Assembly (NCBI RefSeq): GCF_024498175.1
Contig: NZ_CP101823.1
Coordinates: 2,362,987-2,426,986 of the forward strand
DNA from: Haloplanus salinarum
Lineage (GTDB): Archaea > Halobacteriota > Halobacteria > Halobacteriales > Haloferacaceae
Direction: 5' to 3'
DNA: 64,000 nucleotides
This document shows, in pieces, positions 1 through 64,000 of the stretch. Every line of letters begins with the position of its first letter. Within the stretch, counting starts at the first letter, position 1. Below the pieces are notes generated by a model. That model was not told the origin of the DNA. It was given only the letters and a program-made list of their open reading frames with translations, and ran no database searches. The position numbers and the translations under genes were made by a program.

Positions 1-2
1 GT

Positions 3-710
3 CTCGCGGACCTCACCGCCGCGAACTGCGCCGTCCAAGGCGTCATGTTCGCGGTCTTCGAGCGTGACGTGGGTCGATCGGGGGGTAGCGGCGAGGGGCA
101 GGTGATCGACATGAGCCTCTACGAGCCCCTCTTCAGGCTCTTCCTCTCGGAGGTGGAGGCGTACGACCGGCTGGGCGAGGTCCGGGAACGGATCGGGAAC
201 CACCACGAGAGCGCGGCGCCGCGAAACGTCTACGAGACGGCCGACGGCTACATGACCCTCTCGGCGTCGGCGCAGTCCATCTTCGAGAACGTTGCCGCGG
301 CCATCGACCGGCCGGACCTCGTCGACGACCCGCGCTTTGCCGACAACGAGGCCCGCGTCGAGCACGCGGACGAACTCGACGAGGTGATCGAGTCCTGGAC
401 CCGGGAGCGCTCGACCGAGGCGGCCATCGCGGAGATGGAGGCCGCGGACGCCATCGTGGGGCCCGTCTACGACATGGCCGACATCTTCGAGGACGAGCAG
501 TACGCGGCTAGGGGGAACATCGTGGAGGTCGAGGACGAGGATCTGGGATCGCTGAAGACCGCGGCACCCGTCCCACGGTTCACCCGGACGCCCGGCACGG
601 TCGAACACGCCGGACCGAGACACGGGCAGCACAACGACGAGGTGTACCTGTCCGAACTCGGGCTCGACGAGTCGGAGTACGACCGCCTCCGCGACGCGGG
701 CGTGATCTGA
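3..710 (+). CDS. CaiB/BaiF-family CoA-transferase, C-terminal part (gene begins before the window)
   Basis: The reading frame is open to the left edge; the first visible residues (LADLTAANCAVQG) are typical CaiB/BaiF sequence, so the N-terminal part with the catalytic Asp lies outside. Family members move CoA between carboxylic acids (class III CoA-transferases). The visible part has the conserved core stretch with GQVIDMSLYEP, then the helical domain, ending in the usual LGLDESEYDRLRDAGVI tail. The acid substrate cannot be read from this fragment. The stop codon overlaps the ATG of the next gene by one base, suggesting co-transcription with the LeuA-like enzyme and perhaps a shared acyl-CoA pathway (inference). 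Confidence 0.85.
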   Translation, partial: LADLTAANCAVQGVMFAVFERDVGRSGGSGEGQVIDMSLYEPLFRLFLSEVEAYDRLGEVRERIGNHHESAAPRNVYETADGYMTLSASAQSIFENVAAAIDRPDLVDDPRFADNEARVEHADELDEVIESWTRERSTEAAIAEMEAADAIVGPVYDMADIFEDEQYAARGNIVEVEDEDLGSLKTAAPVPRFTRTPGTVEHAGPRHGQHNDEVYLSELGLDESEYDRLRDAGVI

Positions 711-1822
711 TGCCGGTCTCGCTCCGCGACGTGACGATCAGGGAGGGCGCACAGATGCCCGGCCGGGAGTACGCCGTCGACGACCGGGTGACCGCCGGGC
801 GGGCGCTCGACCGGCTGGGCGTCGACGCCGTCCAGGCCGGCTTCCCCGCCGTCGGCGAGACGGATCGGGCGGCGATCCGCCGACTCGCCGCCGCGGGCGA
901 CGTGACGGCCGACGTCGTCGGTATCGCCCGCGCGAGGGTCGCCGACGTCGAGGCCGCCCTCGACGCCGAGGCCGACGTGATCGAGGTGTTCGTCCCCACG
1001 TCCGAACGTCAACTCGAACACGTCCTCGGGACGTCCCGCGCCGAGGCGATGGAGATGGCGAGCGAGGCGCTCGACCGGGCCCGCGAGGGCGGGGCCGCGG
1101 TCCACCTCACGCTCGTCGACGGCTTCCGGACCGATCCCGAACACCTCGCGGCGACCGTCGACGCCGTCCCGTCGGTGCCGACGGTCACCGTCGCGGACAC
1201 GGTGGGCGCGCGGACGCCGGACCGGGTGCGGGCGGTGGTGACCGACCTCCTGGACCGCGGGGTCGACGGGGACCGTCTGGGCGTCCACTTCCACGACGAC
1301 CTCGGGGTGGCGACGGCGAACACGCTCGCGGCCGTCGACGCGGGCGCGACGACGGCCGACGTGAGCGTCGCGTCGCTGGGCGAGCGGGCGGGCAACGCGG
1401 CGCTGGAACAGGTGGTTATCGCCGACGAGGTGGACGGCACCGGCGACTGCGCGGCCGCCGTCGACGGGGCCGAACTCGTCCCCGCGTGTGAGGCGGTGCT
1501 CGACGCGCTCGGCGAGTCGGTCGACCCGCGGACGCCCGTCCTCGGCGCGGACGTGACGACCCACGAGTCGGGTATCCACACGGCGGCGATGCTGCGGGAT
1601 CCGGGGACCTTCGAGCCGTTCGATCCCGCCGACTTCGGCGGCGAGCGACGCCTCGTCTTCGGCCCGGGGAGCGGCCGCGGGAGCGCCCGCGCGCTCTTAA
1701 CGGAGGCGGGGATCGATCCGACCGACGAGCGGGTCGAGCGGCTGCTCGGCCTGCTGGCCGACCGCGGGCCGATGAACGCCGACGCGGCCGCGACGCTCGT
1801 CGCGGAGGCGTTCGATCCGTGA
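710..1822 (+). CDS. LeuA/HMG-CoA lyase-like family acyltransferase (citramalate, isopropylmalate or homocitrate synthase type)
   Basis: A 370-residue TIM-barrel enzyme of the DRE-TIM superfamily, which joins or cleaves acetyl-CoA and 2-oxo acids. The N-terminal RDVTIREGAQ (residues 6-15) supplies the metal-binding Asp7 and catalytic Arg. HFHDDLGVATANT (from His193 and His195) is the barrel metal site, and GERAGNA (about 224-230) is the substrate-loop signature. It is shorter than true LeuA (about 500 residues) and lacks the leucine-binding regulatory domain, so it resembles NifV/AksA-like homocitrate synthases or lyases. Its ATG overlaps the stop of the CoA-transferase, so the two are probably translated together. 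The exact substrate is unresolved. Confidence 0.8.
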   Translation: MPVSLRDVTIREGAQMPGREYAVDDRVTAGRALDRLGVDAVQAGFPAVGETDRAAIRRLAAAGDVTADVVGIARARVADVEAALDAEADVIEVFVPTSERQLEHVLGTSRAEAMEMASEALDRAREGGAAVHLTLVDGFRTDPEHLAATVDAVPSVPTVTVADTVGARTPDRVRAVVTDLLDRGVDGDRLGVHFHDDLGVATANTLAAVDAGATTADVSVASLGERAGNAALEQVVIADEVDGTGDCAAAVDGAELVPACEAVLDALGESVDPRTPVLGADVTTHESGIHTAAMLRDPGTFEPFDPADFGGERRLVFGPGSGRGSARALLTEAGIDPTDERVERLLGLLADRGPMNADAAATLVAEAFDP

Positions 1823-1880
1823 CGTGACGTGTGAGCGCGGCTCACGGAACGGATTTAGGACGCCGGACCCTTTCGAGTCC

Positions 1881-2492
1881 ATGAACTACGATACCGCCCT
1901 CGACCGGGCCTACGACACGTTGCCGGAGCGGACACGCGAGGCGGGCGACCGCCTACAGGTGCCGGATCCGGAGGGCCAGACCGACGGCGCCTTCACCCGG
2001 CTGACGAACCTCGGCGACATCGCGGCGGCGCTGGGTCGCGAGCCGGAACACCTCCACCGCTCGATCCAGCGCGAACTCGGGACCAACGGTCAGTTCGACG
2101 GCGACCGGGCGCGGTACAACGGCTCCTTCACCGTCGACGACTTCGACGCCGCCGTCGACGCCTACGTCACCGAGTACGTCACCTGCTCGGAGTGTGGCCT
2201 GCCGGACACCAACCTCGTCCGCGAGGACGGCGTCGACATGCTCCGCTGTACGGCCTGTGGGGCGTTCCGACCGGTCGCCAAGCGGCCGAAACAGAGCGCC
2301 GACGCGGGTCAGCCGACCCTGGAGGAAGGGAAAACCTACCAGCTCCAGATCACGGGCACGGGCCGGAAGGGCGACGGCGTGGCCGAACGCGGCAAGTACA
2401 CCATCTTCGTCCCCGGCGCCCAGGAGGGGCAGGTCGTCGAGGCGTACATCGACAACATCAGCGGGACGCTCGCGTTCGCGCAGCTGGCCTGA
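1881..2492 (+). CDS. Translation initiation factor aIF2 beta subunit with C-terminal TRAM domain
   Basis: A 203-residue protein. Residues about 1-95 form the aIF2-beta alpha/beta domain (LGDIAAALGREPEHLHRSI, RYNGSF). A C4 zinc finger follows (Cys102, Cys105, Cys123, Cys126). A TRAM domain (about 150-203) resembles the RNA-binding OB-fold modules of TrmA/MiaB-type enzymes. aIF2-beta belongs to the heterotrimer that brings initiator tRNA to the ribosome. Haloarchaea are known to carry such a TRAM-fused version. The ATG at 1881 is preferred over upstream starts because a TATA-like GATTTAGG lies about 27 bases earlier, giving a leaderless mRNA. Confidence 0.88.
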   Translation: MNYDTALDRAYDTLPERTREAGDRLQVPDPEGQTDGAFTRLTNLGDIAAALGREPEHLHRSIQRELGTNGQFDGDRARYNGSFTVDDFDAAVDAYVTEYVTCSECGLPDTNLVREDGVDMLRCTACGAFRPVAKRPKQSADAGQPTLEEGKTYQLQITGTGRKGDGVAERGKYTIFVPGAQEGQVVEAYIDNISGTLAFAQLA

Positions 2493-2541
2493 CGTTCACA
2501 CGAATCGAAACGCATAGCCCGGCGGCCGGCGTCGTCGGCCC

Positions 2542-3255
2542 ATGCGACTGGCACGCATCTCCACCCCGCACGGTACGCTCACCGGCGAGTACGTGGACGG
2601 CGTCGTCCACGCCGACGGCGACAGCTACGCCGTCGGCGAGGACGCACACCTGATGGCGCCCTGTGACCCGACGGCCGTCTTCTGTACCGGCCGGAACTTC
2701 GGAGCGAAGATCGACCAGATGGGCGAGGGCGACCGGCCGGATCGCCCGGACTGGTTCGTCAAGCCGCCCCACGCGCTCCACCCGCCGGAGCAGCCGATCG
2801 AGTATCCCGACTGGGTGGACTCGTTCACCTACGCGGGCGAGTTGGCGGCCGTGATCGACGAGCGGTGTCACGACCTCTCGGTCGGCGACGTCGACGACGC
2901 CCTGCGGGGGTATACGATCCTGAACGACCTCGACGCCTACGAGCAGGACCGGCGGACGGCCCGGAAGGCGTTCGACGGGTCGGCACCGCTCGGGCCGTGG
3001 ATCGAGACCGACGTCGACCTCGACGGGATGGCGATGGAGACGGTCATCTCGGGGGAGCGACGGCAGTCGGCGACGACCGACGAGATGCTCTTCTCGCCGC
3101 CGGAGATCATCGCCTTCCTCTCGGAGCGGTACACGTTCCGCCCGGGCGACGTCATCTCCTTCGGCAGTCCCGCCAACCCGGGGCTGATCGAGCGTGGCGA
3201 CACGGTCGAGATCACCTACGAGGGCGTCGGGACGCTGCGAAACACGGTCGCGTAG
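2542..3255 (+). CDS. Fumarylacetoacetate hydrolase family protein
   Basis: A 237-residue FAH-fold protein, a family that hydrolyses or decarboxylates 2-oxo or beta-keto acids at a divalent metal bound by acidic residues. Visible signatures are CTGRNFGAKI, the metal-site GELAAVID, GYTILNDL, the KAFDGSAPLGPWI segment and the C-terminal GDVISFGSPANPG followed by the beta-strand VEITYEGVGTL. It is slightly shorter than the usual single-domain FAH proteins. A TATA-like CGCATAGC about 30 bases upstream points to a leaderless start. The substrate is not predictable; a second family member lies at 47100-47999. Confidence 0.85.
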   Translation: MRLARISTPHGTLTGEYVDGVVHADGDSYAVGEDAHLMAPCDPTAVFCTGRNFGAKIDQMGEGDRPDRPDWFVKPPHALHPPEQPIEYPDWVDSFTYAGELAAVIDERCHDLSVGDVDDALRGYTILNDLDAYEQDRRTARKAFDGSAPLGPWIETDVDLDGMAMETVISGERRQSATTDEMLFSPPEIIAFLSERYTFRPGDVISFGSPANPGLIERGDTVEITYEGVGTLRNTVA

Positions 3256-3293
3256 GCCGTAACGCCTTTCGCCGCCGGGGACGCCGGAGGCAC

Positions 3294-3542
3294 ATGGCCG
3301 AACGTCTCGACCTATCGGACGGGTTCGACGTCCACGACTACCGGTCGCGGCTGAAACTCCACACCCAGGACGGATCGTCGATGTACCTCGAAAACCGGGA
3401 GGGGCTCGGCTGTCCCGCCTGTGGCCGCGCGTTCGACCGCCTGTTCGTCTCCGAGGACGACCGGGTCACCTTCGGCAACCCGCCGGACGCGCCGTTCTGT
3501 CTCGCGCGGACGCCCGAGAAGCTGTTGCTGTTGACTCACTAG
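3294..3542 (+). CDS. Small zinc-motif protein of the haloarchaeal 'flagella cluster protein' type
   Basis: An 82-residue protein with SMYLENREGLGCPACGRAFDRLFVSEDD in its middle, where a CPAC pair suggests one half of a zinc knuckle; a lone Cys (PFCLARTPEKLL) near the end could complete it. I recall close relatives in haloarchaea annotated as flagella cluster protein (DUF7385), but the function is not established. The ATG at 3294 starts the conserved sequence; earlier in-frame codons read into the FAH gene region. It stands alone between the FAH gene and the stress-protein gene, with no archaellum genes in view, so the name is only a family label. Confidence 0.7.
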   Translation: MAERLDLSDGFDVHDYRSRLKLHTQDGSSMYLENREGLGCPACGRAFDRLFVSEDDRVTFGNPPDAPFCLARTPEKLLLLTH

Positions 3543-3593
3543 CCGGGACGGAACCGAAAAGCGTGAAGGGGTACGGCCTGAATCGGTCGAACG

Positions 3594-4028
3594 ATGTACG
3601 AGGATGTTCTGGTCCCGACGGACGGGAGCGAGTCGATGGACGCGGTGGTCGAACACGCCGCCGACATCGCGGCACGACGAGACGCGACGGTCCACGTGCT
3701 GTACGTGATCGACGACCGCTCGTTCCTGACGCTACAGGACGGGATGAAGTCGGACGTCGAGGACGAACTCCGGGCCGAGGGCGAGACGGCGACCACGTCG
3801 GTCACGGACCGACTGGAGCGCGACGGCCTCGCGGTCCGGACGGAGATCAGGAAGGGCAACCCCGCCGACGAGGTGCTCGCCTACGCCGACGAGGCGGGGA
3901 TCGACCTCGTCGTGATGGGGACCCACGGGGCCGACTACCAGCGGAACATGCTCGGCAGCGTCTCACAGAAGGTCGTGACGATGTCCGACGTGCCGGTGCT
4001 CACCGTCAACATCGGCGAGCGGACCTAG
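3594..4028 (+). CDS. Universal stress protein (UspA family)
   Basis: A 144-residue single-domain Usp with an alpha/beta nucleotide-binding fold. It opens with MYEDVLVPTDGSESMDAVVEHA, the standard first strand and DGS loop. It ends with VVMGTHGADYQRNMLGSVSQKVV, which contains the ATP-binding pattern G-x2-G-x9-G-S. Such proteins bind ATP and appear during stress; no specific partner can be read here. Its last four bases overlap the 3' end of the convergent msrB gene. A second Usp of similar length lies at 60150-60590. Confidence 0.9.
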   Translation: MYEDVLVPTDGSESMDAVVEHAADIAARRDATVHVLYVIDDRSFLTLQDGMKSDVEDELRAEGETATTSVTDRLERDGLAVRTEIRKGNPADEVLAYADEAGIDLVVMGTHGADYQRNMLGSVSQKVVTMSDVPVLTVNIGERT

Positions 4029-4558
4029 TCCTCTGGCTCGAAGTCGAGCGCGACGGAGTTGATGCAGTAGCGCTTCCCGGTGGGGTCGGGGCCGTCCTCG
4101 AAGACGTGGCCGAGGTGGCCGCCACAGGTGGCACACAGCACCTCGGTCCGCCGCATCCCGTGCCGGGTGTCCGTCTCCAGCTCCACGCCGCCGGCGGCGG
4201 CGTCACCAGACGTTGTCTGGTTGCCCGTCGAGCCGTGATCGACGGCGTCACCAGACGTTGTCTGGTTGCCCGTCGAGCCGTGATCGGCGGCGTCACCAGA
4301 CGTTGTCTGGTTGCCCGTCGAATCGCGTTCGACGGCGTCGTAGAAGCTCGGCCAGCCGGTGCCGGAGCCGAACTTGGTGTCCGAATCGAAGAGGGTGGCG
4401 CCACAGCCCGCACAGGCGTAGACGCCGTCCGCCTTGCGGTCGAGGTGGTCGCCGCTGAACTTGGGTTCGGTTCCACGCTCGCGCAGGACGTGGTATTCGT
4501 CCTCGTCGAGGCGCTCGCGCCACTCTTCGTCGGACAGATCGGTCGCGTCATCGGTCAT
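4025..4558 (-). CDS. msrB: Peptide-methionine (R)-S-oxide reductase MsrB with an in-frame triplicated insertion
   Basis: A 177-residue cytosolic MsrB that reduces the R form of methionine sulfoxide in proteins. Structural zinc cysteines are Cys49, Cys52, Cys142 and Cys145; the catalytic Cys165 sits in RYCINSVAL. The fold is complete: GTGWPSFYDAV, TRHGMRRTEV and GGHLGHVFEDGP are all present. Between SFYDAVERD and GGVELETDTRHGM lies an extra segment (residues about 80-124) of three 15-residue repeats, STGNQTTSGDAADHG and variants. These are hydrophilic and unlike the acidic haloarchaeal norm. The ATG at 4558 is chosen because the conserved sequence starts there; the frame stays open far upstream only by chance. 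Confidence 0.92.
   Translation of the reverse strand: MTDDATDLSDEEWRERLDEDEYHVLRERGTEPKFSGDHLDRKADGVYACAGCGATLFDSDTKFGSGTGWPSFYDAVERDSTGNQTTSGDAADHGSTGNQTTSGDAVDHGSTGNQTTSGDAAAGGVELETDTRHGMRRTEVLCATCGGHLGHVFEDGPDPTGKRYCINSVALDFEPED
4201..4335. repeat. Three tandem 45-bp repeats inside msrB, each with a 17-bp palindrome
   Basis: The units are 4201-4245, 4246-4290 and 4291-4335. The first two differ at about one base; the third diverges in its last third. Each unit carries ACCAGAC-GTT-GTCTGGT (4205-4221, 4250-4266, 4295-4311), a perfect 7-bp inverted repeat with a 3-base loop. The 45-bp period keeps the reading frame and adds 15 residues per copy to a surface loop of MsrB. This is direct observation; how the repeat expanded is inference (slippage or a palindromic insertion). 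Confidence 0.93.
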
Positions 4559-4611
4559 GGAACCCGCTAGGGGAGCCAGACACATAGCCTCGGCGCCCCC
4601 GGACGTAGCGA

Positions 4612-5289
4612 TCAGGCCCCGCCCCGGGTCGGGACGCCCTCGACGTCGAGCAGGTCGGTCAGCCCGCCGAGTTCGTAGGTCGGCTCGGCCGACAGATCGT
4701 ACGACTCGCGGTGGGGGCGGCGGACGAAGGCGGCGTCGAGGCCGGCGGCCCGCGCCGCGAGCACGTCGGACTCGCTGTCGCCGACGAACAGGGCCGTCTC
4801 GACGTCGAGGTCGGCGAGCGCTCGACGGAGGTAGTAGGGTTCGGGCTTCTTGCGGTCCAGACTGCGGACCGTCGGGGCGCGTCCGTAGGCCGTCTCGAAG
4901 AGGTCGCGCGTGGCGAAGAAGTCGTGCATGAACTCGACGGTATCCTGCTGGTTCGAGCTGACGATACCGCGGGGGGCGTCGATGGCGCGGACGGCATCGA
5001 AGTCGTCGTAGAGCGTCGCCCGGCCGTCGCGGAGCGCCGCCCGCTGGGCGTGCGAGGAGTGGTAGTCGCGGGCGCGCCAGAACCGCTCGGGGTCGAGGTC
5101 GTACTGCTCGCACACCGTCGCGAGGAGGTCGGGCGTGACGCCGACCGCGAGTCGGTCGACGTCGTCGGGGTCGGGGTCGGGGACGCCGAGGGCGTCGAAG
5201 GCCTCCCACGTGGCCCGCCGGAGGACCGAACGACCGATCGGTTCCACGAGGACGCCGTCGTTGTCGAACAGGACCGCCTCGTAACCCAT
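4612..5289 (-). CDS. HAD-superfamily phosphatase
   Basis: A 225-residue haloacid dehalogenase-like hydrolase. All four motifs are visible: FDNDGVLV (nucleophile and acid Asp, residues 8-12), IVSSNQQD (motif II Ser), the Lys in DRKKPEPYYL (motif III), and FVGDSESDVLAA (motif IV acidic pair). The alpha-helical cap between motifs I and II suits small phosphorylated metabolites such as phosphoglycolate. Unusually, motif I reads DxDG with Asn in the middle (FDNDG), common in this subfamily. The gene is monocistronic, transcribed away from the lipoprotein gene at 5376, with no pathway neighbours. Confidence 0.85.
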   Translation of the reverse strand: MGYEAVLFDNDGVLVEPIGRSVLRRATWEAFDALGVPDPDPDDVDRLAVGVTPDLLATVCEQYDLDPERFWRARDYHSSHAQRAALRDGRATLYDDFDAVRAIDAPRGIVSSNQQDTVEFMHDFFATRDLFETAYGRAPTVRSLDRKKPEPYYLRRALADLDVETALFVGDSESDVLAARAAGLDAAFVRRPHRESYDLSAEPTYELGGLTDLLDVEGVPTRGGA

Positions 5290-5375
5290 ACGACGACGTA
5301 GGGGCCGGCGACGAAAAACGTTTCACCGGCGGCGTGCCGCGGGGTTTAATCCGTTCGCCCACGATGTCCGCGTCG

Positions 5376-5966
5376 ATGGTCGACAACCGCGTCGGACGGC
5401 GGACGCTCCTCGGCGTCGGCGTCGGGCTCCTGTCGTCGCTCGCCGGCTGCTCGGGGTTGTTCATCGAACCGGAGCCGACGACGACGACCACGCCCGACGG
5501 CACACGGACCCGGACGGGGACGCCGACGCCGACGCCCACGGCCGCCGACACGGCCGGGTCGACGGCGAGGGCCACGTCGACCGCCGCCCCCCTGCCGAAC
5601 GACATCATCGAGGTGCGGAACCACACGCTCGCCGTCCGACGGAGTCCGCTGGAGACGGTCGCGTTCGTCGACTACCGGTTCGACGTGGAGAACGTCGGCG
5701 GCCGAACGATCAGGGACGTCGAGTTCCGGGTCGACGTCCGGTACGAACACGAGGACGTCTCCCGGATCGTCGCCACGGACGTCCACCGGTTCGTGTTCGA
5801 TCCGCGGGCGGAGACCGACGACGAGGGGGACGTCGGCCTCCAGGTCGACGAAACCCGCCGGATCCGCGAGACGGTCCGGTTCGAACGCGACGGGCGGGAC
5901 GAGGACTGGATGGACACCGAGCGGTACGACCTCGAACTCGCGGTCCGCCGGATTCGGTACCGCTGA
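5376..5966 (+). CDS. Tat-exported lipoprotein of unknown function
   Basis: A protein of about 196 residues. The N-terminus carries a twin-arginine (GRRTLLGVGVGLLSSL) followed by the lipobox LAGC, so it should be exported folded and lipid-anchored outside the membrane. A Thr/Pro/Asp-rich linker comes next (TTTTTPDGTRTRTGTPTPTP). The rest is a beta-rich domain with VDYRFDVENVGGRTIRDVEFRVDVRYE, resembling haloarchaeal extracellular immunoglobulin-like domains (FxLYD type). The ATG at 5376 is favoured because a TATA-like TTTAAT lies about 27-30 bases upstream; ATGs at 5364 and 5334 are in frame. Confidence 0.7.
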   Translation: MVDNRVGRRTLLGVGVGLLSSLAGCSGLFIEPEPTTTTTPDGTRTRTGTPTPTPTAADTAGSTARATSTAAPLPNDIIEVRNHTLAVRRSPLETVAFVDYRFDVENVGGRTIRDVEFRVDVRYEHEDVSRIVATDVHRFVFDPRAETDDEGDVGLQVDETRRIRETVRFERDGRDEDWMDTERYDLELAVRRIRYR

Positions 5967-6012
5967 GTGACCTCCAGAAGATACTTACTGTGGAATGTGA
6001 TACCTTTTCACG

Positions 6013-7608
6013 ATGGGGAGGGAGTCACGACGACGACGGGCGATCCGGCGAGCGGTCGTCGGACTCGTCGTCTGTAGCCTCCTGTTCACCGCGGGCGTCG
6101 GGAGCGGCGGCGCGGCCGCACAGGGCGCCGACGGCCCCGTCTTCGCCGACGCGGTGACGACGGAACCGCGTGGCGACGTGGCTCGACTCTCGATGCGGAT
6201 CGGTGACCACGACCGGGTGACGCTGATGGTGCGCGCCCCCGACGGGGCGTACGACACGCGGGTCCGCGCCACCGACGCGGACGGCGACGGGCGGGTGACG
6301 GTGTCGCTCAACACGTTCCGGGCCGGCTGGACGGCGGACGAGTCGGCCGCGTACGCCGTCGGCTCCGAGGACCGCCTCACGTCGGTCAGACGCCGCACCG
6401 ACCGCCTCGACGGGCCGTTGCCCTCGGGCCGGTACAACCTCGTCGCGGTCGCGGGGACCGACAGCACGTCCGCGACGCTGGTCGTGGAGCCGAACGGGGT
6501 CGGATCGGCGACGGCGGCGACCGTGCCGCGGGACCGACTCGACGGCGACGCCGCCACCGTTCCCGGGACGGAACGAGTCGAGACGGGGCGTGTCGCGGTC
6601 GGCGATCACGCCGTCGTCGCGATCAACGCCAGCGGCCTCGGTGGCGTCCTGGCGTCGACCCGACCACCCGGGCGGAACCTCGTCTATCCGACCGACAGCA
6701 CGCCGGGCGCGTCGACGACCCACACCGTCGGGATCGACGCCGACCGGTCGGTCGACCCGGAGACGGTCACCGTCGAGTACGCGACCGGCGCACCGCGGGG
6801 GTTCGATCACGTCGGGACCGACCACATCCGTCACCTCGGGATCGACGTGGACGGCGACGGCATCGTCGAGAGGGACCTCGAGTCCGCCGTCACGGCGGTC
6901 GAGACGACCGACGACGCCCTGCGGATCGACCTGGCGACCGACGCCACCCTCGCCGCGAACGAGACGCTGCTCGTGCAGTACCGGGCGACGAACCCGTCGG
7001 GGGCGGGGCCCCACGAGGTCCGCGCCTCGGTCGACGGGACCGTCGAGCGCGAGGGGCAGGTGGTGTACGGTGTCGCGGGTCGCGGCACGCTGGGATACGG
7101 GGTCGACCTCGGCCTGACCGCCGCGGGCGACCGGACGGTCGTCGATCCGCTCGCCGCCGTCGACTACCACTACGCGGACGGTCGCCTGTACGCGCTCGTG
7201 AACACGTCGACGCTCTCGGTGGGCGAGCGGTACGGCGTCGGCCTGATCCGGTGGGGTGTGAGTCCGCTGGCCACGGAGACGGGGGCGGCCGCGGCGAGCG
7301 TCGAACTCACGGAACGGCGGGCGACGGTCGTGACGCCGAGCGCCGACGACCCCCCCATCGCGGGCGGCGAGACGGTCGTCCGCGCCGAGACGACGCTCGC
7401 ACCCACCACCGAGGTGGTCGTCGAGGTGGCCGGGACGGGGCCGGACGCGTTCCTGTTCCAGCGGCCCACGCGCGTCGGCCCCGACCGACGCCTCGCGGCG
7501 ACGTTCGAGTTGCCGCCGACCGCCGAGGGACGGCCGATCACGATCCGAATCGTCGACGACGGGCGGGTCGTGGGCGAGCGGCGGGCGACCGCCGAGGCGA
7601 ATCGTTAA
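6013..7608 (+). CDS. Secreted BGTF/DUF7827-like surface protein
   Basis: A 531-residue protein with a Sec-type signal peptide: arginine-rich start, hydrophobic VVGLVVCSLLFTAGVG, Ala-rich cleavage region ending AAAQ. The mature part consists of several beta-sandwich-like stretches with conserved Asp-Gly loops (GIDVDGDGIVERDLESAV reads like a calcium-binding loop). It ends in EANR with no membrane anchor or sorting motif. The pattern VFADAVTTEPRGDVARLSMRIGDHDRVTL is typical of haloarchaeal BGTF-type surface domains. A TATA-like stretch (ATACTTACT) precedes it. Likely extracellular, function unknown; the next gene is also an envelope protein. Confidence 0.7.
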   Translation: MGRESRRRRAIRRAVVGLVVCSLLFTAGVGSGGAAAQGADGPVFADAVTTEPRGDVARLSMRIGDHDRVTLMVRAPDGAYDTRVRATDADGDGRVTVSLNTFRAGWTADESAAYAVGSEDRLTSVRRRTDRLDGPLPSGRYNLVAVAGTDSTSATLVVEPNGVGSATAATVPRDRLDGDAATVPGTERVETGRVAVGDHAVVAINASGLGGVLASTRPPGRNLVYPTDSTPGASTTHTVGIDADRSVDPETVTVEYATGAPRGFDHVGTDHIRHLGIDVDGDGIVERDLESAVTAVETTDDALRIDLATDATLAANETLLVQYRATNPSGAGPHEVRASVDGTVEREGQVVYGVAGRGTLGYGVDLGLTAAGDRTVVDPLAAVDYHYADGRLYALVNTSTLSVGERYGVGLIRWGVSPLATETGAAAASVELTERRATVVTPSADDPPIAGGETVVRAETTLAPTTEVVVEVAGTGPDAFLFQRPTRVGPDRRLAATFELPPTAEGRPITIRIVDDGRVVGERRATAEANR

Positions 7609-7659
7609 GTCGATCGGTTCCCGACACCCGCTATCCCGGCACCAGCCGGCATCGTATCC

Positions 7660-8718
7660 ATGCTCCCTCTCGCCGGCGTCGCGTTCGGCATCGCACTCCT
7701 CATCGGCACGGGCGCGTACGCCGTGGCCAGGGTCGACGCCGTCGACAGTCGGCGAGCGCTCGTCGGCGGCGTCGCCCTGCTGGCCGTGGGCGGTGCGCTC
7801 GCGGTGGCGGTGCCCGCCGCCCCCGGCGCCGGCGCCGGCACCGCGGACGGGACGGACGCGAGCGCGAACGCGAGCGGGGATCCGTTGACGACCGTCGAGG
7901 GACGGGCGGCGGACCCGCTGACGGCGACGGGGAGCGTGAACGCGACGGCGACAGCCACCGTCGTCGCCGCCGCGTCGGGCGACCGGATCACCTACCGCAC
8001 GGCGTCCGGAAGTCGCCGGACGGTTCGCCTCGCCGGCGTCGACGCACCGGGGGTCGGGGGCGACGCTCCCGAGCGGTTCGACGGCGTCGTGACCGGAAGT
8101 CGGGGCCGGACGTGTCTCGCCGACCACGGGCGGCGGGCGCTGGTGTCGTTGCGGACGCTCGTGGGCGAGTCGGTGACCGTCGAGGCCGTCACGGACCGGC
8201 CGGCCGGCCCCGTCGCGGTCCTACACGCGGACGGGCGATCGATCAACCGCCGGGTCGTCGAGCGCGGTCACGCACGGGCCACCGACGACCGGTACGCCGA
8301 CGCGGAGGAGGCCGCACGGAGCGCGAAGCGGGGTCTCTGGTCGTGTGGCGTCGTCACCAACGACCGCCCGCTCCGAGGACCCAACGCCACGGGGGTTCGG
8401 ATCGCCGCGGTGCGCCCGAACCCGCCCGGCGACGACGCCGACTCGCTGGCCGAGGAGTACGTCGTCGTCGAGAACGCCGGTCGGACGACGGTCGATCTCT
8501 CGGACTGGCACCTCGCCGACGACGACGGCAACCGGTATTTCTTCTTCGACGGCCGGGAACTCCGCCCGGGCGAGCGGCTGGTGCTCCACGTCGGCGCCGG
8601 ACGGAACCGGGAGGGCCACCTGTACTGGGACGCCACGACCCCGGTGCTCGACAACGACCACGAGTCGCTGCGGCTCGTCGATGGCGACACTGACCGAGTG
8701 GTCAAATTCTCCTACTGA
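7660..8718 (+). CDS. Membrane-anchored thermonuclease-like (SNase) domain plus lamin-tail domain protein
   Basis: A 352-residue protein. Two hydrophobic segments (about residues 4-23 and 34-52) anchor it. A staphylococcal-nuclease-like domain (about 95-230) follows, with VRLAGVDAP, SINRRVVERGHARA and YADAEEAARSAKRGLW. It ends with a lamin-tail domain (about 240-352) of type VRIAAVRPNPPGDDADSLAEEYVVVENAG...DLSDWHLADDDGNRYFF. SNase domains cut DNA/RNA; lamin-tail domains often accompany extracellular nucleases. It is probably extracytoplasmic. Within the nuclease core the usual catalytic Arg after the first Asp is replaced by the VDAPGVGG segment, so activity is not certain. Confidence 0.75.
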   Translation: MLPLAGVAFGIALLIGTGAYAVARVDAVDSRRALVGGVALLAVGGALAVAVPAAPGAGAGTADGTDASANASGDPLTTVEGRAADPLTATGSVNATATATVVAAASGDRITYRTASGSRRTVRLAGVDAPGVGGDAPERFDGVVTGSRGRTCLADHGRRALVSLRTLVGESVTVEAVTDRPAGPVAVLHADGRSINRRVVERGHARATDDRYADAEEAARSAKRGLWSCGVVTNDRPLRGPNATGVRIAAVRPNPPGDDADSLAEEYVVVENAGRTTVDLSDWHLADDDGNRYFFFDGRELRPGERLVLHVGAGRNREGHLYWDATTPVLDNDHESLRLVDGDTDRVVKFSY

Positions 8719-8843
8719 GCGAACTGCGACGAGCGGCGCTCTCCGTCGTCTCAAACGCTGAAAAACCCTGTTTCCGTTTAACTACGTTTTCGTTTTATTC
8801 TGGTAATCGTCATCGTTATCATCGGCCGACCGCAGGTGCGACC

Positions 8844-10472
8844 ATGAGACGGATCACGATCCTGGCGGTCGTCGGCCTGCTGGTGGTCGCACCGGTAGTC
8901 CCCGGCACCGCGTCGAGCGTCGTCACGGGAAACCCGGAGTTGAGTTACAGCGTCGCCGACGACACGTTCGGGCCGAACGAGGAGGCCAGGCTCACCGTCG
9001 TCGCCACCAACGACGGGAACATCGAGGACGGCGGCGTCGGCCGCTTCGAGGACCAGGTTCAGACCGCACGGAGCGTCCAGATGGACGTGCAAGAGGGACG
9101 GATAAACGCGCCGATCGAGGTGAAGTCGGGGACGGTGACGGCCGGGAGCATCGGGCCGGGCGGCGCCGCCGAGTTCGGCTTCGACCTGGAGATCGGTGAC
9201 GCCGAACCGGGGAGCTACACCGTCCCGGTCGAGGTCACCTACCGCCACGCCCGGGCGGTGATCTACGAGGGATCGGTGTCGGCGCCGAGCGAGACCGAGT
9301 ACGTCTGGCTCGACAAGGAGCGGACGGTCGACCTGACGATCCGGATCGAGGAGACGTCCACGTTCGACATCGTCTCGGAGGGATCGAACGAGCTGTTCGC
9401 CGGCGACACCGGCTCGATGGCGTTCACGATCGAAAACACCGGGAGCCAGACGGCACGGAACGCGACGATCCGACTCTTTTCCCGGGCCTCGGGGCTCTAC
9501 TTCGGGAGTCCCGCCGCTCCGTCGGCGGAGAACGGAGTGTTCGTCGAGAGCCTGGCGCCGGGCGAGACCGAGCGCGTGTCGGTTCAGGTGGGCGCGACCG
9601 ACGACCTCTCGCCGGGGAACTACCCGGTCGATGCCGTCGTCGCCTACCGTGACGAGAGCGACATCGGGCGTGAGTCGGATACGCTGACCGCCGGGGTGCG
9701 GGTCCGTCCCGAGCGCACCTTCTCGATGGAGGGGCTGAAGACGCGGAACTTCCGGGTCGACGAGTCCGAGGCACGGATCTCGGGACGGATCGTCAACACG
9801 GGTCCCGCCGTCGCGCGGAACGTGGTCGTCAGGATGAGCGGTCAGGGTATCGTGGCGCCGACGAACGGCGAGACGGCGGTCGGGACGCTCGACCCCGGCG
9901 AGTCCGCGCCGGTGAACTTCACGGCGGCCATCCCCAGCGAAGCCGAACCCGGCTCGAACTCCTTTGCCTTCGAGGTGGAGTACGAGAACGCCGACGGCGA
10001 CGTGCGGACGGCCGCGAACCCGCTCCGCAAGACGCTGGCCATCGGCGCCGAGCGCGACCGGTTCGAGGTGACGGACGTCGAGACGTCGGTGACCCCGGGC
10101 GGGACGGCACGCCTCAGCGCGGACGTGCGCTACGTCGGTGACGACCCCATCTCGGCGGTCAACGCCAAACTGTTCACGAGCGACCCGCTCTCGTCGTCCG
10201 ACGACGGGGCCTACCTCGGGACGATGCAGCCGGGCGACACCACCACGGCCACGTTCCGGATCAGCGCGACGAGCGACGCCCTCCCCAAGCAGTACGCCGC
10301 GTCGATCGAGGTCCGGTACGACGAATCGGACGGCGACACCGAGTTCACGGACGGCATAGCCATCGGCGTCGGCGTCGAGGAACCGTCCGGCGGCCCGCCG
10401 GTCGTCCCCATCGCCCTGGGCGTGGTCCTGCTGCTCGTGATCGGCGGCGGCGTGTGGTACCGCCGACGATGA
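8844..10472 (+). CDS. COG1361-type S-layer-like secreted protein with C-terminal membrane anchor
   Basis: A 542-residue envelope protein. A signal peptide (residues 1 to about 25, ILAVVGLLVVAPVVPGTAS) is followed by repeated NEW3/CARDB-like beta-sandwich domains. Recurring phrases are MAFTIENTGSQTARNATIRL, RISGRIVNTGPAVARNVVV and TARLSADVRYVGDDPISAV. A C-terminal helix (VPIALGVVLLLVIGGGVWY) and a short Arg-rich cytoplasmic tail end it. A T-rich stretch with TTTTATTC (around 8791) and an AGGTG before the ATG are plausible expression signals. It directly precedes an MMPL transporter, a pairing frequent in haloarchaea, suggesting it is an outer adaptor of that exporter (inference). Confidence 0.82.
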   Translation: MRRITILAVVGLLVVAPVVPGTASSVVTGNPELSYSVADDTFGPNEEARLTVVATNDGNIEDGGVGRFEDQVQTARSVQMDVQEGRINAPIEVKSGTVTAGSIGPGGAAEFGFDLEIGDAEPGSYTVPVEVTYRHARAVIYEGSVSAPSETEYVWLDKERTVDLTIRIEETSTFDIVSEGSNELFAGDTGSMAFTIENTGSQTARNATIRLFSRASGLYFGSPAAPSAENGVFVESLAPGETERVSVQVGATDDLSPGNYPVDAVVAYRDESDIGRESDTLTAGVRVRPERTFSMEGLKTRNFRVDESEARISGRIVNTGPAVARNVVVRMSGQGIVAPTNGETAVGTLDPGESAPVNFTAAIPSEAEPGSNSFAFEVEYENADGDVRTAANPLRKTLAIGAERDRFEVTDVETSVTPGGTARLSADVRYVGDDPISAVNAKLFTSDPLSSSDDGAYLGTMQPGDTTTATFRISATSDALPKQYAASIEVRYDESDGDTEFTDGIAIGVGVEEPSGGPPVVPIALGVVLLLVIGGGVWYRRR

Positions 10473-10535
10473 ACGGAACGTCGACGGTCGCGACCGCGAG
10501 CACCGAAGGCCGTCGACGGTCGGAGGTGGACTGAG

Positions 10536-12860
10536 ATGGACGCGCTGCGATCGGTGTTCCGCACGATCGGTCACGAGATTCAGGCCCATCCGGTCGCCAC
10601 GCTCCTGATCGCGGCCGTGTTGCTGTTCGCCGCGCTCGGCGGTGCGGCACAGATCACGAGCGTCACCGGGGATCAGGCGTTCACCGGCGACAACCCCACC
10701 CTGGAGACGTACAACGACGCGTTCGACCGGGGCTCGATCTCGGTGTTGCTCCGGGGTGAGACGACCGATCCGGCGACGCTCAGAGCAGTCGCCAGGTTCG
10801 ACGACCGGATGTCGAGCGTGGCGGACGTCGCCTACGTCACCAGTCCGGCGGACCCCGTCAGGGAGGAGTACGGGCGCATCCCCGACTCGCAGGCGAAGAT
10901 CGAACGCGTCCTCGGCTCCCCCGACGTCACGTTCGTGCGGGTGGTGTTCGAACCCGGCCTCACACAGCCCGAGGAGCGCCCCATCTACACGGAGGCGCTG
11001 GCCGCCGAGGAGTGGGCGCGCTTCCCCGCCGGCGTCGACGTGATCATCACCGGTTCCGCGGCCTTCTCGGCCCAACTATCGGAGCTCATCGGCCAGAGCA
11101 CGAACCAGTTGCTCGGCCTGGCGGTGGGGCTGATGATCGTCGCCCTCTTTTTCCTCTTCCGGGGCGTGCGGTTGCGGCTTCTCCCCATCGTCGCGGTGTT
11201 CACGGGCGTGCTCTACACGTTCGGCGCCATCGGGTACGCGGGCATCCCCAACTCGACGCTGACGAGTTCCGTGTTCCCCATCCTGATCGGCCTCGGCATC
11301 GACTACTCCGTGCAGTTCCACGAACGCTACGAGGAGGAGTTGGAGTCGGCACCGCCACGCGAGGCGCTACCGCAAGCGCTGTCAGGTATCGGCCCGCCGG
11401 TGTTCGTCGCGATGCTCGCCGCCGCCCTCGGGTTCGGGGCGACCTGGATCTCGACGGTCGGAACGCCCGCGTTCGTCTGGTTCGCCCAGACCTCGATGTT
11501 CGGGGTCCTGCTCACGTTCCTCGCGGGCATCCTGGTCCTGCTCCCGATCCTGACGCTGTACGCGCGGTTCCGCCGGCGCGGCGTCGGCGAACTCGACCAC
11601 CACGACTTCGACGGCGACGGCGACGGTGACGGCGACGGCGACGGTGACGGGCCGGAGGGGGGAACGACCGACCCGACCGACCCGACCGACTCCGACCGGG
11701 TCGGTGCCTTCGGCCGGATGCTCGGGCGGACCTCCCGGACGCTCGCGGCCAACCCGGGTATCGTCCTCCTCGTCGCGCTGCTGTTGATGGGCGCCGGCTT
11801 CCAGGCCGGCCAGGGGCTCGACACCCTCGCCGATACCGAGGAGTTCGTCCCGCAGGACCTGCCGGCGTACGTCGACCTCCAGCAGTTTCGCTCCCAGACC
11901 GGCGGGGGGTCCGCCGTGCAGTACGACGTGCTCGTCACGGGGGGCGAACTCACCCATCCGGAGGTGTTACACTGGATGCAACGCTTCGAGCGGGTGGCCG
12001 TTGGCGCGCCACTGATCGAGGGTATCGACTCGCCGGCGACGCTCGTCGCGGAGCACAACGGGGGGGAGATCCCCGAGACGCAGGCGGGCGTCGAGCGGGT
12101 CCTGTCGACGGTGCCCGAACGCGAGCGGGCCCAGTATTACAACGACGGCGTAGCCCACATCACGGTCATCGGCGCCCAGGACATGTCGACCGACCAGACG
12201 CTCTCGTTCATCTCGAACGTCCAGGACGCGATCCGGTTCAGCAACCCGCCGCCGGGCGTCGATGCGACCCTCACGGGGACGGCGGCGATCACGCCGCCGT
12301 CGGTCGTCGAGCAGATCGAGAGCCGGAACGTGACGACGGGGCTCGGGGTCCTGTTCGTCTTCGGCCTCCTGCTGGCGTACTACCGGAACCTCGTGAAAGC
12401 GGTCGCCCCGCTGGTGCCGATGCTCTTCGTCATCGGGTGGCAGAACCTCTACATGGCGGCGCTGGACATCCCCGTCTCGCCGCTGGGTGCCTCCCTCGGC
12501 GCCATGACCGTCGGGATCGGCGCCGAGTACACCATCATCGTGATGGAGCGGTACTACGAGGAGAAAACGCAGGTGGGCGTGAGCAAACTCGACGCCGTCG
12601 AGACGGCCGCCACCCGCGTCGGCAAGGCCATCTCCGTCTCGGGGATGACCACCGTGTTCGGGTTCTCGGCGCTGACGCTGTCGCCGTTCCCCATCCTCGC
12701 CGACTTCGGCTACCTGACCGTCGGCGTCATCTTCCTGACGCTCGTGGCCGCGCTGGCGACGCTCCCGCCGACGCTGATCGTCCTCGACGGCCTCGCGGAG
12801 CGGCTCTCGCCCCTGCTGGGCGGCCGCGGGACCGATCCCGAGCCACAGGGGAACGCCTAA
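10536..12860 (+). CDS. MMPL/RND-superfamily exporter (HAE3-like)
   Basis: A 774-residue polytopic membrane protein made of two similar halves, each with one N-terminal helix, a large extracytoplasmic loop and five clustered helices. The second-half core VSPLGASLGAMTVGIGAEYTIIVMERYYEE and the first-half ILIGLGIDYSVQFHERYEEE are the RND helix-4 motifs with acidic residues that couple proton movement. The cytoplasmic linker between halves (about residues 350-375) contains a run of Asp-Gly repeats encoded by a 6-bp tandem repeat (about 11605-11650). A GGAGGT sequence at 10522-10527 lies 8 bases before the ATG, and a 21-codon ORF overlaps the stop of the upstream gene. Substrate unknown; probably lipids or hydrophobic molecules. 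Confidence 0.88.
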   Translation: MDALRSVFRTIGHEIQAHPVATLLIAAVLLFAALGGAAQITSVTGDQAFTGDNPTLETYNDAFDRGSISVLLRGETTDPATLRAVARFDDRMSSVADVAYVTSPADPVREEYGRIPDSQAKIERVLGSPDVTFVRVVFEPGLTQPEERPIYTEALAAEEWARFPAGVDVIITGSAAFSAQLSELIGQSTNQLLGLAVGLMIVALFFLFRGVRLRLLPIVAVFTGVLYTFGAIGYAGIPNSTLTSSVFPILIGLGIDYSVQFHERYEEELESAPPREALPQALSGIGPPVFVAMLAAALGFGATWISTVGTPAFVWFAQTSMFGVLLTFLAGILVLLPILTLYARFRRRGVGELDHHDFDGDGDGDGDGDGDGPEGGTTDPTDPTDSDRVGAFGRMLGRTSRTLAANPGIVLLVALLLMGAGFQAGQGLDTLADTEEFVPQDLPAYVDLQQFRSQTGGGSAVQYDVLVTGGELTHPEVLHWMQRFERVAVGAPLIEGIDSPATLVAEHNGGEIPETQAGVERVLSTVPERERAQYYNDGVAHITVIGAQDMSTDQTLSFISNVQDAIRFSNPPPGVDATLTGTAAITPPSVVEQIESRNVTTGLGVLFVFGLLLAYYRNLVKAVAPLVPMLFVIGWQNLYMAALDIPVSPLGASLGAMTVGIGAEYTIIVMERYYEEKTQVGVSKLDAVETAATRVGKAISVSGMTTVFGFSALTLSPFPILADFGYLTVGVIFLTLVAALATLPPTLIVLDGLAERLSPLLGGRGTDPEPQGNA

Positions 12861-12885
12861 CTGGGCGGGTGTCGAACCGACACCT

Positions 12886-13794
12886 ATGCCTACCGCACCC
12901 GCGGATTCGGAGTACGGAACGACGCTGGTCCCGACGGTCACGCCCTTCTCGGACGGCTCGGTCGATGCCGAGGCGGTGGCGGATCTCTCGGAGTTCGTCC
13001 TGTCGAACGGGGCCGACGGCCTCATCCCCTGTGGGACGACCGGCGAGTTCGCCAGCCTCTCGCTCGACGAGTACGAGACGGTCGTCTCCGCGAGTGTCGA
13101 CGCCGCCGACGGCGCGCCGGTCCTCCCCGGTGCCGGTCACACCAGCGTCGCCGGCACGCTCGAACGGATCGACATCGCGGCCGACTGCGGTGCCGACGCC
13201 GTCCTCGTCGTCCTGCCGTACTTCCACGGCGAGAACGGTGCGGGCGGCAACGAACGGTTCGTCCGCGCGGTCCTCGCGGAGACGGAACTGCCCCTGATTC
13301 TCTACAACATTCCCTCCTGTGTCGGCCAGACGATCGACGCCGATCTGATCGAGGCGGTCGCGGACCACCCGGACCTCGCGGGGATGAAAGACACCAGCGG
13401 CGACCTGACACACCTTCTGGAGATCATCCGCCGGACGGGCGAGGACTTCCACCTGTTCCAGGGCTGGGACAGCCAGCTCGTTCCCGCCATCTCGATGGGC
13501 GCCACCGGCGGGATCAACGCGGTGACGAACTACTTCCCCGGCATGATGGCGGAGACGATCGACGCGGCGGCGAACGACCTCGACCGTGCGCGCGACCTCC
13601 AGTTGGACCACATCGCGCCCCTGTTCAACGCCTCCCTCGAGTTCGGCTTCGCGCCGACGACGAAGACGATCCTGGTCGAACGGGGCGTCATCGACGACGA
13701 CGCGGTGCGACCGCCGCTGGTCGAACTGGACGACGACCAGAAGGCGGCGGTGCGTGACGTCCTCGATGCCACCCGCGGCGTCGCCGCCGAGTAG
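12886..13794 (+). CDS. Dihydrodipicolinate synthase family protein (DapA-like aldolase)
   Basis: A 302-residue class I aldolase of the DapA/NanA family. Visible are PCGTTGEFASL (substrate-carboxylate loop, about residues 45-54), LILYNIPS with the catalytic Tyr, and LAGMKDTSGD with the Schiff-base Lys (about residue 166). Family members condense pyruvate with an aldehyde or cleave 2-keto-3-deoxy sugar acids. No other lysine-pathway gene is adjacent, so I do not assign dapA; a sugar-acid aldolase is an equal possibility. The length is normal for the family. It starts 25 bases after the MMPL gene and could be transcribed with it. Confidence 0.8.
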   Translation: MPTAPADSEYGTTLVPTVTPFSDGSVDAEAVADLSEFVLSNGADGLIPCGTTGEFASLSLDEYETVVSASVDAADGAPVLPGAGHTSVAGTLERIDIAADCGADAVLVVLPYFHGENGAGGNERFVRAVLAETELPLILYNIPSCVGQTIDADLIEAVADHPDLAGMKDTSGDLTHLLEIIRRTGEDFHLFQGWDSQLVPAISMGATGGINAVTNYFPGMMAETIDAAANDLDRARDLQLDHIAPLFNASLEFGFAPTTKTILVERGVIDDDAVRPPLVELDDDQKAAVRDVLDATRGVAAE

Positions 13795-13833
13795 AGCCGC
13801 GAGGCTTATCCTTCCACCCGCCGAACGTGGCGT

Positions 13834-14604
13834 GTGAGCCAGACGACGATCCGAATCGATCCACACGTCCACTCGTCGGCCTCCTACGACGGCCACGACC
13901 CCGTCGAGTTGCTACTGGAGCAGGCGGCCGAAATCGGCCTGGATGGGATCGTCGTCACCGATCACGACGTGATCCACGAGTCGGTCCGGGCGGCCGAACT
14001 CGCCCCGGAGTACGGCCTGTTCGGTATCCCCGGCGTGGAGGTGTCGACGTCGGTGGGCCACCTGCTGGCCATCGGCGTCTCGGAGATGCCGCCCCGACGC
14101 GCACCGCTCGACGAGACGATCGACTGGGTCCGGGACCACGGTGGCGTAGCCGTCGTTCCCCACCCGTTCCAGCGCTCGCGACACGGGATCCCGCGGCGCC
14201 ACCTCGTCGACTGTGACGCGATCGAGGTGTTCAACTCGTGGCTGTTCACCGGCTTCCGGAACCGACGGGCGCGGCGGTTCGCGACGGAGAACGGTTACCC
14301 GGCGCTCGCCGCCAGCGACGCCCACTCGGTGCCCCACGTGGGCCGGGCGTACACGGAACTCGTCATCGAGGGCGTCGACCGCGCGGACCTCGACGGGGAG
14401 TCGGTCCTGAAGGCGGTCCGCGAGGGGTCGATGCGGATGCGCGGCCGCCGACAGCCGATCCCGGCCTCGGCACACCACTACGCGGTGGGCACGGCGCGAA
14501 AGAGCGGCTACTACGCGAAGGTCGGCGCGCTCAGAGGGCGGGCGGCGGCCAAGGCGAGCGCGATCCGCGGCGTCCAGCTGTTGTCCGAACTTCCCGGTCG
14601 CTGA
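13834..14604 (+). CDS. PHP-domain phosphoesterase
   Basis: A 256-residue polymerase-and-histidinol-phosphatase (PHP) domain protein. The metal-binding motifs are RIDPHVHSSASYDG (His pair), IVVTDHDVI, IPGVEVSTSVGHLLAIG, VVPHPFQRSRHG and ASDAHSVPHVG. These residues bind up to three metal ions that hydrolyse phosphate esters. The GTG at 13834 is chosen since the conserved sequence begins right there and a TATA-like GCTTATCC sits about 27 bases before. The substrate is unknown; similar short PHP proteins include nucleoside 3',5'-bisphosphate phosphatases and tRNA/RNA trimming enzymes. Confidence 0.82.
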   Translation: MSQTTIRIDPHVHSSASYDGHDPVELLLEQAAEIGLDGIVVTDHDVIHESVRAAELAPEYGLFGIPGVEVSTSVGHLLAIGVSEMPPRRAPLDETIDWVRDHGGVAVVPHPFQRSRHGIPRRHLVDCDAIEVFNSWLFTGFRNRRARRFATENGYPALAASDAHSVPHVGRAYTELVIEGVDRADLDGESVLKAVREGSMRMRGRRQPIPASAHHYAVGTARKSGYYAKVGALRGRAAAKASAIRGVQLLSELPGR

Positions 14605-14624
14605 CCGGTCGGCCGACGTTTTTT
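14605..14624 (+). terminator. T-tract terminator after the PHP gene
   Basis: Directly after the stop, a GC-rich stretch (CCGGTCGGCCGACG) runs into six T residues at 14619-14624. Archaeal termination typically uses such T-tracts. The next gene starts 25 bases later, so the T-tract also lies in its promoter region and might serve as its TATA-like box. Confidence 0.5.
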
Positions 14625-14648
14625 GTAGTGGTGAGCCAACACCCACCC

Positions 14649-15653
14649 ATGGCGAACAGAACCCGCGCCCTCCTGTCACGGATCGCACGGTCGTACGTGC
14701 TGTTCGTGGCCGTGGGCGTCGTCGTGGGACTCGCGCTGGCCCCCGTCGCGTGGAACGCCACGTCCTCGGAGGGGACGGTCGCGGTCGTCCCGGTCGCGGG
14801 CACCATCGACGGGTCGACCTCCGCGTCGGTCACGGCGATGCTTCAGCAGGCCCGGAACGACCCCGACGTGAAGGCAGTCGTGTTGCTCGTAAACAGCGGG
14901 GGTGGTGGCGCCGCCGCGAGCGAGGAGTTGTACCTGCAGACCAAGCGAACGGCCGCGGAGATGCCGCTCGTGACCAGCGTCGACGCCGCGGCGGCCTCGG
15001 GCGCGTACTACACCATCGCGCCGAGCGACCGCATCTACACCAAGCCGGCCTCGACCGTCGGGAGCGTGGGGGTGTTGGCGACGGCACCACAGCCGCTCGA
15101 ACCGACGGACCTCGTCGCCACCACGGGGCCGAACAAGCTGACCGGCGGCGACGAGCGCGAGTTCAACTACATCCTGGAATCCCTGGGTAATGCCTTCATC
15201 GGCGCCGTGTTCGAACAGCGCGGCGACCGGCTGGAGCTGACCCGCACCGAGGTCGAACAGGCCCGCATCTACAGCGGCACTCAGGCGGTCCGCAACGGCC
15301 TCGCCGACTCCATCGGCGGGCGGCAGGCGGCGGTCGAACACGCGGCCGACGAAGCCGGGCTCGACAACTACGACGTGCGTGTCATGCGACCGGACGGCAC
15401 CGCGCGGTTCCTCTCGCGGTCGAACTACCTCGCGTCGACCGCGCCGGACAAGGAGATGGTCTCGGCGGAGTACCTCTACGGCGAGGACCCCGGCGGCCCC
15501 GTCTTCCTGATGGTGCCCGCGACGTATCTCGACACGGCGAACGACGACGCGGACTCGCCGGCCCCGCGGACGAACGGCACGGAGCGGGACGTCGACAACC
15601 GGACAAGGCCGGCCGCCGCGGCGGCTCCGGGAGGGACCCATGTGGTTGCGTGA
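14649..15653 (+). CDS. S49-family membrane serine protease (SppA-like)
   Basis: A 334-residue protein with one N-terminal transmembrane helix (about residues 16-36) and a crotonase-fold S49 domain. Signatures are AVVLLVNSGGGGAAASEELY, then VTSVDAAAASGAYYTIAPSD with the catalytic Ser, TKPASTVGSVGV, and GPNKLTGGDEREFN with a candidate general-base Lys. This is the signal-peptide-peptidase catalytic dyad, acting on membrane-bound peptides. An insertion-free domain and an Asp-rich C-terminal tail follow. It overlaps the next gene by 14 bases, so the two are almost certainly translated together. Start at 14649 because the signal anchor begins there. Confidence 0.87.
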   Translation: MANRTRALLSRIARSYVLFVAVGVVVGLALAPVAWNATSSEGTVAVVPVAGTIDGSTSASVTAMLQQARNDPDVKAVVLLVNSGGGGAAASEELYLQTKRTAAEMPLVTSVDAAAASGAYYTIAPSDRIYTKPASTVGSVGVLATAPQPLEPTDLVATTGPNKLTGGDEREFNYILESLGNAFIGAVFEQRGDRLELTRTEVEQARIYSGTQAVRNGLADSIGGRQAAVEHAADEAGLDNYDVRVMRPDGTARFLSRSNYLASTAPDKEMVSAEYLYGEDPGGPVFLMVPATYLDTANDDADSPAPRTNGTERDVDNRTRPAAAAAPGGTHVVA

Positions 15654-16674
15654 GGTGGGCAAGCGGCTGGCCGTACTGCTCCTGACGGTGGCCGTCGTGG
15701 TGGCCGTCGCCAGCGTCGGGCCGACGCTCCTCTCGTCCGACGACGGCGGCGACGAGACGCTCCAGAACCCCGAGTACGCGCCCGAAAGCGTCGCGCCCGA
15801 CCCGCTCCCCGCGACGGGGACCATCGACGTGTCGGGGGCCGACCCCACGACGAACGGGACGGTCCTCATCGATCGGGGACACGCCAACCGGTTCTCCCGG
15901 GCGGACATCGAACCGCTCGTGGACGCGCTGATCCGACAGGGGTTCACCGTCGAGTTCTACAGCGACGGTGACCTGGCGAGCCGTCTCGAGGACGCCGACG
16001 TCTTCCTCGTGATCGATCCGGGGTCGGAGTACCTCCCGGGTGACGTCGACGACGTGCGGCAGTTCACGGGCAACGGCGGGCATTTGGTGATGGTCGGCGA
16101 ACCGGACCGGACCGCGATCAGCAGCAGTCTCCTCGGCACCTCGATCCAGAACCAGGAGAGCCGCCTCACGACGCTCGCCTCCGCGTACGGGATGAGCGTC
16201 GACACGCAGTACCTCTACAACCAGGAACACGCCGACGGCACGTTCAAACACATCGTCGCCCGGCCGACGGGAGGGGGCGGAGTGGACGGCGTCGAGCGGG
16301 TGACGATGTACACGGCGGCGTCGGTCACCACCCAGCGGGGAACGGTCCTCCTGCGGAGCGCCCCGAACACCCACAAGTCCGGGAGCGACGAGGTGACCGG
16401 CGAGTATCCGGTCGCGGTGCGCACGGAGAACACGGTGTTGCTCGGCGACAAGACCTTCCTGCGCGGGGATCGGTTCAACGTCGCCGACAACGAGGCGTTC
16501 ATCGCCTACCTCGTGGAGTTCATGCTCGACGGCGATCACCAACCGGCAGGCGGGACTGAAGGAGACACCGGGCGAACGCCGACGGCGACGCCGACAGCCA
16601 CGCCGACCGAGACGCCGGCGTCGACCCCCACGCCGACGGCGACGCCGACACCCACGCCGAGCGACGGGGACTGA
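15640..16674 (+). CDS. Membrane-anchored DUF4350-like protein with Thr/Pro-rich tail
   Basis: A 344-residue protein. The N-terminal helix (VLLLTVAVVVAVASV) anchors it. The body has TVLIDRGHANRFSRADIEPLVDALIRQGFTVEF and VFLVIDPGSEYLPGDVDDVRQFTGNGGHLVMVGEP. This Rossmann-like glutamine-amidotransferase-type fold is typical of DUF4350 proteins, which are not known to be catalytic. The C-terminus is a low-complexity TPTATPTETP tail of about 40 residues, probably a wall-spanning or O-glycosylated stalk. It overlaps the S49 protease gene and may form a membrane complex with it. The stop codon's last base begins a dispersed hairpin element. Confidence 0.75.
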   Translation: MWLREVGKRLAVLLLTVAVVVAVASVGPTLLSSDDGGDETLQNPEYAPESVAPDPLPATGTIDVSGADPTTNGTVLIDRGHANRFSRADIEPLVDALIRQGFTVEFYSDGDLASRLEDADVFLVIDPGSEYLPGDVDDVRQFTGNGGHLVMVGEPDRTAISSSLLGTSIQNQESRLTTLASAYGMSVDTQYLYNQEHADGTFKHIVARPTGGGGVDGVERVTMYTAASVTTQRGTVLLRSAPNTHKSGSDEVTGEYPVAVRTENTVLLGDKTFLRGDRFNVADNEAFIAYLVEFMLDGDHQPAGGTEGDTGRTPTATPTATPTETPASTPTPTATPTPTPSDGD

Positions 16675-16752
16675 TACGGATTATTGTAACTGTTCACCGG
16701 TGGTTCACCGGACGCTGGGCGAACCACCGGTAATGACTTACAATAACCGTAT
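16674..16752. repeat. Dispersed hairpin element, copy A
   Basis: An element of about 79 bp. The outer arms are ATACGGATTATTGTAA (16674-16689) and TTACAATAACCGTAT (16738-16752), complementary apart from one extra base. The inner arms are a perfect 11-bp inverted repeat, ACCGGTGGTTC (16696-16706) and GAACCACCGGT (16721-16731). Its first base is the last base of the upstream stop codon. Three related copies lie at 28958, 45867 and 60076. It could act in termination or mRNA 3'-end stability, or be a non-autonomous mobile palindrome. Confidence 0.88.
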
Positions 16753-16803
16753 GACCGGTCGCGCGGTCAGCAACGTTATCCCGACGGGCCGCCAGGGACG
16801 TGT

Positions 16804-17349
16804 ATGAGCGATCCCACCGCGACGCTGCGGACGACACACGGGGACATCACGGTCGAACTGTTCGCCGATCGGGCGCCGCGAACCGTCGAGAACTTCGTCG
16901 GCCTGGCGGAAGGCACCGACGATCCGGACGCGCCGATCGAAGCCGGGACGGGCGCCTGGGAGGACCCCGAGACGGGCGAGAAGCGAACCGATCCGCTCTA
17001 CAGCGACGTTCCCTTCCATCGGATCATCTCCGGGTTCATGCTCCAGTGTGGCGATCCGACCGGCACCGGCCGCGGGGGTCCCGGCTACACGTTCGACGAC
17101 GAGTTCCACGACGAACTCCGTCACGACGGCCCGGGTGTCCTCTCGATGGCGAACCGTGGCCCCGACACCAACGGCTCGCAGTTCTTCATCACGCTGGACG
17201 CCCAACCGCACCTGGACGGCGACCACGCCGTCTTCGGCGAGGTCGTCGACGGGATGGACGTCGTCGAGGAGATCGGGGCCGTGCGGACGGATCCGAACGA
17301 CCAGCCGACCGAAGACGTGCGCCTGACGTCCGTGGATGTGGAGCACTGA
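16804..17349 (+). CDS. Cyclophilin-type peptidyl-prolyl cis-trans isomerase
   Basis: A 181-residue cytoplasmic cyclophilin that speeds proline isomerisation in folding proteins. The active-site sequence FHRIISGFMLQCGDPTGTGRGGPGY contains the catalytic Arg; PDTNGSQFFITL, PHLDGDHAVFGEVVDGMDVVEEI complete the fold. An insertion of about 30 residues before the active site (EAGTGAWEDPETGEKRTDPLY) is common in haloarchaeal homologues. The ATG at 16804 follows a TATA-like ACGTTATCC by about 27 bases, giving a leaderless transcript. It is probably separate from the pab genes, which start 60 bases after its stop. Confidence 0.92.
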   Translation: MSDPTATLRTTHGDITVELFADRAPRTVENFVGLAEGTDDPDAPIEAGTGAWEDPETGEKRTDPLYSDVPFHRIISGFMLQCGDPTGTGRGGPGYTFDDEFHDELRHDGPGVLSMANRGPDTNGSQFFITLDAQPHLDGDHAVFGEVVDGMDVVEEIGAVRTDPNDQPTEDVRLTSVDVEH

Positions 17350-17409
17350 GCGGGCAGGGACGACGGCGAGCGATCGACCGGTCGAGCCGAGGCGCCGGAG
17401 GGTGGGCCC

Positions 17410-18858
17410 GTGAGCCCGACGGTCGAGACGTCGCGCGACGCCTTCCACGCGGCGGCCGCGGGGGCGACGGCGGGGACGCGCGTGCCCGTCGAGGTGACCC
17501 TCGATGTCGATCCCTTCATGGCCTACCGCCGGGCACGCGGGGAGGCGCCCTCGGTGTTCTTCGAGACCGGCGGCGGACAGCCGGGATGGGGATACTTCGG
17601 CGTCGATCCCGACGTCGTCCACGAGGTCGGCGACGACGGGGCGCTGGCGGCGATCACGGACCTGGTCGCGTCGGAGTCGCTGGCGCGTGGGGACTGTACG
17701 GTGCCGTACCCCGGCGGCTTCTTCGGGTGGCTCTCCTACGACGTCGCCCGAGAGATCGAGGATCTGCCGGCGACGACCGTCGACGACCGGGGGCTGCCAC
17801 GCCTCCAGCTCGCCCGGTACACCTGCCTCGCGGCGTGGCGGGCGGGCGAGTCGACGCTGCGGCTCGTCGCGACGCCGCGGGTCGACGACGACCCCGACGC
17901 CGCCTACGAGGCGGGGGTGGACCGCGCGCTCGACCTCGCGGCGGCGGCGCGGACGGGCGACCCGTCGGTGGCCCCGCCGCCGACCACGGGACCGGTCACG
18001 TTCGAGAGCTCCTGCGAGCGGGGGGCGTACGGCGACCGGGTGCGGCGGGTCAAGGAGTACATCCGCGACGGCGACACCTTCCAGGCGAACGTCTCCCACC
18101 GGCTGACCGCGCCGGCGGCGGTCCATCCGGTCGAGGCCTTCGCCGCGGTCAGGGAGGTGAACCCGGCGCCGTACTCGGGACTGATCGAGTTCCCGGGCGT
18201 CGACCTGGTGAGCGCGAGCCCGGAACTCCTGTTGGATCGGGCGGGCGACCGCCTGGAGACCGAACCCATCGCCGGCACGCGGCCGCGCGGCGAGGACGCG
18301 GCGGCGGACCGCCGCCTGCGGGCCGACCTCCGGAACGACGAGAAAGAGCGGGCGGAACACGCGATGTTGGTCGACCTCGAACGCAACGACCTGGGGAAGG
18401 TGAGCGAGTACGGATCGGTCACGGTCGACGAGTACCGCCGGATCGACCGCTACTCCGAGGTGTTCCACCTGGTCTCGACGGTGTCGGGGCAACTCCGTGA
18501 CGACTGTGACCTGGGTGACGCCATCGGCGCGGCGTTCCCCGGCGGGACGATCACGGGCGCGCCCAAACCGCGGACGATGGAGATCATCGACGAGGTGGAA
18601 CGGCACCGCCGCGGCCCGTACACGGGGAGTATGGCGGCGGTGGGGTTCGACGGCCGGGCGACGCTGAACATCATCATCCGGACGCTGGTCCGGCACGGCG
18701 ACGAGTACCACCTGCGGGTCGGCGGCGGCGTCGTCCACGACTCGGTGCCCGACCGCGAGTACGACGAGACGCTGGCGAAAGCGCGGGCGCTGATCACCGC
18801 CGTCGACACCGCCATCGGTGACGACGCCGAGATGGACGTGGAGGTGGGTGCCCGGTGA
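17410..18858 (+). CDS. pabB: Aminodeoxychorismate synthase component I (PabB), anthranilate-synthase-like
   Basis: A 482-residue chorismate-utilising enzyme. The C-terminal catalytic domain shows [54 protein letters not shown] and [25 protein letters not shown]. It adds the amide nitrogen of glutamine (from the next protein) to chorismate, in p-aminobenzoate (folate) synthesis. The residue that is Lys in many PabB enzymes (PIKGT) is Ala here, as in anthranilate synthases and some PabB, so TrpE activity cannot be excluded from sequence. The assignment rests on the coupled glutaminase and class IV aminotransferase genes. GTG start. Confidence 0.82.
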
Positions 18859-19436
18859 CGCGGGTCCTGGTCGTCGACAACTACGACTCCTTCGCGTACA
18901 ACCTGGTCCAGTACGTCGGCGAGGCGGCCGACGAGGTGATCGTCCGCCGGAACGACGCAGTCGACCTCGCGGGGATCCAGGCGATCGACCCGGACGCCGT
19001 CGTCGTTTCGCCCGGTCCGGGAACGCCGGCGGAGGCGGGCGTGTCGATGCCGATCTTCGCCGACCTGGAGTACCCCACGCTCGGCGTCTGTCTTGGCCAC
19101 CAGGCGCTGTGTGCGGTCCACGGCGCCGAGGTCCGCCACGCCCCGGCGGTGGTCCACGGCAAGCGCTCGACCGTCCACCACGACGGCAGAGGGGTGTTCG
19201 CCGGCCTCCCCGACCGGATCGAGGTGGGGCGGTACCACTCGCTCTCGGTCGACACCGGAGACGTCCCGTCGGCCCTGGAGCCGACGGCCCACACCGACGA
19301 CGAGGACGGCGTCGTGATGGGCGTCCGCCATCGGTCGAAACCCCACGTCGGCGTTCAGTTCCACCCGGAGAGCATCCTGACCGACGACGGCAAGCAACTC
19401 GTCCGCAACTTCCTGGATCGATGCAGTACCACGTGA
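18855..19436 (+). CDS. pabA: Glutamine amidotransferase component II (PabA/TrpG)
   Basis: A 193-residue class I glutamine amidotransferase. The catalytic triad is visible: GVCLGHQAL (nucleophilic Cys) and VQFHPESIL (His and Glu). [18 protein letters not shown] is the standard N-terminus. It hydrolyses glutamine and channels ammonia to component I. The GTG start overlaps the upstream stop by four bases (GTGA), and its own end overlaps the aminotransferase gene by 16 bases, so all three are translationally coupled. PabA and TrpG cannot be separated by sequence alone; the operon favours PabA. Confidence 0.87.
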
Positions 19437-20287
19437 ACGGTCGGCTGGTGCCCGCGACGGAGGCGACGGTTCGGGTCGACGACCGCGGGTTCCGCTACGG
19501 CGACGCCGGCTTCGAGACCTGCCGGGCCTACGGCGGAACGGTCTTCGAGTGGGCGGCCCACCGCGACCGTCTCGTCGACACCTGCGAGACCCTCGGGATG
19601 GGCGGGGCCGTCCCGGAGGACCTCCGGGAGCGCGTCGCGGCGACGCTCGACGCGAACGACCTCGCGGACGCCTACGTTCGGGTCTCGGTAACGCGGGGGG
19701 TCCAGACCGGGAAGCTCACCCCCGATTCCGAGGTGGATCCGACGGTGGTCGTGGTCGTCAAACCGCTCCCCCGGGGCGGCGTCGACGGGGAACCGGTGTG
19801 GGACGGTCCGGCCACGGTGCGGACGGTCGAACGCCGGCGGATCCCGGAGGCGTCGATGCCCGCGGCCGCCAAGACCCACAACTACCTCGACGGGATACTG
19901 GCCCGACTGGAGCTACGGGGGACCGACGCCGACGAGGCCCTCGTCCGCGACGTCGACGGGTTCGTCGCCGAGGGGGCGACGAGCAACGTCTTCTTCATCG
20001 ACGACGGTGTCCTACGGACGCCGTCCCTGTCCGGACCGATCCTGCCCGGGGTGACTCGGCGTGTCGTCCTCGACCTGGCGGCGGATCTGGACGTCCCCGT
20101 CGAGACGGGACGGTACGGCGTCGACGCGGTGAGGGACGCCGACGAGGCGTTCCTGACGAACACGACGTGGGAGGTCCGACCCGTAGCGACCGTCGACGGG
20201 CGGGCCGTCGGCGGCGGCCCGGTGACCGACCGCCTCGCGACGGCGTTCGACCGCCGGGTCGAACGCGACCACTACCCGGCTGAGTGA
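19421..20287 (+). CDS. pabC: Class IV aminotransferase, probable aminodeoxychorismate lyase (PabC)
   Basis: A 288-residue PLP-dependent fold-type IV enzyme. Signatures are VDDRGFRYGDAGFETCRAYGG, the PLP-Lys in MPAAAKTHNYLDGILARLE, VAEGATSNVFFIDDG (phosphate-binding) and EAFLTNTTWEVRPVATVDGRAVG. In p-aminobenzoate synthesis such enzymes eliminate pyruvate from aminodeoxychorismate; branched-chain and D-amino-acid aminotransferases share the fold. Overlap with the glutaminase gene supports PabC. The ATG at 19421 starts the conserved sequence MQYHVNGRL; the longer open frame upstream is the shadow of pabA. Confidence 0.83.
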   Translation: MQYHVNGRLVPATEATVRVDDRGFRYGDAGFETCRAYGGTVFEWAAHRDRLVDTCETLGMGGAVPEDLRERVAATLDANDLADAYVRVSVTRGVQTGKLTPDSEVDPTVVVVVKPLPRGGVDGEPVWDGPATVRTVERRRIPEASMPAAAKTHNYLDGILARLELRGTDADEALVRDVDGFVAEGATSNVFFIDDGVLRTPSLSGPILPGVTRRVVLDLAADLDVPVETGRYGVDAVRDADEAFLTNTTWEVRPVATVDGRAVGGGPVTDRLATAFDRRVERDHYPAE

Positions 20288-20373
20288 ACCGACGTCGCTC
20301 CCGCGGCATAAGTGACAATTTCGTTATTATTGTCTGACGATGGTTTATGATCGGCGGGCTCCGTATCGGAACC

Positions 20374-20847
20374 ATGGACGTGGACCCCATGAACGCGGGC
20401 CGAACCGAGGCGGACGGAACGCTCGACGCCGACGAGGCGGAGGCGACGGCGACGGTCGTCGACGCGGACGAGTCGGGGAGCGAGTCGGTGGACGCCGACG
20501 AGGCGGCGGACGACACCGCCGACGCGGAGCCGCTGACGATCACGTTGCCCGACGGGAGCGAGAGCGTCTCGGAGGCGATCCTCTCGCACCGGCGGATGTT
20601 GACGAACCCGTCCGAGCACGGACTGGTGGCGGCCGCGGAGGGCGAGGAGATCCTCGACGCGGTCGAGGCGCTGTCGTCGGACGTTCCCGAGGACCTCGAC
20701 GAGGAGCTGACGACGCTCGAACGGTCGGTCGAGGGGATGGTCGACCGGATGGACCGCCAGGAGCGACGGATCGAGGAGCTCCAGGACACCGTCGAGTCGC
20801 TGGCGGAGATCCTCGGTGCGTCGGTCGAGTTCGAGGAGCAGGCGTAG
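20374..20847 (+). CDS. Acidic coiled-coil protein, unknown function
   Basis: About 157 residues. The first half is extremely acidic and Ala-rich (DADEAEATATVVDADESGSE). The middle (LTITLPDGSESVSEAILSHRRMLTNPSEHGLVAAAEGEEIL) looks folded. The C-terminal 55 residues form a heptad-like coiled coil (LTTLERSVEGMVDRMDRQERRIEELQDTVESLAEIL). No enzyme motif is seen. In-frame ATGs exist at 20347, 20374 and 20389; a TATA-like TTTATGA at 20344 about 27 bases upstream favours 20374. It lies just before the tRNA-Leu gene on the same strand. Confidence 0.6.
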   Translation: MDVDPMNAGRTEADGTLDADEAEATATVVDADESGSESVDADEAADDTADAEPLTITLPDGSESVSEAILSHRRMLTNPSEHGLVAAAEGEEILDAVEALSSDVPEDLDEELTTLERSVEGMVDRMDRQERRIEELQDTVESLAEILGASVEFEEQA

Positions 20848-20891
20848 GGTATCGAAAGCCACTTGCGGCGGTGCGGGGAACGGGGACCCGG

Positions 20892-20976
20892 GCGAGGGTG
20901 GCCGAGCCGGGCCAAAGGCGGCGGGCTTAAGACCCGCTCTCGAAGGAGTTCGGGGGTTCGAATCCCCTCCCTCGCA
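20892..20976 (+). tRNA. tRNA-Leu (anticodon TAA)
   Basis: An 85-base type II tRNA. The acceptor stem GCGAGGG (20892-20898) pairs with CCCTCGC (20969-20975), followed by discriminator A. The anticodon stem GCGGG/CCCGC encloses the loop CTTAAGA, giving anticodon TAA. A long variable arm (CTCTCGAAGGAG) identifies the class as Leu or Ser, and the D-arm and GGTTCGAATCC T-arm are present. CCA is not encoded. Its 3' end is partly copied in the tandem repeats downstream. Confidence 0.95.
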
Positions 20977-20989
20977 CTGCCGCTCCGAA

Positions 20990-21151
20990 CGAACGTGAGG
21001 AGCGTGCCGTGCGTCCAGGGGATTCGAATCAGGGAGTGAAACGACCGTGGTTCGAATCCCCTCTCACTGTCTTCGACCGAACGTGAGGAGCGTGCCGTGC
21101 GTCCAGGGGATTCGAATCAGGGAGTGAAACGACCGTGGTTCGAATCCCCTC
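20990..21151 (+). repeat. Tandem 74-bp repeats (88-bp period) ending in tRNA-Leu tail sequence
   Basis: Two copies, 20990-21063 and 21078-21151, appear identical over 74 bases. Each contains a T-arm-like GGTTCGAATCCCCTC and an inverted relative, GGGGATTCGAATCAGGGAG. After the second copy, 21137-21158 matches the last 22 bases of the tRNA (20955-20976) with one mismatch. Such tRNA-tail copies are classic traces of integrase att sites, but no integrase is seen in the window. Confidence 0.85.
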
Positions 21152-21158
21152 CCTCACA

Positions 21159-21433
21159 CGGAAAGGGTGACGTGGTTCGGCGTCGAGGTGGCAGTAGCTC
21201 CGTGGCGTCGTACGAAAGCGAAAAGCGACGTACGGGGAAAGAGGGGTCCGTACGATCGCTTGCCGCCCTGAATTGGTCCCCGCTGACGCTTCGGCCCTCC
21301 AGACGAAGCGTCACCTGAACCAAACGGGGGGAGAAACTTAAGCGTGCCGCCGGCGGCAGGGCGGGCGGGGAGCCGAAAGCGCCCGCCGGGGCGACACGGG
21401 GGACTTTTTGCCGCTCACGCCCTCCCTTGGGAC
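21159..21433 (+). other. Non-coding stretch with a 10-bp hairpin before the DUF5813-like gene
   Basis: No convincing gene lies here. A perfect inverted repeat TGACGCTTCG (21284-21293) / CGAAGCGTCA (21304-21313) with a 10-base loop could form a hairpin. ACTTTTTGCC at about 21401-21410 is a plausible TATA region for the next gene. The 73-codon ORF from 21097 begins inside the tRNA-derived repeats and is judged spurious. Confidence 0.5.
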
Positions 21434-21907
21434 ATGACCGAGGCATCCCGGGCGACGCGGGCGTTTCGCGACCACGCGGACTTCGACCGCGTCGACGATG
21501 GGCGGTTCGAGGCGACGACGACACCCTTCGACGCGGTGGTGGAGGCACGCGAGGTCGACGGGCGGATCGAGTACGACCTGACGGTCCGGGCGCCGTCGCT
21601 CTCGGCGGCCGTCGAGGAGGACGTGGCGGCGGTCGTCGAGGAGGGGTGGCTGGAGACGTTCGAGTTGCGGGTGGCCGACGCCGACGGCGTCGTTCGGGGG
21701 GAGCACGACTTCGACCCGACGGTGCGGCTGACCGAGGAGGCGGTGATCGTCGAGCTGACGTTCACCGACATCGACGAGCGACGGGGTGTCGACGACGCCG
21801 CCGCGGTCGTCAACTACGTCGAGGGCACCTACGTCCAAGGGATCATCCCGGGATACGAGTATACGGGTACGGCGGCGCAACTGATCGACCGGGCGCGGGG
21901 ACAGTAG
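21434..21907 (+). CDS. DUF5813-like haloarchaeal protein
   Basis: A 157-residue soluble acidic protein. The sequence TRAFRDHADFDRVDDGRFEATTTPFDAVVEAREVDGRIEYDLTVRAPSL matches my memory of the haloarchaeal DUF5813 family, whose function is unknown. It has an alternating alpha/beta pattern and a C-terminal YVEGTYVQGIIPGYEYTG stretch, with no membrane segment and no catalytic motif. The ATG at 21434 follows a TATA-like ACTTTTTG by about 28 bases. It is followed closely by a small membrane-protein gene. Confidence 0.7.
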   Translation: MTEASRATRAFRDHADFDRVDDGRFEATTTPFDAVVEAREVDGRIEYDLTVRAPSLSAAVEEDVAAVVEEGWLETFELRVADADGVVRGEHDFDPTVRLTEEAVIVELTFTDIDERRGVDDAAAVVNYVEGTYVQGIIPGYEYTGTAAQLIDRARGQ

Positions 21908-21946
21908 AAGCGACAGGGCAAAGCCGGTCGAGACCCCACGTCCGCC

Positions 21947-22264
21947 ATGGCGACGCTTCTGGATTTCGCCCTGATGGGCGCCGTCTTCGTGGGTAACACC
22001 CTCGTCGCGGCGGTCATGACCCGCTTTTTCCGCATCCAACTTCGCACCCGGTGGGGGCCGGTCGTGTACACGGCCCTGCTGGTGCCGGTCGCACTCGTGA
22101 TCACGACCATCGTCGCGTTCAGCCTCGGCGTCGGCGTCGATCTCGGGAGCGCGGGGGCCGTGATCGGCCTGATGGTCGGCCTCCCGACGATCCTCGGTGC
22201 GACCATCGACGTGCTGTACGTGCCCGCGCCCGACGAGTACGAACTGCCCGACACGACAGGCTAG
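21947..22264 (+). CDS. Small integral membrane protein, unknown function
   Basis: A 105-residue protein with three predicted transmembrane helices: about residues 4-24 ([17 protein letters not shown]), 39-62 ([20 protein letters not shown]) and 68-90 ([25 protein letters not shown]). A short acidic C-terminus ends it. Relatives seem limited to haloarchaea as far as I can tell. It lies 39 bases after the DUF5813-like gene and overlaps the convergent thymidylate kinase gene by four bases. Confidence 0.7.
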
Positions 22265-22845
22265 TCGACCAGCCGGTCGACGGCGGCCGTCACGTCGTCC
22301 AGGACGGCCGCCTGCGGCCGGTCGGCGTCGATGCGGACGAACCGCTCGGGGTCCGCGTCGAGCAGTCGCTCGTAGCCGTCGCGGACCTTTCGGAGGTGGG
22401 CGACCCGTTCGAACTTGTTCGTCCGGCCGCTGCGCTCGGCGGCCGTCTCGGGGTCGACGTCGAGGTAGAGCGTCGCGTCCGGCCGACGGGAGACGGGGTC
22501 GTGGATCGAGCGCACGTACGCGAAGGGGTCGGGAATCGACGAGTCGGCGAGCGTCGCCGCCTGGTAGGCCACCCGCGAATCCGAGTAGCGATCGGAGACG
22601 ACGAGCGAGCCGTCGGCGAGCGCGGGGCGGATCACCCGGTCGAGGTGGTCGGCGTGGTCGGCCATATAGAGGAAGAGTTCGGCCAGCGGATCGGCGTCGT
22701 CGTCGTCGATGGAGCGGGCGACGACCTCCCCGTACCAGGAGTCGGTCGGTTCGCGCGTGAACACGGCCTCGGGGTGACGGTCGCGGAGCGCCCGCCAGGC
22801 CGTCGTCTTGCCGCTCCCGTCGAGTCCCTCCAGCGTGATGAGCAT
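22261..22845 (-). CDS. tmk: Thymidylate kinase
   Basis: A 194-residue dTMP kinase that makes dTDP for DNA synthesis. The P-loop GLDGSGKTT (residues 7-15), the DRY-type motif [16 protein letters not shown], the base-pairing region [21 protein letters not shown] (lid) and [12 protein letters not shown] are all present. Length is typical. It is monocistronic, its last bases overlapping the convergent small membrane-protein gene. No unusual feature. Confidence 0.93.
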
Positions 22846-23016
22846 ACCCGTGCTACCGGAGCGAGGGTGGTTAACGGTCGGGGTCCGTCGCGGCGTCCGT
22901 CGCCCATCGTATTCCGTCGTTGATATGACCGAAGATCGCGGCGCGGTGGCGATGTGCGCCGTGCGAACGGTTCACAGCGCGTTAGCTTTAGGTCGATTCG
23001 CGGATATGTATCGGCT

Positions 23017-23904
23017 ATGAAGATTCTTGTAACCGGCGGGACCGGGTTCGTGGGCCGACACCTGTGTCGCGAGTTGAAATCGCGGGGCCACTCAGTGACG
23101 GCGCTCGCGCGACGGCCGAGCGAGGGCGAGTTGCCCGGCGGCGTCGAGAAGGCGATGGGGGACGTCACCGCGTACGATTCGCTGGTCGAACCCATGGAGG
23201 GGATGGACGCGGTCGTCAATCTGGTCGCGCTCTCGCCGCTGTTCAAGCCCTCCGGGGGCGACGAGATGCACGACCGCGTCCATCGCCAGGGGACCGAGAA
23301 CGTCGTGCGCGCGGCCGAGGAGACGGGCGTCGAGAAGATCCTACAGATGAGCGCGCTCGGCGCGGACCCGAACGGCGCGACGGCGTACATCCGTGCCAAG
23401 GGCGCCGCGGAGGAGATCGTCAAGTCGTCGTCGCTGCGCTACGTCATCTTCCGGCCGTCGGTGATCTTCGGTGACGGCGGTGAGTTCGTCCCCTTCACGA
23501 AGAAGCTCGCCCCGCCGTATTTCACCCCCCTGCCGGGCGGCGGGAAGACGCGTTTCCAGCCCGTCTGGATCGGTGACCTCGCGCCCATCCTCGCGGACGG
23601 GCTCGAGGACGAAGCCTACGACGGCGGCATCTACGAGATCGGCGGTCCGGAGCGACTCACGCTCGCCGAGGTCGCGCGGACTGTCCACGGGAGCGAAGGC
23701 CGATCCGCGACGGTGATCCCCGTCCCGATGGGCCTGGCCAAGATCGGCCTGTCGGTGCTCGGATCGCTCCCCGGCGCGCCGATGGGCGCCGACCAGTACC
23801 GCTCGCTCCAGTTCGACAACACGACCGATCACAACGACGTGGAGGCGTTCGACGTGAGCGAGAGCGACCTGCGGACCCTCGGGGACTACCTCGCGGATCG
23901 CTGA
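23017..23904 (+). CDS. NAD(P)-dependent epimerase/NDUFA9-like atypical SDR protein
   Basis: A 295-residue Rossmann-fold protein. The N-terminal VTGGTGFVGRHLCREL is the nucleotide-binding glycine motif. MSALGADPNGATAYIRAKGAAEEIVKSS holds the region of the Tyr-x3-Lys pair (YIRAK). FRPSVIFGDGGEFVPF and QPVWIGDLAPIL are typical of atypical SDRs related to the complex I subunit NDUFA9, some of which bind NAD(P) without catalysis. The ATG at 23017 is supported by the TATA-like CTTTAG at 22986, about 27 bases upstream. Confidence 0.85.
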   Translation: MKILVTGGTGFVGRHLCRELKSRGHSVTALARRPSEGELPGGVEKAMGDVTAYDSLVEPMEGMDAVVNLVALSPLFKPSGGDEMHDRVHRQGTENVVRAAEETGVEKILQMSALGADPNGATAYIRAKGAAEEIVKSSSLRYVIFRPSVIFGDGGEFVPFTKKLAPPYFTPLPGGGKTRFQPVWIGDLAPILADGLEDEAYDGGIYEIGGPERLTLAEVARTVHGSEGRSATVIPVPMGLAKIGLSVLGSLPGAPMGADQYRSLQFDNTTDHNDVEAFDVSESDLRTLGDYLADR

Positions 23905-24008
23905 CGGACGGCAGACGCACGTCGGACGGCGGCCGGTCGCCGAGGACACCGCCGCTGTCTGGCGATCCGACGCGTCGAACCGTCGGGTGACGGACCGCTC
24001 GCCCACAA

Positions 24009-24016
24009 GGTTTATG
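24009..24016 (+). promoter_or_regulatory. TATA box of cetZ1
   Basis: GGTTTATG lies 47-54 bases before the cetZ1 ATG. Transcription would start near 24040, leaving a short leader of about 23 bases that contains the purine-rich GAGGGG. Most genes in this window look leaderless, so this leader is an exception. Confidence 0.5.
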
Positions 24017-24062
24017 TCCGCAATACACCTGCGTTATTCCCAATGAAGAGGGGTCTGAAACG

Positions 24063-25250
24063 ATGAAACTGGCCATGATCGGTTTCGGGCAGGCCGGCGG
24101 CAAGATCGTCGATAAGTTCCTCGAGTACGATCAGCGGACGGGGAGCGAGATCGTCCGGGCGGCGGTCGCGGTCAACACGGCCAAGGCCGACCTGATGGGG
24201 CTCGAACACATTCCCCAGGACCAGCGCGTGCTCATCGGCCAGTCCCGCGTGAAGGGACACGGCGTGGGCGCGGACAACGAACTCGGCGCGGAGATCGCCG
24301 AGGAGGACATCGGCGAGGTACAGGGGGCCATCGACGGCATCCCGGTCCACGAGGTCGACGCCTTTCTCGTCGTCGCCGGTCTCGGGGGCGGCACCGGGAG
24401 TGGTGGCGCGCCGGTCCTCGCGAAACACCTCAAGCGCATCTACACGGAACCCGTCTACGGTCTCGGTATCCTCCCCGGGAGCGACGAAGGGGGGATCTAC
24501 ACGCTCAACGCCGCCCGCTCCTTCCAGACGCTCGTCAACGAGGTCGACAACCTGCTCGTGTTCGACAACGACGCCTGGCGGAAGACGGGCGAGTCCGTCC
24601 AGAGCGGCTACGACGAGATCAACGACGAGATCGTCCGCCGGTTCGGCATCCTGTTCGGCGCGGGCGAGGTCAAGCAAGGCCAGGAGGTCGCGGAGTCCGT
24701 CGTCGACAGTTCCGAGATCATCAACACCCTCTCGGGCGGCGGCGTCTCGACCGTCGGCTACGCCTCGGAGACGGTCGAGCGCAAGGGGAACTCGGGCGGA
24801 CTCCTCTCGAAACTCACCGGCAACGACGAATCGATCGAGGACCAACTCGACTCGGCGAACACAACCAACCGCATCACGAGCCTCGTCCGCAAGGCGGCGC
24901 TCGGCCGCCTGACCCTCCCCTGTGAGATCGACGGGACGGAGCGTGCCCTCCTCGTGATGGCCGGGCCCTCGGCGTACCTCAACCGGAAAGGCATCGAACG
25001 CGGGCGGAAGTGGCTCGAAGAGCAGACCGGGAGCATGGAGGTCCGCGGCGGCGACTACCCCGTCAACGACAGCGACTTCGTCGCCTCGGCCATCCTGCTG
25101 TCCGGGGTCACGAACGTCCCCCGCATCAAGGAGCTCCAGCAGGTCGCCATCGAGGCACAGGACAACATCAGCGAAATCCGCGAAGAGAGCGAAGCCAATC
25201 TCCAGAATCTAGTCGAAGATGACGAGGACGAACTCGAATCGCTCTTCTAG
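24063..25250 (+). CDS. cetZ1: Tubulin/FtsZ-superfamily cytoskeletal GTPase CetZ1
   Basis: A 395-residue protein with the tubulin-signature loop GLGGGTGSGG (about residues 107-116), the N-terminal GFGQAGGKIVDKF, and the NTAKADLMGLEH segment typical of CetZ. The C-terminus NLVEDDEDELESLF resembles the tail I recall for Haloferax CetZ1, which controls cell shape and motility-related rod formation. A variable loop around residue 245 (NSGGLLSKLTGNDES) is the usual CetZ insertion. The next gene starts inside its 3' end, so they are likely co-expressed. Confidence 0.93.
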   Translation: MKLAMIGFGQAGGKIVDKFLEYDQRTGSEIVRAAVAVNTAKADLMGLEHIPQDQRVLIGQSRVKGHGVGADNELGAEIAEEDIGEVQGAIDGIPVHEVDAFLVVAGLGGGTGSGGAPVLAKHLKRIYTEPVYGLGILPGSDEGGIYTLNAARSFQTLVNEVDNLLVFDNDAWRKTGESVQSGYDEINDEIVRRFGILFGAGEVKQGQEVAESVVDSSEIINTLSGGGVSTVGYASETVERKGNSGGLLSKLTGNDESIEDQLDSANTTNRITSLVRKAALGRLTLPCEIDGTERALLVMAGPSAYLNRKGIERGRKWLEEQTGSMEVRGGDYPVNDSDFVASAILLSGVTNVPRIKELQQVAIEAQDNISEIREESEANLQNLVEDDEDELESLF

Positions 25251-26019
25251 GGTCGTCCTCGCCACACTCGTCGTTCTGCTCGCCGCGACCGTTCCGGCGG
25301 CGGCAGTGTCCGTCACTGGCGAGGACGTCCCCGAGGAGGCACAGGTCGGTACGCAGGTCTCGGCGACCGTCACGCTCGACGAACTGTACCAGAACCCGGA
25401 GAGCGAACGGTGGCAGCTGTCGGGGTCGACCGAACTGACCGACGTCTCGTGGACGGTCGTGTTCTACGATCAGACCGGCTCGCAGGTCGACCTCGTCGAA
25501 CCCACCGGCCAGTCGTTCGCCGGGGTCGACATCGCCGCGGAGACCGGTACGGCCGAAGTCGAGGTGCGTGTCACCGGCACGGTCCCCGAGGTGGCTTCGT
25601 ACAGCTACGACCCGGCCCAGGAGTTCCAGCTGATGGAGGTGACCCGCGGCCAGCAGGGCGGCGCCAGCAACACGGTCGATAGCTGGACGACTCATCACTA
25701 CACCGAGCGGAGCGCCGCGGCCCGGGAGGCCATCGACGAGGCGGGGGCCGCCATCGAAACGGCGCGGTCGAACGGCGCCACCCCCTCGGACGCCCAGGCC
25801 AACTACGAGGACGCCGTCGCCGCCTACGAGGACGGCAGCTTCGACGTGGCGACCAACCTCGCAAACCGGGCGACAGAGCAGGCGAACCAGGCCCAGCAGT
25901 CCCGGCAGACTCGGCAGTTGATCATCTACGCCGTCGCGGGACTGCTCGTCCTCGGTCTGCTGGTCGGGGGCGTCGTCTACTGGCGCTCCCAGCAGGGTCC
26001 CGAGGACCCGCTCGGCTGA
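25219..26019 (+). CDS. Exported protein with C-terminal membrane anchor, coupled to cetZ1
   Basis: A 266-residue protein. A signal peptide (VVLATLVVLLAATVPAAA) leads to a beta-rich extracytoplasmic domain of about 110 residues, then an alpha-helical stretch with Ala/Glu/Asn repeats (YEDAVAAYEDGSFDVATNLANRATEQANQAQQ). A transmembrane helix follows (LIIYAVAGLLVLGLLVGGVVY) with a short cytoplasmic tail. It overlaps cetZ1 by 32 bases and abuts cofC, so it sits in one operon. A role in linking CetZ to the envelope is a guess from position; no homologue of known function is recognised. Confidence 0.75.
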   Translation: MTRTNSNRSSRVVLATLVVLLAATVPAAAVSVTGEDVPEEAQVGTQVSATVTLDELYQNPESERWQLSGSTELTDVSWTVVFYDQTGSQVDLVEPTGQSFAGVDIAAETGTAEVEVRVTGTVPEVASYSYDPAQEFQLMEVTRGQQGGASNTVDSWTTHHYTERSAAAREAIDEAGAAIETARSNGATPSDAQANYEDAVAAYEDGSFDVATNLANRATEQANQAQQSRQTRQLIIYAVAGLLVLGLLVGGVVYWRSQQGPEDPLG

Positions 26020-26640
26020 ATGCGGTTTCTCGTTCCGTTCGAGGCGACCCGGCCCAAGACGCGACTGGACCCGGTGCTCGACGCCGACGAACGGGCGGCC
26101 TTCGCGCGGGCGATGCTCCGCGACGTCCTCGACGCGCTCCGCACCGCCGGCCACGACCCGACGGTCGTCGCGACGCGGGCGCTCGACGAGGGCGACGTCC
26201 CGGTCGCGGTCGACGAGCGTCCGCTCTCGGCGGCGGTGAACGCCCGACTCGGCGAGAGCCTGCCGGTCGGGGTCCTCGTCGCCGACCTCGGTCTGGTGAC
26301 GCCGGCGGCGGTGGGGTCGCTGGTCGACGCGGGCCGCGACGCCGACGTGGCCGTGGCTCCCGGGCGCGGCGGCGGAACGAACGGGCTCGTCGTCTCCCAC
26401 CCCGACTTCCGGGTCGACTTCCACGGCGTCTCCGTGCGCGATCACCTGACCGCCGCGCGGGACGTGGGCGCCACGACCCGGGTCGTCGACTCGATGCGGC
26501 TGGCGACGGACGTCGACGAACCGGCGGACCTGGTGGAGGTGTTGCTCCACGGCGACGGCGAGGCGGCGGCGTGGCTCCGGGCGGCGGGGTTCACGCTCGA
26601 CGCGGGCGACGGACGGGTCGGGATCGACCGAACGGCCTGA
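26020..26640 (+). CDS. cofC: 2-phospho-L-lactate guanylyltransferase (coenzyme F420 synthesis)
   Basis: A 206-residue MobA-like nucleotidyltransferase. The N-terminal MRFLVPFEATRPKTRLDPVLDADERAAFARAMLRDVLDAL is characteristic of archaeal CofC. VLVADLGLVTPAAV supplies the metal-binding Asp, and APGRGGGTNGLVV is the substrate-phosphate loop. It activates 2-phospholactate (or phosphoenolpyruvate in some lineages) with GTP in F420 synthesis. It starts one base after the preceding stop, so it is in the cetZ1 operon. The cofG gene often found next to it is absent; a cupin gene converges on it. Confidence 0.88.
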   Translation: MRFLVPFEATRPKTRLDPVLDADERAAFARAMLRDVLDALRTAGHDPTVVATRALDEGDVPVAVDERPLSAAVNARLGESLPVGVLVADLGLVTPAAVGSLVDAGRDADVAVAPGRGGGTNGLVVSHPDFRVDFHGVSVRDHLTAARDVGATTRVVDSMRLATDVDEPADLVEVLLHGDGEAAAWLRAAGFTLDAGDGRVGIDRTA

Positions 26641-26647
26641 CGGCCGA

Positions 26648-26989
26648 TCAGGACTGCTTCCAGTCGGGCTCCGAGCGGGGCGGCGAGAGGACGCCGATAC
26701 CGACCGCGGGTTCGTCGCCCCGGTTTTCGGCGCCGTGGAGTTCGTCGCTGGTGAAGAGATACGAGTCGCCCGGGCGGAGCGTCACCTCCTCGTCCTCGGT
26801 GATCGCCGTGAGTGTCCCCCGAATCATGTAGCCGATCTGTTCGTTGTCGTGTCGATGCACGGGAAGCGTCGCGCCCGGTTCGACCCGCCAGTGTTTCATC
26901 GACGCGCGCTCCCCCGACGCGAGGTCCGCGAGGTACACGCCGTCGGCGACCTCGTCGCCGTCGGCCGTCTCGTCGCTGATGCGCCTCAT
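26648..26989 (-). CDS. Single-domain cupin protein
   Basis: A 113-residue beta-barrel protein. HRHDNEQIGYMIRGTLTAI carries cupin motif 1 (two His and a Glu), and RPGDSYLFTSDELHGAENRGDEPAVGIGV carries motif 2 with the final His, so a metal site is likely complete. The function is unknown; small cupins may sense or isomerise small molecules. It is divergent from the NMT1-type gene at 27073 and shares the 83-bp intergenic region that holds the palindromic operator-like element, so it may belong to the same regulon. Confidence 0.85.
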   Translation of the reverse strand: MRRISDETADGDEVADGVYLADLASGERASMKHWRVEPGATLPVHRHDNEQIGYMIRGTLTAITEDEEVTLRPGDSYLFTSDELHGAENRGDEPAVGIGVLSPPRSEPDWKQS

Positions 26990-27022
26990 TGATTCCTATC
27001 ACGGGGATATGATCGGTTAGTA

Positions 27023-27047
27023 ATAAAGGTTCCTGAGGAACTTTTAT
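27023..27047 (+). promoter_or_regulatory. Palindromic operator-like element over the TATA box, site 1
   Basis: A 25-bp near-perfect palindrome: ATAAAGGTTCCT, central G, AGGAACTTTTAT, with one mismatched pair. The TATA-like CTTTTATAT overlaps its right arm and lies about 27 bases before the ATG at 27073, so a bound protein would block or adjust TBP/TFB. Closely related elements stand before 29116 and before 43822 (minus strand), all in front of NMT1-type gene units. Confidence 0.8.
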
Positions 27048-27072
27048 ATGGGTACGGTCGTACCGTGCGGGT

Positions 27073-27969
27073 ATGCCAGGCGACGACACGATCAGAGTGT
27101 TCCACCTCCCGTTCTCGTTCATGCTGCCACAGCGCGTCGCGGCCGACCGCGGCTACTTCGCCGAGGAAGGACTGGACGTCGAGTTGATCGAACGGGACCG
27201 GACCTGCGTGACGAACAAGTATATCCCGGCCGAGGAGACGCTGACCGGCGACAACGACGTCGACCTCTACCCCATCTGTAAGTGGGAGAGCCTCAAGCGG
27301 ACCTGGGAGTTCGACGACGGACGAATCGTCGCCAAAGGGACCTTCGCCGACCAGCCCTACGCCGTGTTCGTGCGCCCCGACTCCGACATCGAAGCGCCCG
27401 CCGACCTGGCGAACACGCCCGTCGGCGTCAATCGCCGGACGGGGCAGGAGTACACCGCGATCCGGGCGCTCGAGGAACACATGGACGAGGACGAGGTGGT
27501 GATCGAGGGCCACGGGATGCCGACCGACCGCCTGCGCGCGCTCCGCGACGGCGACGTCGAGGCCGTCACCCTGCTCGATCCCCACATTACCCTCGCCGAA
27601 CACCTCGGCTTCGAGAAGGTCCTGGAGTTCGAGAACCACATGGGCGTCGTCGGCGCAGACGGCCTGGAAGGCGAGACCCTCGACGCCTTCATGGCCGCCT
27701 ACCGGCGGGCGGTCGAGACCATCAACGCCGACCCGTCGGCCTACCGCGACCGGTACCTCGACATGCTCTGGAAGGACAGCGAGGTGGCCCCGGACCTCTT
27801 CGAGGACGTGGATACCGAGGCCGTCCGCGAGTCGATCGAGGTGCCGGAGTACGAGGTGCCGGAACTCGCCGACCGCGAGGATCTGGACTACCACCTGTCG
27901 TGGATGAAGCAACGGCAGTTGATCGACGACGACGCCGACATCGACGCCATCGTCTCCCCGGTACGGTGA
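27073..27969 (+). CDS. NMT1/THI5-like substrate-binding-fold protein without signal peptide
   Basis: A 298-residue protein with the two-lobe periplasmic-binding fold of the NMT1/THI5 family (VAADRGYFAEEGLDVELIE near residue 20; GVNRRTGQEYTAIRALEEH; MPTDRLRALRDGDVEAVTLLDPHITLAEHLG). Bacterial relatives bind thiamin pyrimidine precursors, taurine or nitrate; fungal THI5 makes the pyrimidine itself. It starts MPGDDTIRVFHLP with no signal peptide or lipobox, so it should be cytoplasmic. The fungal CCCFC iron motif is absent. The stop overlaps the next start (GTGA), coupling it to a second family member. The cellular role is open. Confidence 0.8.
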   Translation: MPGDDTIRVFHLPFSFMLPQRVAADRGYFAEEGLDVELIERDRTCVTNKYIPAEETLTGDNDVDLYPICKWESLKRTWEFDDGRIVAKGTFADQPYAVFVRPDSDIEAPADLANTPVGVNRRTGQEYTAIRALEEHMDEDEVVIEGHGMPTDRLRALRDGDVEAVTLLDPHITLAEHLGFEKVLEFENHMGVVGADGLEGETLDAFMAAYRRAVETINADPSAYRDRYLDMLWKDSEVAPDLFEDVDTEAVRESIEVPEYEVPELADREDLDYHLSWMKQRQLIDDDADIDAIVSPVR

Positions 27970-28958
27970 GCCGCCGTCACATCGACGTCCAGCGGGCGGC
28001 GTTCGACGAACACGGCGACGACCCCGGGGACCTGCCGACGATGCGTGCCCGGTTCGAACACAACGGCAGCCCTCGGTATCTCCTCTATACGATCAAGCGG
28101 TTCGGCCTCGACCGTGACTACGGCTTCCACCTCGACGTCGAACTCGTCTCGGACGACCTCGAAAGCGGGATGGAGACGATCCGGGAGCGGTTGGACGGGG
28201 GCGGGACCGACCTGGTCGACACCGACTTCATCTCGGTGGCACGGGAGCGGGCGGCGGGCGCGAACGTCGTCGCCGTCCACCCCTACGGCCGGACCGTGGG
28301 CGGCCTGGTCGCCCCCGAGGACACCGACCTCGGGGGGATCGAGGACCTGTCGGGCCACCGGATCGGCGTCACCCGGCGGCTGGACAAGAACTGGATCCTG
28401 ACGCGGGCGGCCTGCCGCGAGTTCCACGGCTTCGACCCCGACGAGACGACCACGCTCGTCGAGGCCGGATCGCGGGACGGGCTGACGCGGATGATCCGCG
28501 AGGGCGAGGTCGACGCCGGGTTCCAGTTCTGGCCGCTCGTGCCCGAACTCACCCGCACGGGACCGTACACCGAGGTCCAGTCCGTGTCGGCCCTAGTCCA
28601 GCGGCTCTCCGGAACCGAGCGGAAACTCCCGGTCGCGACCTTCGTCACCGGCGAGTCGTACCTGGACGAACGGCGGGAGACGGTACGGGCGTTCGCCGCG
28701 GCCTCCCGCGACGCCGTCGACCGCCTCGTCGCGGACGACGGCCTCTGGGTCGAGATCGGCGACCGACTGATGGCCGACGACGATCCCGCGGTCGTCCGGG
28801 CGGTCCGCGACGGTTGGCGGGGGATGGTCGTCCGCGACTGGGACGAAGGGACCGTCGAGGGGATGTGCCGGCTGTTCGATCACCTGGAGGCCGTCGCGGG
28901 ATCCGAGGCGCTCGGCGTCGAGGCGATCCCCGCGGGTACCTTCGAGCCCGACCCCTGA
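27966..28958 (+). CDS. NMT1-like substrate-binding-fold protein without signal peptide, paralog 1
   Basis: A 330-residue protein beginning MSRRHIDVQRAAFDEH. DLPTMRARFEHNGSPRYLLYTIKRFGLDRDYGFHLDVELV opens the binding-fold domain. FISVARERAAGANVVAVHPYGRTVGGLVAPEDTD and LSGHRIGVTRRLDKNWILTRAACREF are the lobe-crossing segments. There is no signal peptide. It is highly similar along its full length to the 330-residue protein at 29223-30215, a clear tandem duplicate. The GTG start at 27966 overlaps the preceding stop and matches that paralog's start; the longer open frame upstream is a shadow. It ends in the first base of hairpin copy B. Confidence 0.8.
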   Translation: MSRRHIDVQRAAFDEHGDDPGDLPTMRARFEHNGSPRYLLYTIKRFGLDRDYGFHLDVELVSDDLESGMETIRERLDGGGTDLVDTDFISVARERAAGANVVAVHPYGRTVGGLVAPEDTDLGGIEDLSGHRIGVTRRLDKNWILTRAACREFHGFDPDETTTLVEAGSRDGLTRMIREGEVDAGFQFWPLVPELTRTGPYTEVQSVSALVQRLSGTERKLPVATFVTGESYLDERRETVRAFAAASRDAVDRLVADDGLWVEIGDRLMADDDPAVVRAVRDGWRGMVVRDWDEGTVEGMCRLFDHLEAVAGSEALGVEAIPAGTFEPDP

Positions 28959-29037
28959 GACGGATTATCGTAACTGTGTAGGTGGGTCGCCAGGACGGTC
29001 CGGCGACCCACCGGTACGGACGTACAATAGACGGTGT
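28958..29037. repeat. Dispersed hairpin element, copy B
   Basis: The element starts at the last base of the upstream stop codon. The inner inverted repeat is perfect: GGTGGGTCGCC (28981-28991) and GGCGACCCACC (29002-29012), with spacer AGGACGGTCC. Relative to the other copies one stem base is changed on both sides (T to G and A to C), a compensatory pair. The outer arms (AGACGGATTATCGTAA ... GTACAATAGACGGTGT) are imperfect. Confidence 0.85.
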
Positions 29038-29066
29038 GGGTCCGCCCCGGGCCGTCGGTGGAACTC

Positions 29067-29091
29067 ATAAACCTTTCCGAGGAAATTTTAT
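29067..29091 (+). promoter_or_regulatory. Palindromic operator-like element over the TATA box, site 2
   Basis: A 25-bp element with the same ends as site 1 (ATAAA at the left, TTTTAT at the right) and a core TTTCC-GA-GGAAA. The downstream bases up to the start codon (TACGGTCGTAC, GCGGGTATGCC) also match site 1's promoter, showing that the whole promoter was duplicated. It precedes the 36-codon ORF at 29116 and the NMT1 pair at 29223. Confidence 0.75.
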
Positions 29092-29115
29092 CAGGATACG
29101 GTCGTACTTGCGGGT

Positions 29116-29226
29116 ATGCCGATCCACCAGACGCGCGTGCCACGCCGCCGTGAACCGACACGTCCCGGCGTCGGACGTCCCGACGACGAGTCGCCACGGA
29201 CCGCACCGCCCGCGGGTCGACGATGA
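29116..29226 (+). CDS. 36-codon ORF in the position of the first NMT1 gene of the duplicated unit
   Basis: The ATG sits exactly where the NMT1 gene starts in the first unit (GCGGGTATGCC in both), and the stop overlaps the next start by four bases (ATGA), mirroring the first unit's coupling. The 36 residues (MPIHQTRVPRRREPTRPG...) are Arg/Pro-rich and unlike any NMT1 protein. It is either a leader peptide that carries ribosomes to the 29223 gene, or what remains after loss of the first gene. Only the position supports it. Confidence 0.4.
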   Translation: MPIHQTRVPRRREPTRPGVGRPDDESPRTAPPAGRR

Positions 29227-30215
29227 CCCGGAGCCACGTCGACACACAGCAGGCCGCCCTCGACGAGTACCACGACGATCCGGGGGATCTACCGACGATG
29301 CGCGCCCGGTTCGAACACAACGGCAGTCCGCGCTACCTGCTGTATACGATCAAGCGGTTCGGCTTCGACCGCGACCACGGCTTCCACCTCGACGTCGAAC
29401 TCGTCTCCGACGCCTTGGAGGACGGCATCGAGACGGTCGAGGCCCAGCTACAGGAGGGGCACGCCGACCTCATCGACATCGACTACATCTCGATCGCCCG
29501 GGAGCGGGCGGCGGGCGCCGACATCGTCGCCTTCCACCCCTACGGCCGGACCGTGGGGGGGCTGGTCGCCCCCGAGGACTCCGACATCGAGGGGCTGACG
29601 GACCTGTCGGGCCACCGGATCGGCGTCGTTCGTCGCCTCGACAAGAACTGGATCCTGACGCGGGCGGCCTGCCGCGAGTTCCACGACTTCGACCCGGACG
29701 AGACGGCTACGCCCGTCGAGGCCGGCTCGAAGGTCGAACTGACGCGGATGATCCGCGAGGGCGAGGTCGACGCCGGGTTCCAGTTCTGGCAGATCGTCCC
29801 GGAGATCACCGAAACGGGACCGTTCGAGAACGTCCTGCCCGTCTCGGAGCTGGTCCAGCGCCTCTCGGAGACGGAGAACAAACTTCCCATCGCCGCCTTC
29901 CTCACGAGCGGTGACTACCTCGACGAGCAACGCGGGACCGTGCGGGCGTTCGCGGACGCCTACCGGGACGCGGTCGACAAACTCGTCGAGAACGACGAGA
30001 TCTGGGAGGAGATCAGCACGAAGCTGATGACCTACGACGACCCCGACGTGATGCGTGCGGTGCGTGACGGCTGGCGCGACATGGTCGTCCGCGACTGGGA
30101 CGAGGAGAGCGTCGAGGGGATGTATCGGCTGTTCGACCACCTCAAGGCCGTCGCGGGTGCGGACGCGCTCGGCGTCGAGGAGATCCCCGAAGGAACCTTC
30201 GAGACCGATCCATGA
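29223..30215 (+). CDS. NMT1-like substrate-binding-fold protein without signal peptide, paralog 2
   Basis: A 330-residue tandem duplicate of the protein at 27966-28958, with the same start (MTRSHVDTQQAALDEYHDD), the shared block DLPTMRARFEHNGSPRYLLYTIKRFG and the shared tail GVEEIPEGTFETDP. No signal peptide or lipobox. Many differences are conservative, so both copies look maintained and intact. The stop overlaps the next gene by four bases (ATGA), coupling it to a third NMT1-type protein. No permease or ATPase gene is in this operon, which argues against a simple import role. Ligand unknown. Confidence 0.8.
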   Translation: MTRSHVDTQQAALDEYHDDPGDLPTMRARFEHNGSPRYLLYTIKRFGFDRDHGFHLDVELVSDALEDGIETVEAQLQEGHADLIDIDYISIARERAAGADIVAFHPYGRTVGGLVAPEDSDIEGLTDLSGHRIGVVRRLDKNWILTRAACREFHDFDPDETATPVEAGSKVELTRMIREGEVDAGFQFWQIVPEITETGPFENVLPVSELVQRLSETENKLPIAAFLTSGDYLDEQRGTVRAFADAYRDAVDKLVENDEIWEEISTKLMTYDDPDVMRAVRDGWRDMVVRDWDEESVEGMYRLFDHLKAVAGADALGVEEIPEGTFETDP

Positions 30216-31180
30216 CCGAGACAGTCACCTTCCAGCTGAACTGGGAACCGAACGGCTTTCAGGCACCGTACTTCCTCGCGCGCCGTGAGGGCTTCTTCGC
30301 GGACGAGGGGCTCGACGTGGAGTTCGTCGAGGGGCACGGCTCGCCGTTCGCCGCCGAACAGACCGCCAAGGGGCGGAGCGATCTGGGCCTCGCCGGCGGG
30401 AGCGCCGTCCTCTCGGTGCGAAGCCAGGGGCTCGATCCGCTAGCTGTCGCCGCCGTGAGCCAGAAGACTCCCGCGACGATATACAGCCTCCGGGACACCT
30501 TCGGCGAACCCTTCACCGAACCCGAACAGCTCCGGGGACGGACGGTCGCGCCCTCGGCGACGAAAACCCGCATCCTGACGCTCCAGTTGCTCGAGGACCG
30601 GGGGATCCGGGACGACGTCGGGGTCCACGACGTCCAGAAACACACCCACCACCGCGTCGAACACCAGCTGCTCGACGGCGACGTCGACGCCGCGGTGGGC
30701 GTGGTCACCAACGGCAGGGAACTCGAACGCGAGTACGACCGGACGGCCGACGAACTCCTCATCGGCGACTACCTCGACGTCTACGGCATGACGGTCGTCG
30801 CCAACCCCGAGTTCGCCGAGTCGAACCCCGAGACGGTGCGGTCGTTCCTCCGGGCGACCGCGCGGGGCTGGGAGGCGGCGACGAACGACCCCGAACGGGC
30901 CGTCGAGGCCCTGATCGATCGGAACGCACAGCTAGAGCACAACCGCGAGGTCGAGCACATGAAGTTCCTGGCCTCCGCCGAGGATCTGCAGTTCACCGAG
31001 TTCGTCCGCGAGGCGGGCTGGGGACACTTCGACGAACGGCGCTGGGAGAACCTGGCCGAGATGCTGGCAGAGACCGACCTGCTCGAATCGTCGGTCGACC
31101 CCGCGGCGGCGTGGACGAACGAGTTCGTCGACGACGCGGACCCGGTGATCGCCGACTACGCCGAGCGGATCGGTCGGTGA
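30212..31180 (+). CDS. NMT1/THI5-like substrate-binding-fold protein without signal peptide
   Basis: A 322-residue protein. It begins directly with the binding fold: FQLNWEPNGFQAPYFLARREGFFADEGLDVEFVEG. Then come DLGLAGGSAVLSVRSQGLD, TVAPSATKTRILTLQLLEDRG and AVGVVTNGRELEREYDRTADEL, all standard NMT1 segments. The NW-x-PNG start motif is shared with the importer proteins at 39156 and 42728, but here there is no export signal. It is coupled to paralog 2 by an ATGA overlap. It may act as a cytoplasmic binding or enzymatic partner; this is inference. Confidence 0.8.
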   Translation: MTETVTFQLNWEPNGFQAPYFLARREGFFADEGLDVEFVEGHGSPFAAEQTAKGRSDLGLAGGSAVLSVRSQGLDPLAVAAVSQKTPATIYSLRDTFGEPFTEPEQLRGRTVAPSATKTRILTLQLLEDRGIRDDVGVHDVQKHTHHRVEHQLLDGDVDAAVGVVTNGRELEREYDRTADELLIGDYLDVYGMTVVANPEFAESNPETVRSFLRATARGWEAATNDPERAVEALIDRNAQLEHNREVEHMKFLASAEDLQFTEFVREAGWGHFDERRWENLAEMLAETDLLESSVDPAAAWTNEFVDDADPVIADYAERIGR

Positions 31181-31187
31181 GGGGCGA

Positions 31188-31766
31188 TCAGGCACCGAGA
31201 CGCCAGAGGGCGCGGTACACCGTCCACGGGTCGCGGTCGACCCGGTCGGCCACCCCCGTCACCGCGTCGAGATACCGCCAGTAGTCCGCGGGCGCGAACG
31301 ACGGCGGCGGGGAGTCCGGGAGTTCCCGCACGTCGTAGAGCGCTTCCCACTCCCGGTCGCCGACGGCGACGTACGCCTCCGGATGGAGGAACGCGAGGAA
31401 CGCCGAGGCGACGGCGACGTCGACACCGGTTAACGACGTCAACCGATCCAGCTTTCGCTCGCGGTCAGCCGCCGCGGCCGCGTCGGTGATGGCCTCGACC
31501 ATCGCCTCGTAGTCGTTGTCGAGGAATCGCTCCTCGGCGGCCCGCCGGTCGGCGTCGGGGATGGCGCGGCGCCGGTAGTACCACTGGACGACCCATTCGG
31601 CGTCGCGCCGCCCGAAATCGCCGTCCGCCAACGTCGCCGGCAGGGTCTCGACGTGTTCGCGTTCGACCAGGTTGAACGGTTCCTCCCGCTCGTAGGCCGC
31701 CGTCAGGTCGTCGACCGTCGCCGCGGTGAGGGCGTCGTCGGCGTCAGCGGCGTCGTGGTCGCTCAT
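31188..31766 (-). CDS. Hypothetical protein with HhH-like C-terminal half
   Basis: A 192-residue protein starting MSDHDAADADDALTAAT. The middle is helical. The C-terminal segment LTSLTGVDVAVASAFLAFLHPEAYVAVGDREWEALY resembles the helix-hairpin-helix region of DNA glycosylase-like proteins (a G-V-x-x-A-S-A hairpin followed by a conserved Asp), but catalytic residues cannot be assigned. The sequence is intact and acidic. It converges on the NMT1 operon and is divergent from the formate dehydrogenase gene. I do not recognise a named family with certainty. Confidence 0.6.
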   Translation of the reverse strand: MSDHDAADADDALTAATVDDLTAAYEREEPFNLVEREHVETLPATLADGDFGRRDAEWVVQWYYRRRAIPDADRRAAEERFLDNDYEAMVEAITDAAAAADRERKLDRLTSLTGVDVAVASAFLAFLHPEAYVAVGDREWEALYDVRELPDSPPPSFAPADYWRYLDAVTGVADRVDRDPWTVYRALWRLGA

Positions 31767-31908
31767 ACGGTATCGTACGCCTCCGAACGGGTGAACGTTT
31801 CCGTTTGCCAAGATATCCGCGCGTGCCGACGCGAACCGCCGCTTGAGCGACGTTTGCACGGTACTGGATGACAACATTGATGTTCGACCGTCCGGATTTT
31901 TACGTACG

Positions 31909-34035
31909 ATGTCATCCGAATCAAGCGGCGAATCGGACGGGCCGACCAAGACGATCTGTCCGTACTGCGGAGTGGGATGCGGGATCCAGATCGCACAGGA
32001 CGACGACGGCGAAGTGACGTTTCGTCCGTGGGGCGACGCCCCCGTCAACGAGGGAAGTATCTGTATCAAGGGTGGCGCGGCCACCCAGTCGGTCAACCAC
32101 GAGGATCGGCTGACGGATCCGCTGATCCGGGGCGACGACGGCGAGTTCCACGAGGCCACGTGGGAGGAGGCCTACGACCTAGTCGTCGAGAACATGGAGC
32201 GCATCCGCGACGACTACAGCCCGCAGGCGATGGGCTTCTACGGCTGTTCGAAGGCCATGAACGAGGAGAACTACCTCATCCAGAAGCTCGCCCGGCGCTA
32301 CGGCACCAACAGCGTCGACACGTGTACGCGGATGTGTCACTCCTCGACGGTGTACGCGCTCAAGAACAGCCTCGGCGAGGGCGCGATGACGAACAGCATG
32401 GCCGACCTGGAGGAGGCGGCCGACGTGTTCTGGATCCAGGGTGCCAACCCCGGCGAACAGCACCCCATCGCCAACAGCCAGTACTTCCGGCAGGCAGTGC
32501 TGGAGGGCGCGACCGTCATCCAGGTCGACCCCCACGCCAACAAGACGACGCGGTCGTTCGAGATCACCGAGACCGACCGCCACATGCACCTCCAGCTGGA
32601 GCCGGGCACGGACATCCCGCTGCTCAACGTCGTCCTCAAGACGGTCCTGGAGAACGACTGGGTCGACGAGGAGTTCGTCGCCGAGCGCACGGAGGGCTTC
32701 GAGGATCTGAAGGAGACCCTCGAGGACTTCGACAAGGAAGCGGCCGCCGAGGAGTGTGGCGTCCCCCTGGAGGATATCGAACGCGCCGCCGAGAAGTACG
32801 CGATGGCGAACAACGCGGCCATCTTCACCGGCATGGGGATGAGCCAGCACACCTGTGGCGTCGACAACGTCCAAAACGAGATCAACCTCGCGCTGGTCAC
32901 CGGCAACCTCGGCCGCCCCGGCACGGGCGTCAACCCGCTCCGCGGACAGAACAACGTCCAGGGCGCCTCCGACGTGGGCGCGATGCCGAACGTCCTGCCC
33001 GGCTACCGGGACGTGTCCGACCCCGAGGTCCGCGCGGACGTCGAGGAGGTCTGGGACTTCGAGATCCCGTCCGAACCCGGGCTGACGAACGTCGAGGTGT
33101 CCCACGAGATCGGCAACACGATCCAGGGGCTCTACATCATGGGCGAGAACCCCGTGATGAGCGAACCCGACACCAACGAGGTCGAGAAGCGCTTAGAGGA
33201 ACTCGACTTCATGGTGGTCCAGGACATCTACAAGACCGAAACCGCCGAGTACGCCGACGTGATCCTGCCCGCCACCTCGTGGGCGGAGCGCGACGGCACC
33301 GTCGTCAACACGGACCGCCGTACCCAGCGGATGCGCGGCGTCGACAAGGTCCACCCGAACACGAAAGACGACCTCGAGATCCTGTGTGACGTGGGCAACC
33401 GCCTGTTCGGCGACGGCTCCTTCGAGTTCGAGGGGCCCGAGGAAGTGTTCGAGGAACTCCGTCAGGTCGCGCCCATCTTCCACGGGATGACCTACGACCG
33501 CCTGGGCGAGGAGGGCATCCACTGGCCCTGCTACGAACCCGGCGACGAAGGTGACGACTACCTCTACGGGGACGGCTTCACGACCGAGAGCGGGCGCGGA
33601 CGGATCGAGGGCGTCCGCCACCAGCCGCCCAAGGAGGTGCCCGACGAGGAGTACCCGCTGATCCTCACCACCGGCCGGATCATCGAACATTACAACACGG
33701 GGACGATGAGCCGTCGGTCCGACACGCTCAACCGCGTCGAACCGGAGAACTTCGTCGACGTCCACCCGAACGACGCCGAGGAGTACGGGATCGAGGACGG
33801 CGACTACGTGACGCTCAAATCCCGGCGCGGCGAGATCGAAGTCGAGGCCCGCGTCACCGACGACATCAAGGAGGGCACGGTCTGGACCACGCCCCACTTC
33901 GCCGACGCGGCGGGCAACCGCCTCACCAACGACGTGCTCGACGAGCGCGCGAAGATTCCCGAGTACAAGGCCGCTGCCGCGGAGATCGAAGTCACCGTCG
34001 AACCGGACGCGTCCGACGCGCCGGCCGACGACTAA
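31909..34035 (+). CDS. Formate dehydrogenase, molybdopterin-dependent catalytic subunit
   Basis: A 708-residue enzyme oxidising formate to CO2. The N-terminal [4Fe-4S] cysteines are Cys17, Cys20, Cys24 and Cys52 (CPYCGVGCG ... SICIKG). The catalytic position is Cys143 in DTCTRMCHSSTV, encoded by TGT rather than selenocysteine. The molybdopterin-dinucleotide domain is complete (GMGMSQHTCG, NLGRPGTGVNPLRGQNNVQGASD, TTGRIIEHYNTGTMSRRS). There is no Tat signal, so it is cytoplasmic, and no beta or gamma subunit gene is adjacent; its electron acceptor is unknown. Position beside the quinoprotein module suggests C1 oxidation. Confidence 0.88.
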   Translation: MSSESSGESDGPTKTICPYCGVGCGIQIAQDDDGEVTFRPWGDAPVNEGSICIKGGAATQSVNHEDRLTDPLIRGDDGEFHEATWEEAYDLVVENMERIRDDYSPQAMGFYGCSKAMNEENYLIQKLARRYGTNSVDTCTRMCHSSTVYALKNSLGEGAMTNSMADLEEAADVFWIQGANPGEQHPIANSQYFRQAVLEGATVIQVDPHANKTTRSFEITETDRHMHLQLEPGTDIPLLNVVLKTVLENDWVDEEFVAERTEGFEDLKETLEDFDKEAAAEECGVPLEDIERAAEKYAMANNAAIFTGMGMSQHTCGVDNVQNEINLALVTGNLGRPGTGVNPLRGQNNVQGASDVGAMPNVLPGYRDVSDPEVRADVEEVWDFEIPSEPGLTNVEVSHEIGNTIQGLYIMGENPVMSEPDTNEVEKRLEELDFMVVQDIYKTETAEYADVILPATSWAERDGTVVNTDRRTQRMRGVDKVHPNTKDDLEILCDVGNRLFGDGSFEFEGPEEVFEELRQVAPIFHGMTYDRLGEEGIHWPCYEPGDEGDDYLYGDGFTTESGRGRIEGVRHQPPKEVPDEEYPLILTTGRIIEHYNTGTMSRRSDTLNRVEPENFVDVHPNDAEEYGIEDGDYVTLKSRRGEIEVEARVTDDIKEGTVWTTPHFADAAGNRLTNDVLDERAKIPEYKAAAAEIEVTVEPDASDAPADD

Positions 34036-34796
34036 CGCTCCCCGAGGTCCTCGATCAGCCGGACGTCACAGTCCAGGCAGGTCGCCATCAGGACCCGTTC
34101 GGACTCCGTACAGCAGGTTTCGACCGTCTCGGTCTCCTCCTCGTCGAGGTCACCGCCACAGCGCGGACAGTAGGTCAGAAGCTTCCGGAGGTCACGGAGC
34201 GTCGCGACCCGTTCGTCGGGGGAGAGGGCCTCCCACGCCTCGCCGCCACGCGCGTCGAGGACGGCCGCGGCCGCGGCGTCGGCGAGGAGCGCCGACTCCG
34301 AGAGCCACCGTCTGAGGCCGCCGTCGACGACGTAGGCCACGTCGCCCGACACGCTCGATGCCGTCTCGACGCCGAGCACCGTCGCCACGTCATCGTCCGA
34401 GACGCCCGCGTCGCGCATCCGCTCGATCCGGTCGTCCCACGCGTCGGCGAAGGAGTCGATCAGGCGCCCGCCCTCGGCCGTCGCGCGGACGGCCACGCCC
34501 TCGACTGGCACGAGCGTCTCGCGGAGTTCGAGCTCCTTCCCGAACAGTTCGAGCAGCCACGGCGGGAAATAGCGCATCGTCAGCGTGGGCGTGCCGGGGA
34601 CGAGGTATCCCCGGAAGTAGACGGCCCCGAGGCCGACGAGGAGAACGGCGAGGCCGGCGGGCGGACCGAGCGGAACGGTCGCGGCCGCGGCGGCCACGAC
34701 CGTGAGACACACGTTCACGACGGTACACGGGAGACACCGGTTCTCACCCGTATACTCCGGACGGCGTAGCCGGTCTCCGACCGAGCGAATACTCAT
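34032..34796 (-). CDS. Membrane protein with C-terminal zinc ribbon, unknown function
   Basis: A 254-residue protein. Two adjacent hydrophobic helices lie near the N-terminus (about residues 26-46 and 47-62) after a CLPC pair. The cytoplasmic part has a helical region and ends with YCPRCGGDLDEEETETVETCCTESERVLMATCLDCD, giving at least two CxxC pairs for a zinc ribbon. No family is recognised. Its 3' end overlaps fdh's by four bases, convergent. The ATG at 34796 is used; a GTG one codon earlier is possible. Confidence 0.65.
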   Translation of the reverse strand: MSIRSVGDRLRRPEYTGENRCLPCTVVNVCLTVVAAAAATVPLGPPAGLAVLLVGLGAVYFRGYLVPGTPTLTMRYFPPWLLELFGKELELRETLVPVEGVAVRATAEGGRLIDSFADAWDDRIERMRDAGVSDDDVATVLGVETASSVSGDVAYVVDGGLRRWLSESALLADAAAAAVLDARGGEAWEALSPDERVATLRDLRKLLTYCPRCGGDLDEEETETVETCCTESERVLMATCLDCDVRLIEDLGER

Positions 34797-34844
34797 CACT
34801 CCCCGTTGGCGGTACGTCTCGAAAAAAGCTACGTGCGAAGTCGA

Positions 34845-35537
34845 CTACTCGTCGCTACTGCGCCGGAGTGCGCCGTACGCGCCCGCGCCGATGGCGGTCA
34901 GGGCCGCACCGACGCCGAAGCCGGGGCCGCCGCCGGAGGTTTCTTCGCCGTCACCGCCGTCTCCACCGTCGCCGCCGTCTCCACCGTCGCCACCGTCTCC
35001 ACCGTCGCCGCCGTCGCCGCCGTCCATGTCGCCGCCGTCTCCACCGTCGCTACCGCCGTCACCGCCGTCCATATCGCCGCCGTCGCCGCCGTCGCTACCG
35101 CCGTCGCCGCCGTCCATGTCGCCACCGCCGGCGACGTCGAACTCGCCGCCCTCGCCCATGTGTTCCTCACAGAAGTACTCCGCGAGGTTGGATCGGGCCT
35201 GGAACTGGATCGTTCGGCTCTGTCCCGTCTCGAACACGTACTCGCCCCGGCGCACGACGCCGTCGGAGGTCGTGACCACGAGGTTGTGTCGCGCGGGCAG
35301 CCCCTCGCTCTCGGGGTTGTAGCTGTTCGTCCACTGGATGGCGTAGTTCTGGCCCGCCTCCACTTCCAGCGTCGGGTTGGCCTCGCCCTCGATGCCGGAG
35401 GGAGCACGGCCGACGAACCCTTCCTGGGTCAGTTCGAGTTCGAAGGTCTCTGACTGAGCCGTTGCCGAACCCACGGCACCGGCTAATCCCGCCGTCGTTG
35501 CTGCAGCGCCGATCAGGAACGTTCTTCGCGTCGCCAT
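34845..35537 (-). CDS. Tat-exported cupredoxin-like protein with PGF-CTERM sorting signal
   Basis: A 230-residue protein. The signal TRRTFLIGAAATTAGLAG suggests Tat export. A cupredoxin-like domain (about residues 30-135) has His84 (ARHNLVV) and CEEHMGEGG with Cys123, His126 and Met127, a plausible type-1 copper site, although Met directly after His is unusual. A long Gly/Asp/Ser repeat stalk follows. The C-terminus GPGFGVGAALTAIGAGAYGALRRS fits PGF-CTERM, cut and lipid-modified by archaeosortase ArtA. It lies beside the quinoprotein dehydrogenase on the same strand and may receive its electrons (inference). Confidence 0.78.
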   Translation of the reverse strand: MATRRTFLIGAAATTAGLAGAVGSATAQSETFELELTQEGFVGRAPSGIEGEANPTLEVEAGQNYAIQWTNSYNPESEGLPARHNLVVTTSDGVVRRGEYVFETGQSRTIQFQARSNLAEYFCEEHMGEGGEFDVAGGGDMDGGDGGSDGGDGGDMDGGDGGSDGGDGGDMDGGDGGDGGDGGDGGDGGDGGDGGDGEETSGGGPGFGVGAALTAIGAGAYGALRRSSDE

Positions 35538-35625
35538 ATCCGTCCCGTGTATCCCACATCAAATAAAATTACGGGATATTAACCGTGAGTTTCAGGTTCA
35601 CAGTAGCTAAATCCGGCGCCTCAGG

Positions 35626-35640
35626 CCGTGAAAAAACGGA
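35626..35640 (-). terminator. T-tract terminator after the quinoprotein gene
   Basis: On the minus strand, CCGTTTTTTCACGG with six T residues (complement of 35631-35636) lies 22 bases after the stop of the quinoprotein gene and before the promoter of the cupredoxin gene. CCGT and ACGG can pair around the T-tract. Confidence 0.55.
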
Positions 35641-35657
35641 GAAGTCGGTCGGTGTCG

Positions 35658-37385
35658 CTACTCGCTGAGGCCGAAGACGGCGACGGTGGAGCCACGGCGA
35701 CCGCCGTGGAGCCAGCCGGAGCCGCCGACCTGGACCGCGACGTACTGCTTGCCCTCGCCGGGGTCGTACCAGCTGGACAGCGACGAGCAGATCGGCGCGC
35801 CGAGTTGGAACTGCCAGAGCCGGTCGCCGTTCTCGCCGTCGTAGGCGATGATGTTGCCGTTCTGGGTGCCGGTGAACGTCAGGCCGGTCGCGGTCGTGAT
35901 GGAGCCACCCCAGAGGTAGTCGCTCGTGGTGTCCGAGGAGATCCAGTCACGCCAGACGCGCTCGCCGGTCGCCGGATCGACGGCGACGACGGCGCTCAGG
36001 TTGCCGTTCCAGTCGTCCGGCTCGTCGACGTCGGGCCAGTCGTTGAGGCCGCCGCCCCAGTAGGTCTGCCCCGCCTCGTACTGGGCCTCTTTCCAGAAGA
36101 TCTCGTGGGGAGAGTTGTTCTGGTTCATGTACATCAGCCCAGTCTCGGGGTTGTACGACGGCGGCTGCCAGTCGTTGCCACCGTGTGCGCCCGGCACGAA
36201 GGCGACCCGCCGGTCCTCGTCGGCGTGCGGGACCATCTTCCACATGTTGATGTGCTGGGTCGTCTCCTGGGACCGCTCGAGGAGCTGCCCGTTCTCGGCG
36301 TCCATGGTGTAGACCCAGGCGGTCTTGCCGGGGCTGAGGACGACGTCGCGCGTCTCGCCGTCGCCCATCTCCATGTCGTTGACACGGATCTTGGTCGCCG
36401 AGGAGTCGTAGTCCCAGACGTCGTGGGGGGACTCGCCGTAGTGCCACTGGACGGAGCCGTCGGTGGCGTCCAGGGTCAGGGTGCCGATGGTGTAGCGGTT
36501 CGGACCGGGACGGACCGTACCGTCGAAGTCCGGACCGGGGTTGCCCACCGGCGCGTGGAGCATCCCGGTGTCGGGATCGAGCGTCGGCGTCATCCAGACG
36601 GTGCCGGCGCCGTGTTCGTGGGAGTCGCCGGCCCACTCCTCGGCGGGCGTCGTATTCGTGCGCCACATCTCGTCGCCGCTCTCGGGGTCGAGGGCCGCGA
36701 CGAAGCCGCTGACGCCGTACTCGCCGCCGGCCGAGCCGGTGATGACCTGACCGTCGTAGACGATGGGCGCCCACGTCGCGGAGTACCCGATCTCGTGGTC
36801 GCCGGTCGAGGTGTACCACGCCTCTTCGCCGGTGTAGCGGTCGAGCGCCACGATCCCGGAGTCGAGGGTGGTCATGAACACCTTGTCGCCGTGGACGGCG
36901 AACCCGCGGTTGTTCGCGTCACAGCAGAGAAGCAGCCCCTGCGGGTTGGCGTACGTGTAACTCCACAGCGTCTCGCCGGTCCGGGCGTTGATCGCCTTCG
37001 CGTGGTTCGGCCCGTTGGTCTGGTACATGACCGGCGGATCGCCGGGCACGACGATCGGGACACCCTCCATGCTGGAGGCGACGCCGCTCTGGACCAGATA
37101 CTCGAGTTCCAGATCCTCGACGTTGTCCGGCGTGATCACGTCCGCCGACGTGTGGCGCTGCTGCTGATAGCCGCCGCCGTACATCAGCCAGGATTCGGGG
37201 TCCTCCTTCGCGGAGGCCGTCAGGTCTTCCTGGGTGACGTCGCGCTGGGGGATCTGGTCGATGTCGAACTGCTGCGTGATCGACTCGTCGGGGAGGTTGG
37301 TCAGCGTATAGCCGTCCTCGACCTCCACCATCTCGATGTTCTGTGCCGCCTGTACCGCCTTGTCGTGTTCGTGAATGCTAGCCAT
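35658..37385 (-). CDS. PQQ-dependent (quinoprotein) alcohol dehydrogenase-like protein
   Basis: A 575-residue eight-bladed propeller of the methanol/ethanol dehydrogenase type. Conserved PQQ-site features are the vicinal Cys154-Cys155 (LLLCCDANNRG), Glu222 (GGEYGVSGFVAALDPESG), Trp264, Asn282 (VGNPGPDFDG) and catalytic Asp325 in ESPHDVWDYD. Asp327, two residues later, is the extra acidic ligand known from lanthanide-dependent XoxF-type enzymes. No export signal is visible at its N-terminus, yet PQQ enzymes act outside the membrane. The upstream gene, three bases away, encodes a Tat signal. PQQ synthesis genes are not in the window. Confidence 0.85.
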   Translation of the reverse strand: MASIHEHDKAVQAAQNIEMVEVEDGYTLTNLPDESITQQFDIDQIPQRDVTQEDLTASAKEDPESWLMYGGGYQQQRHTSADVITPDNVEDLELEYLVQSGVASSMEGVPIVVPGDPPVMYQTNGPNHAKAINARTGETLWSYTYANPQGLLLCCDANNRGFAVHGDKVFMTTLDSGIVALDRYTGEEAWYTSTGDHEIGYSATWAPIVYDGQVITGSAGGEYGVSGFVAALDPESGDEMWRTNTTPAEEWAGDSHEHGAGTVWMTPTLDPDTGMLHAPVGNPGPDFDGTVRPGPNRYTIGTLTLDATDGSVQWHYGESPHDVWDYDSSATKIRVNDMEMGDGETRDVVLSPGKTAWVYTMDAENGQLLERSQETTQHINMWKMVPHADEDRRVAFVPGAHGGNDWQPPSYNPETGLMYMNQNNSPHEIFWKEAQYEAGQTYWGGGLNDWPDVDEPDDWNGNLSAVVAVDPATGERVWRDWISSDTTSDYLWGGSITTATGLTFTGTQNGNIIAYDGENGDRLWQFQLGAPICSSLSSWYDPGEGKQYVAVQVGGSGWLHGGRRGSTVAVFGLSE

Positions 37386-37388
37386 GCG

Positions 37389-38309
37389 TTACGCACCTCC
37401 CGTGCGTGGGGCGCGCATTTCGTCCGTGATGCGCATCACGTCGTTGGTCAGGTCCTCCTGGCCGACGATCATCATGGCCGCGCCCGCCGAGAGCGCGGCG
37501 GTGAGCTGTGCGTCGCCGAGTTCCTGACTGCCCGCGAGGTCCTCGGCGGCGTTGGCCAGCAGATGCAGTCCGGCGTACATCTGCTTGAGGTCTCCGTAGT
37601 TGTTGTCGAGGATGGTGTCGGTCAGGAGTACCTCGTTCTGCCAGAGGTACGTATCCAGGTAATCCGTCCACAACAGGACGCCGGCAGCCGCTCGCTGGTG
37701 GAGCGGGGCGACGTTCTCGGGGTCGAACCCTTCGACGCCGGCGGGGATGTTCTTCGTGGGCACCCACATCGCCAGGCGTTCCTTGTTGTTGACGACGTTG
37801 ACCATCGTCGAGGTCAGTTCGGACTCGGTGTAGCCGAGTTCGAGCAGTGCGGAGGCCAGGACGGGCGTGTCGATGAACTCCCGAGCGGTCGCCCCGATGT
37901 GCTCGGGGGTGAACTCGGGGAGGTGCTCCTCGACGCTCCCGAAGAAGCCGACTTCCACGAGATGCTCGTGGATGGCCCACCCGGGCTCGGCGAGCTCCTG
38001 ATAGGCCGTACTGTCCTCGGCCGGGACGCCCATGGCCCGCAGCTCGTCCAGCTGGGCGATCTGTTCTTCCAGGGCCGCGAGTTCGCTACCGAGCAGACCC
38101 GCGTCGAGTTCGCCCGTCAGGTCGTCGCTGATGGCCTCCCCCATAGCGGCGAGTTCCCCCGCCGTCTCCCCTTCTACTTCTCCCCTGAGGTCGCTCAGGG
38201 TGAACTCACTACCTGCTGCCACTGCGCCGGTCAACCCGACGACCTTGAGGAACTGCCGTCGATCCTCCTGGTCGATCTGGGGCATTCCGTCTGTTACATA
38301 TTGCGACAT
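37389..38309 (-). CDS. Tat-signal protein, probable partner of the quinoprotein dehydrogenase
   Basis: A 306-residue protein of unknown family. Residues about 15-38 (EDRRQFLKVVGLTGAVAAGSEF) form a classic twin-arginine signal, RRQFLK. The remainder is mostly helical (LAALEEQIAQLDELRAMG, LASALLELGYTESELTSTMVNVVNN, LHQRAAAGVLLWTDYLDTYLWQN). No cofactor motif is evident. It is three bases upstream of the quinoprotein gene. Because that enzyme lacks a signal, joint folding and export through Tat (hitchhiking) is the likely purpose, with a role as small subunit. Inferred from order and signals only. Confidence 0.75.
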   Translation of the reverse strand: MSQYVTDGMPQIDQEDRRQFLKVVGLTGAVAAGSEFTLSDLRGEVEGETAGELAAMGEAISDDLTGELDAGLLGSELAALEEQIAQLDELRAMGVPAEDSTAYQELAEPGWAIHEHLVEVGFFGSVEEHLPEFTPEHIGATAREFIDTPVLASALLELGYTESELTSTMVNVVNNKERLAMWVPTKNIPAGVEGFDPENVAPLHQRAAAGVLLWTDYLDTYLWQNEVLLTDTILDNNYGDLKQMYAGLHLLANAAEDLAGSQELGDAQLTAALSAGAAMMIVGQEDLTNDVMRITDEMRAPRTGGA

Positions 38310-38461
38310 GCCATACCACTCCGTACGTAGGGAAGGAATTGTCTATATTTAACTTTGTGATATATTTCATTATTTAGGACGTAAATTAAAGTAAATGACC
38401 GACGATCGTATCTAGGAGGTGTCACGAGCGCGAGAACGGAGGGCGACTCGCCGTTGTCGGA
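38310..38461 (-). promoter_or_regulatory. AT-rich intergenic promoter region of the quinoprotein operon
   Basis: This stretch is clearly more AT-rich than its surroundings. On the minus strand TTAAATATA (complement of about 38344-38352) lies about 35-43 bases before the Tat-signal gene's ATG and is the best TATA box. No other gene is seen; the halocyanin gene ends at its far edge. Confidence 0.5.
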
Positions 38462-39010
38462 TTACCGGTCGCGGACCGTGAGGTTGCCGACCATCCCCGA
38501 GGACACGTGGGGGACACAGACGTAGGTGTACTGGCCGGTAACCTCGAACGTGTGCCGGTAAGTCGTCCCGGCCTCGTTGAGCGAGAGGTGGTTGATGTCG
38601 TCGCCGGAGATGTCGTAGCTCGCGAACGGCTCCGCACCCTCCGGAAGCTCCACCTGGCTCGCGGCGTCCGGGTGACCCGAGACGTTGTGGCCGCCGGAGT
38701 CGAAGACGAACTCGACGGTATCGCCCTGCGAGACGGCGGTCGTCTCCGGTTCGAACTGGAGACTGCCGCCGGGACCCACGGTGATCGTCGCGTCCGCCTC
38801 GCCGGCCGGCGTGGACGTCGCCGTGGCCGTCGCCGTCGCCGTCGCCGTCGGCTCCGGGGTGTCGGTCGCCGTCGCCGTCGCTTCGTCGCCACCGTCGCCA
38901 CCGTCGCCGCCGTTGCCGCCGCATCCGGCGAGGCCGGCGAGCACGGCGCCGCTGAACGTGGCTGCGAATTTCCGTCGCGACAGGAACTCCTTCGACTGCT
39001 TTGAGACCAT
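38462..39010 (-). CDS. Halocyanin-type blue copper lipoprotein
   Basis: A 182-residue membrane-anchored electron carrier. The signal SRRKFAATFSGAVLAGLAGC ends in a lipobox with Cys30. A Thr/Pro/Ala-rich linker follows (about 40-70). The plastocyanin domain has the type-1 copper ligands His108 (SGGHNVSG), Cys165, His168 and Met173 (YTYVCVPHVSSGM). Halocyanins carry electrons at the outer membrane face. It is transcribed in the same direction, just upstream of the quinoprotein pair, so it may be its electron acceptor. The ATG at 39010 follows a TATA-like TTTAATAG on the minus strand. Confidence 0.88.
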   Translation of the reverse strand: MVSKQSKEFLSRRKFAATFSGAVLAGLAGCGGNGGDGGDGGDEATATATDTPEPTATATATATATSTPAGEADATITVGPGGSLQFEPETTAVSQGDTVEFVFDSGGHNVSGHPDAASQVELPEGAEPFASYDISGDDINHLSLNEAGTTYRHTFEVTGQYTYVCVPHVSSGMVGNLTVRDR

Positions 39011-39155
39011 CGAGTCGAACTTCGGTTTTGATCTATTAAACCTGATGAAGTCCCGCCAGGGACTCCCACGCACGCGGAGGAACGTGTACGATCCGTGACT
39101 CGATCGCCGAGCGTTCGCCTGCAGTTTATATATGGACCGGACCGAATGGGGGGAC

Positions 39156-40409
39156 GTGCGAGTTCGAGAGTTTCCGGTCCTCGGCGACGAGGACGAACGA
39201 GCGGTCGAGGCGTTCGCCGCGGGGCTCGACCGCGAGGCGGCGCGCGTCCTCGCCTACCTGGTCGGCCGCGAGGAGTCCGACCGCTTCTCCGGCGAGGCGG
39301 CGTCCCGACTGGCCGTCCGCGTGGGCGTCGACCTGGGCCGTGACCGCGTCTCGGACGTGCTCGCGACCCTCACCGACCACGGCCTGATCACCGAGACGAC
39401 CGTCCGGAGCGAGGCGCCGGGGCGACCGCCCAAGGGGTGGCGGGCCGACGGCGGCTTCGATCGGACGGTCGCCCGCGTGCGCGCCTGCCACTCCGAGGCG
39501 CTGCTCGACCGGGCCGCGACGGTCGCCGCGACCCTCGGCGACGATGTCGACGTCGACGCCGACGCCCGGACCGACGATGGGAGCCCCGTCGAGGTTGGCC
39601 TGAACTGGGATCCGAACGGGCTTCACGCCCCACTGTTCGCGGGGACGTACGAGGCAGACGTGAGCTTCGACGGACGTCGCGGCTCCGCCGCCGCGCTGTC
39701 GGCCGTCGCCGACGGCGACGTGGACGTGGGGCTCACCGGTGCGGCCACCTTCCTGCGCGCTCACGCGGACGGGAGCGACGTGGTCCCGCTGGCACTCTAC
39801 TACCAGCGGGCGATGGTCGTCCTCTACACCACTCGCGAGACGTTCGGTGCCCCGCTCCGGAGCGTCGAGGACGTCCGCGGTCGGCGGGTCGCCATGCCCG
39901 CCGGCTCCGAGACCGGTGCGCTCGGGCGCCTCTTCCTGTCGCAGGCCGGCGTCGTCGACGACGTGACCGTCGTCCGCGCCGAGGGCGAAGAGCGCGAGGC
40001 GCTCCTCGACGGCGACGCCGACGTCGCGACCGGCGTGTTCACCGACCCGCTGGAGTTGGCGGCCGACGGCCACGACGTCGACTCGGTGCTCGTCGCCGAG
40101 CACTTCCCGGTCCCGGGCCCCGCCTTCGTGGTTCGTCGGGAGACGCTCCGGGACCGCCCCGGGGCGCTTCGGGCGTTCCTCGAGGGCTCGATGGACGGGT
40201 GGAGCACCGCACGGACCGATCCCGCGGCGGCGGTCGAGGCCGTCGGCGACCGGAGCGACGAACCGGCCGCGGCCGAGCGGCGCAAACTCACGCAGGCGCT
40301 CGATCGCTTCGCAGGCAGCGACGCCGTCGAAAAGAACGGCTGGGGGTGGCACTCGGGGGAGACGTGGCAGCGCCTCCGGATCGCCCTCGATCAGGCCGAC
40401 GCACTATGA
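39156..40409 (+). CDS. Winged-helix / NMT1-like fusion, candidate transcription regulator
   Basis: A 417-residue fusion. Residues about 17-107 form a winged helix-turn-helix domain (REAARVLAYLVGREE, LGRDRVSDVLATLTDHGLITETTV, wing GRPPKGW). Residues about 145-417 form an NMT1/THI5-like binding domain starting VGLNWDPNGLHAPLF. No signal peptide exists, so it is cytoplasmic and should sense the ligand that the importer encoded downstream carries. The GTG at 39156 is preferred: TTTATATA (39125-39132) is the TATA box and overlaps the in-frame ATG at 39132. Its stop overlaps the ATPase gene's ATG. Confidence 0.8.
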   Translation: MRVREFPVLGDEDERAVEAFAAGLDREAARVLAYLVGREESDRFSGEAASRLAVRVGVDLGRDRVSDVLATLTDHGLITETTVRSEAPGRPPKGWRADGGFDRTVARVRACHSEALLDRAATVAATLGDDVDVDADARTDDGSPVEVGLNWDPNGLHAPLFAGTYEADVSFDGRRGSAAALSAVADGDVDVGLTGAATFLRAHADGSDVVPLALYYQRAMVVLYTTRETFGAPLRSVEDVRGRRVAMPAGSETGALGRLFLSQAGVVDDVTVVRAEGEEREALLDGDADVATGVFTDPLELAADGHDVDSVLVAEHFPVPGPAFVVRRETLRDRPGALRAFLEGSMDGWSTARTDPAAAVEAVGDRSDEPAAAERRKLTQALDRFAGSDAVEKNGWGWHSGETWQRLRIALDQADAL

Positions 40410-41176
40410 TCCACGCCGAGAACCTGTCGGTCAGTTACGGTGACCTGCGCGCGCTCGCCGACGTCGACCTCGACGTCGCCGACGGCGAGTTCGTCACCGT
40501 CGTCGGCCCCTCCGGCTGTGGCAAGACCACGCTGTTGCGGACCATCGGCGGGCTGGAGGAGCCGACGACCGGCGAGGTCACCGTCGACGGCGACCCGCCG
40601 GCGGTCGCACAGTCGGCGGCCCGCCTCGGGTTCGTCTTTCAGGAACACACGCTCCTCCCCTGGAAGACGGCCATCGAGAACGTCACCTTCCTCCGGCGGA
40701 TGGCGGGGAAGGATGCCGACTCGGCGGGGGCGCGGGACCTCCTCGCGACGACCGGCCTCGACGGCTTCGAGGACGCCCGTCCGTCCGAACTCTCGGGCGG
40801 CATGAAACAGCGGGTCGCCATCGCCCGCGCCATCCACCTCGGCGCCGACGTGTTGCTCATGGACGAGCCGTTCGGCGAACTCGACGAAATCACCCGCGAC
40901 GAGATGAGCGTCGAGATCCTCCGCCTCTGGCGCGAGAACCGCAAGACCGTCGTGTTCGTCACCCACAGCGTTCCCGAAGCGGTGTTCCTCGGCGACCGCT
41001 GCCTCGTGGTCGCGGCCGACACCGAGGGCGATCCGACCGCCGACGGGGCGCCCGGGCGTGTGGTCGCCGAGTTCGACGTCGACCTCCCGCGCCCCCGCGA
41101 CGAGTCGGTCTTCGGATCGGAGGCCTTCGGGGCGCAGGTCGCCCGGGTCCGCGGGGCGCTCCACGGCGACACATGA
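40406..41176 (+). CDS. ABC transporter ATPase (NMT1/nitrate-sulfonate-taurine type)
   Basis: A 256-residue ATPase. Walker A GPSGCGKTT, Q-loop FQEHTLLPWKT, signature LSGGMKQRVAIARA, Walker B VLLMDEPFGELD and the switch His (VFVTHSVPEAVFLGDR) are all present. The Q-loop/LLPW pattern and the D-loop spacing are typical of the nitrate/sulfonate/taurine and thiamin-precursor families. It energises the permeases at 41173 and 41925. It overlaps both neighbours by four bases (ATGA), so regulator, ATPase and permease are one translational unit. Confidence 0.9.
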   Translation: MIHAENLSVSYGDLRALADVDLDVADGEFVTVVGPSGCGKTTLLRTIGGLEEPTTGEVTVDGDPPAVAQSAARLGFVFQEHTLLPWKTAIENVTFLRRMAGKDADSAGARDLLATTGLDGFEDARPSELSGGMKQRVAIARAIHLGADVLLMDEPFGELDEITRDEMSVEILRLWRENRKTVVFVTHSVPEAVFLGDRCLVVAADTEGDPTADGAPGRVVAEFDVDLPRPRDESVFGSEAFGAQVARVRGALHGDT

Positions 41177-41928
41177 GCGTCGCCGACCGCGTGCCGGCCC
41201 CCGACGCGACGTTGCCGGTCGCGGGGTTGGTCGCCGCCGTCGCCTGCTGGTGGGCGATCACCGTCGCCTTCGCCGTCCCGGCCTTCCTGTTGCCGTCGCC
41301 GACCGCCGTCCTCGCCCGCCTGGTCGGCAATCCCGGCTTGTATCTGACCCACGCCGTCGAGACGCTCCGGAAGATCCTCGTCGGCGGCGCCGCCGGCGTC
41401 CTCGCCGGCTTCACGCTCGCCGTCGTGGTCTCGGCGGTCCCCCTGCTCAGACGGGCGCTCTACCCCTACCTCGTCGCCGCCCGCGTCCTCCCGAAGATCG
41501 CCGTCGCCCCCATTTTCCTCATCTACTTCGGGGTCGGCTTCGAAACGGCCGTCCTCTTCGTCGCCCTCGTCGTCTTCTTCCCCGTCGTGGTCGGGACCGC
41601 CGCCGGCCTGTCGCGGACGCCCGAGGCACACCTCGACTTGCTCCGCTCCGTGGACGCCGACCCCCTCCGGACCTTCCTTTCGGTCCGTCTCCCACACGCC
41701 CTCCCGGACGTGTTCGCGGGGCTGAAACAGTCGGTGACGCTCTCGGTCGTCGGCGCCGTCGTCGCCGAGTGGATCCTCTCGAACGACGGACTGGGCGCGC
41801 TGATCCTGGCCGCCTCCGAGAACGTGCAGGCGGACGTGATGCTCGCGGCGCTCGCGGTCCTCCTGCCGATCGGGCTGGGGCTCTACGGCGGCGTGACGCT
41901 CTGTCAGCGCGCGGTGACCTGGAACTAG
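41173..41928 (+). CDS. ABC transporter permease (BPD-type, ThiX-like)
   Basis: A 251-residue membrane protein with about six helices. The EAA-type cytoplasmic loop is seen in DLLRSVDADPLRTFLSVRLPHALPDVFAGLKQSVTLSVVGAVVAEWI, where it docks on the ATPase. The N-terminal VAAVACWWAITVAFAVPAFLLPSPTAVLARL is standard for this class. The stop overlaps the convergent permease gene's 3' end by four bases. Two different permeases plus one ATPase suggest a heterodimeric channel. Confidence 0.87.
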   Translation: MSVADRVPAPDATLPVAGLVAAVACWWAITVAFAVPAFLLPSPTAVLARLVGNPGLYLTHAVETLRKILVGGAAGVLAGFTLAVVVSAVPLLRRALYPYLVAARVLPKIAVAPIFLIYFGVGFETAVLFVALVVFFPVVVGTAAGLSRTPEAHLDLLRSVDADPLRTFLSVRLPHALPDVFAGLKQSVTLSVVGAVVAEWILSNDGLGALILAASENVQADVMLAALAVLLPIGLGLYGGVTLCQRAVTWN

Positions 41929-42728
41929 CCCCAGTCCAGCCGCCGTTCGACCGCCGCGGGGACGAGATAGAAGACGAGACCGAGGAGCGTGAGCGTCCCG
42001 AGGGCGGCGAAGGTGGTGCTGGTCTGCAGGAACTCCGCGGTGTGAAAGAGTCGGTAGCCAAGCCCGGACTGCAGGGTGAGAAACTCCGCGACGACGGTCC
42101 CGACGACCGACAGCGCCGCCGCGAGTTTCACGCCCGCGAAGACGCTCGGGGCGGCCGCCGGGATCCGGACCCGAAGGAAGGTCCGGACCGGCGGCGCCCG
42201 GACCGATCGGGCGAGGTCGGTGTACTCCCGGGGAACCGACCGAAGGCCGTCGACCGACGCGATGGCGACCGGAAACACCGTCATCGTCGTGACGAGCGTC
42301 GCCCGCGAGAGGACGCCGTCGCCGATCCAGAGGAAGAGGAGGGGCGCGATGGCGACGAGCGGGGCGATCCGCAGCGCGATCAGGTAGGGGTGGAGGACCG
42401 CCGACGCGGCCCGCGACCCGACCATCGCGAAGGCGAGGGTGAGGCCGACGACGACCCCGCCGGCCAGTCCGAGGGCCGCGGTCAGCGCCGTCACCCCCGC
42501 CGCCGCGAGCAGGGTCCCGCGGGCGACGAGAAACGCCGTCGCGACGTCCGTCGGTCCGGGGAGGACGACGGTCGGCACACCCGTCGCCGTCACGAACCAC
42601 TGCCAGCAGGCGATGACGACGACGAACACCGCGGTCGGCGGCCAGACGTGACCGAGGACGGTCCGGACGGCGCCGCCGCTCGCCGTGGGGGCGTCGACCG
42701 ACGGGAGACGCCGGTCGGAGGTCGCCAT
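41925..42728 (-). CDS. ABC transporter permease (BPD-type, second subunit)
   Basis: A 267-residue membrane protein with about six helices. The coupling loop is SVRAPPVRTFLRVRIPAAAPSVFAGVKLAAALSVVGTVVAEFL, strongly similar to the plus-strand permease. The N-terminal VWPPTAVFVVVIACWQWFVTATGVPTVVLPGPTDV is also typical. It shares the same ATG base region with the upstream SBP gene (overlap at 42728), so both are expressed from the minus strand. Together with the plus-strand ATPase and permease this completes the importer. Homology between the two permeases suggests an old duplication. Confidence 0.87.
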   Translation of the reverse strand: MATSDRRLPSVDAPTASGGAVRTVLGHVWPPTAVFVVVIACWQWFVTATGVPTVVLPGPTDVATAFLVARGTLLAAAGVTALTAALGLAGGVVVGLTLAFAMVGSRAASAVLHPYLIALRIAPLVAIAPLLFLWIGDGVLSRATLVTTMTVFPVAIASVDGLRSVPREYTDLARSVRAPPVRTFLRVRIPAAAPSVFAGVKLAAALSVVGTVVAEFLTLQSGLGYRLFHTAEFLQTSTTFAALGTLTLLGLVFYLVPAAVERRLDWG

Positions 42729-43822
42729 CAGACTTGGTCCGCGTACGAGCCGACGAACTCGTCGTCGGTGTCGAGGTAGTCGTTGGTCCAGACGGCGTTC
42801 GGGTCGACCTCACCACCGAGGGCGTCGGCGTCCGCCAGGGCGTCGTGGACGACGCGCCAGGGTTCGGCCTCGCTCCAGCCCCAGCCGTGCTCCCTGACGG
42901 CGTCGCCGAGCATGAAGTCCCGAGCCATGGTCTCCCACTTGCGTCGCTGCTGCTCGCGGGACTCCGCGAGGACCCCGTTGGCCTCGACGAGCAGGTCGGT
43001 CGCCTCGGCCGGCCGCCGCTGGGCCCACGCGGCGCCGCGGGCGGTCGCCCGCAGGAAGGCCCGGACCGCCTCGCCGTTCGCGTCCGCCCACTCCCGGTTC
43101 ACCGCGACGACGTGCCCGTAGGAGGGGATGGTGTCGCCGACGGGGAGGCTATCGACCGTATACCCCTGGGCCTCGGCGCTGATGGCGTCGCCGAAGACGC
43201 CGCCTGCGGCGTCGATTTCGCCGGCGAGGAGCTGCTGGACGGTGTCGTATCCGGTGTCGACCATCTCGACGTCCTCGCGGACGCCCGCCTCCTCCAGGAG
43301 CAGCGACGTGAGCATCCGCACCATCCCGGGGCCGGTGCCGACCGTCTTGCCGGCGAGCCCCTCGACGTCGCTCAGCTCCCCGCCGAAGGTCTCGCGGGTG
43401 GAGAACACCACCGCCGGGCTCTTCTGCATCACGACCCCGACCGACAGCGGCGAGAGGTCGCGGCTGTTGACGTTCAACACCTGGTCGCCGCTGGTGACCG
43501 CGAAGTCGACGTTGCCGAGGCCGACCTGCTTCGCCGAGAAGGTCGACCCCTCGCCCGTCTCGATGGCCGAGAGCGTCAGCCCCTCCTCCTCGTAGAAGCC
43601 CCGTGCCTTCGCGGTGAAGTAGGGGACGTGCAGGCCGCTCGGCTTCCAGTTGAGCAGCAGCGACGATTCACCCGGAATCGGCGTTCCCGTGGCGGTTCCG
43701 GTCGGTGTCGCCGTTCCGTCGTCGGCGCCGCCGCCGGTCCCGCCGAGACAGCCCGCGAGTCCCGTCGCTCCCGTCGCCCCCGCCGCGACGAGAAACGACC
43801 GCCTCGTCGGAGTCCGTTGCAT
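42728..43822 (-). CDS. NMT1/THI5-family substrate-binding lipoprotein
   Basis: A 364-residue protein. The N-terminus TRRSFLVAAGATGATGLAGCLGG is a Tat signal with a lipobox, so it is exported and lipid-anchored. The binding fold begins LLNWKPSGLHVPYFTAKARGFYEEEGL and continues through FAVTSGDQVLNVNSRDLSPLSVG, GPGMVRMLTSLLLEEAGV and AAGGVFGDAISAEAQGY. It is the only one of six NMT1-type proteins here with an export signal, so it is the true importer receptor. The palindromic operator-like element at 43848 covers its TATA box. Confidence 0.88.
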   Translation of the reverse strand: MQRTPTRRSFLVAAGATGATGLAGCLGGTGGGADDGTATPTGTATGTPIPGESSLLLNWKPSGLHVPYFTAKARGFYEEEGLTLSAIETGEGSTFSAKQVGLGNVDFAVTSGDQVLNVNSRDLSPLSVGVVMQKSPAVVFSTRETFGGELSDVEGLAGKTVGTGPGMVRMLTSLLLEEAGVREDVEMVDTGYDTVQQLLAGEIDAAGGVFGDAISAEAQGYTVDSLPVGDTIPSYGHVVAVNREWADANGEAVRAFLRATARGAAWAQRRPAEATDLLVEANGVLAESREQQRRKWETMARDFMLGDAVREHGWGWSEAEPWRVVHDALADADALGGEVDPNAVWTNDYLDTDDEFVGSYADQV

Positions 43823-43847
43823 GCGCGGCTATCAGGACACGGGTGGG

Positions 43848-43872
43848 ATAAAAATTCCGGAGGAATGTTTAT
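43848..43872 (-). promoter_or_regulatory. Palindromic operator-like element over the TATA box, site 3
   Basis: On the minus strand the 25 bases read ATAAACATTCCT, C, CGGAATTTTTAT, matching its own reverse complement at ten of twelve arm positions. The right arm is the TATA box (about 27 bases before the ATG at 43822). It also overlaps the stop codon of the amphi-Trp gene. The layout is the same as at 27023 and 29067. Confidence 0.78.
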
Positions 43873-44162
43873 CAGTTGACTCCGATCTTGTCCTCGGGCG
43901 GCGACCACTCGAACTCCAACTCCAGTTCCAGTTGGCGGTGGGTCTCGCCGACGAACTCGACTTCCACCTCGATGGGTTCGTCGAACTCGAAGGGAATCTC
44001 CCACTCGTCGGTCGAGATGGTGAGTCGTGGCTCCGATTCGATCTGATCGGCGAGGTCACGCAGGAACGCCGCCGTGGACTCCCGGGAGAGGCGAACCTCC
44101 CGCTCGAAGTAGCCGTCGGAGACGGTTCGTGGCCCGTCGTTCGCGTCCGGCAGGTCGGCCAT
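43872..44162 (-). CDS. Amphi-Trp domain protein
   Basis: A 96-residue protein. The pattern YFEREVRLSRESTAAFLRDLADQIESEPRLTISTDEWEIPFEFDEPIEVEVEFVGE is the small amphi-Trp fold common in haloarchaea, named for a conserved Trp. Its role is unknown. The gene is divergent from the ArsR-type regulator at 44219 with 56 bases between them (containing TAAAATAG), so they may share control. Its 3' end runs into the operator of the importer receptor gene. Confidence 0.82.
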   Translation of the reverse strand: MADLPDANDGPRTVSDGYFEREVRLSRESTAAFLRDLADQIESEPRLTISTDEWEIPFEFDEPIEVEVEFVGETHRQLELELEFEWSPPEDKIGVN

Positions 44163-44218
44163 GGGGAAGCTATAGAGGAGAGGGGTAAAATAGTGTGCGT
44201 CCCAAGGGCCGACGATCG

Positions 44219-44512
44219 ATGTCCCTGTTCGACGTTCTCGGCAGCAAGGCGCGCCTGCAGATCATCCGGGAGTTGGCCACGGAGCCACGGTACGTCTCAG
44301 AACTCGCCGATCGGGTGGGGATGGACGGCAAGACGGCTGTCCACCACCTCTCGACGCTCGAAGAAGCGGGTATCGTCGAGAGCTACCGGACCAGCCGACG
44401 GAAGTACTACCGGCTGACCAAGCGCATCGAACTCCGGGCGTCGCCCGAACCGGACCCCATGTTCCTCCTCCACGCCGACGACGTCGAGGAGGCCGAATCG
44501 TCGTCGGACTGA
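44219..44512 (+). CDS. ArsR-family winged-helix regulator
   Basis: A 97-residue DNA-binding protein. The HTH region is LGSKARLQIIRELATEPRYVSELADRVGMDGKTAVHHLSTLEEAGIVESYRTSRRKYYRLT. No cysteine pair for metal sensing is present. An acidic tail (DDVEEAESSSD) ends it. The ATG at 44219 starts the domain; an upstream in-frame GTG at 44195 adds eight residues without homology. Neighbours are the divergent amphi-Trp gene and a CaCA antiporter gene 97 bases downstream; targets are unknown. Confidence 0.82.
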   Translation: MSLFDVLGSKARLQIIRELATEPRYVSELADRVGMDGKTAVHHLSTLEEAGIVESYRTSRRKYYRLTKRIELRASPEPDPMFLLHADDVEEAESSSD

Positions 44513-44609
44513 CGCTACCATCCGGCGAATCCGCCGCATGTATAATAATTCAACGTACACCGATACCCGCGTACCAACCTACATAATAGTCCACTCCTTT
44601 CGACGCCCT

Positions 44610-45863
44610 ATGGTTCGAACGCGGATGGTTGTCGGTATCGTGTTGATACTGTCGCTGCTCGTCGCCTCGCCGGCGGCACCCGCGATCGCGGACGACCTCG
44701 GCGTGGGCGCGAACGGCCCCGTCGACCTCGTCGGTGCTCAAGAAGAGGGTGAGGAGGCGGGCGAGGAAGGCGAAGAGGGTGAAGAAGAAGAGGGCGGCAT
44801 CGAGGGGGCCATCGAAGGCTTCATCGAGGCCCAAGGGACCATCGGGGCAGCCATCATACTCCTCGGTGGTATCCTCTTACTGACCGCTTCGACCGAGAAG
44901 CTGATCAGCTACCTCGCCCGCGCGTCGATCAACATGAAGATGTCGCTGTTCGCGCTCGCCATCGTCTTCACCGGCTTCGAGTTCGACGACACGATCCTCG
45001 CACTCGTGCTCTCGGGCGGCGGTCTGGAGGAAGCCGCGCTGGGGACGGCGCTCGGGACGGGACTGGCGATCATCGGTATCACGCTCGCGCTCGCGGCGAT
45101 CATCAAGCCGTTCCCGGTCGATCTGCCGACCGACTACGTCGTCATCTTCGCGCTCTCGCCGCTGATCCTCGTTCCCTTCGCCCTGCTCGGAACGCTGACG
45201 TTCGTCCACGGGCTGGTCCTGACGGCCTTCTTCGTGTTCGCCTTCGGCTACTTCATCGTGCGGGAGCGCCAGCGTGAGATTCCGGTGTTCCGTGACACGG
45301 AACTCGGGAAGGACCTGCAGCCGGACGGCGGCGTTGCCCGTCCCCAGTCGATGGACGAGATCCCGGAGGACCGCATCCTCGGCGACCTGGCCGACTCCGG
45401 ACTCGTGTGGATCGTCCTCTCGATCGTCGCGCTCGTCGGCATCGTCTTCGCCGCCATGTTGCTCGAAGGCGGCTCCGAAGTCGTCATCGAGGGGTTCGGC
45501 ATCTCGGAGACGGTCTTCGGCGCGACCTTCCTCACTCTCCTCCTTACCGGGGAGGACCTCCTGCTCACCATCGAACCGGTCCGCCGGGGCTTCCCCGAGA
45601 TCGGCGTCGGCAACGTCATCGGGAGCGTCCTGTTCTCGGTTACGGGGAACATCGGCGTCATCATGTTCCTCAGCGAGGTGGCCATCTCGCCGTCCGTGCT
45701 GACCTTCCACCTCCCGGCGATGATCATCGTCACCGCGCTAGCCGCGTACTTCTTCTACCGAGGGGAGATGAAGCGCTGGCACGGCTACCTGCTCGGCGGC
45801 CTCTACGTCGCCTACTGGGTGATCGCGCTCGTCGTGTTCAGCGGGGTGCCGATCGGGGAGTGA
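44610..45863 (+). CDS. Sodium/calcium exchanger-family (CaCA) membrane protein with cleavable signal
   Basis: A 417-residue antiporter-like protein. A signal peptide (VVGIVLILSLLVASPAAPAIA) leads into a very acidic linker (EEGEEAGEEGEEGEEEEGG). About ten helices follow, with alpha-repeat 1 around LALAIVFTGFEFDDTI and alpha-repeat 2 around FGATFLTLLLTGEDLLLTIEPVRRGFPEIGVGNVIGS, whose acidic residues bind cations. The start at 44610 follows a TATA-like ACATAATAG by about 27 bases. The upstream 24 in-frame codons are not conserved-looking. A hairpin element separates it from the convergent paralog. Confidence 0.85.
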   Translation: MVRTRMVVGIVLILSLLVASPAAPAIADDLGVGANGPVDLVGAQEEGEEAGEEGEEGEEEEGGIEGAIEGFIEAQGTIGAAIILLGGILLLTASTEKLISYLARASINMKMSLFALAIVFTGFEFDDTILALVLSGGGLEEAALGTALGTGLAIIGITLALAAIIKPFPVDLPTDYVVIFALSPLILVPFALLGTLTFVHGLVLTAFFVFAFGYFIVRERQREIPVFRDTELGKDLQPDGGVARPQSMDEIPEDRILGDLADSGLVWIVLSIVALVGIVFAAMLLEGGSEVVIEGFGISETVFGATFLTLLLTGEDLLLTIEPVRRGFPEIGVGNVIGSVLFSVTGNIGVIMFLSEVAISPSVLTFHLPAMIIVTALAAYFFYRGEMKRWHGYLLGGLYVAYWVIALVVFSGVPIGE

Positions 45864-45866
45864 GCC

Positions 45867-45943
45867 ACACGGATCGTCGTAACCGTTCACCGGTGGTTCG
45901 TCAGGTCCGGCGAACCACCGATACCGACACACAATAAACGGGC
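45867..45943. repeat. Dispersed hairpin element, copy C
   Basis: It fills the gap between two convergent antiporter genes, starting four bases after one stop and ending at the other. The inner inverted repeat CGGTGGTTCG (45891-45900) / CGAACCACCG (45911-45920) is perfect with a 10-base loop. The outer arms (ACACGGATCGTCGTAA, ACACAATAAACGGG) match copies A and B imperfectly. Confidence 0.84.
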
Positions 45944-46987
45944 TCACACCGCGTAGTTCGCGACCCAGTAGGCGACGTACGCGCCGAGGAGGAGGACGCC
46001 GGTGGGACGCCCCACTTTCCCCCGGTAGAAGGCGGCGGCGACGATCAGCAGCGTGCCGAAGAAGAAGGGCCAGTGGACGGTCATCACCGCCCCCGTGGTA
46101 TCGAGGGGGCGGACCAGCGCGATCAGCCCCGCGTTGGCGCTGACGAAAAAGAGCATGCTCCCGACGACGTTGCCGACGCCGATGTGGGGGCGCCCCCGGC
46201 GGACCGGTTCGACCGTCAGGAACAGTTCCTCCAGCGACGCGATGAAGCTCATGACCGTCGCGCCGAAGGCGAGGCCGGTCACGCCCAAGAGAGTGAGCAG
46301 GCCCTGTGCCCCCTCGACGGCGATCTCGGAGCCGACGGTCATGCCGACGGTGGCGAGGAGGGCGATTCCGAGAAACGCCGCCCCCTCGTGGCGCTCGGGG
46401 ACGTGTTCCTCGACGAAGTCGTCGACGTCCAGATCGAGGTCGACGTCGAACCACTCGTCGTCCTCGTCGATGCCCGGGTCCTCGTCCTCCATGATCTCGA
46501 CTTCCTCCGCCGAGAGATAGCGGGTGTCGGTGTAGCGTTCGAGCGTGTAGATGACGGCGAGGTAGGGGACGAACGTCGCGGTGAGGACGGCGCCGTCGAA
46601 CCGCGAGAGCGTGCCGTCGAGCGCGAGGCCGAAGAAGAGAAACGGAGCGAGGAGGGTGATCCCGAGGTAGTTCCGGGGGACGTCCGTCTCGAAGGGGACC
46701 AACACGCCGGCGAGGCCGACGGCCGCCCCGAGGATGAACAGCGCCTCGCCGAAGACGGTGCCGAGCGCCAGGTCGGGCAACTGGTCGTACGCCGCCGCGA
46801 CTCCGAGGATCACGTTCTCGAGGTCCGTCCCCGCGAGGACGACGGTGAGGAAGAAACCGGAGACGCCGAGGGCGAGCGCTCCCTCGGCGACGGCCTCGAT
46901 GAACGTCTCGACGCTGACGATGACGACGGCGACACCGACCAGGAACAGCACGACCGAGACGAGTTCGCCCGAGGGTCCGAGTACCAT
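45944..46987 (-). CDS. Sodium:calcium antiporter-family membrane protein
   Basis: A 347-residue CaCA-type protein with about ten helices. Alpha repeats are GVSGFFLTVVLAGTDLENVILG and GLAFGATVMSFIASLEELFLTVEPVRRGRPHIGVGNVVGS. A cytoplasmic acidic loop (EEVEIMEDEDPGIDEDDEWFDVDLDLDVDDF) divides the halves and could sense calcium. It is a paralog of the 44610 antiporter but lacks the signal peptide. The ATG at 46987 agrees with a TATA-like ATTTATG near 47018; a longer open frame to 47035 exists. Confidence 0.85.
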   Translation of the reverse strand: MVLGPSGELVSVVLFLVGVAVVIVSVETFIEAVAEGALALGVSGFFLTVVLAGTDLENVILGVAAAYDQLPDLALGTVFGEALFILGAAVGLAGVLVPFETDVPRNYLGITLLAPFLFFGLALDGTLSRFDGAVLTATFVPYLAVIYTLERYTDTRYLSAEEVEIMEDEDPGIDEDDEWFDVDLDLDVDDFVEEHVPERHEGAAFLGIALLATVGMTVGSEIAVEGAQGLLTLLGVTGLAFGATVMSFIASLEELFLTVEPVRRGRPHIGVGNVVGSMLFFVSANAGLIALVRPLDTTGAVMTVHWPFFFGTLLIVAAAFYRGKVGRPTGVLLLGAYVAYWVANYAV

Positions 46988-47099
46988 GCGAGTTGCAGGG
47001 AGAAACGGAGGGGCCGACATAAATCCCGGCGACACGGCAACCCGCCGTCGACGCCGCCCGTCGGCGGATTTTATATCGGGGGCGGGAATACTACGCCCG

Positions 47100-47999
47100 A
47101 TGCGCTTGGGTCAGTTCAGTACGTCGGCGTCGGAGCGGCCGTGGTGTGGCGTGATCGTGGACGACGAGACGGTGGTCGACCTCGCGTCGGCGGGCCACGC
47201 GGCGGGCATCGACGTACCGCGTCGGCTGTCGTCGCTGCTCGACCGGTGGAACTGGGCGGAGAAGGCGTCGATGGCGGTGGCGTACGCCACCGAGACCGGG
47301 ACGGGGCTGGTGTCCCGCGAGGACTGTCGCCGGCACGCCCCGGTGACCGATCCGGGGAAGGTCGTCTGTGTGGGCTTGAACTACGAGGACCACGCGCGGG
47401 AACTGGACCTGGCGATCCCCGACGAGCCCGTGCTCTTCTCGAAGTTCCCGACGGCGGTCACGGGGCCCGGCGACGAAGTCACCTGGGATCCGACGTACAC
47501 CTCACAGGTCGACTACGAGGCGGAGCTCGTCGGCGTCGTCGGCCGGGAGGCCCGCGACGTCCCGGTCGAGGACGCGTGGGAGTACCTCGCCGGGATCACC
47601 GTCGGCAACGACGTGACCGCCCGCGACCTCCAGGAGCGCGACGGGCAGTGGGTCCGGGGCAAGAGTCTCGACACCTTCGCCCCGATCGGGCCGGACCTGG
47701 TGACGCTGGACGAGGTCGACGACCCCCACGACCTCGACGTCTGGACGGAACTCGACGGGGAGCGCCTGCAGGACTCGACGACGGCGAACTTCATCTTCGG
47801 GCTGGACGAACTCCTCGCCGCGTGTAGCCGGGCGTTCACCCTCCATCCCGGCGACCTCCTGTTCACGGGGACACCGCCCGGCGTCGGGACGTCCCGCGAC
47901 CCGCCGGTCTCCCTCGACGACGGCGACCACGTGACCGTCGGCCTCGAAGGCGTCGGCGAACTCACCAACGTCTGTCGCCACCGGTCTCCCCAACGGTAA
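47100..47999 (+). CDS. Fumarylacetoacetate hydrolase family protein
   Basis: A 299-residue FAH-fold enzyme. VVCVGLNYEDHARELDLAIPDEPVLFSKFP and VDYEAELVGVVGREARDV with YLAGITVGNDVTARDLQ contain the acidic metal ligands; SLDTFAPIGPDLV and FTLHPGDLLFTGTPPGVG complete the family core. Relatives include acylpyruvases and 2-hydroxyhepta-2,4-diene-1,7-dioate isomerases. It is longer and more typical than the copy at 2542. The ATG at 47100 follows TTTTATAT by about 28 bases (leaderless). Substrate unknown. Confidence 0.88.
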   Translation: MRLGQFSTSASERPWCGVIVDDETVVDLASAGHAAGIDVPRRLSSLLDRWNWAEKASMAVAYATETGTGLVSREDCRRHAPVTDPGKVVCVGLNYEDHARELDLAIPDEPVLFSKFPTAVTGPGDEVTWDPTYTSQVDYEAELVGVVGREARDVPVEDAWEYLAGITVGNDVTARDLQERDGQWVRGKSLDTFAPIGPDLVTLDEVDDPHDLDVWTELDGERLQDSTTANFIFGLDELLAACSRAFTLHPGDLLFTGTPPGVGTSRDPPVSLDDGDHVTVGLEGVGELTNVCRHRSPQR

Positions 48000-48087
48000 A
48001 GTCGATCGGCCACCCGAGGGAGGATATGCACGGGCCCGTGGGGGGAAGGGTCGCCGGCCGCGCGGACGCGACACGCGGGGTGGTACG

Positions 48088-48735
48088 GTGAGCCTCATCG
48101 CCGTCGTCGAGATTGATCACCCGGACCTGGCGCTCGCGCCCACCGTCCGCGAGACGGCGGCGTCGATCCAGGTAGTCTCCCACACGGCGACCGACCCCGA
48201 GACGGGGATGTTCTTCTTTCTCGTCGAATCCGACTCCTTCCGGACGTTCGAGGCGGCACTCGGCCGCGACCACACCGTCGAGGAGTCGACGCTGATCGCC
48301 GAAGCGTCGACGACCCGGATCTACCGACTCCAGCACACCCCGGGGACGAAGCTCGTCTCGCCCATCACGACCGAGATGGGCGGTCTCACCCTCGAAGCCG
48401 GGAGCACCGACACCGGGTGGTCGGTCCGGTTACAGCTCCCGGACCGGGAGACGCTGAGCACGATCTGGGAGTACTGCGACCGCGAGGGTATCGACTTTCG
48501 GATCGACCACATCTACAGCCTCGACGAGTTCGCCGTCGACGACGGGGTGGGGCTCACCGACCCCCAGCGCGAGACGCTGGTGACCGCCTACGAGGCCGGC
48601 TACTTCGAGGAACCCCGCGACACCTCGCTACAGGAACTGGCGGACGAACTCGGCATCTCCCCGACGGCCGTCGGCGGCCGCATCCGACGCGGAACCTCGC
48701 GGCTCATCGAGCGGACGCTCCTGTCGGACGAGTGA
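48088..48735 (+). CDS. HTH_10 (bacterio-opsin activator type) transcription regulator
   Basis: A 215-residue haloarchaeal regulator. The N-terminal two thirds form a sensor-like alpha/beta region without a named domain. The C-terminal LTDPQRETLVTAYEAGYFEEPRDTSLQELADELGISPTAVGGRIRRGTSRLIERTLL is the HTH_10 DNA-binding domain. Such proteins often regulate a nearby pathway. Here the betaine-type cluster starts a little over 1 kb away, but a link is not shown. GTG start; the next gene encodes a HalOD1 domain protein. Confidence 0.85.
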   Translation: MSLIAVVEIDHPDLALAPTVRETAASIQVVSHTATDPETGMFFFLVESDSFRTFEAALGRDHTVEESTLIAEASTTRIYRLQHTPGTKLVSPITTEMGGLTLEAGSTDTGWSVRLQLPDRETLSTIWEYCDREGIDFRIDHIYSLDEFAVDDGVGLTDPQRETLVTAYEAGYFEEPRDTSLQELADELGISPTAVGGRIRRGTSRLIERTLLSDE

Positions 48736-48797
48736 TCTCATAAACGCCACAGGTGAGACACCCGCAGAGTCAACGGGCTGCTCGAACATCTTCGCCC

Positions 48798-49082
48798 ATG
48801 AGCACTGCTACCACGGATCCCGAGCGGATCCACCACGTGCACCACGACGGGACGGACGGCCCCCTGAGTGACACCCTCGTCGACGCCGTCGCCGCGCTCG
48901 CGGACACCGATCCGGAGGACCTCCCACCGCTCGACTCCCGAATCAACGTGGCCGCCCTCGACGGACTGTGGAACACGGCGGGCGACGAGCGACCACCCGA
49001 CGGCTGTCTCACCTTCACCTACGGCGGCTTCGCCGTCGTCGTCCGGAGCACCGGCACCGTGTTCCTGCGCGAGACGGAGTGA
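48798..49082 (+). CDS. HalOD1 output-domain protein
   Basis: A 94-residue single-domain protein. Its core SDTLVDAVAALADTDPEDLPPLDSRINVAALDGLWNTA and CLTFTYGGFAVVVRSTGTVFL matches haloarchaeal output domain 1, found alone or at the end of signalling proteins. The ATG at 48798 starts the recognisable sequence. It follows the HTH_10 gene by 62 bases. A GGTGAGACACC sequence (about 48751-48761) precedes it, similar to one before the gene at 54652. Confidence 0.8.
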   Translation: MSTATTDPERIHHVHHDGTDGPLSDTLVDAVAALADTDPEDLPPLDSRINVAALDGLWNTAGDERPPDGCLTFTYGGFAVVVRSTGTVFLRETE

Positions 49083-49326
49083 TCGAAATAGTTCGAATAA
49101 CATATATTAATACCTAATATTCTATGTATTGATACGGCGTCCCGCGAGTCGCCGTCACAGTGGAGACAAGATTCGTTGTACCATTCCGTCTAAAAGTGAA
49201 TATCACTCGACTGTTCTCGGTGTGAACTGCGTTTCATGTTCCGTTAGCCGAATGTTTCCTCCGCCGTCGATGGGCTATCGGTAACCTATCGGCTCAGGAT
49301 GAGTATATATAATTTGGTAGTTCCGG
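49083..49326. other. AT-rich convergent intergenic stretch
   Basis: This 244-base region is noticeably AT-rich (ACATATATTAATACCTAATATTC, GAGTATATATAATTTGG) although it lies between two convergent genes that need no promoter. No ORF or RNA gene is convincing. It may mark an old boundary between the regulator pair and the catabolic cluster. Confidence 0.45.
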
Positions 49327-49674
49327 TCAGACGAGGGCGACGTGGTCGTCACGTGGCTCCCAGAGGGCACCGGTCAGCCGCCGGTCGTGGACCGCATCGA
49401 GCGTCTCGCCGACGGTCCAGCCCCACTCGCTCGCGGCCGCGCTGACGGCACCGAGGGCGACGTCGGGGTCACCCAGCGCAGCGACGACGGCGTCGACGTC
49501 GGGGTCGGCGGGGACGTCGGCGGCGAGCGGTGGCGTCCGCTCCCACGACACGTCGTGGCCGGTGACCGCGTGGTGGCGGCGGTAGAAAGCCACCACCTCG
49601 TTCGGGTCGGTCGCCGTCGTCCGCTCGGTGCAATCCGGACAGCACGCCACGAACGGGACGTCGTCGGCCGTCAC
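49327..49674 (-). CDS. Small zinc-finger-like protein coupled to the Rieske gene
   Basis: A 115-residue protein. The N-terminal VACCPDCTERTTATDPNEVVAFYRRHHAVTGHD contains CPDC plus His residues (CxxC...HHxxxxGH), a likely zinc finger of the CCHH kind. The rest is helical. It overlaps the Rieske oxygenase stop by four bases, so it is the last gene of that transcript. It may assist oxygenase assembly or regulate it; I see no evidence beyond position. Confidence 0.68.
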   Translation of the reverse strand: MTADDVPFVACCPDCTERTTATDPNEVVAFYRRHHAVTGHDVSWERTPPLAADVPADPDVDAVVAALGDPDVALGAVSAAASEWGWTVGETLDAVHDRRLTGALWEPRDDHVALV

Positions 49675-50813
49675 GCGTTGTAGGCCTCCTGGGCGAGTCG
49701 GTGGAAGCGGTGGAGGGTGTGTTCGTTCGGGCCGAGCTGTCCCTGTCCGAGCGCGCCGGACCGGAGCCCCTCGTACTGGCGTTCGACCAGTTCGAAGTCC
49801 TCCTCCTGGAGCTGGCGGCTGGTCCGGACGAACTCCTCTTCGGCCTCGGTGAGCTCCGGCTCCGCGAAGTAGTAGTCCGCGATCAACTGGAAGCGCTCCT
49901 CGTCGATGGGGTCGACGATGTAGGTGCCGTAGCCGTCGGCGGTACCGTACATGTTGACGGTGAAGTTGGGCCAGAAGTAGTGGAACTGTGCCTCGTGTTC
50001 GTCGTGGATGCGGAGTTCGTCCTCGACGTCCTCCTCGTGGGTGTAGTGGAGCACCCAGTGGTAGTCGTTGACCTCCAGCGCCGACTCGTCGAGCTGGATG
50101 CCCGTGATCCAGTCCTGGTGGTTCGCTTGGCAGTGGTCACACTCCGAGTAGTTCCCCCCGAAGGTCTTCCAGTTGCACGCCACCTCCGAGACGTACCGGC
50201 GGGCGTGCTGGTACTCCTCGAGCGGCAGGGACTCCAGACGCGTCTTCAGCTTCCCGGCCTGTTCGGCGAGGGAGAGCGGCGGATCGTCGGCGAAGTTCAG
50301 GAAGACCAGCGGCCCGATGCTGTCGGTCCGGACCTCCAGTAACCCGTTCTCGTCGGGGTCGAGGCCGGCCACGTCCGAATCGTCGAGGTCCGGGTTGAGA
50401 CTCGCCTCCTCGAAGCTCCGCGGCGTGCTCCGCAGGTCCCCGTCGAGGTCGTACGTCCAGAGGTGGTACGGACACTGGATCCGACCCATGTTCCCGGGGT
50501 CGGTCATCGGCGTGTCCGCGACCATCTTCGACCCGCGGTGCGCACAGACGTTGTAGAACGCGCGCACGTCGCCGTCCTCGTCGCGGGCGACGATCACCTG
50601 CTTGTCGCCGACGGTGCGGGTGAAGTAATCGCCGGCGTCGGGGATGCAGTTCTCGTGGCCGGCGTACACCCAGTACCGGGAGAACACTTTCTCTTTCTCC
50701 ATCTCCCACACGTCGGGGTCGGTGAAGTATTTCGCCGGCAGGGCATTCGTCTCGTCGGTGATATCGGGGCTCACGGCCTGCACCTCGTCGACGTCCTCGT
50801 TCCACCGTGTCAT
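49671..50813 (-). CDS. Rieske non-heme iron oxygenase, glycine betaine/carnitine-monooxygenase type
   Basis: A 380-residue oxygenase alpha subunit. The Rieske centre ligands are Cys90, His92, Cys114 and His117 (CAHRG ... CPYHLW). The mononuclear iron site is in NYSECDHCQANH, with His227 and His232 and the E224-C-x-H pattern of quaternary-amine oxygenases such as GbcA, CntA and choline monooxygenase. The first demethylation of glycine betaine releases formaldehyde. No reductase (GbcB-like) gene is in the window. The ATG at 50813 is preferred to a GTG at 50861 because of the TATA-like ACTTAAG near 50872. Confidence 0.85.
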   Translation of the reverse strand: MTRWNEDVDEVQAVSPDITDETNALPAKYFTDPDVWEMEKEKVFSRYWVYAGHENCIPDAGDYFTRTVGDKQVIVARDEDGDVRAFYNVCAHRGSKMVADTPMTDPGNMGRIQCPYHLWTYDLDGDLRSTPRSFEEASLNPDLDDSDVAGLDPDENGLLEVRTDSIGPLVFLNFADDPPLSLAEQAGKLKTRLESLPLEEYQHARRYVSEVACNWKTFGGNYSECDHCQANHQDWITGIQLDESALEVNDYHWVLHYTHEEDVEDELRIHDEHEAQFHYFWPNFTVNMYGTADGYGTYIVDPIDEERFQLIADYYFAEPELTEAEEEFVRTSRQLQEEDFELVERQYEGLRSGALGQGQLGPNEHTLHRFHRLAQEAYNA

Positions 50814-50977
50814 GTACCGACACGTCGACGGCGGGACCCCAAAGTCCCTAACCTGTCTCACGTGAGGTGCTTAAGTACCCGATTCGTGTTATTACAGCAA
50901 CACGGTATCGCAGCGACGGTTCGTTCGATATTCAGTCGAAAAGCGACTGTTCGGTCGGTCGTAAGGCGTTCGGTTCG

Positions 50978-51826
50978 TCACCCGTCGATTCGGCTGCGGC
51001 GCCACGTTTCGGTGTCGTCCACCTGGTTGAAGGTGTAGATGTGGAGCCCCCGGATGCCGTAGTCGGGGTCGGCGGCGTACGGTGCCAGTCCGTCGACCAG
51101 GTCGTCTGGGGTGTACTTCCCGCGCGACCCGACGAGTTGGCGGACGAACCCCACGATCCCGCTGGTCTTCCGGAGGAAGCGCACCGAATCCCCGACGCCG
51201 ACCTTCTGTGAGATGCTCAGCAGGCGCTGATACTTCATCACGCCGGGGATGCCGACCTCGACGGGGAGGTCGATCCCGCGGTCCCGAACCGTCTCGATCC
51301 ACCGCCGGACCGCCTCGGGGTCGTAACAGAGTTGCGTCGTGAGATACGTCGCGTGGGGAGCCTTCCGCTCCATGGCCTCGGCCAGCGTCCGATCGTCGAG
51401 GAAGTCGTGTCCCTCGGGGTAGCCGGTGATGCCGACCTCCTCGAAGGCGTAGCCGAGGTCCTCGAGCGCCACGAGGAGGTCGTGAGCCGATTCGAACTCG
51501 CCGATCGGGTCCTCGCGGTCCCCGCCCGGCACGAAGATATCGGTGATACCCGCGTCGGCGAGTCGGCCGGCGACCTCGTCGAGGTGATCCCCGTCGCGCA
51601 CGTAGCGTGCGGCGACGTGGGGGATGGGGTCGTAGCCGCGGGCCGCCGCCCGCTCCGACCACTCCACCGTCGCGTCGAGGCCGAGCTGTGGCGAGGCGGT
51701 GACCGCGATCTCGGCGCCATCGGGAAGTCGTTCCATCTGCCCCTCGAAGCTGTCGAAGGGCATCAGCTCGAAGCGGGGATCGGCCAGCAGGCTCGATGCG
51801 TCGTCCGGGTGTGTGGTGAGAGACAT
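50978..51826 (-). CDS. Methylenetetrahydrofolate reductase-family protein
   Basis: A 282-residue FAD-dependent TIM-barrel. DGAEIAVTASPQLGLDATVEWSERAAARGYDPIPHVAARYVRDGDHLDEVAGRLADAGITDIFVPGGDRED is the recognisable N-terminal half; LTTQLCYDPEAVRRWIETVRDRGIDLPVEVGIPGVM is the second barrel half. The enzyme interconverts 5-methyl- and 5,10-methylene-tetrahydrofolate. Inside a demethylation cluster it most likely runs oxidatively, returning methyl groups to the folate pool. It lies between the Rieske and DmdA-like genes on the same strand. Confidence 0.85.
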   Translation of the reverse strand: MSLTTHPDDASSLLADPRFELMPFDSFEGQMERLPDGAEIAVTASPQLGLDATVEWSERAAARGYDPIPHVAARYVRDGDHLDEVAGRLADAGITDIFVPGGDREDPIGEFESAHDLLVALEDLGYAFEEVGITGYPEGHDFLDDRTLAEAMERKAPHATYLTTQLCYDPEAVRRWIETVRDRGIDLPVEVGIPGVMKYQRLLSISQKVGVGDSVRFLRKTSGIVGFVRQLVGSRGKYTPDDLVDGLAPYAADPDYGIRGLHIYTFNQVDDTETWRRSRIDG

Positions 51827-51880
51827 GTCGAATCCGGGCGTTGGGGGTTGGGTCGGCTGGCGGTTATGGCTGTCGGGAGA

Positions 51881-53263
51881 TCAGTTCTCGGAGTCCTGGC
51901 GGGCGTTCAGCTTCGCCTGCTCGCGGGCGCTCGGGTTGACCGACTCCTTGAACGGGACCTCCGCGACCGTCGCGTACGCGGGCTCGCCAGACTCCTCGGC
52001 GTACTCGTCGGGCAGATGGACCGCGAACTCCAGATCGAGGTCCTCCTCGTAGATCTCGTCGTTCAGGAGCGCGTCGGTCTCGGACTGTAGCTTCTCCGCG
52101 GGCACGAACCCGAGTCCGATGTTCGTCTCGAGGTCGGGGTTCCACCACGGCGAAGTCATGTAGCCACACTCCTGGCCCGTGTCGGGATCCGAGATGATCC
52201 AGAAGTCCGGCGCGTACTCACGGATCGGCTCGCCGGCGATCTTCAGGCCGACCAGCTTGAGATTGAAGGGGTACTCGCCGTTCTCGATCAGCTCCTTCTG
52301 GCGTTCGAGTTCCGCCTTGCCGACGTAGTCTGCGTCCTTGTCGTCGGGGACCTGGTAGCCGAGGTTGACCTGGAACGGCGAGGTCTCGTGATCCATGTCC
52401 TGCCCCCACGAGAGGATGCCGGCCGCGATCCGGCGGTGGTGACCGGGGGCGATCTGTCGACCGCCGTGGGCCTTCACCGTCTCCATCACGGGGTCCCAGA
52501 CGCGCTCGGCGTTCTCGCTCGCGTCCTGGACGTAGATCTCGAAGCCCTTCTCGCCGGAGAAGCCGGTCTGGCTCACCAACACCGGACAGCCGTCGATCTC
52601 CGCCTCCATCAGCCCGTAGTAGGGGATGTCGCTCACCTCGTCGCCGACGACCTCGACCATCACGTCCTCGGAGAGCGGTCCCTGGATCTGCATCGGCGCG
52701 ACGTCGATCTCGTCGATCTCCACGTCGAAGTCCATCCCGACGTTGACACCCTGGATCCACTGCATGAGCGTCGAATCGGAGATGGAGAACCAGAACTCGT
52801 CCTCCGCGATCCGCAGGAGGATCGGGTCGTTCAGGATGCCGCCGTCCTCGTTACAGAGGATGACGTACTTCCCGTGCATCGGGTCGATCTCCGTCGCGTC
52901 GCGCGTGATGAGGTGGTTAGTGAGCGCCTCCGCGTCCGGTCCCTTGACGCGGATCTGTCGCTCCACCGCGACGTCCCACAGGGTCACGCTCTCGGTCAGC
53001 GCCTCGTACTCCTTCATCGCGCCGCCGTCTTCCGGCTCGACGAGGCCGCGCGGATGGTAGATCCGGTTGTAGACCGTACAGCGCCACGCCCCCTCCTCGT
53101 TGAACGACTTGTGGAAAAAGGGCGACTTCCGGACCCGCGTCGAGACGAGCATCTCGATGCCCGGATCGCCGGTCTGTCGTAGGTTCCGTGGCAGCGTCCG
53201 ATCCGACTGATCGATCTCCGGGTGGTTCGGGTGGGCGTCGGCCGAGGAGTGGTCGTCTGTCAT
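51881..53263 (-). CDS. GcvT-family tetrahydrofolate methyltransferase, DmdA-like
   Basis: A 460-residue protein with the folate-binding GcvT fold. RKSPFFHKSFNEEGAWRCTVYNRIYHPRG, LWDVAVERQIRVKGPDAEALTNHLITRD, GGILNDPILLRIAEDEFWFSISDSTLMQWIQG and FSGEKGFEIYVQD resemble DMSP demethylase DmdA more than the glycine-cleavage T protein. DmdA moves a methyl group to tetrahydrofolate, giving 5-methyl-THF, the substrate of the MTHFR next door. It is about 90 residues longer than bacterial DmdA. Substrate is uncertain: DMSP, betaine or another methylated osmolyte. The ATG at 53263 begins a typical acidic N-terminus. Confidence 0.8.
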   Translation of the reverse strand: MTDDHSSADAHPNHPEIDQSDRTLPRNLRQTGDPGIEMLVSTRVRKSPFFHKSFNEEGAWRCTVYNRIYHPRGLVEPEDGGAMKEYEALTESVTLWDVAVERQIRVKGPDAEALTNHLITRDATEIDPMHGKYVILCNEDGGILNDPILLRIAEDEFWFSISDSTLMQWIQGVNVGMDFDVEIDEIDVAPMQIQGPLSEDVMVEVVGDEVSDIPYYGLMEAEIDGCPVLVSQTGFSGEKGFEIYVQDASENAERVWDPVMETVKAHGGRQIAPGHHRRIAAGILSWGQDMDHETSPFQVNLGYQVPDDKDADYVGKAELERQKELIENGEYPFNLKLVGLKIAGEPIREYAPDFWIISDPDTGQECGYMTSPWWNPDLETNIGLGFVPAEKLQSETDALLNDEIYEEDLDLEFAVHLPDEYAEESGEPAYATVAEVPFKESVNPSAREQAKLNARQDSEN

Positions 53264-53351
53264 CGATCGTAAACGTTGGTCTCCGGACCCATAAGGATAC
53301 ACCTCAGCTATCTCGGGCGTATAAGAGGGATCCGCCGAGCGGCATCTTCTG

Positions 53352-53373
53352 TTAACAAATATAGTATTGTTAA
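53352..53373. promoter_or_regulatory. Inverted repeat between the divergent demethylase and oxidase genes
   Basis: TTAACAA (53352-53358), eight bases, TTGTTAA (53367-53373), a perfect 7-bp inverted repeat in an AT-rich patch within the 178-bp divergent region. It lies where promoters of both directions would sit. A candidate operator for the catabolic cluster; no regulator is proven. Confidence 0.6.
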
Positions 53374-53441
53374 TTAAAGGACGTTCTCGTTCCGTACGAC
53401 CGAGCCAAAGCGTCAAGACACTCCCCTTCGAACCCGGGCGT

Positions 53442-54590
53442 ATGAGTTCGAACGACGAGCGGCGCGACGTCATCGTCGTCGGCGTCGGCGGCATGGGCAG
53501 CGCGACTGCGTACCACTTAGCCGACCGGGGGGTCGACGTGCTAGGACTGGAGCGGTACGACATCCCTCACACCAACGGATCCTCCCACGGCATCACCCGC
53601 ATCATCCGGCGGGCGTACTACGAACACCCCTCGTACATCCCGCTGATCGAACGGGCGTACGAGCTCTGGGACGACCTGGCCGACGAGACGGGGCGGCCGG
53701 TGATCCACCGGACCGGGTCAATCGACGCGGCCCCGCAGGGCAACGAGGTGTTCGAGGGGTCGCGCCGCTCCTGTGAGGAGCACGACATCCCCCACGAGGT
53801 GTTGACGGGGGCGGAGTGTAACGAGCGGTTCCCGGGCTACGACCTCCCCGCGGACTACCGGGCGGTCTACCAGGAGGACGGGGGCTTCGTCGTCCCGGAG
53901 CAGTCCATCGTGGGCCACACCGAGGCCGCCCAGGCGCGGGGTGCCGAGATCCGTGCCCGCGAGGGCGTCTACGACTGGGCACCGACGCCGGACGGCGGCG
54001 TCCGCGTCTGGACCGACCGGGACACCTACGAGGCGGACCGGCTCGTCCTCGCGGCGGGCGCGTGGAACTACAAACTCGCGGACGCCCTCTCCGGGCTGGC
54101 GGTGCCCGAGCGACAGGTGCTCGCGTGGTTCCAGCCCGAGACCCCGTCGCTGTTCGAACCCGACAGCCTCCCGGTCTGGAACATCGAGACGCCGGAGGGA
54201 CGGTTCTACGGTCTCCCCATCTACGACGTGCCGGGGTTCAAACTCGGCAAGTACCACCACCTCGACGAGGCGGTCGACCCTGACGACTACGACACCGACC
54301 CCCAGCCACAGGACGAGGTGGTCCTCCGCGACTTCACCGAGAAGTACTTCCCGAAGGCCGCCGGGCCGACGATGAGCCTCGCCACCTGCATGTTCACCAA
54401 CTCCCCCGACGAACATTTCATCCTCGACCGACTACCGGATCACCCCCAGGTGACCGTCGGCGCGGGCTTCTCCGGCCACGGCTTCAAGTTCGCGACCGTC
54501 ATCGGCGAGATCCTCGCGGATCTGGCGGCCGACGGCGACACCGATCACCCCATCGAGATGTTCCGTCTCGACCGGTTCGACCGCGCTTAA
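53442..54590 (+). CDS. Sarcosine oxidase/N-methyl-amino-acid oxidase-like flavoprotein (SolA/MSOX family)
   Basis: A 382-residue FAD enzyme. VVGVGGMGSATAYHL binds FAD. Cys316 in ATCMFTNSPDEHF corresponds to the cysteine that holds FAD covalently in monomeric sarcosine oxidase, and SGHGFK (Lys349) to its oxygen-activating lysine. Such enzymes oxidise sarcosine or N-methyl amino acids to the demethylated product, formaldehyde and H2O2. Length and motif spacing match the family closely. It is divergent from the DmdA-like gene and precedes the dehydrogenase at 54652, with a 61-base gap. Confidence 0.88.
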   Translation: MSSNDERRDVIVVGVGGMGSATAYHLADRGVDVLGLERYDIPHTNGSSHGITRIIRRAYYEHPSYIPLIERAYELWDDLADETGRPVIHRTGSIDAAPQGNEVFEGSRRSCEEHDIPHEVLTGAECNERFPGYDLPADYRAVYQEDGGFVVPEQSIVGHTEAAQARGAEIRAREGVYDWAPTPDGGVRVWTDRDTYEADRLVLAAGAWNYKLADALSGLAVPERQVLAWFQPETPSLFEPDSLPVWNIETPEGRFYGLPIYDVPGFKLGKYHHLDEAVDPDDYDTDPQPQDEVVLRDFTEKYFPKAAGPTMSLATCMFTNSPDEHFILDRLPDHPQVTVGAGFSGHGFKFATVIGEILADLAADGDTDHPIEMFRLDRFDRA

Positions 54591-54651
54591 ACGTCGCAGG
54601 TGAGGCACCCGGAACCTTTTGATCGGTTCGGCGAGACGTACGGGACGTTCC

Positions 54652-57207
54652 ATGAGTGCGGATACCTCACTCCCGGAGTCGGCACGGACCGTCGTCGTCG
54701 GGGCCGGCGCGGTCGGCTGCAGCGTCGCGTACCACCTCTCGGCGCTCGGCGCCGAGGACGTCGTCGTCGTCGATCAGGGCCCGCTGCCGGTCACCGGCGG
54801 ATCGTCGACGCACGCGCCCGGTATCATGTTCCAGACGTCGCCGTCGAAGCTCATGACGAAGACGGCCCACTACACCAGTCGTCTGCTCTCCGACGCCGGC
54901 GTCTACGACGAAGTCGGCGGCATCGAGGTCGCACGATCGGAAGAGCGGATGGACTTCCTCCAGCGGCGGGTCGAACACGCCACCGCATACGGCCTCCCCG
55001 ACCCGCAACTACTGACCCCCGCGGAGGTGACCGACTACCTCCCGCTGGTGAACGAGGACGCCATCCGCGGCGGCTACTACTCGCCGACCGACGGCCGAGT
55101 CGACGGCGTCGCCGCCCTACAGTGGTACATCGAGGAGTCCGACGCGGACTTCTACGGGCACACGACGGTGACCGACCTCGACGTGACCGGCGGCGAGGTG
55201 ACCGCCGTCGAGACCGACCGGGGGACCATCGCCTGTGACCGCTGTGTGCTCGCGACGAACAACTGGGGCTACAAGACCGGCAAGCTCGCCGGCCTCGACC
55301 TGCCGATCGCTCCGGTCGAACACCAGTACGCGGTCACCGAGCCGCTTGCCGACCTCGCCGGCGCGGACCCCGCGACCCGCGTCGACACCGCGGACCTGGA
55401 GGTGCCCGGCGACCGCCGCATCGCCGACGCGATGGGCAAGGCGCCGAGCCGCCCGGTCGGGCGCGACCAGGACCACTCGCTTTACTTCCGCACCCACGGC
55501 GACGCGCTCGGCCTCGGCTCGTACAACCACGAGTCGCTGACGGTCGACCCCGACGCCATGGGCGAAAACACCGCGGAGCGACAGGCCTCCGTCCACGACT
55601 TCACCGACGAACACTGGGAGCGGGCGACCCACCCCGACCGCGACACGTCGCCGAAGCGGGCCTTCGAGGAACTGCTCCCGGTCACCGAGGGGGTCGACTT
55701 CTCGGCGACCGAGAACGGCATCTTCGTGTTCACCCCCGACGGGATGCCGGTGCTGGGCGAGACGGCCGCCGTCGACGACCTGTGGACCGGGCTCGCCATC
55801 TGGTGGACCCACTCCGGCGGGTACGGGAGGATACTCGCGGAGTGGATGGAGACGGGCGTGCCGAAGCTTCCCGACGGCCCCGTCGACACGGGCGCCATCC
55901 ACGTGAACCGGTTCGCACCCCACGCCGGCAGCAAACGCTACTTCGTCGACCGGGGGGGCACGCGGTACCGCCAGGTGTACAGCATCGTCGAACCCAACTG
56001 GCAACCCGACGATCACCGCGGCCTCCGGCGGAGTCCTTTCCACCGTCGGCAGGAGGAACTCGGCGCCGAGTTCGTCCAGAGCGGCGGCTGGGAGTCCGCC
56101 CAGTGGTACGAGTCGAACGCCGACCTGATCGACCGCTACGCCGACCGCATCCCCGAGCAGGAGGGGTGGCAGGGGATCAACCGCTCGCCCATCGAGGGGG
56201 CCGAACACCTCCACACCCGCGAGCACGTCTCCATGTTCGACATGACGTCGTTCAGTTCCATCGCCGTCGAGGGCGCGGGGGCCGCCGACTTCCTCCAGCG
56301 GGTCTGTAGCAACGACGTCGACGTCGACCCGGGGCGGGTGCGGTACTCGCTCCTCCTGAACGAGGGCGGGAACATCCTCGCGGACGTGACCGTCGTCCGG
56401 CTCGGCGCCGACGAGTTCGTGGTGACCACCGGCGGCGGCAACTCCCCGGGCATCCACGGGGCCTGGCTGAAGGAACGCGCCCCGGACACCGTCTCGGTCA
56501 CCGTCGAGGAGGGCGCCCGCACCACCGTCGGGCTCTGGGGGCCGAAATCGCGGCTCCTGCTCCAGCGCGTGACCGACGCCGACGTCTCGGCCGAGGGGTT
56601 CCCCTACTTCTCCGCCAAGCGGCTGTACGTCGGCGAGGTGCCGGTGCTCGCGCTCCGGGTGTCCTACGTCGGCGAACTGGGCTGGGAGCTGTGGGCGCCC
56701 GCTGAGTACGGCGGACGCCTCTGGGAGGTCCTGTGGGAGGCGGGACAGGACCTCGACGTGCGCCCCATGGGCGGCGGCGCGCTGGAGTCGATGCGCCTGG
56801 AGAAGGGCTACCGACTCTGGGGGACGGACATCGACACCGACGTCGGTCCGGTCGCGGCCGGCCTGGAGTTCGCCGTCGACACGGACACCGACTTCGTCGG
56901 CAAGGCGGCGCTGGCCGAGCGTCGCGACTCGGGCGTCGACAGCCGGATCGTCCCGCTCACGCTCGACGACTCGACGGATCGCCTGCTGAGCGGCCGCCCC
57001 GTCACGAAGGACGGCGAGACGCTCGGCTACGTCCAGGCCGCCGACTACGGCTACAGCGTCGGCGCCTCCATCGCCTACACATACGTGCCGACGGAGCACG
57101 CCGACCCCGGAACCGCGGTCCGGGTCACCTGCGAAGGGGAGACGTACGACGCCACCGTGCGCGAGGAACCGCTGTTCGATCCCGGTCGGGAGAAGATCCT
57201 GCGCTGA
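54652..57207 (+). CDS. Dimethylglycine/sarcosine dehydrogenase-like flavoprotein with GcvT domain
   Basis: An 851-residue two-part enzyme. The N-terminal half is an FAD oxidoreductase (VVVGAGAVGCSVAYHLSALG; GSSTHAPGIMF with His54 at the site of covalent FAD in dimethylglycine dehydrogenase). The C-terminal half (from about residue 430) is a GcvT folate domain with RQEELGAEFVQSGGWESAQWY, HVSMFDMTSFSSIAVEGAGAADFLQRVCSNDV and YGELGWEL-like VSYVGELGWELWAP. It oxidises dimethylglycine or sarcosine and captures the C1 unit as 5,10-methylene-THF. The ATG at 54652 follows a TATA-like CCTTTTGA. Confidence 0.87.
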   Translation: MSADTSLPESARTVVVGAGAVGCSVAYHLSALGAEDVVVVDQGPLPVTGGSSTHAPGIMFQTSPSKLMTKTAHYTSRLLSDAGVYDEVGGIEVARSEERMDFLQRRVEHATAYGLPDPQLLTPAEVTDYLPLVNEDAIRGGYYSPTDGRVDGVAALQWYIEESDADFYGHTTVTDLDVTGGEVTAVETDRGTIACDRCVLATNNWGYKTGKLAGLDLPIAPVEHQYAVTEPLADLAGADPATRVDTADLEVPGDRRIADAMGKAPSRPVGRDQDHSLYFRTHGDALGLGSYNHESLTVDPDAMGENTAERQASVHDFTDEHWERATHPDRDTSPKRAFEELLPVTEGVDFSATENGIFVFTPDGMPVLGETAAVDDLWTGLAIWWTHSGGYGRILAEWMETGVPKLPDGPVDTGAIHVNRFAPHAGSKRYFVDRGGTRYRQVYSIVEPNWQPDDHRGLRRSPFHRRQEELGAEFVQSGGWESAQWYESNADLIDRYADRIPEQEGWQGINRSPIEGAEHLHTREHVSMFDMTSFSSIAVEGAGAADFLQRVCSNDVDVDPGRVRYSLLLNEGGNILADVTVVRLGADEFVVTTGGGNSPGIHGAWLKERAPDTVSVTVEEGARTTVGLWGPKSRLLLQRVTDADVSAEGFPYFSAKRLYVGEVPVLALRVSYVGELGWELWAPAEYGGRLWEVLWEAGQDLDVRPMGGGALESMRLEKGYRLWGTDIDTDVGPVAAGLEFAVDTDTDFVGKAALAERRDSGVDSRIVPLTLDDSTDRLLSGRPVTKDGETLGYVQAADYGYSVGASIAYTYVPTEHADPGTAVRVTCEGETYDATVREEPLFDPGREKILR

Positions 57208-57238
57208 CACCCGGGACCCGACGCTTCACGGAACACCA

Positions 57239-57246
57239 AGCTTTAT
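57239..57246 (+). promoter_or_regulatory. TATA box of the BCCT leader transcript
   Basis: AGCTTTAT ends 22 bases and is centred about 27 bases before the ATG at 57269. It predicts a transcript beginning at that ATG, so the 59-codon leader ORF would be leaderless and the BCCT gene lies 172 bases further in. Confidence 0.6.
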
Positions 57247-57268
57247 CTGACATAACGAGAACCAATCT

Positions 57269-57448
57269 ATGTGGCTCACTGCCATGGGTGCAGCTACCCA
57301 TGCACAGGAACCGACGACCCCCCGCGAGTGGCGGTGGAGCGACCGAGCGGTCGCGGACAACACGACAACCGACGATACGAGCACACGACCCATGAACGAC
57401 CCACGACGGACGACCGGCGACTGCTGGACGGAGGTACAGTATGGCTGA
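57269..57448 (+). CDS. 59-codon leader ORF overlapping the BCCT transporter start
   Basis: A short ORF (MWLTAMGAATHAQEPTTPRE...TEVQYG) whose start is placed exactly for leaderless transcription and whose stop (57446-57448) overlaps the ATG of the transporter (57441). The peptide has no known domain. It may be a translated leader that controls access to the transporter start, or an unrecognised small protein. Its reality rests on promoter spacing and the overlap. Confidence 0.45.
   Translation: MWLTAMGAATHAQEPTTPREWRWSDRAVADNTTTDDTSTRPMNDPRRTTGDCWTEVQYG
57283..57302 (+). other. Hairpin in the BCCT leader
   Basis: CATGGGT (57283-57289), loop GCAGCT, ACCCATG (57296-57302): a perfect 7-bp stem near the 5' end of the predicted transcript, just after the leader start. 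It could modulate translation or stability of the leader. Confidence 0.5.
57430..57435 (+). promoter_or_regulatory. Shine-Dalgarno site of the BCCT transporter gene
   Basis: GGAGGT lies five bases before the ATG at 57441. Such a strong site is uncommon among these mostly leaderless genes. It indicates internal initiation on an mRNA that starts at the leader ORF. Confidence 0.65.
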
Positions 57449-59312
57449 ATCGGACGAGACGACCGGCGAGATGTCCGACGGGTTACAGGTGGAGCTGTTC
57501 CACCCGGACTCGGACCGCGAACCCGGCGACACCAACATCCAGGCGCTCGGCTTCGACATCCACCCCGTCGTCTTCCCGGTCGCGCTGGTGATCATCGCCC
57601 TCTTCATCGCGATCACCGTCTTCTTCCGAACGCTCGCGCAGGCGTTCGGGTGGACGATGGTCGTCACCCAGGAGACGGCCCAGGAGAACGGCTGGGAGGT
57701 CCTTCGACAGATCCAGGACGGCGTCGTCGTGTACCAGACGGCCAACGACGCGTACAACGTCATCTTCAACTTCATCGGCACCAACTTCGGCTGGTTCTAC
57801 CTGCTCGCGGTGAACCTCTTCATCGTCGTCCTCCTCTTTTTCGCGTTCAGCAAGTACGGCAAGATCAGGATCGGCGGCGTCGAGGCCGAGAAGGAGTTCA
57901 GCGACTTCTCGTGGATGGCGATGCTGTTCAGCGCCGGGATGGGGATCGGCCTCATGTTCTTCAGCGTCACCGAGCCGATGTTCTACTTCAACACGCCGCC
58001 GTCCTACTTCGGCGCCGAGGCCGGTACCGGCGCCGCCGCCGCGGCCGCGATGGCCCAGACGTTCTTCCACTGGGGCTTCCATCCGTGGGCCGTCTACGGC
58101 CTCGTCGGCCTCGGCCTCGCGTTCTTCTCGTTTAACCGCGGGCTCCCGCTCACCTTCCGGTCGATCTTCTGGCCGCTGCTCGGCGACCGGATCTACGGGT
58201 GGCCGGGCCACGTCATCGACCTCGTGACGGTGTTCGCGACGCTCTTTGGCCTCTCGACGTCGCTGGGGCTGGGGGTCGCACAAGTGAACAGCGGGCTCTC
58301 CTACGTCTTCGGCAGCGGGATGCTCGGTGTCGCGGACGTTCCCACCGGAACGACCCCGCAGGTGTTGCTCATCGCCGGCATCACGGCCATCGCCACGCTC
58401 TCGGTCGCGGCGGGTCTCGACGGCGGCGTCAAGCGCCTGAGCACCATCAACCTCTACCTGATGTTCGCCCTGCTCGGGTTCCTGTTGCTCGTCGGCCCGA
58501 CGGTGTTCATCCTGGGGACCTGGGTCGAGGGCCTGGGCGCGTACTTCCAGAACATCCTCGGACTCGGCTTCTTCACCGGCACGCTCTCCCCCGCGGCCAA
58601 CGGGACGCCGACCGGGTGGACCGTCTTCTACTGGGGCTGGTGGATCGCGTGGTCGCCCTTCGTCGGGATGTTCATCGCCCGCATCTCGAAGGGGCGCACC
58701 ATCCGCCAGTTCGTGCTCGGCGTGCTGTTCCTGCCCTCGCTGTTCTCGACCATCTGGCTCTCGACGTTCGGCGGCAGCGCGCTGAACAGCGCGCTCGGCG
58801 GCGGTGCCGTCCAGACCCAGTACACCGAACTGGGCTACGGCGCCTTCGAGACCCTGGGGATGTTCATCACGCTGAACCAGTACCCGCTCGGCATCGTCTC
58901 GGGGCTGCTGGCGACGCTGCTGGTGATCACCTTCTTCGTCACCTCCTCGGACTCCGGATCGCTCGTCATCGACCACCTGACCTCCGGTGGCAAACACGAC
59001 GTGCCGAAGGCCCAGCGTGTCTTCTGGGCGGTCACCGAGGGTGCCGTGGCGTCGGTGCTGCTGATCGGCGGCGGACTGACCGCCCTGCAGACGGCCGCGA
59101 TCACCACCGGCCTCCCCTTCGCCTTCATCCTCTGTCTCATGTGTTACACCGTCTACCTCGGGCTCAGCAACGAGTACGAGATCCTCGAATCCGAGGAGTT
59201 CGCCGAGACCATCGAAGAACTCTCCGACCGCGAGAACGTCGACGTGGTGACCGCCGGCGACGAGATGGTGACGGACGTCAGGGAGGGCGACGACGCCGCA
59301 AGCAGCGACTGA
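57441..59312 (+). CDS. BCCT-family betaine/choline/carnitine transporter
   Basis: A 623-residue secondary transporter with twelve predicted helices. GMGIGLMFFSVTEPMFYF is the glycine-rich helix-3 motif. WTVFYWGWWIAWSPFVGMFIARISKGRTIRQF is the helix-8 signature with the aromatic Trp residues that cage the quaternary ammonium. An acidic cytoplasmic N-terminus and C-terminal tail (EELSDRENVDVVTAGDEMV) flank it. In this cluster it probably supplies betaine (or another methylated osmolyte) to the demethylases, besides osmotic uptake. An SD site precedes its ATG. Confidence 0.92.
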   Translation: MAESDETTGEMSDGLQVELFHPDSDREPGDTNIQALGFDIHPVVFPVALVIIALFIAITVFFRTLAQAFGWTMVVTQETAQENGWEVLRQIQDGVVVYQTANDAYNVIFNFIGTNFGWFYLLAVNLFIVVLLFFAFSKYGKIRIGGVEAEKEFSDFSWMAMLFSAGMGIGLMFFSVTEPMFYFNTPPSYFGAEAGTGAAAAAAMAQTFFHWGFHPWAVYGLVGLGLAFFSFNRGLPLTFRSIFWPLLGDRIYGWPGHVIDLVTVFATLFGLSTSLGLGVAQVNSGLSYVFGSGMLGVADVPTGTTPQVLLIAGITAIATLSVAAGLDGGVKRLSTINLYLMFALLGFLLLVGPTVFILGTWVEGLGAYFQNILGLGFFTGTLSPAANGTPTGWTVFYWGWWIAWSPFVGMFIARISKGRTIRQFVLGVLFLPSLFSTIWLSTFGGSALNSALGGGAVQTQYTELGYGAFETLGMFITLNQYPLGIVSGLLATLLVITFFVTSSDSGSLVIDHLTSGGKHDVPKAQRVFWAVTEGAVASVLLIGGGLTALQTAAITTGLPFAFILCLMCYTVYLGLSNEYEILESEEFAETIEELSDRENVDVVTAGDEMVTDVREGDDAASSD

Positions 59313-59400
59313 CGGCCGCCCCTCGGCCGGACCGCCTCAGCACCGGCGTCGACCGACCCTCGCCCGACGATTTATTTCGACCGCAGCCCTAGGCGGAGCC

Positions 59401-59850
59401 GTGGCCGACGACTCCTCCGGTCTCGTCCCGACGCTCGGTTCGGCCGGCAGACGGACGTTCGAGTGGCTCCGGTGGATCGTCGGTCGGCTGCTCGCCCCGC
59501 TCCGCGTCGGCGACGGCCCCAACGAGTTCCGCCTATCGAGCGTCGAGACCCACACCACCACCCTCGACGGCGACACCGGCTGGGCGTACCGCCCGCCGGC
59601 CACGCTCCGGTGTCCGGAGTGTGGGACCGACATCATCCAGGGCGGACCACGGGAACCGATCGACTGTCCCACGTGTGCGGTCGACCTGTCGCCCGAGCGG
59701 TTCGCCGACCTCGAACTCCTCGCCCTCCGCTGTCCGCTCTGTCGGACGCGGATGCAACACGGTCGACGCCACCCCGAGACGTTCGACGTGCCGGAGTGGG
59801 CGACCTGCCCCAACTGCCAGTACCACTGGGAGTTCAAACACTTCTACTGA
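59401..59850 (+). CDS. Zinc-ribbon protein, unknown function
   Basis: A 149-residue protein. Four CxxC pairs (CPEC, CPTC, CPLC and CPNC) in the C-terminal hundred residues suggest two zinc ribbons. The N-terminal 40 residues are amphipathic (RRTFEWLRWIVGRLLAPLRVG). No enzyme motif. The GTG at 59401 is the only sensible start, and TTTATTTCG at about 59371 sits about 27 bases before it, matching a leaderless gene. It precedes a 56-residue membrane protein. Confidence 0.7.
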   Translation: MADDSSGLVPTLGSAGRRTFEWLRWIVGRLLAPLRVGDGPNEFRLSSVETHTTTLDGDTGWAYRPPATLRCPECGTDIIQGGPREPIDCPTCAVDLSPERFADLELLALRCPLCRTRMQHGRRHPETFDVPEWATCPNCQYHWEFKHFY

Positions 59851-59901
59851 GGCGGGCGGTGGGTCGGGACTTTTGGGGCCGGCGCGCGTCGGGACGACTC
59901 G

Positions 59902-60072
59902 ATGCCCGAGATCGTCCCGACGGTGCTGGCGGTGCTGATCGTCGTCCTGTTCGGCGTCGCGCTGTCGCTCATGACCGTGGGCCGGCTCGACGTCGCCGGG
60001 GTGACCTTTCTGAGCGCCAGCCTGCTGATCTACCTCCGGGAACGGTGGCTCGGGCGCGGGCCCGCGTCGTGA
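59902..60072 (+). CDS. Small two-helix membrane protein
   Basis: A 56-residue protein. Two hydrophobic segments, VPTVLAVLIVVLFGVALSLMTV and VAGVTFLSASLLIYL, leave a short Arg-rich cytoplasmic end (RERWLGRGPAS). No family is recognised. It starts 51 bases after the zinc-ribbon gene and ends three bases before hairpin copy D. Confidence 0.6.
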   Translation: MPEIVPTVLAVLIVVLFGVALSLMTVGRLDVAGVTFLSASLLIYLRERWLGRGPAS

Positions 60073-60075
60073 CTC

Positions 60076-60149
60076 ATACGGAGTAATGTGACTGCGTACC
60101 GTGGTTCGCCAGGACAGTCCGGCGAACCACCGGTGCTGACTTACGAGTG
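60076..60149. repeat. Dispersed hairpin element, copy D
   Basis: It spans the gap between two convergent genes almost from stop to stop. The inner arms GTGGTTCGCC (60101-60110) and GGCGAACCAC (60121-60130) form a perfect 10-bp inverted repeat; the loop AGGACAGTCC is itself nearly self-complementary. The left outer arm (ATACGGAGTAATGTGA) is recognisable; the right one has decayed (CTTACGAGTGTCAG). Confidence 0.84.
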
Positions 60150-60590
60150 TCAGTCGTTCATCCGTTCGCGGACGGTGACCACCGGAACCTCGGCGGTCCG
60201 GACCACCTTCTCGGCCGTGCTACCGAGCAGCGCCCGGAACCGCCCCCGGTAGGCGGTGCCGAGGACGACGGCGCTCACGCCCTCGTCCTTGGCGTAGTCG
60301 ACGATCTCCTCGCCCGGCGAGCCGGTCCGGATCACCGTCACGCAGTCCAGGCCCGTCTCGCTCGCCATCTCGCAGACCTCCGTCGTGACCTCCTCGCCGT
60401 ACTCCCGGTACCGTTCGCGCATCTCGTCCTCGTCGTCCCGGAGATACACCGTCCGTGGCGCTCCCGGGAGGTCGACGACGTAGAGCGCGTGGACCGTCGC
60501 CCCACAGGTCGCCGCGAGCTCGATGCCGTGCTCGGCCCCCTTCCGTGCCTCGTCGCTCCCGTCGAACGGGATCAGAATGGTTTCGTACAT
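60150..60590 (-). CDS. Universal stress protein (UspA family)
   Basis: A 146-residue single Usp domain. MYETILIPFDGSDEARKGAEHGIELA is the typical start. The nucleotide loop reads VVLGTAYRGRFRALLGSTAEKVV: the second Gly of G-x2-G is replaced by Tyr, so ATP binding may be weakened compared with the copy at 3594. The C-terminal VPVVTVRER is usual. It is convergent with the small membrane protein, separated by the hairpin element, and 56 bases downstream of the potassium-channel gene on the same strand. Confidence 0.88.
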   Translation of the reverse strand: MYETILIPFDGSDEARKGAEHGIELAATCGATVHALYVVDLPGAPRTVYLRDDEDEMRERYREYGEEVTTEVCEMASETGLDCVTVIRTGSPGEEIVDYAKDEGVSAVVLGTAYRGRFRALLGSTAEKVVRTAEVPVVTVRERMND

Positions 60591-60646
60591 CTGTCTTCCT
60601 TCCTTACCAGTCGTTCTCCTGACGGGAGCAAATAACTTGGGGGCCG

Positions 60647-61900
60647 TCACTCGGCACCCTCGCGGGCGTCGTCGCCGTCGAATAGTCCCGAGAGGCCGTC
60701 CCCGTCGGCCTCCTCGTCGCCGAGGACGGCCCGGCCGAGCAGTCGGCCTCCGATGACCGCCGGGCTGACGACCGCGTCGGCGCCGACGGCCTCGAGTTTG
60801 TCGACGTGTCGCTGGTCGCTCGCCGCGGCGACGATCCGCACCCCCGGGGCGGCCTGCCGGGCGGCGACGACCGCCAGGGCGTCCCGGGCGTCGTCGTCGG
60901 TGGCGACGACCACGCCCCTGGCGGCGTCGATACGGGCGTCGAGCAGCGGTCCCTCGTCGGTCGGGTCGGCGGTCAGGACGTTCACCTCCCGCTCGTCGAG
61001 GGCGCTCGCCCGGTCGGCGTCGGGGGTCACGACGACCACGTCCGTCGTCGCCGCGAGTTCGTCGAGAAGCGGTTCCGTCAGGTCGCCGTGGCCGAGGACC
61101 AGCACGTGATCCTCGAGCAGTGTGAGTTCCGAGGCGGTCATGGTTCCGAAGGCACTGGAGATCCGCGATTCGAGCGCCGGGATGAGCAGCGATCCCGTGG
61201 CGACGGTGAACGCCCCCGTCCCGAGGACGATCACCGAGAGCGTGAACAGCTTGGTCACCTGAGTCGTCGGCGTCGCGTCGCCGTAGCCGACGGTGGTCCC
61301 CGTGACGATGATGTAGTAGAAGGCGTCGGTCAGGCTCCGGACGCCGGCGAAATGTTCGCGCATCGCGTAGGTGCCGACGGTGCCGTACACCTGCACCGCG
61401 ACGAAGGAAAGCAGGGCGACCGTCTGGAACGGGGTGAGGTCCAGCGCCCGATCGAACCCGCTCCGGTTCGCCGCCACCAGCGGGAGGCCGACCGCCGCCG
61501 CGACGAACGGCGCGAGGTCGGTCGCGTCCCCCGTCACCAACGGCACCGCGAGGAGGGCCGGATACAGGACGAGTGCCCCGTCCCACGCCAGTCGGTAGCC
61601 GGCGCGCAACCCCGCCGCGACGACGATCAGCAGGAAGGCGAGGAAGACGCTCGCGAGCGGCAGGATCGCCGCCACCCCGGGCGGGAGGAACGCCGCCAGC
61701 GGCCCGGTCGGGGCGACCGACCCTTGACTGAGACGCGAGAGGCCGGCGACGAACGCCAGGGTGGCGGCCGCCCCCGTCACCAACACCGCGGTCCGTGCCC
61801 CGGAGAACGCCCGCCAGTAGACCAGCGGCACCCGGTCCGGCCGGTGAAAGAGTTCCTCGAGCGCCGTGTCGGTCGACGGGTCCGGGGGATCGGCGGCCAC
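60647..61900 (-). CDS. Two-pore-type potassium channel with TrkA-N (RCK) domain
   Basis: A 417-residue channel protein. About six N-terminal helices are followed by the ion-channel pair with selectivity filter TTVGYGDATP. The cytoplasmic TrkA-N domain (VLVLGHGDLTEPLLDELAATTDVVVVTPD) binds a nucleotide or ligand that gates the pore. The GTG at 61900 is preferred because a TATA-like ACTTTTTGG lies upstream at about 61930 and longer starts would overlap the divergent BCCT gene. A shorter RCK half with only one TrkA-N domain is normal. It probably helps K+ balance in high salt. Confidence 0.84.
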   Translation of the reverse strand: MAADPPDPSTDTALEELFHRPDRVPLVYWRAFSGARTAVLVTGAAATLAFVAGLSRLSQGSVAPTGPLAAFLPPGVAAILPLASVFLAFLLIVVAAGLRAGYRLAWDGALVLYPALLAVPLVTGDATDLAPFVAAAVGLPLVAANRSGFDRALDLTPFQTVALLSFVAVQVYGTVGTYAMREHFAGVRSLTDAFYYIIVTGTTVGYGDATPTTQVTKLFTLSVIVLGTGAFTVATGSLLIPALESRISSAFGTMTASELTLLEDHVLVLGHGDLTEPLLDELAATTDVVVVTPDADRASALDEREVNVLTADPTDEGPLLDARIDAARGVVVATDDDARDALAVVAARQAAPGVRIVAAASDQRHVDKLEAVGADAVVSPAVIGGRLLGRAVLGDEEADGDGLSGLFDGDDAREGAE

Positions 61901-61979
61901 GACCGACCCATTCGTGACGGCGAACCAAAAAGTGTGAGTCGACGACACGCATATGAGCCCGGCCGCCGACGTGTGTGAC

Positions 61980-63845
61980 ATGGCGACACAGGGAGCGAGC
62001 GGCGTCGAGCGCCTCGTGCGCGCGGCGCTCCTGCCCGTCTGCGTGGCCGCCGGGGTCGTCGTCGTCTCGGGGTTTTTCTTCCCCTGGATCGTCGGCGGCG
62101 TCGTGAGCGGCCGGGGGTGGCTCGTCGTCTCCCTGCTCTTTTTCGGCTCCGGACTGGCCTACCTGGCCCTCCTCCCGCTCGACGACCCCGCCGCCGACGC
62201 CGACGGCCGGCCGGGCGCACCCTACCTCCTCCGGGTGCGACACGTCGCCTGGCGCAACTGGGCGAGCGGCTTCCTCGCCCGACAGGACCCGATCACGTTC
62301 GGCGTCCCGGTGCTGGTCTTCGCGGCCTTCTTCGCCGTTCGGCTCGCCGCCCCGACGGCGACGACGGCGGCCGTCACCGCCGCCGGCGACGTACTGTTCG
62401 GCGAGTTCGCCCCGCTTTTCGTCGTGGCGACGTTCCTGGCCGTCTGCTACGCGTTCTTCCTCTTGGTCGGCCCGTGGGGCGCGATCAAACTCGGGGGACC
62501 CGACGCGGAGCCGACCTACACCTACCCGACGTACTTCGCGATGGTGTTCACCGCCGGCATCGCCGCCGGCATCGTCTTCTGGGGGCCGGCCGAGTCGCTC
62601 TTTCACTACGGGTCGCCACCGCCGGCCGCGGACGTCGCCCCCCGTTCCGACGCCGCCGTCGTCGTCGCCCTGAGTTACGCGTTCTTTCACTGGGGCGTCT
62701 CCGCCTGGAGCGCCTACCTCGTGCTCGGCGTGCCCATCGCGTACTTCACGTACCGCCACGGCGCCCCTCTGCGGGTCTCGACGGTGCTGGCGCCGTTCCT
62801 CGGCGTCGACGGCCTCGACGGCTACGCCGCGCGGACCGTCGACGTGCTCGCCGTCTTCGCCACCATCGGCGGCGTCGCCACCTCCGTCGCCATCGTCGGC
62901 CGGCAGTTCCTCGCCGGCGTCGGCTTCCAGTGGGGGGTCGGCTTCGGCGGCGTCGGCGCCCTCCTCTTCGTCGCCGGCCTCGTCGTCATCTACGGGGTCT
63001 CCGCCGAGAGCGGCGTCCAGCGCGGCATCCGGCGCATCGCCGGCGTCAACCTCCTCCTGTTCGTGCTCTTCGCGGCGCTCCTGCTCGCCGTCGGTCCCCG
63101 CGGGTTCGTCCTCGATACCGGGACCGCGGCCCTCGGGCGGTACGCGGCCGATTTCGTCCCGATGAGCCTCCGGGGCGGCGGGGAGTGGGCCGCCGAGTGG
63201 ACGGTCTGGAACTGGTCGTGGTGGTTCTCCTGGGCGCCCTTCGCCGGCCTCTTTCTCGCCGCGCTCTCGAAGGGGCGACGGGTGCGGACCGTCGTGTTCA
63301 CCGGCGTCGTCGCCACCTCGGCGGCCTCCGTCTGCTGGCACCTCCTGCTCGGCGGGACGGCCCTCGGGCTCCAGCACTCGGGGCGGGTCGACGCGCTCGG
63401 CGCCGTCGCGACGAACGCCGGTGCCGAGGCCGTCGTCGCCTTCCCGGTCTTCGCCGCCCTCCCGCTCAGCCGTCTCCTCATGTTCCTGTTTCTCGCGCTC
63501 ATCGTCGTCTTCATCGTCACCTCGGCGGACACGTCGACGCTCGTCGTCTCCATCCTGGCGACCGAGCGGGGACACGCCCCCACGACCGGCAGCATCGTCT
63601 TCTGGGGGGTGCTCCAGGGCTGTGTCGCCGGCGCCGTGTTGCTGGTCGGCGGCGGCGAGTCGCTACAGACCGCGGCGGTGGCGACCGGCGGCCCCTTCGC
63701 CCTCCTCTCCGTGCTCTCCCTCGTGGGGCTGACCCGGACCTTCCGCCGACACGAGCGGGGGCATCCGACACTCCTCAACCGGGCGGCCGTCGCCCTCGTG
63801 GCGACGCCCCTCGGGCGGTTCGTGCCGTTCGACCGGGAGAACTAG
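61980..63845 (+). CDS. BCCT-family transporter, second copy
   Basis: A 621-residue transporter with about twelve helices. FFHWGVSAWSAYLVLGVPIAYFTYRHG and WTVWNWSWWFSWAPFAGLFLAALSKGRRVRTVV correspond to BCCT helices 5 and 8, retaining the paired Trp residues. It is clearly diverged from the 57441 transporter (WWFSWAPF instead of WWIAWSPF), so its substrate may differ (choline, betaine or ectoine-like). An ATG at 61953 is in frame; the TATA-like GCATATGA near 61950 favours 61980. It is divergent from the potassium channel, as in osmotic-stress gene pairs. Confidence 0.85.
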   Translation: MATQGASGVERLVRAALLPVCVAAGVVVVSGFFFPWIVGGVVSGRGWLVVSLLFFGSGLAYLALLPLDDPAADADGRPGAPYLLRVRHVAWRNWASGFLARQDPITFGVPVLVFAAFFAVRLAAPTATTAAVTAAGDVLFGEFAPLFVVATFLAVCYAFFLLVGPWGAIKLGGPDAEPTYTYPTYFAMVFTAGIAAGIVFWGPAESLFHYGSPPPAADVAPRSDAAVVVALSYAFFHWGVSAWSAYLVLGVPIAYFTYRHGAPLRVSTVLAPFLGVDGLDGYAARTVDVLAVFATIGGVATSVAIVGRQFLAGVGFQWGVGFGGVGALLFVAGLVVIYGVSAESGVQRGIRRIAGVNLLLFVLFAALLLAVGPRGFVLDTGTAALGRYAADFVPMSLRGGGEWAAEWTVWNWSWWFSWAPFAGLFLAALSKGRRVRTVVFTGVVATSAASVCWHLLLGGTALGLQHSGRVDALGAVATNAGAEAVVAFPVFAALPLSRLLMFLFLALIVVFIVTSADTSTLVVSILATERGHAPTTGSIVFWGVLQGCVAGAVLLVGGGESLQTAAVATGGPFALLSVLSLVGLTRTFRRHERGHPTLLNRAAVALVATPLGRFVPFDREN

Positions 63846-64000
63846 CGCGACCGCTCGACCGGCCGAAGATCGGTCGGCCCCTTGTCGAAACCGAGCCAGA
63901 CGCTCAACAGCGACGCGACGACGAGCAGATACGGGGGGTAGAGTGCGACGGCGACGTAGACTGCCGTCGTCGGCGTGAGGGATCCGGACCGATAGAGCCA
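63842..64000 (-). CDS. C-terminal part of a membrane protein (continues beyond the window)
   Basis: The minus strand is open from the right edge to a stop at 63842-63844. The 52 residues include a hydrophobic stretch (AVYVAVALYPPYLLVVASLLSVWLGF) and a charged tail (DKGPTDLRPVERSR). The stop overlaps the end of the BCCT gene by four bases. Too little is visible to name a family. Confidence 0.55.
   Translation of the reverse strand, partial: WLYRSGSLTPTTAVYVAVALYPPYLLVVASLLSVWLGFDKGPTDLRPVERSR

Follow-up and report, generated by a model that had tools for sequence, protein, structure and literature searches.

The four signal-less NMT1-fold proteins encoded in the window (the whole 64,000-nucleotide stretch of Haloplanus salinarum DNA analysed here) belong to a conserved three-gene module, A-B-C, which with a probability of about 0.55 serves as a cytoplasmic module for the binding of PQQ (or lanthanide-PQQ) and its delivery to a haloarchaeal PQQ dehydrogenase. 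This reading is based on the homology and predicted fold of B, the absence of export signals, the co-occurrence of the module with the dehydrogenase, gene order, operator-like sites, and the fact that no PqqC was detected.

All four genes lie on the forward strand, A at 27073-27969, B at 27966-28958 (with a GTG start), B′ at 29223-30215 and C at 30212-31180, and in a Pfam profile search their products exceeded the cut-off of PF09084 (NMT1/THI5; E values of 7e-11, 6e-10, 2e-9 and 7e-34, respectively), which agrees with the original prediction, made from the sequence alone, of NMT1-like proteins at these positions. The four-base stop-start overlaps that it described within pairs are present as GTGA at 27966-27969 (A/B) and ATGA at 30212-30215 (B′/C). 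These overlapping pairs are in keeping with its two coupled operons, but the genes are not four independent ones, representing instead a conserved A-B-C operon whose version in the window has B duplicated (B and B′ share 74% identity). A 36-codon mini-ORF (29116-29226, forward strand), coupled to B′ through ATGA, was found in the window and in 8/8 other Haloplanus loci read. It varies in length but keeps its frame (distance mod 3 = 2 in every Haloplanus locus read), starts with MPxDE as A does, and is probably what remains of a duplicate copy of A. From the reading of ORFs, a divergent cupin gene (26648-26989, reverse strand) has its promoter region in common with A, and a cupin is annotated at the same position in Halomarina, Natrinema and Halococcus.

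A, B, B′ and C lack a Tat or Sec signal and a lipobox, as had been proposed, and the same is true of their orthologues. When 39 A, 41 B and 37 C orthologues were scanned from up to 60 codons upstream through residue 45, no Tat motif was found in these ∼117 sequences from 13 or more haloarchaeal genera, lipobox-like strings were limited to two stray cases (one A and one B), and hydrophobicity maxima over the first 45 residues were low. Missed start codons, the challenge foreseen for the original prediction, were checked and rejected, as no upstream start conserved across the A, B and C orthologues adds a signal peptide, and the absence of signals therefore stands. The relative at 42728, on the other hand, does carry a signal, also as described previously; among this protein and its 11 orthologues, Tat-like N-termini were found in 10/12 and a lipobox in 12/12.

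The four proteins share both Pfam family and fold with ABC receptors of the SsuA/ThiY/NMT1 type (PF09084), but differ from them in having no export signal, no lipobox and no transporter genes in the operon. The statement that permease and ATPase are missing holds for the operons, but not for the surroundings, since an NMT1-type ABC importer is encoded in other transcription units 9-13 kb from A-B-C. The fold, this nearby importer with its common operator-like site, and the signal peptides and own permease and ATPase of bacterial B relatives could all be taken to mean that A, B, B′ and C are conventional receptors for import, which would leave the cytoplasm by a route not yet recognised and dock to the permeases encoded nearby. 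Haloarchaea, however, send such receptors out through Tat, and the true receptor of the same cluster keeps its Tat signal and lipobox in nearly all orthologues whilst none of the ∼117 module proteins has a signal, making this explanation highly improbable. The conclusion that these are no ordinary import receptors is thus upheld, and a binding, storage or sensing role, as was suggested, fits their predicted intracellular location.

The relationship of B and B′ to PqqT, the periplasmic PQQ-binding protein of Methylorubrum extorquens (PDB 9B1U, 9B1V, 9OOZ), had no place in the original prediction, nor did the PQQ-dehydrogenase setting of the module. B′ matched PqqT with an E value of 1.5e-25 (phmmer), the next PDB match being at 0.33, and a PqqT fragment searched against the whole genome returned B′ (4.6e-26) and B (5.5e-25) ahead of the next match at 1e-3; B and B′ are thereby genome-wide reciprocal best matches of PqqT (E about 1e-25). 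Structure prediction, which had been recommended as a check, was run for A and B′. The AlphaFold model of B′ (pLDDT 85.8) has as its top three Foldseek matches the PqqT-PQQ crystal structures 9b1v, 9ooz and 9b1u (TM 0.85-0.87 by target length, E about 1e-22), with the next match at 2e-13, while A, predicted to have a PBP2 fold (pLDDT 88.8), found no close relative in the PDB.

The lysine of the LDKNW/LDKSW motif (aligned Lys141) does not vary across 31 aligned sequences; going by a numbering offset of 27, it is probably the counterpart of PqqT K142, the residue whose mutation to Asp alters La/Ca affinity. F188-W189 is aligned with Y161-W162 of PqqT, placing Phe188 opposite Y161, and by this alignment the Tyr/Phe-Trp pair appears to be kept together with the lysine. 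PqqT has a reported Kd of 50 nM for PQQ. With identity between B and PqqT no higher than about 30%, the ligand of B could have changed. Bacterial relatives of B at ∼30% identity, from Sinorhizobium and Sagittula, lie in gene clusters of PQQ methanol/ethanol dehydrogenases and MoxJ-like/PQQ-ABC genes, and a PQQ-dehydrogenase setting is also common to PqqT and B/B′. B and B′ are unlike PqqT in being archaeal, in having no signal peptide (none in 41 B orthologues), in the duplication of B in Haloplanus, and in having as operon neighbours two further NMT1 proteins without a signal but no permease or ATPase, and for them PQQ is a candidate ligand only. These signal-less PqqT relatives most likely have PQQ as their ligand, perhaps together with a lanthanide or calcium ion.

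The distribution of the module points to the same cofactor. A-B-C was found in 40/292 Halobacteria genomes, with A adjoining B in all 40 and C adjoining B in nearly all loci, and a phylum-wide search for B returned nothing beyond Halobacteria genomes already known as carriers. A PQQ alcohol dehydrogenase is present in 39/40 module genomes vs 12/252 others (Fisher 1e-36, with related genomes not being independent), and at the genus level in 12/13 vs 6/64 (p = 6e-9); the exceptions are one module genome without the dehydrogenase and the 12 dehydrogenase genomes without the module. The dehydrogenase also occurs in 33/35 genomes with a receptor-like homologue vs 18/257 others. Co-location by chance can be set aside given that A and B occur in the same 40 genomes, alongside this co-occurrence with the dehydrogenase. 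A link to F420 through the neighbouring cofC was likewise rejected, as a Haloplanus locus was the only one, of those read, to have cofC beside the module.

Thiamin-pyrimidine chemistry or salvage of the THI5 or ThiY kind, with C as the key protein, was considered as well. C matches THI5 (4e-18) and ThiY (1e-14), is, like the THI5/THI13 HMP-P synthases, a cytoplasmic NMT1-fold protein by prediction, and the window's genome has no ThiC. Against this, C has Ala61 and Ala65 where THI5 has its catalytic K62 and H66, and the fungal CCCFC motif, previously reported as missing, is indeed absent from C. The enrichment of the module where ThiC is missing, as expected of a ThiC substitute, was not seen either, with ThiC in 27/40 module genomes and 151/252 others (p = 0.39), whilst the module is strongly coupled to the PQQ dehydrogenase. 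The THI5-like enzymatic role raised in the original prediction is therefore rejected, and thiamin metabolism in general is a very unlikely function.

The PQQ-dependent alcohol dehydrogenase of the window (methanol/ethanol family; 35658-37385, reverse strand) matches PF01011 (E 8e-55) and TIGR03075 (E 3e-116, yet under the 480-bit cut-off of that family). It has a CC pair and a WDYD motif of the lanthanide type, motifs seen in 25/25 orthologues, D-x-D being an indicator of lanthanide use in PQQ dehydrogenases (PMC11996626). No signal peptide was found in it or in any of these 25 orthologues, which often have no in-frame room for one upstream. The conserved partner encoded upstream (37389-38309, reverse strand), of unassigned family, has a clear Tat-like N-terminus in Haloplanus only, and Haloplanus also encodes secreted cupredoxins near the dehydrogenase. 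Export of the dehydrogenase as a passenger may thus be possible there, but simple Tat hitchhiking on the partner was rejected as a general explanation because the Tat-like N-terminus is confined to that genus. Bacterial xox/PQQ dehydrogenase clusters (XoxJ/MoxJ, Ped/PQQ-ABC) similarly place binding-fold proteins and ABC transporters beside a PQQ dehydrogenase, but there the dehydrogenase is a periplasmic enzyme and the binding proteins are made with signal peptides, whereas in the haloarchaeal cluster both are signal-less. PqqC was found in none of 22 genomes tested, with S. meliloti pSymB as positive control, and canonical PQQ synthesis appears to be absent, although the absence of PqqC leaves other routes to PQQ possible. 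A literature search on haloarchaeal PQQ enzymes returned nothing relevant.

The module is tied to the importer by palindromic operator-like sites. With the pattern derived from its own three sites, only three occur in the 3.45-Mb genome at ≤3 mismatches, in the promoters of A (ATAAAGGTTCCTGAGGAACTTTTAT, 27023-27047), B′ (29067-29091) and the receptor (43848-43872), and with the A site alone as query the other two were the only close matches within the window. Similar palindromes lie upstream of A in 38/39 loci, and the B′ site is conserved in Haloplanus. The importer consists of an ABC ATPase (40406-41176) and permease 1 (41173-41928) on the forward strand, and permease 2 (41925-42728) and the Tat-exported lipoprotein receptor (42728-43822; PF09084 E 9e-34) on the reverse strand. 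Adjoining it is a further NMT1 relative to be added to those counted before, a fusion of an N-terminal regulator-like domain to an NMT1 domain (39132-40409, forward strand; PF09084 E 2e-23), in which residues 23-117 weakly match the regulator MreA, making it the candidate regulator.

This fusion of a signal-less NMT1 domain to a regulator-like domain in the same cluster, and the one operator-like site common to A-B, B′-C and the receptor, would also suit a set of cytoplasmic sensors, in which A, B and C would detect an imported ligand, whether PQQ or some other metabolite, and adjust the regulon by contacting other proteins, with no delivery of cofactor. This seems unlikely, as A, B and C have no recognised DNA-binding or signalling domain, three co-conserved proteins exceed the needs of a sensor, and B is strongly related to PqqT.

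A and C show no significant likeness to PqqT. C and the exported receptor (40% identical) are nearer to ThiY, THI5 and a thiamin-binding protein, and a sulfonate or taurine receptor identity was rejected, with NCBIfam matches far under the cut-offs. PBP2-fold enzymes such as DszB, MqnA/MqnD and 4,5-dihydroxyphthalate decarboxylase exist, and the module proteins could be substrate-converting enzymes of this kind, using as substrate something that the alcohol pathway produces. The best candidate would be A, as its Cys69 lies in a C-x-W motif that is invariant even in distant bacterial homologues, and both the cytoplasmic location and the DszB/MqnA-MqnD/Pht5-type enzymes among the weaker fold matches accord with this. 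No conserved catalytic set was recognised, however, and for B the fold search placed a binding protein far ahead of all enzymes, so that an enzymatic function is improbable.

In the preferred reading, PQQ binding and delivery, A, B/B′ and C would serve the neighbouring PQQ-dependent alcohol dehydrogenase. As the canonical pathway is apparently absent, PQQ would be brought in, plausibly by way of the ABC importer encoded at 40406-43822, in which the gene for the receptor has the operator in common with A and B′. Since the dehydrogenase lacks a signal peptide, its uptake of cofactor is expected to take place in the cytoplasm, where B and its partners A and C would hold PQQ and pass it on. The ligand may be sensed by the NMT1 domain of the 39132 fusion, which could in this way regulate all three operator sites. 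The full scheme, of a probably lanthanide-type haloarchaeal PQQ dehydrogenase loaded in the cytoplasm through scavenged PQQ, dedicated ABC import, sensing by an NMT1-domain regulator and a three-protein signal-less carrier set that includes a cytoplasmic PqqT relative, is put forward tentatively, as a possible but doubtful extension.

To our knowledge, the PQQ alcohol dehydrogenases characterised so far acquire PQQ outside the cytoplasm, which is also where the PQQ carriers described from bacteria operate, PqqU in the outer membrane and PqqT in the periplasm, so that loading in the cytoplasm would be new. The association of the module with the dehydrogenase suggests unrecognised intracellular handling of PQQ in archaea. 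If archaea pair a PQQ dehydrogenase with a PqqT relative located in the cytoplasm, and do so with PqqC undetected, they would be scavenging and trafficking PQQ, and the site at which the dehydrogenase is loaded with PQQ, and with lanthanide if one is used, becomes a question in itself. Proteins that dozens of haloarchaeal genomes list as orphan ABC receptors also gain a testable candidate function, and the full scheme, if true, would be new to the archaeal cell biology of PQQ and possibly to that of lanthanides.

The open reading frames of the four NMT1-fold proteins, A (27073), B (27966), B′ (29223) and C (30212), are all present and score above the NMT1 cut-off, and the pairwise four-base overlaps of A with B and of B′ with C were confirmed. 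As originally predicted, all four lack an export signal, and the receptor of the ABC importer (42728–43822) carries one. The signal is likewise missing across the sequences compared (39 of A, 41 of B, 37 of C), and the receptor together with its orthologues has a Tat motif in nearly all cases and a lipobox in all. Non-classical export of the four proteins is possible, at a lower probability than a location inside the cell.

PqqT, represented with PQQ in 9B1U and 9B1V (PDB titles; review PMC12828617), is the sole strong PDB relative of B′ (E 1.5e-25), and a reverse search of the genome with PqqT returned B′ and B as strong matches and no other. The predicted structure of B′ (pLDDT 85.8) ranks three PqqT-PQQ structures at the top (TM 0.85–0.87, E ∼1e-22), the next match being at 2e-13. 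The lysine of the LDK[N/S]W motif is invariant from Sinorhizobium through Haloplanus and would correspond to K142 of PqqT if the numbering offset is 27; the equivalent lysine is residue 138 in one bacterial precursor and 144 in another. The bacterial relatives of B neighbor genes for PQQ methanol/ethanol dehydrogenases, MoxJ-like proteins and PQQ-dehydrogenase-linked ABC systems, and have signal-like stretches at their N-termini, whereas haloarchaeal B has no export signal.

C and the receptor, which are 40% identical, are nearer to ThiY/THI5 than to PqqT, and may therefore bind a ligand other than PQQ. The THI5-like enzymatic role raised in the original prediction is disfavored, as the THI5 residues are missing and the module (the A-B-C gene set) shows no link with ThiC, which was not found in the window's own genome and is present in 178 of 292 Halobacteria. 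Another enzymatic role, to which the invariant Cys69 of A would point, and a role of A, B and C in sensing only are both possible, but less probable.

A and B occur in an identical set of 40 of the 292 Halobacteria genomes, and C in those 40, at a separate place in two (G191, G241), with one further, degraded copy outside this set. The layout in other genera is one A-B-C operon with a divergent cupin gene. Haloplanus carries B and its promoter twice (a 300-nt repeat at 79% and a 41-nt promoter repeat at 80%), giving the layout P-A-B and P′-B′-C, where P and P′ are the promoters. Between P′ and B′ lies a mini-ORF of 31–39 codons (29116–29226 in the window), joined to B′ through ATGA coupling, whose start resembles A and whose frame is kept in all Haloplanus loci examined although its length varies; a duplicated A of which only this vestige is left is its probable origin. 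Other haloarchaea and a few bacteria have signal-less relatives of A (∼30% identity) that stand alone (L107 5992–6906, G011, G030, G038 and others), one of them adjoining a CstA-family gene.

Of the 40 module genomes, 39 have a dehydrogenase of the PQQ family, compared with 12 of the 252 without the module (p 1e-36; 6e-9 at genus level), G037 being the single sampled genome with A-B-C and no match. The window copy, a PQQ alcohol dehydrogenase (35658–37385), has a CC pair and a WDYD motif, of which the D-x-D is taken as a lanthanide indicator (PMC11996626). No signal peptide was found in any of the 25 orthologues read, often with no upstream room for one because a gene of the 37389 type directly precedes, and the enzyme is possibly a cytoplasmic quinoprotein. 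Its partner of unknown family (37389–38309) has a Tat-like start in Haloplanus that is not clear elsewhere. A search for PqqC, backed by a working control, detected none in 22 of these genomes, so PQQ is probably scavenged. In Halomarina, a CDC48-type AAA ATPase that might act in a MoxR-like role adjoins the partner (L040 13322–15496 and orthologues). Genes for aldehyde ferredoxin oxidoreductase, xanthine-dehydrogenase-family proteins or formate dehydrogenase recur beside the module (L040 5940–7631; L066 ∼13800; L043 4265–6604; window 31909–34035), which suggests oxidation of alcohol to aldehyde to acid.

A 25-bp palindrome, ATAAANNTTYCYNMGGAANTTTTAT, precedes A (27023–27047), B′ (29067–29091) and the importer's receptor (43848–43872), with no further site in the 3.45 Mb genome at ≤3 mismatches; these three sites link A-B, B′-C and the receptor into what is likely one regulon. 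A search of the window with only the A site gave the remaining two as its sole close matches. Of 39 loci, 38 have a related palindrome upstream of A, and six of 12 have one upstream of the receptor; none was found before three other gene sets. The 39132–40409 protein, which joins a regulator-like N-terminal domain to an NMT1 ligand-binding domain and which many genera keep close to the dehydrogenase, is a candidate regulator.

Location, ancestry, co-occurrence and co-regulation are explained most simply by a pathway in which PQQ, as putative ligand of the ABC system, would enter through it, be held inside the cell by B/B′ along with A and C, and then be loaded onto the signal-less dehydrogenase. 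A literature search, incomplete in coverage, found no description of these proteins or of any haloarchaeal PQQ system. PqqT-type binding proteins are a known kind; a larger novelty, plausible as a hypothesis, would be a PQQ system that is cytoplasmic as a whole.
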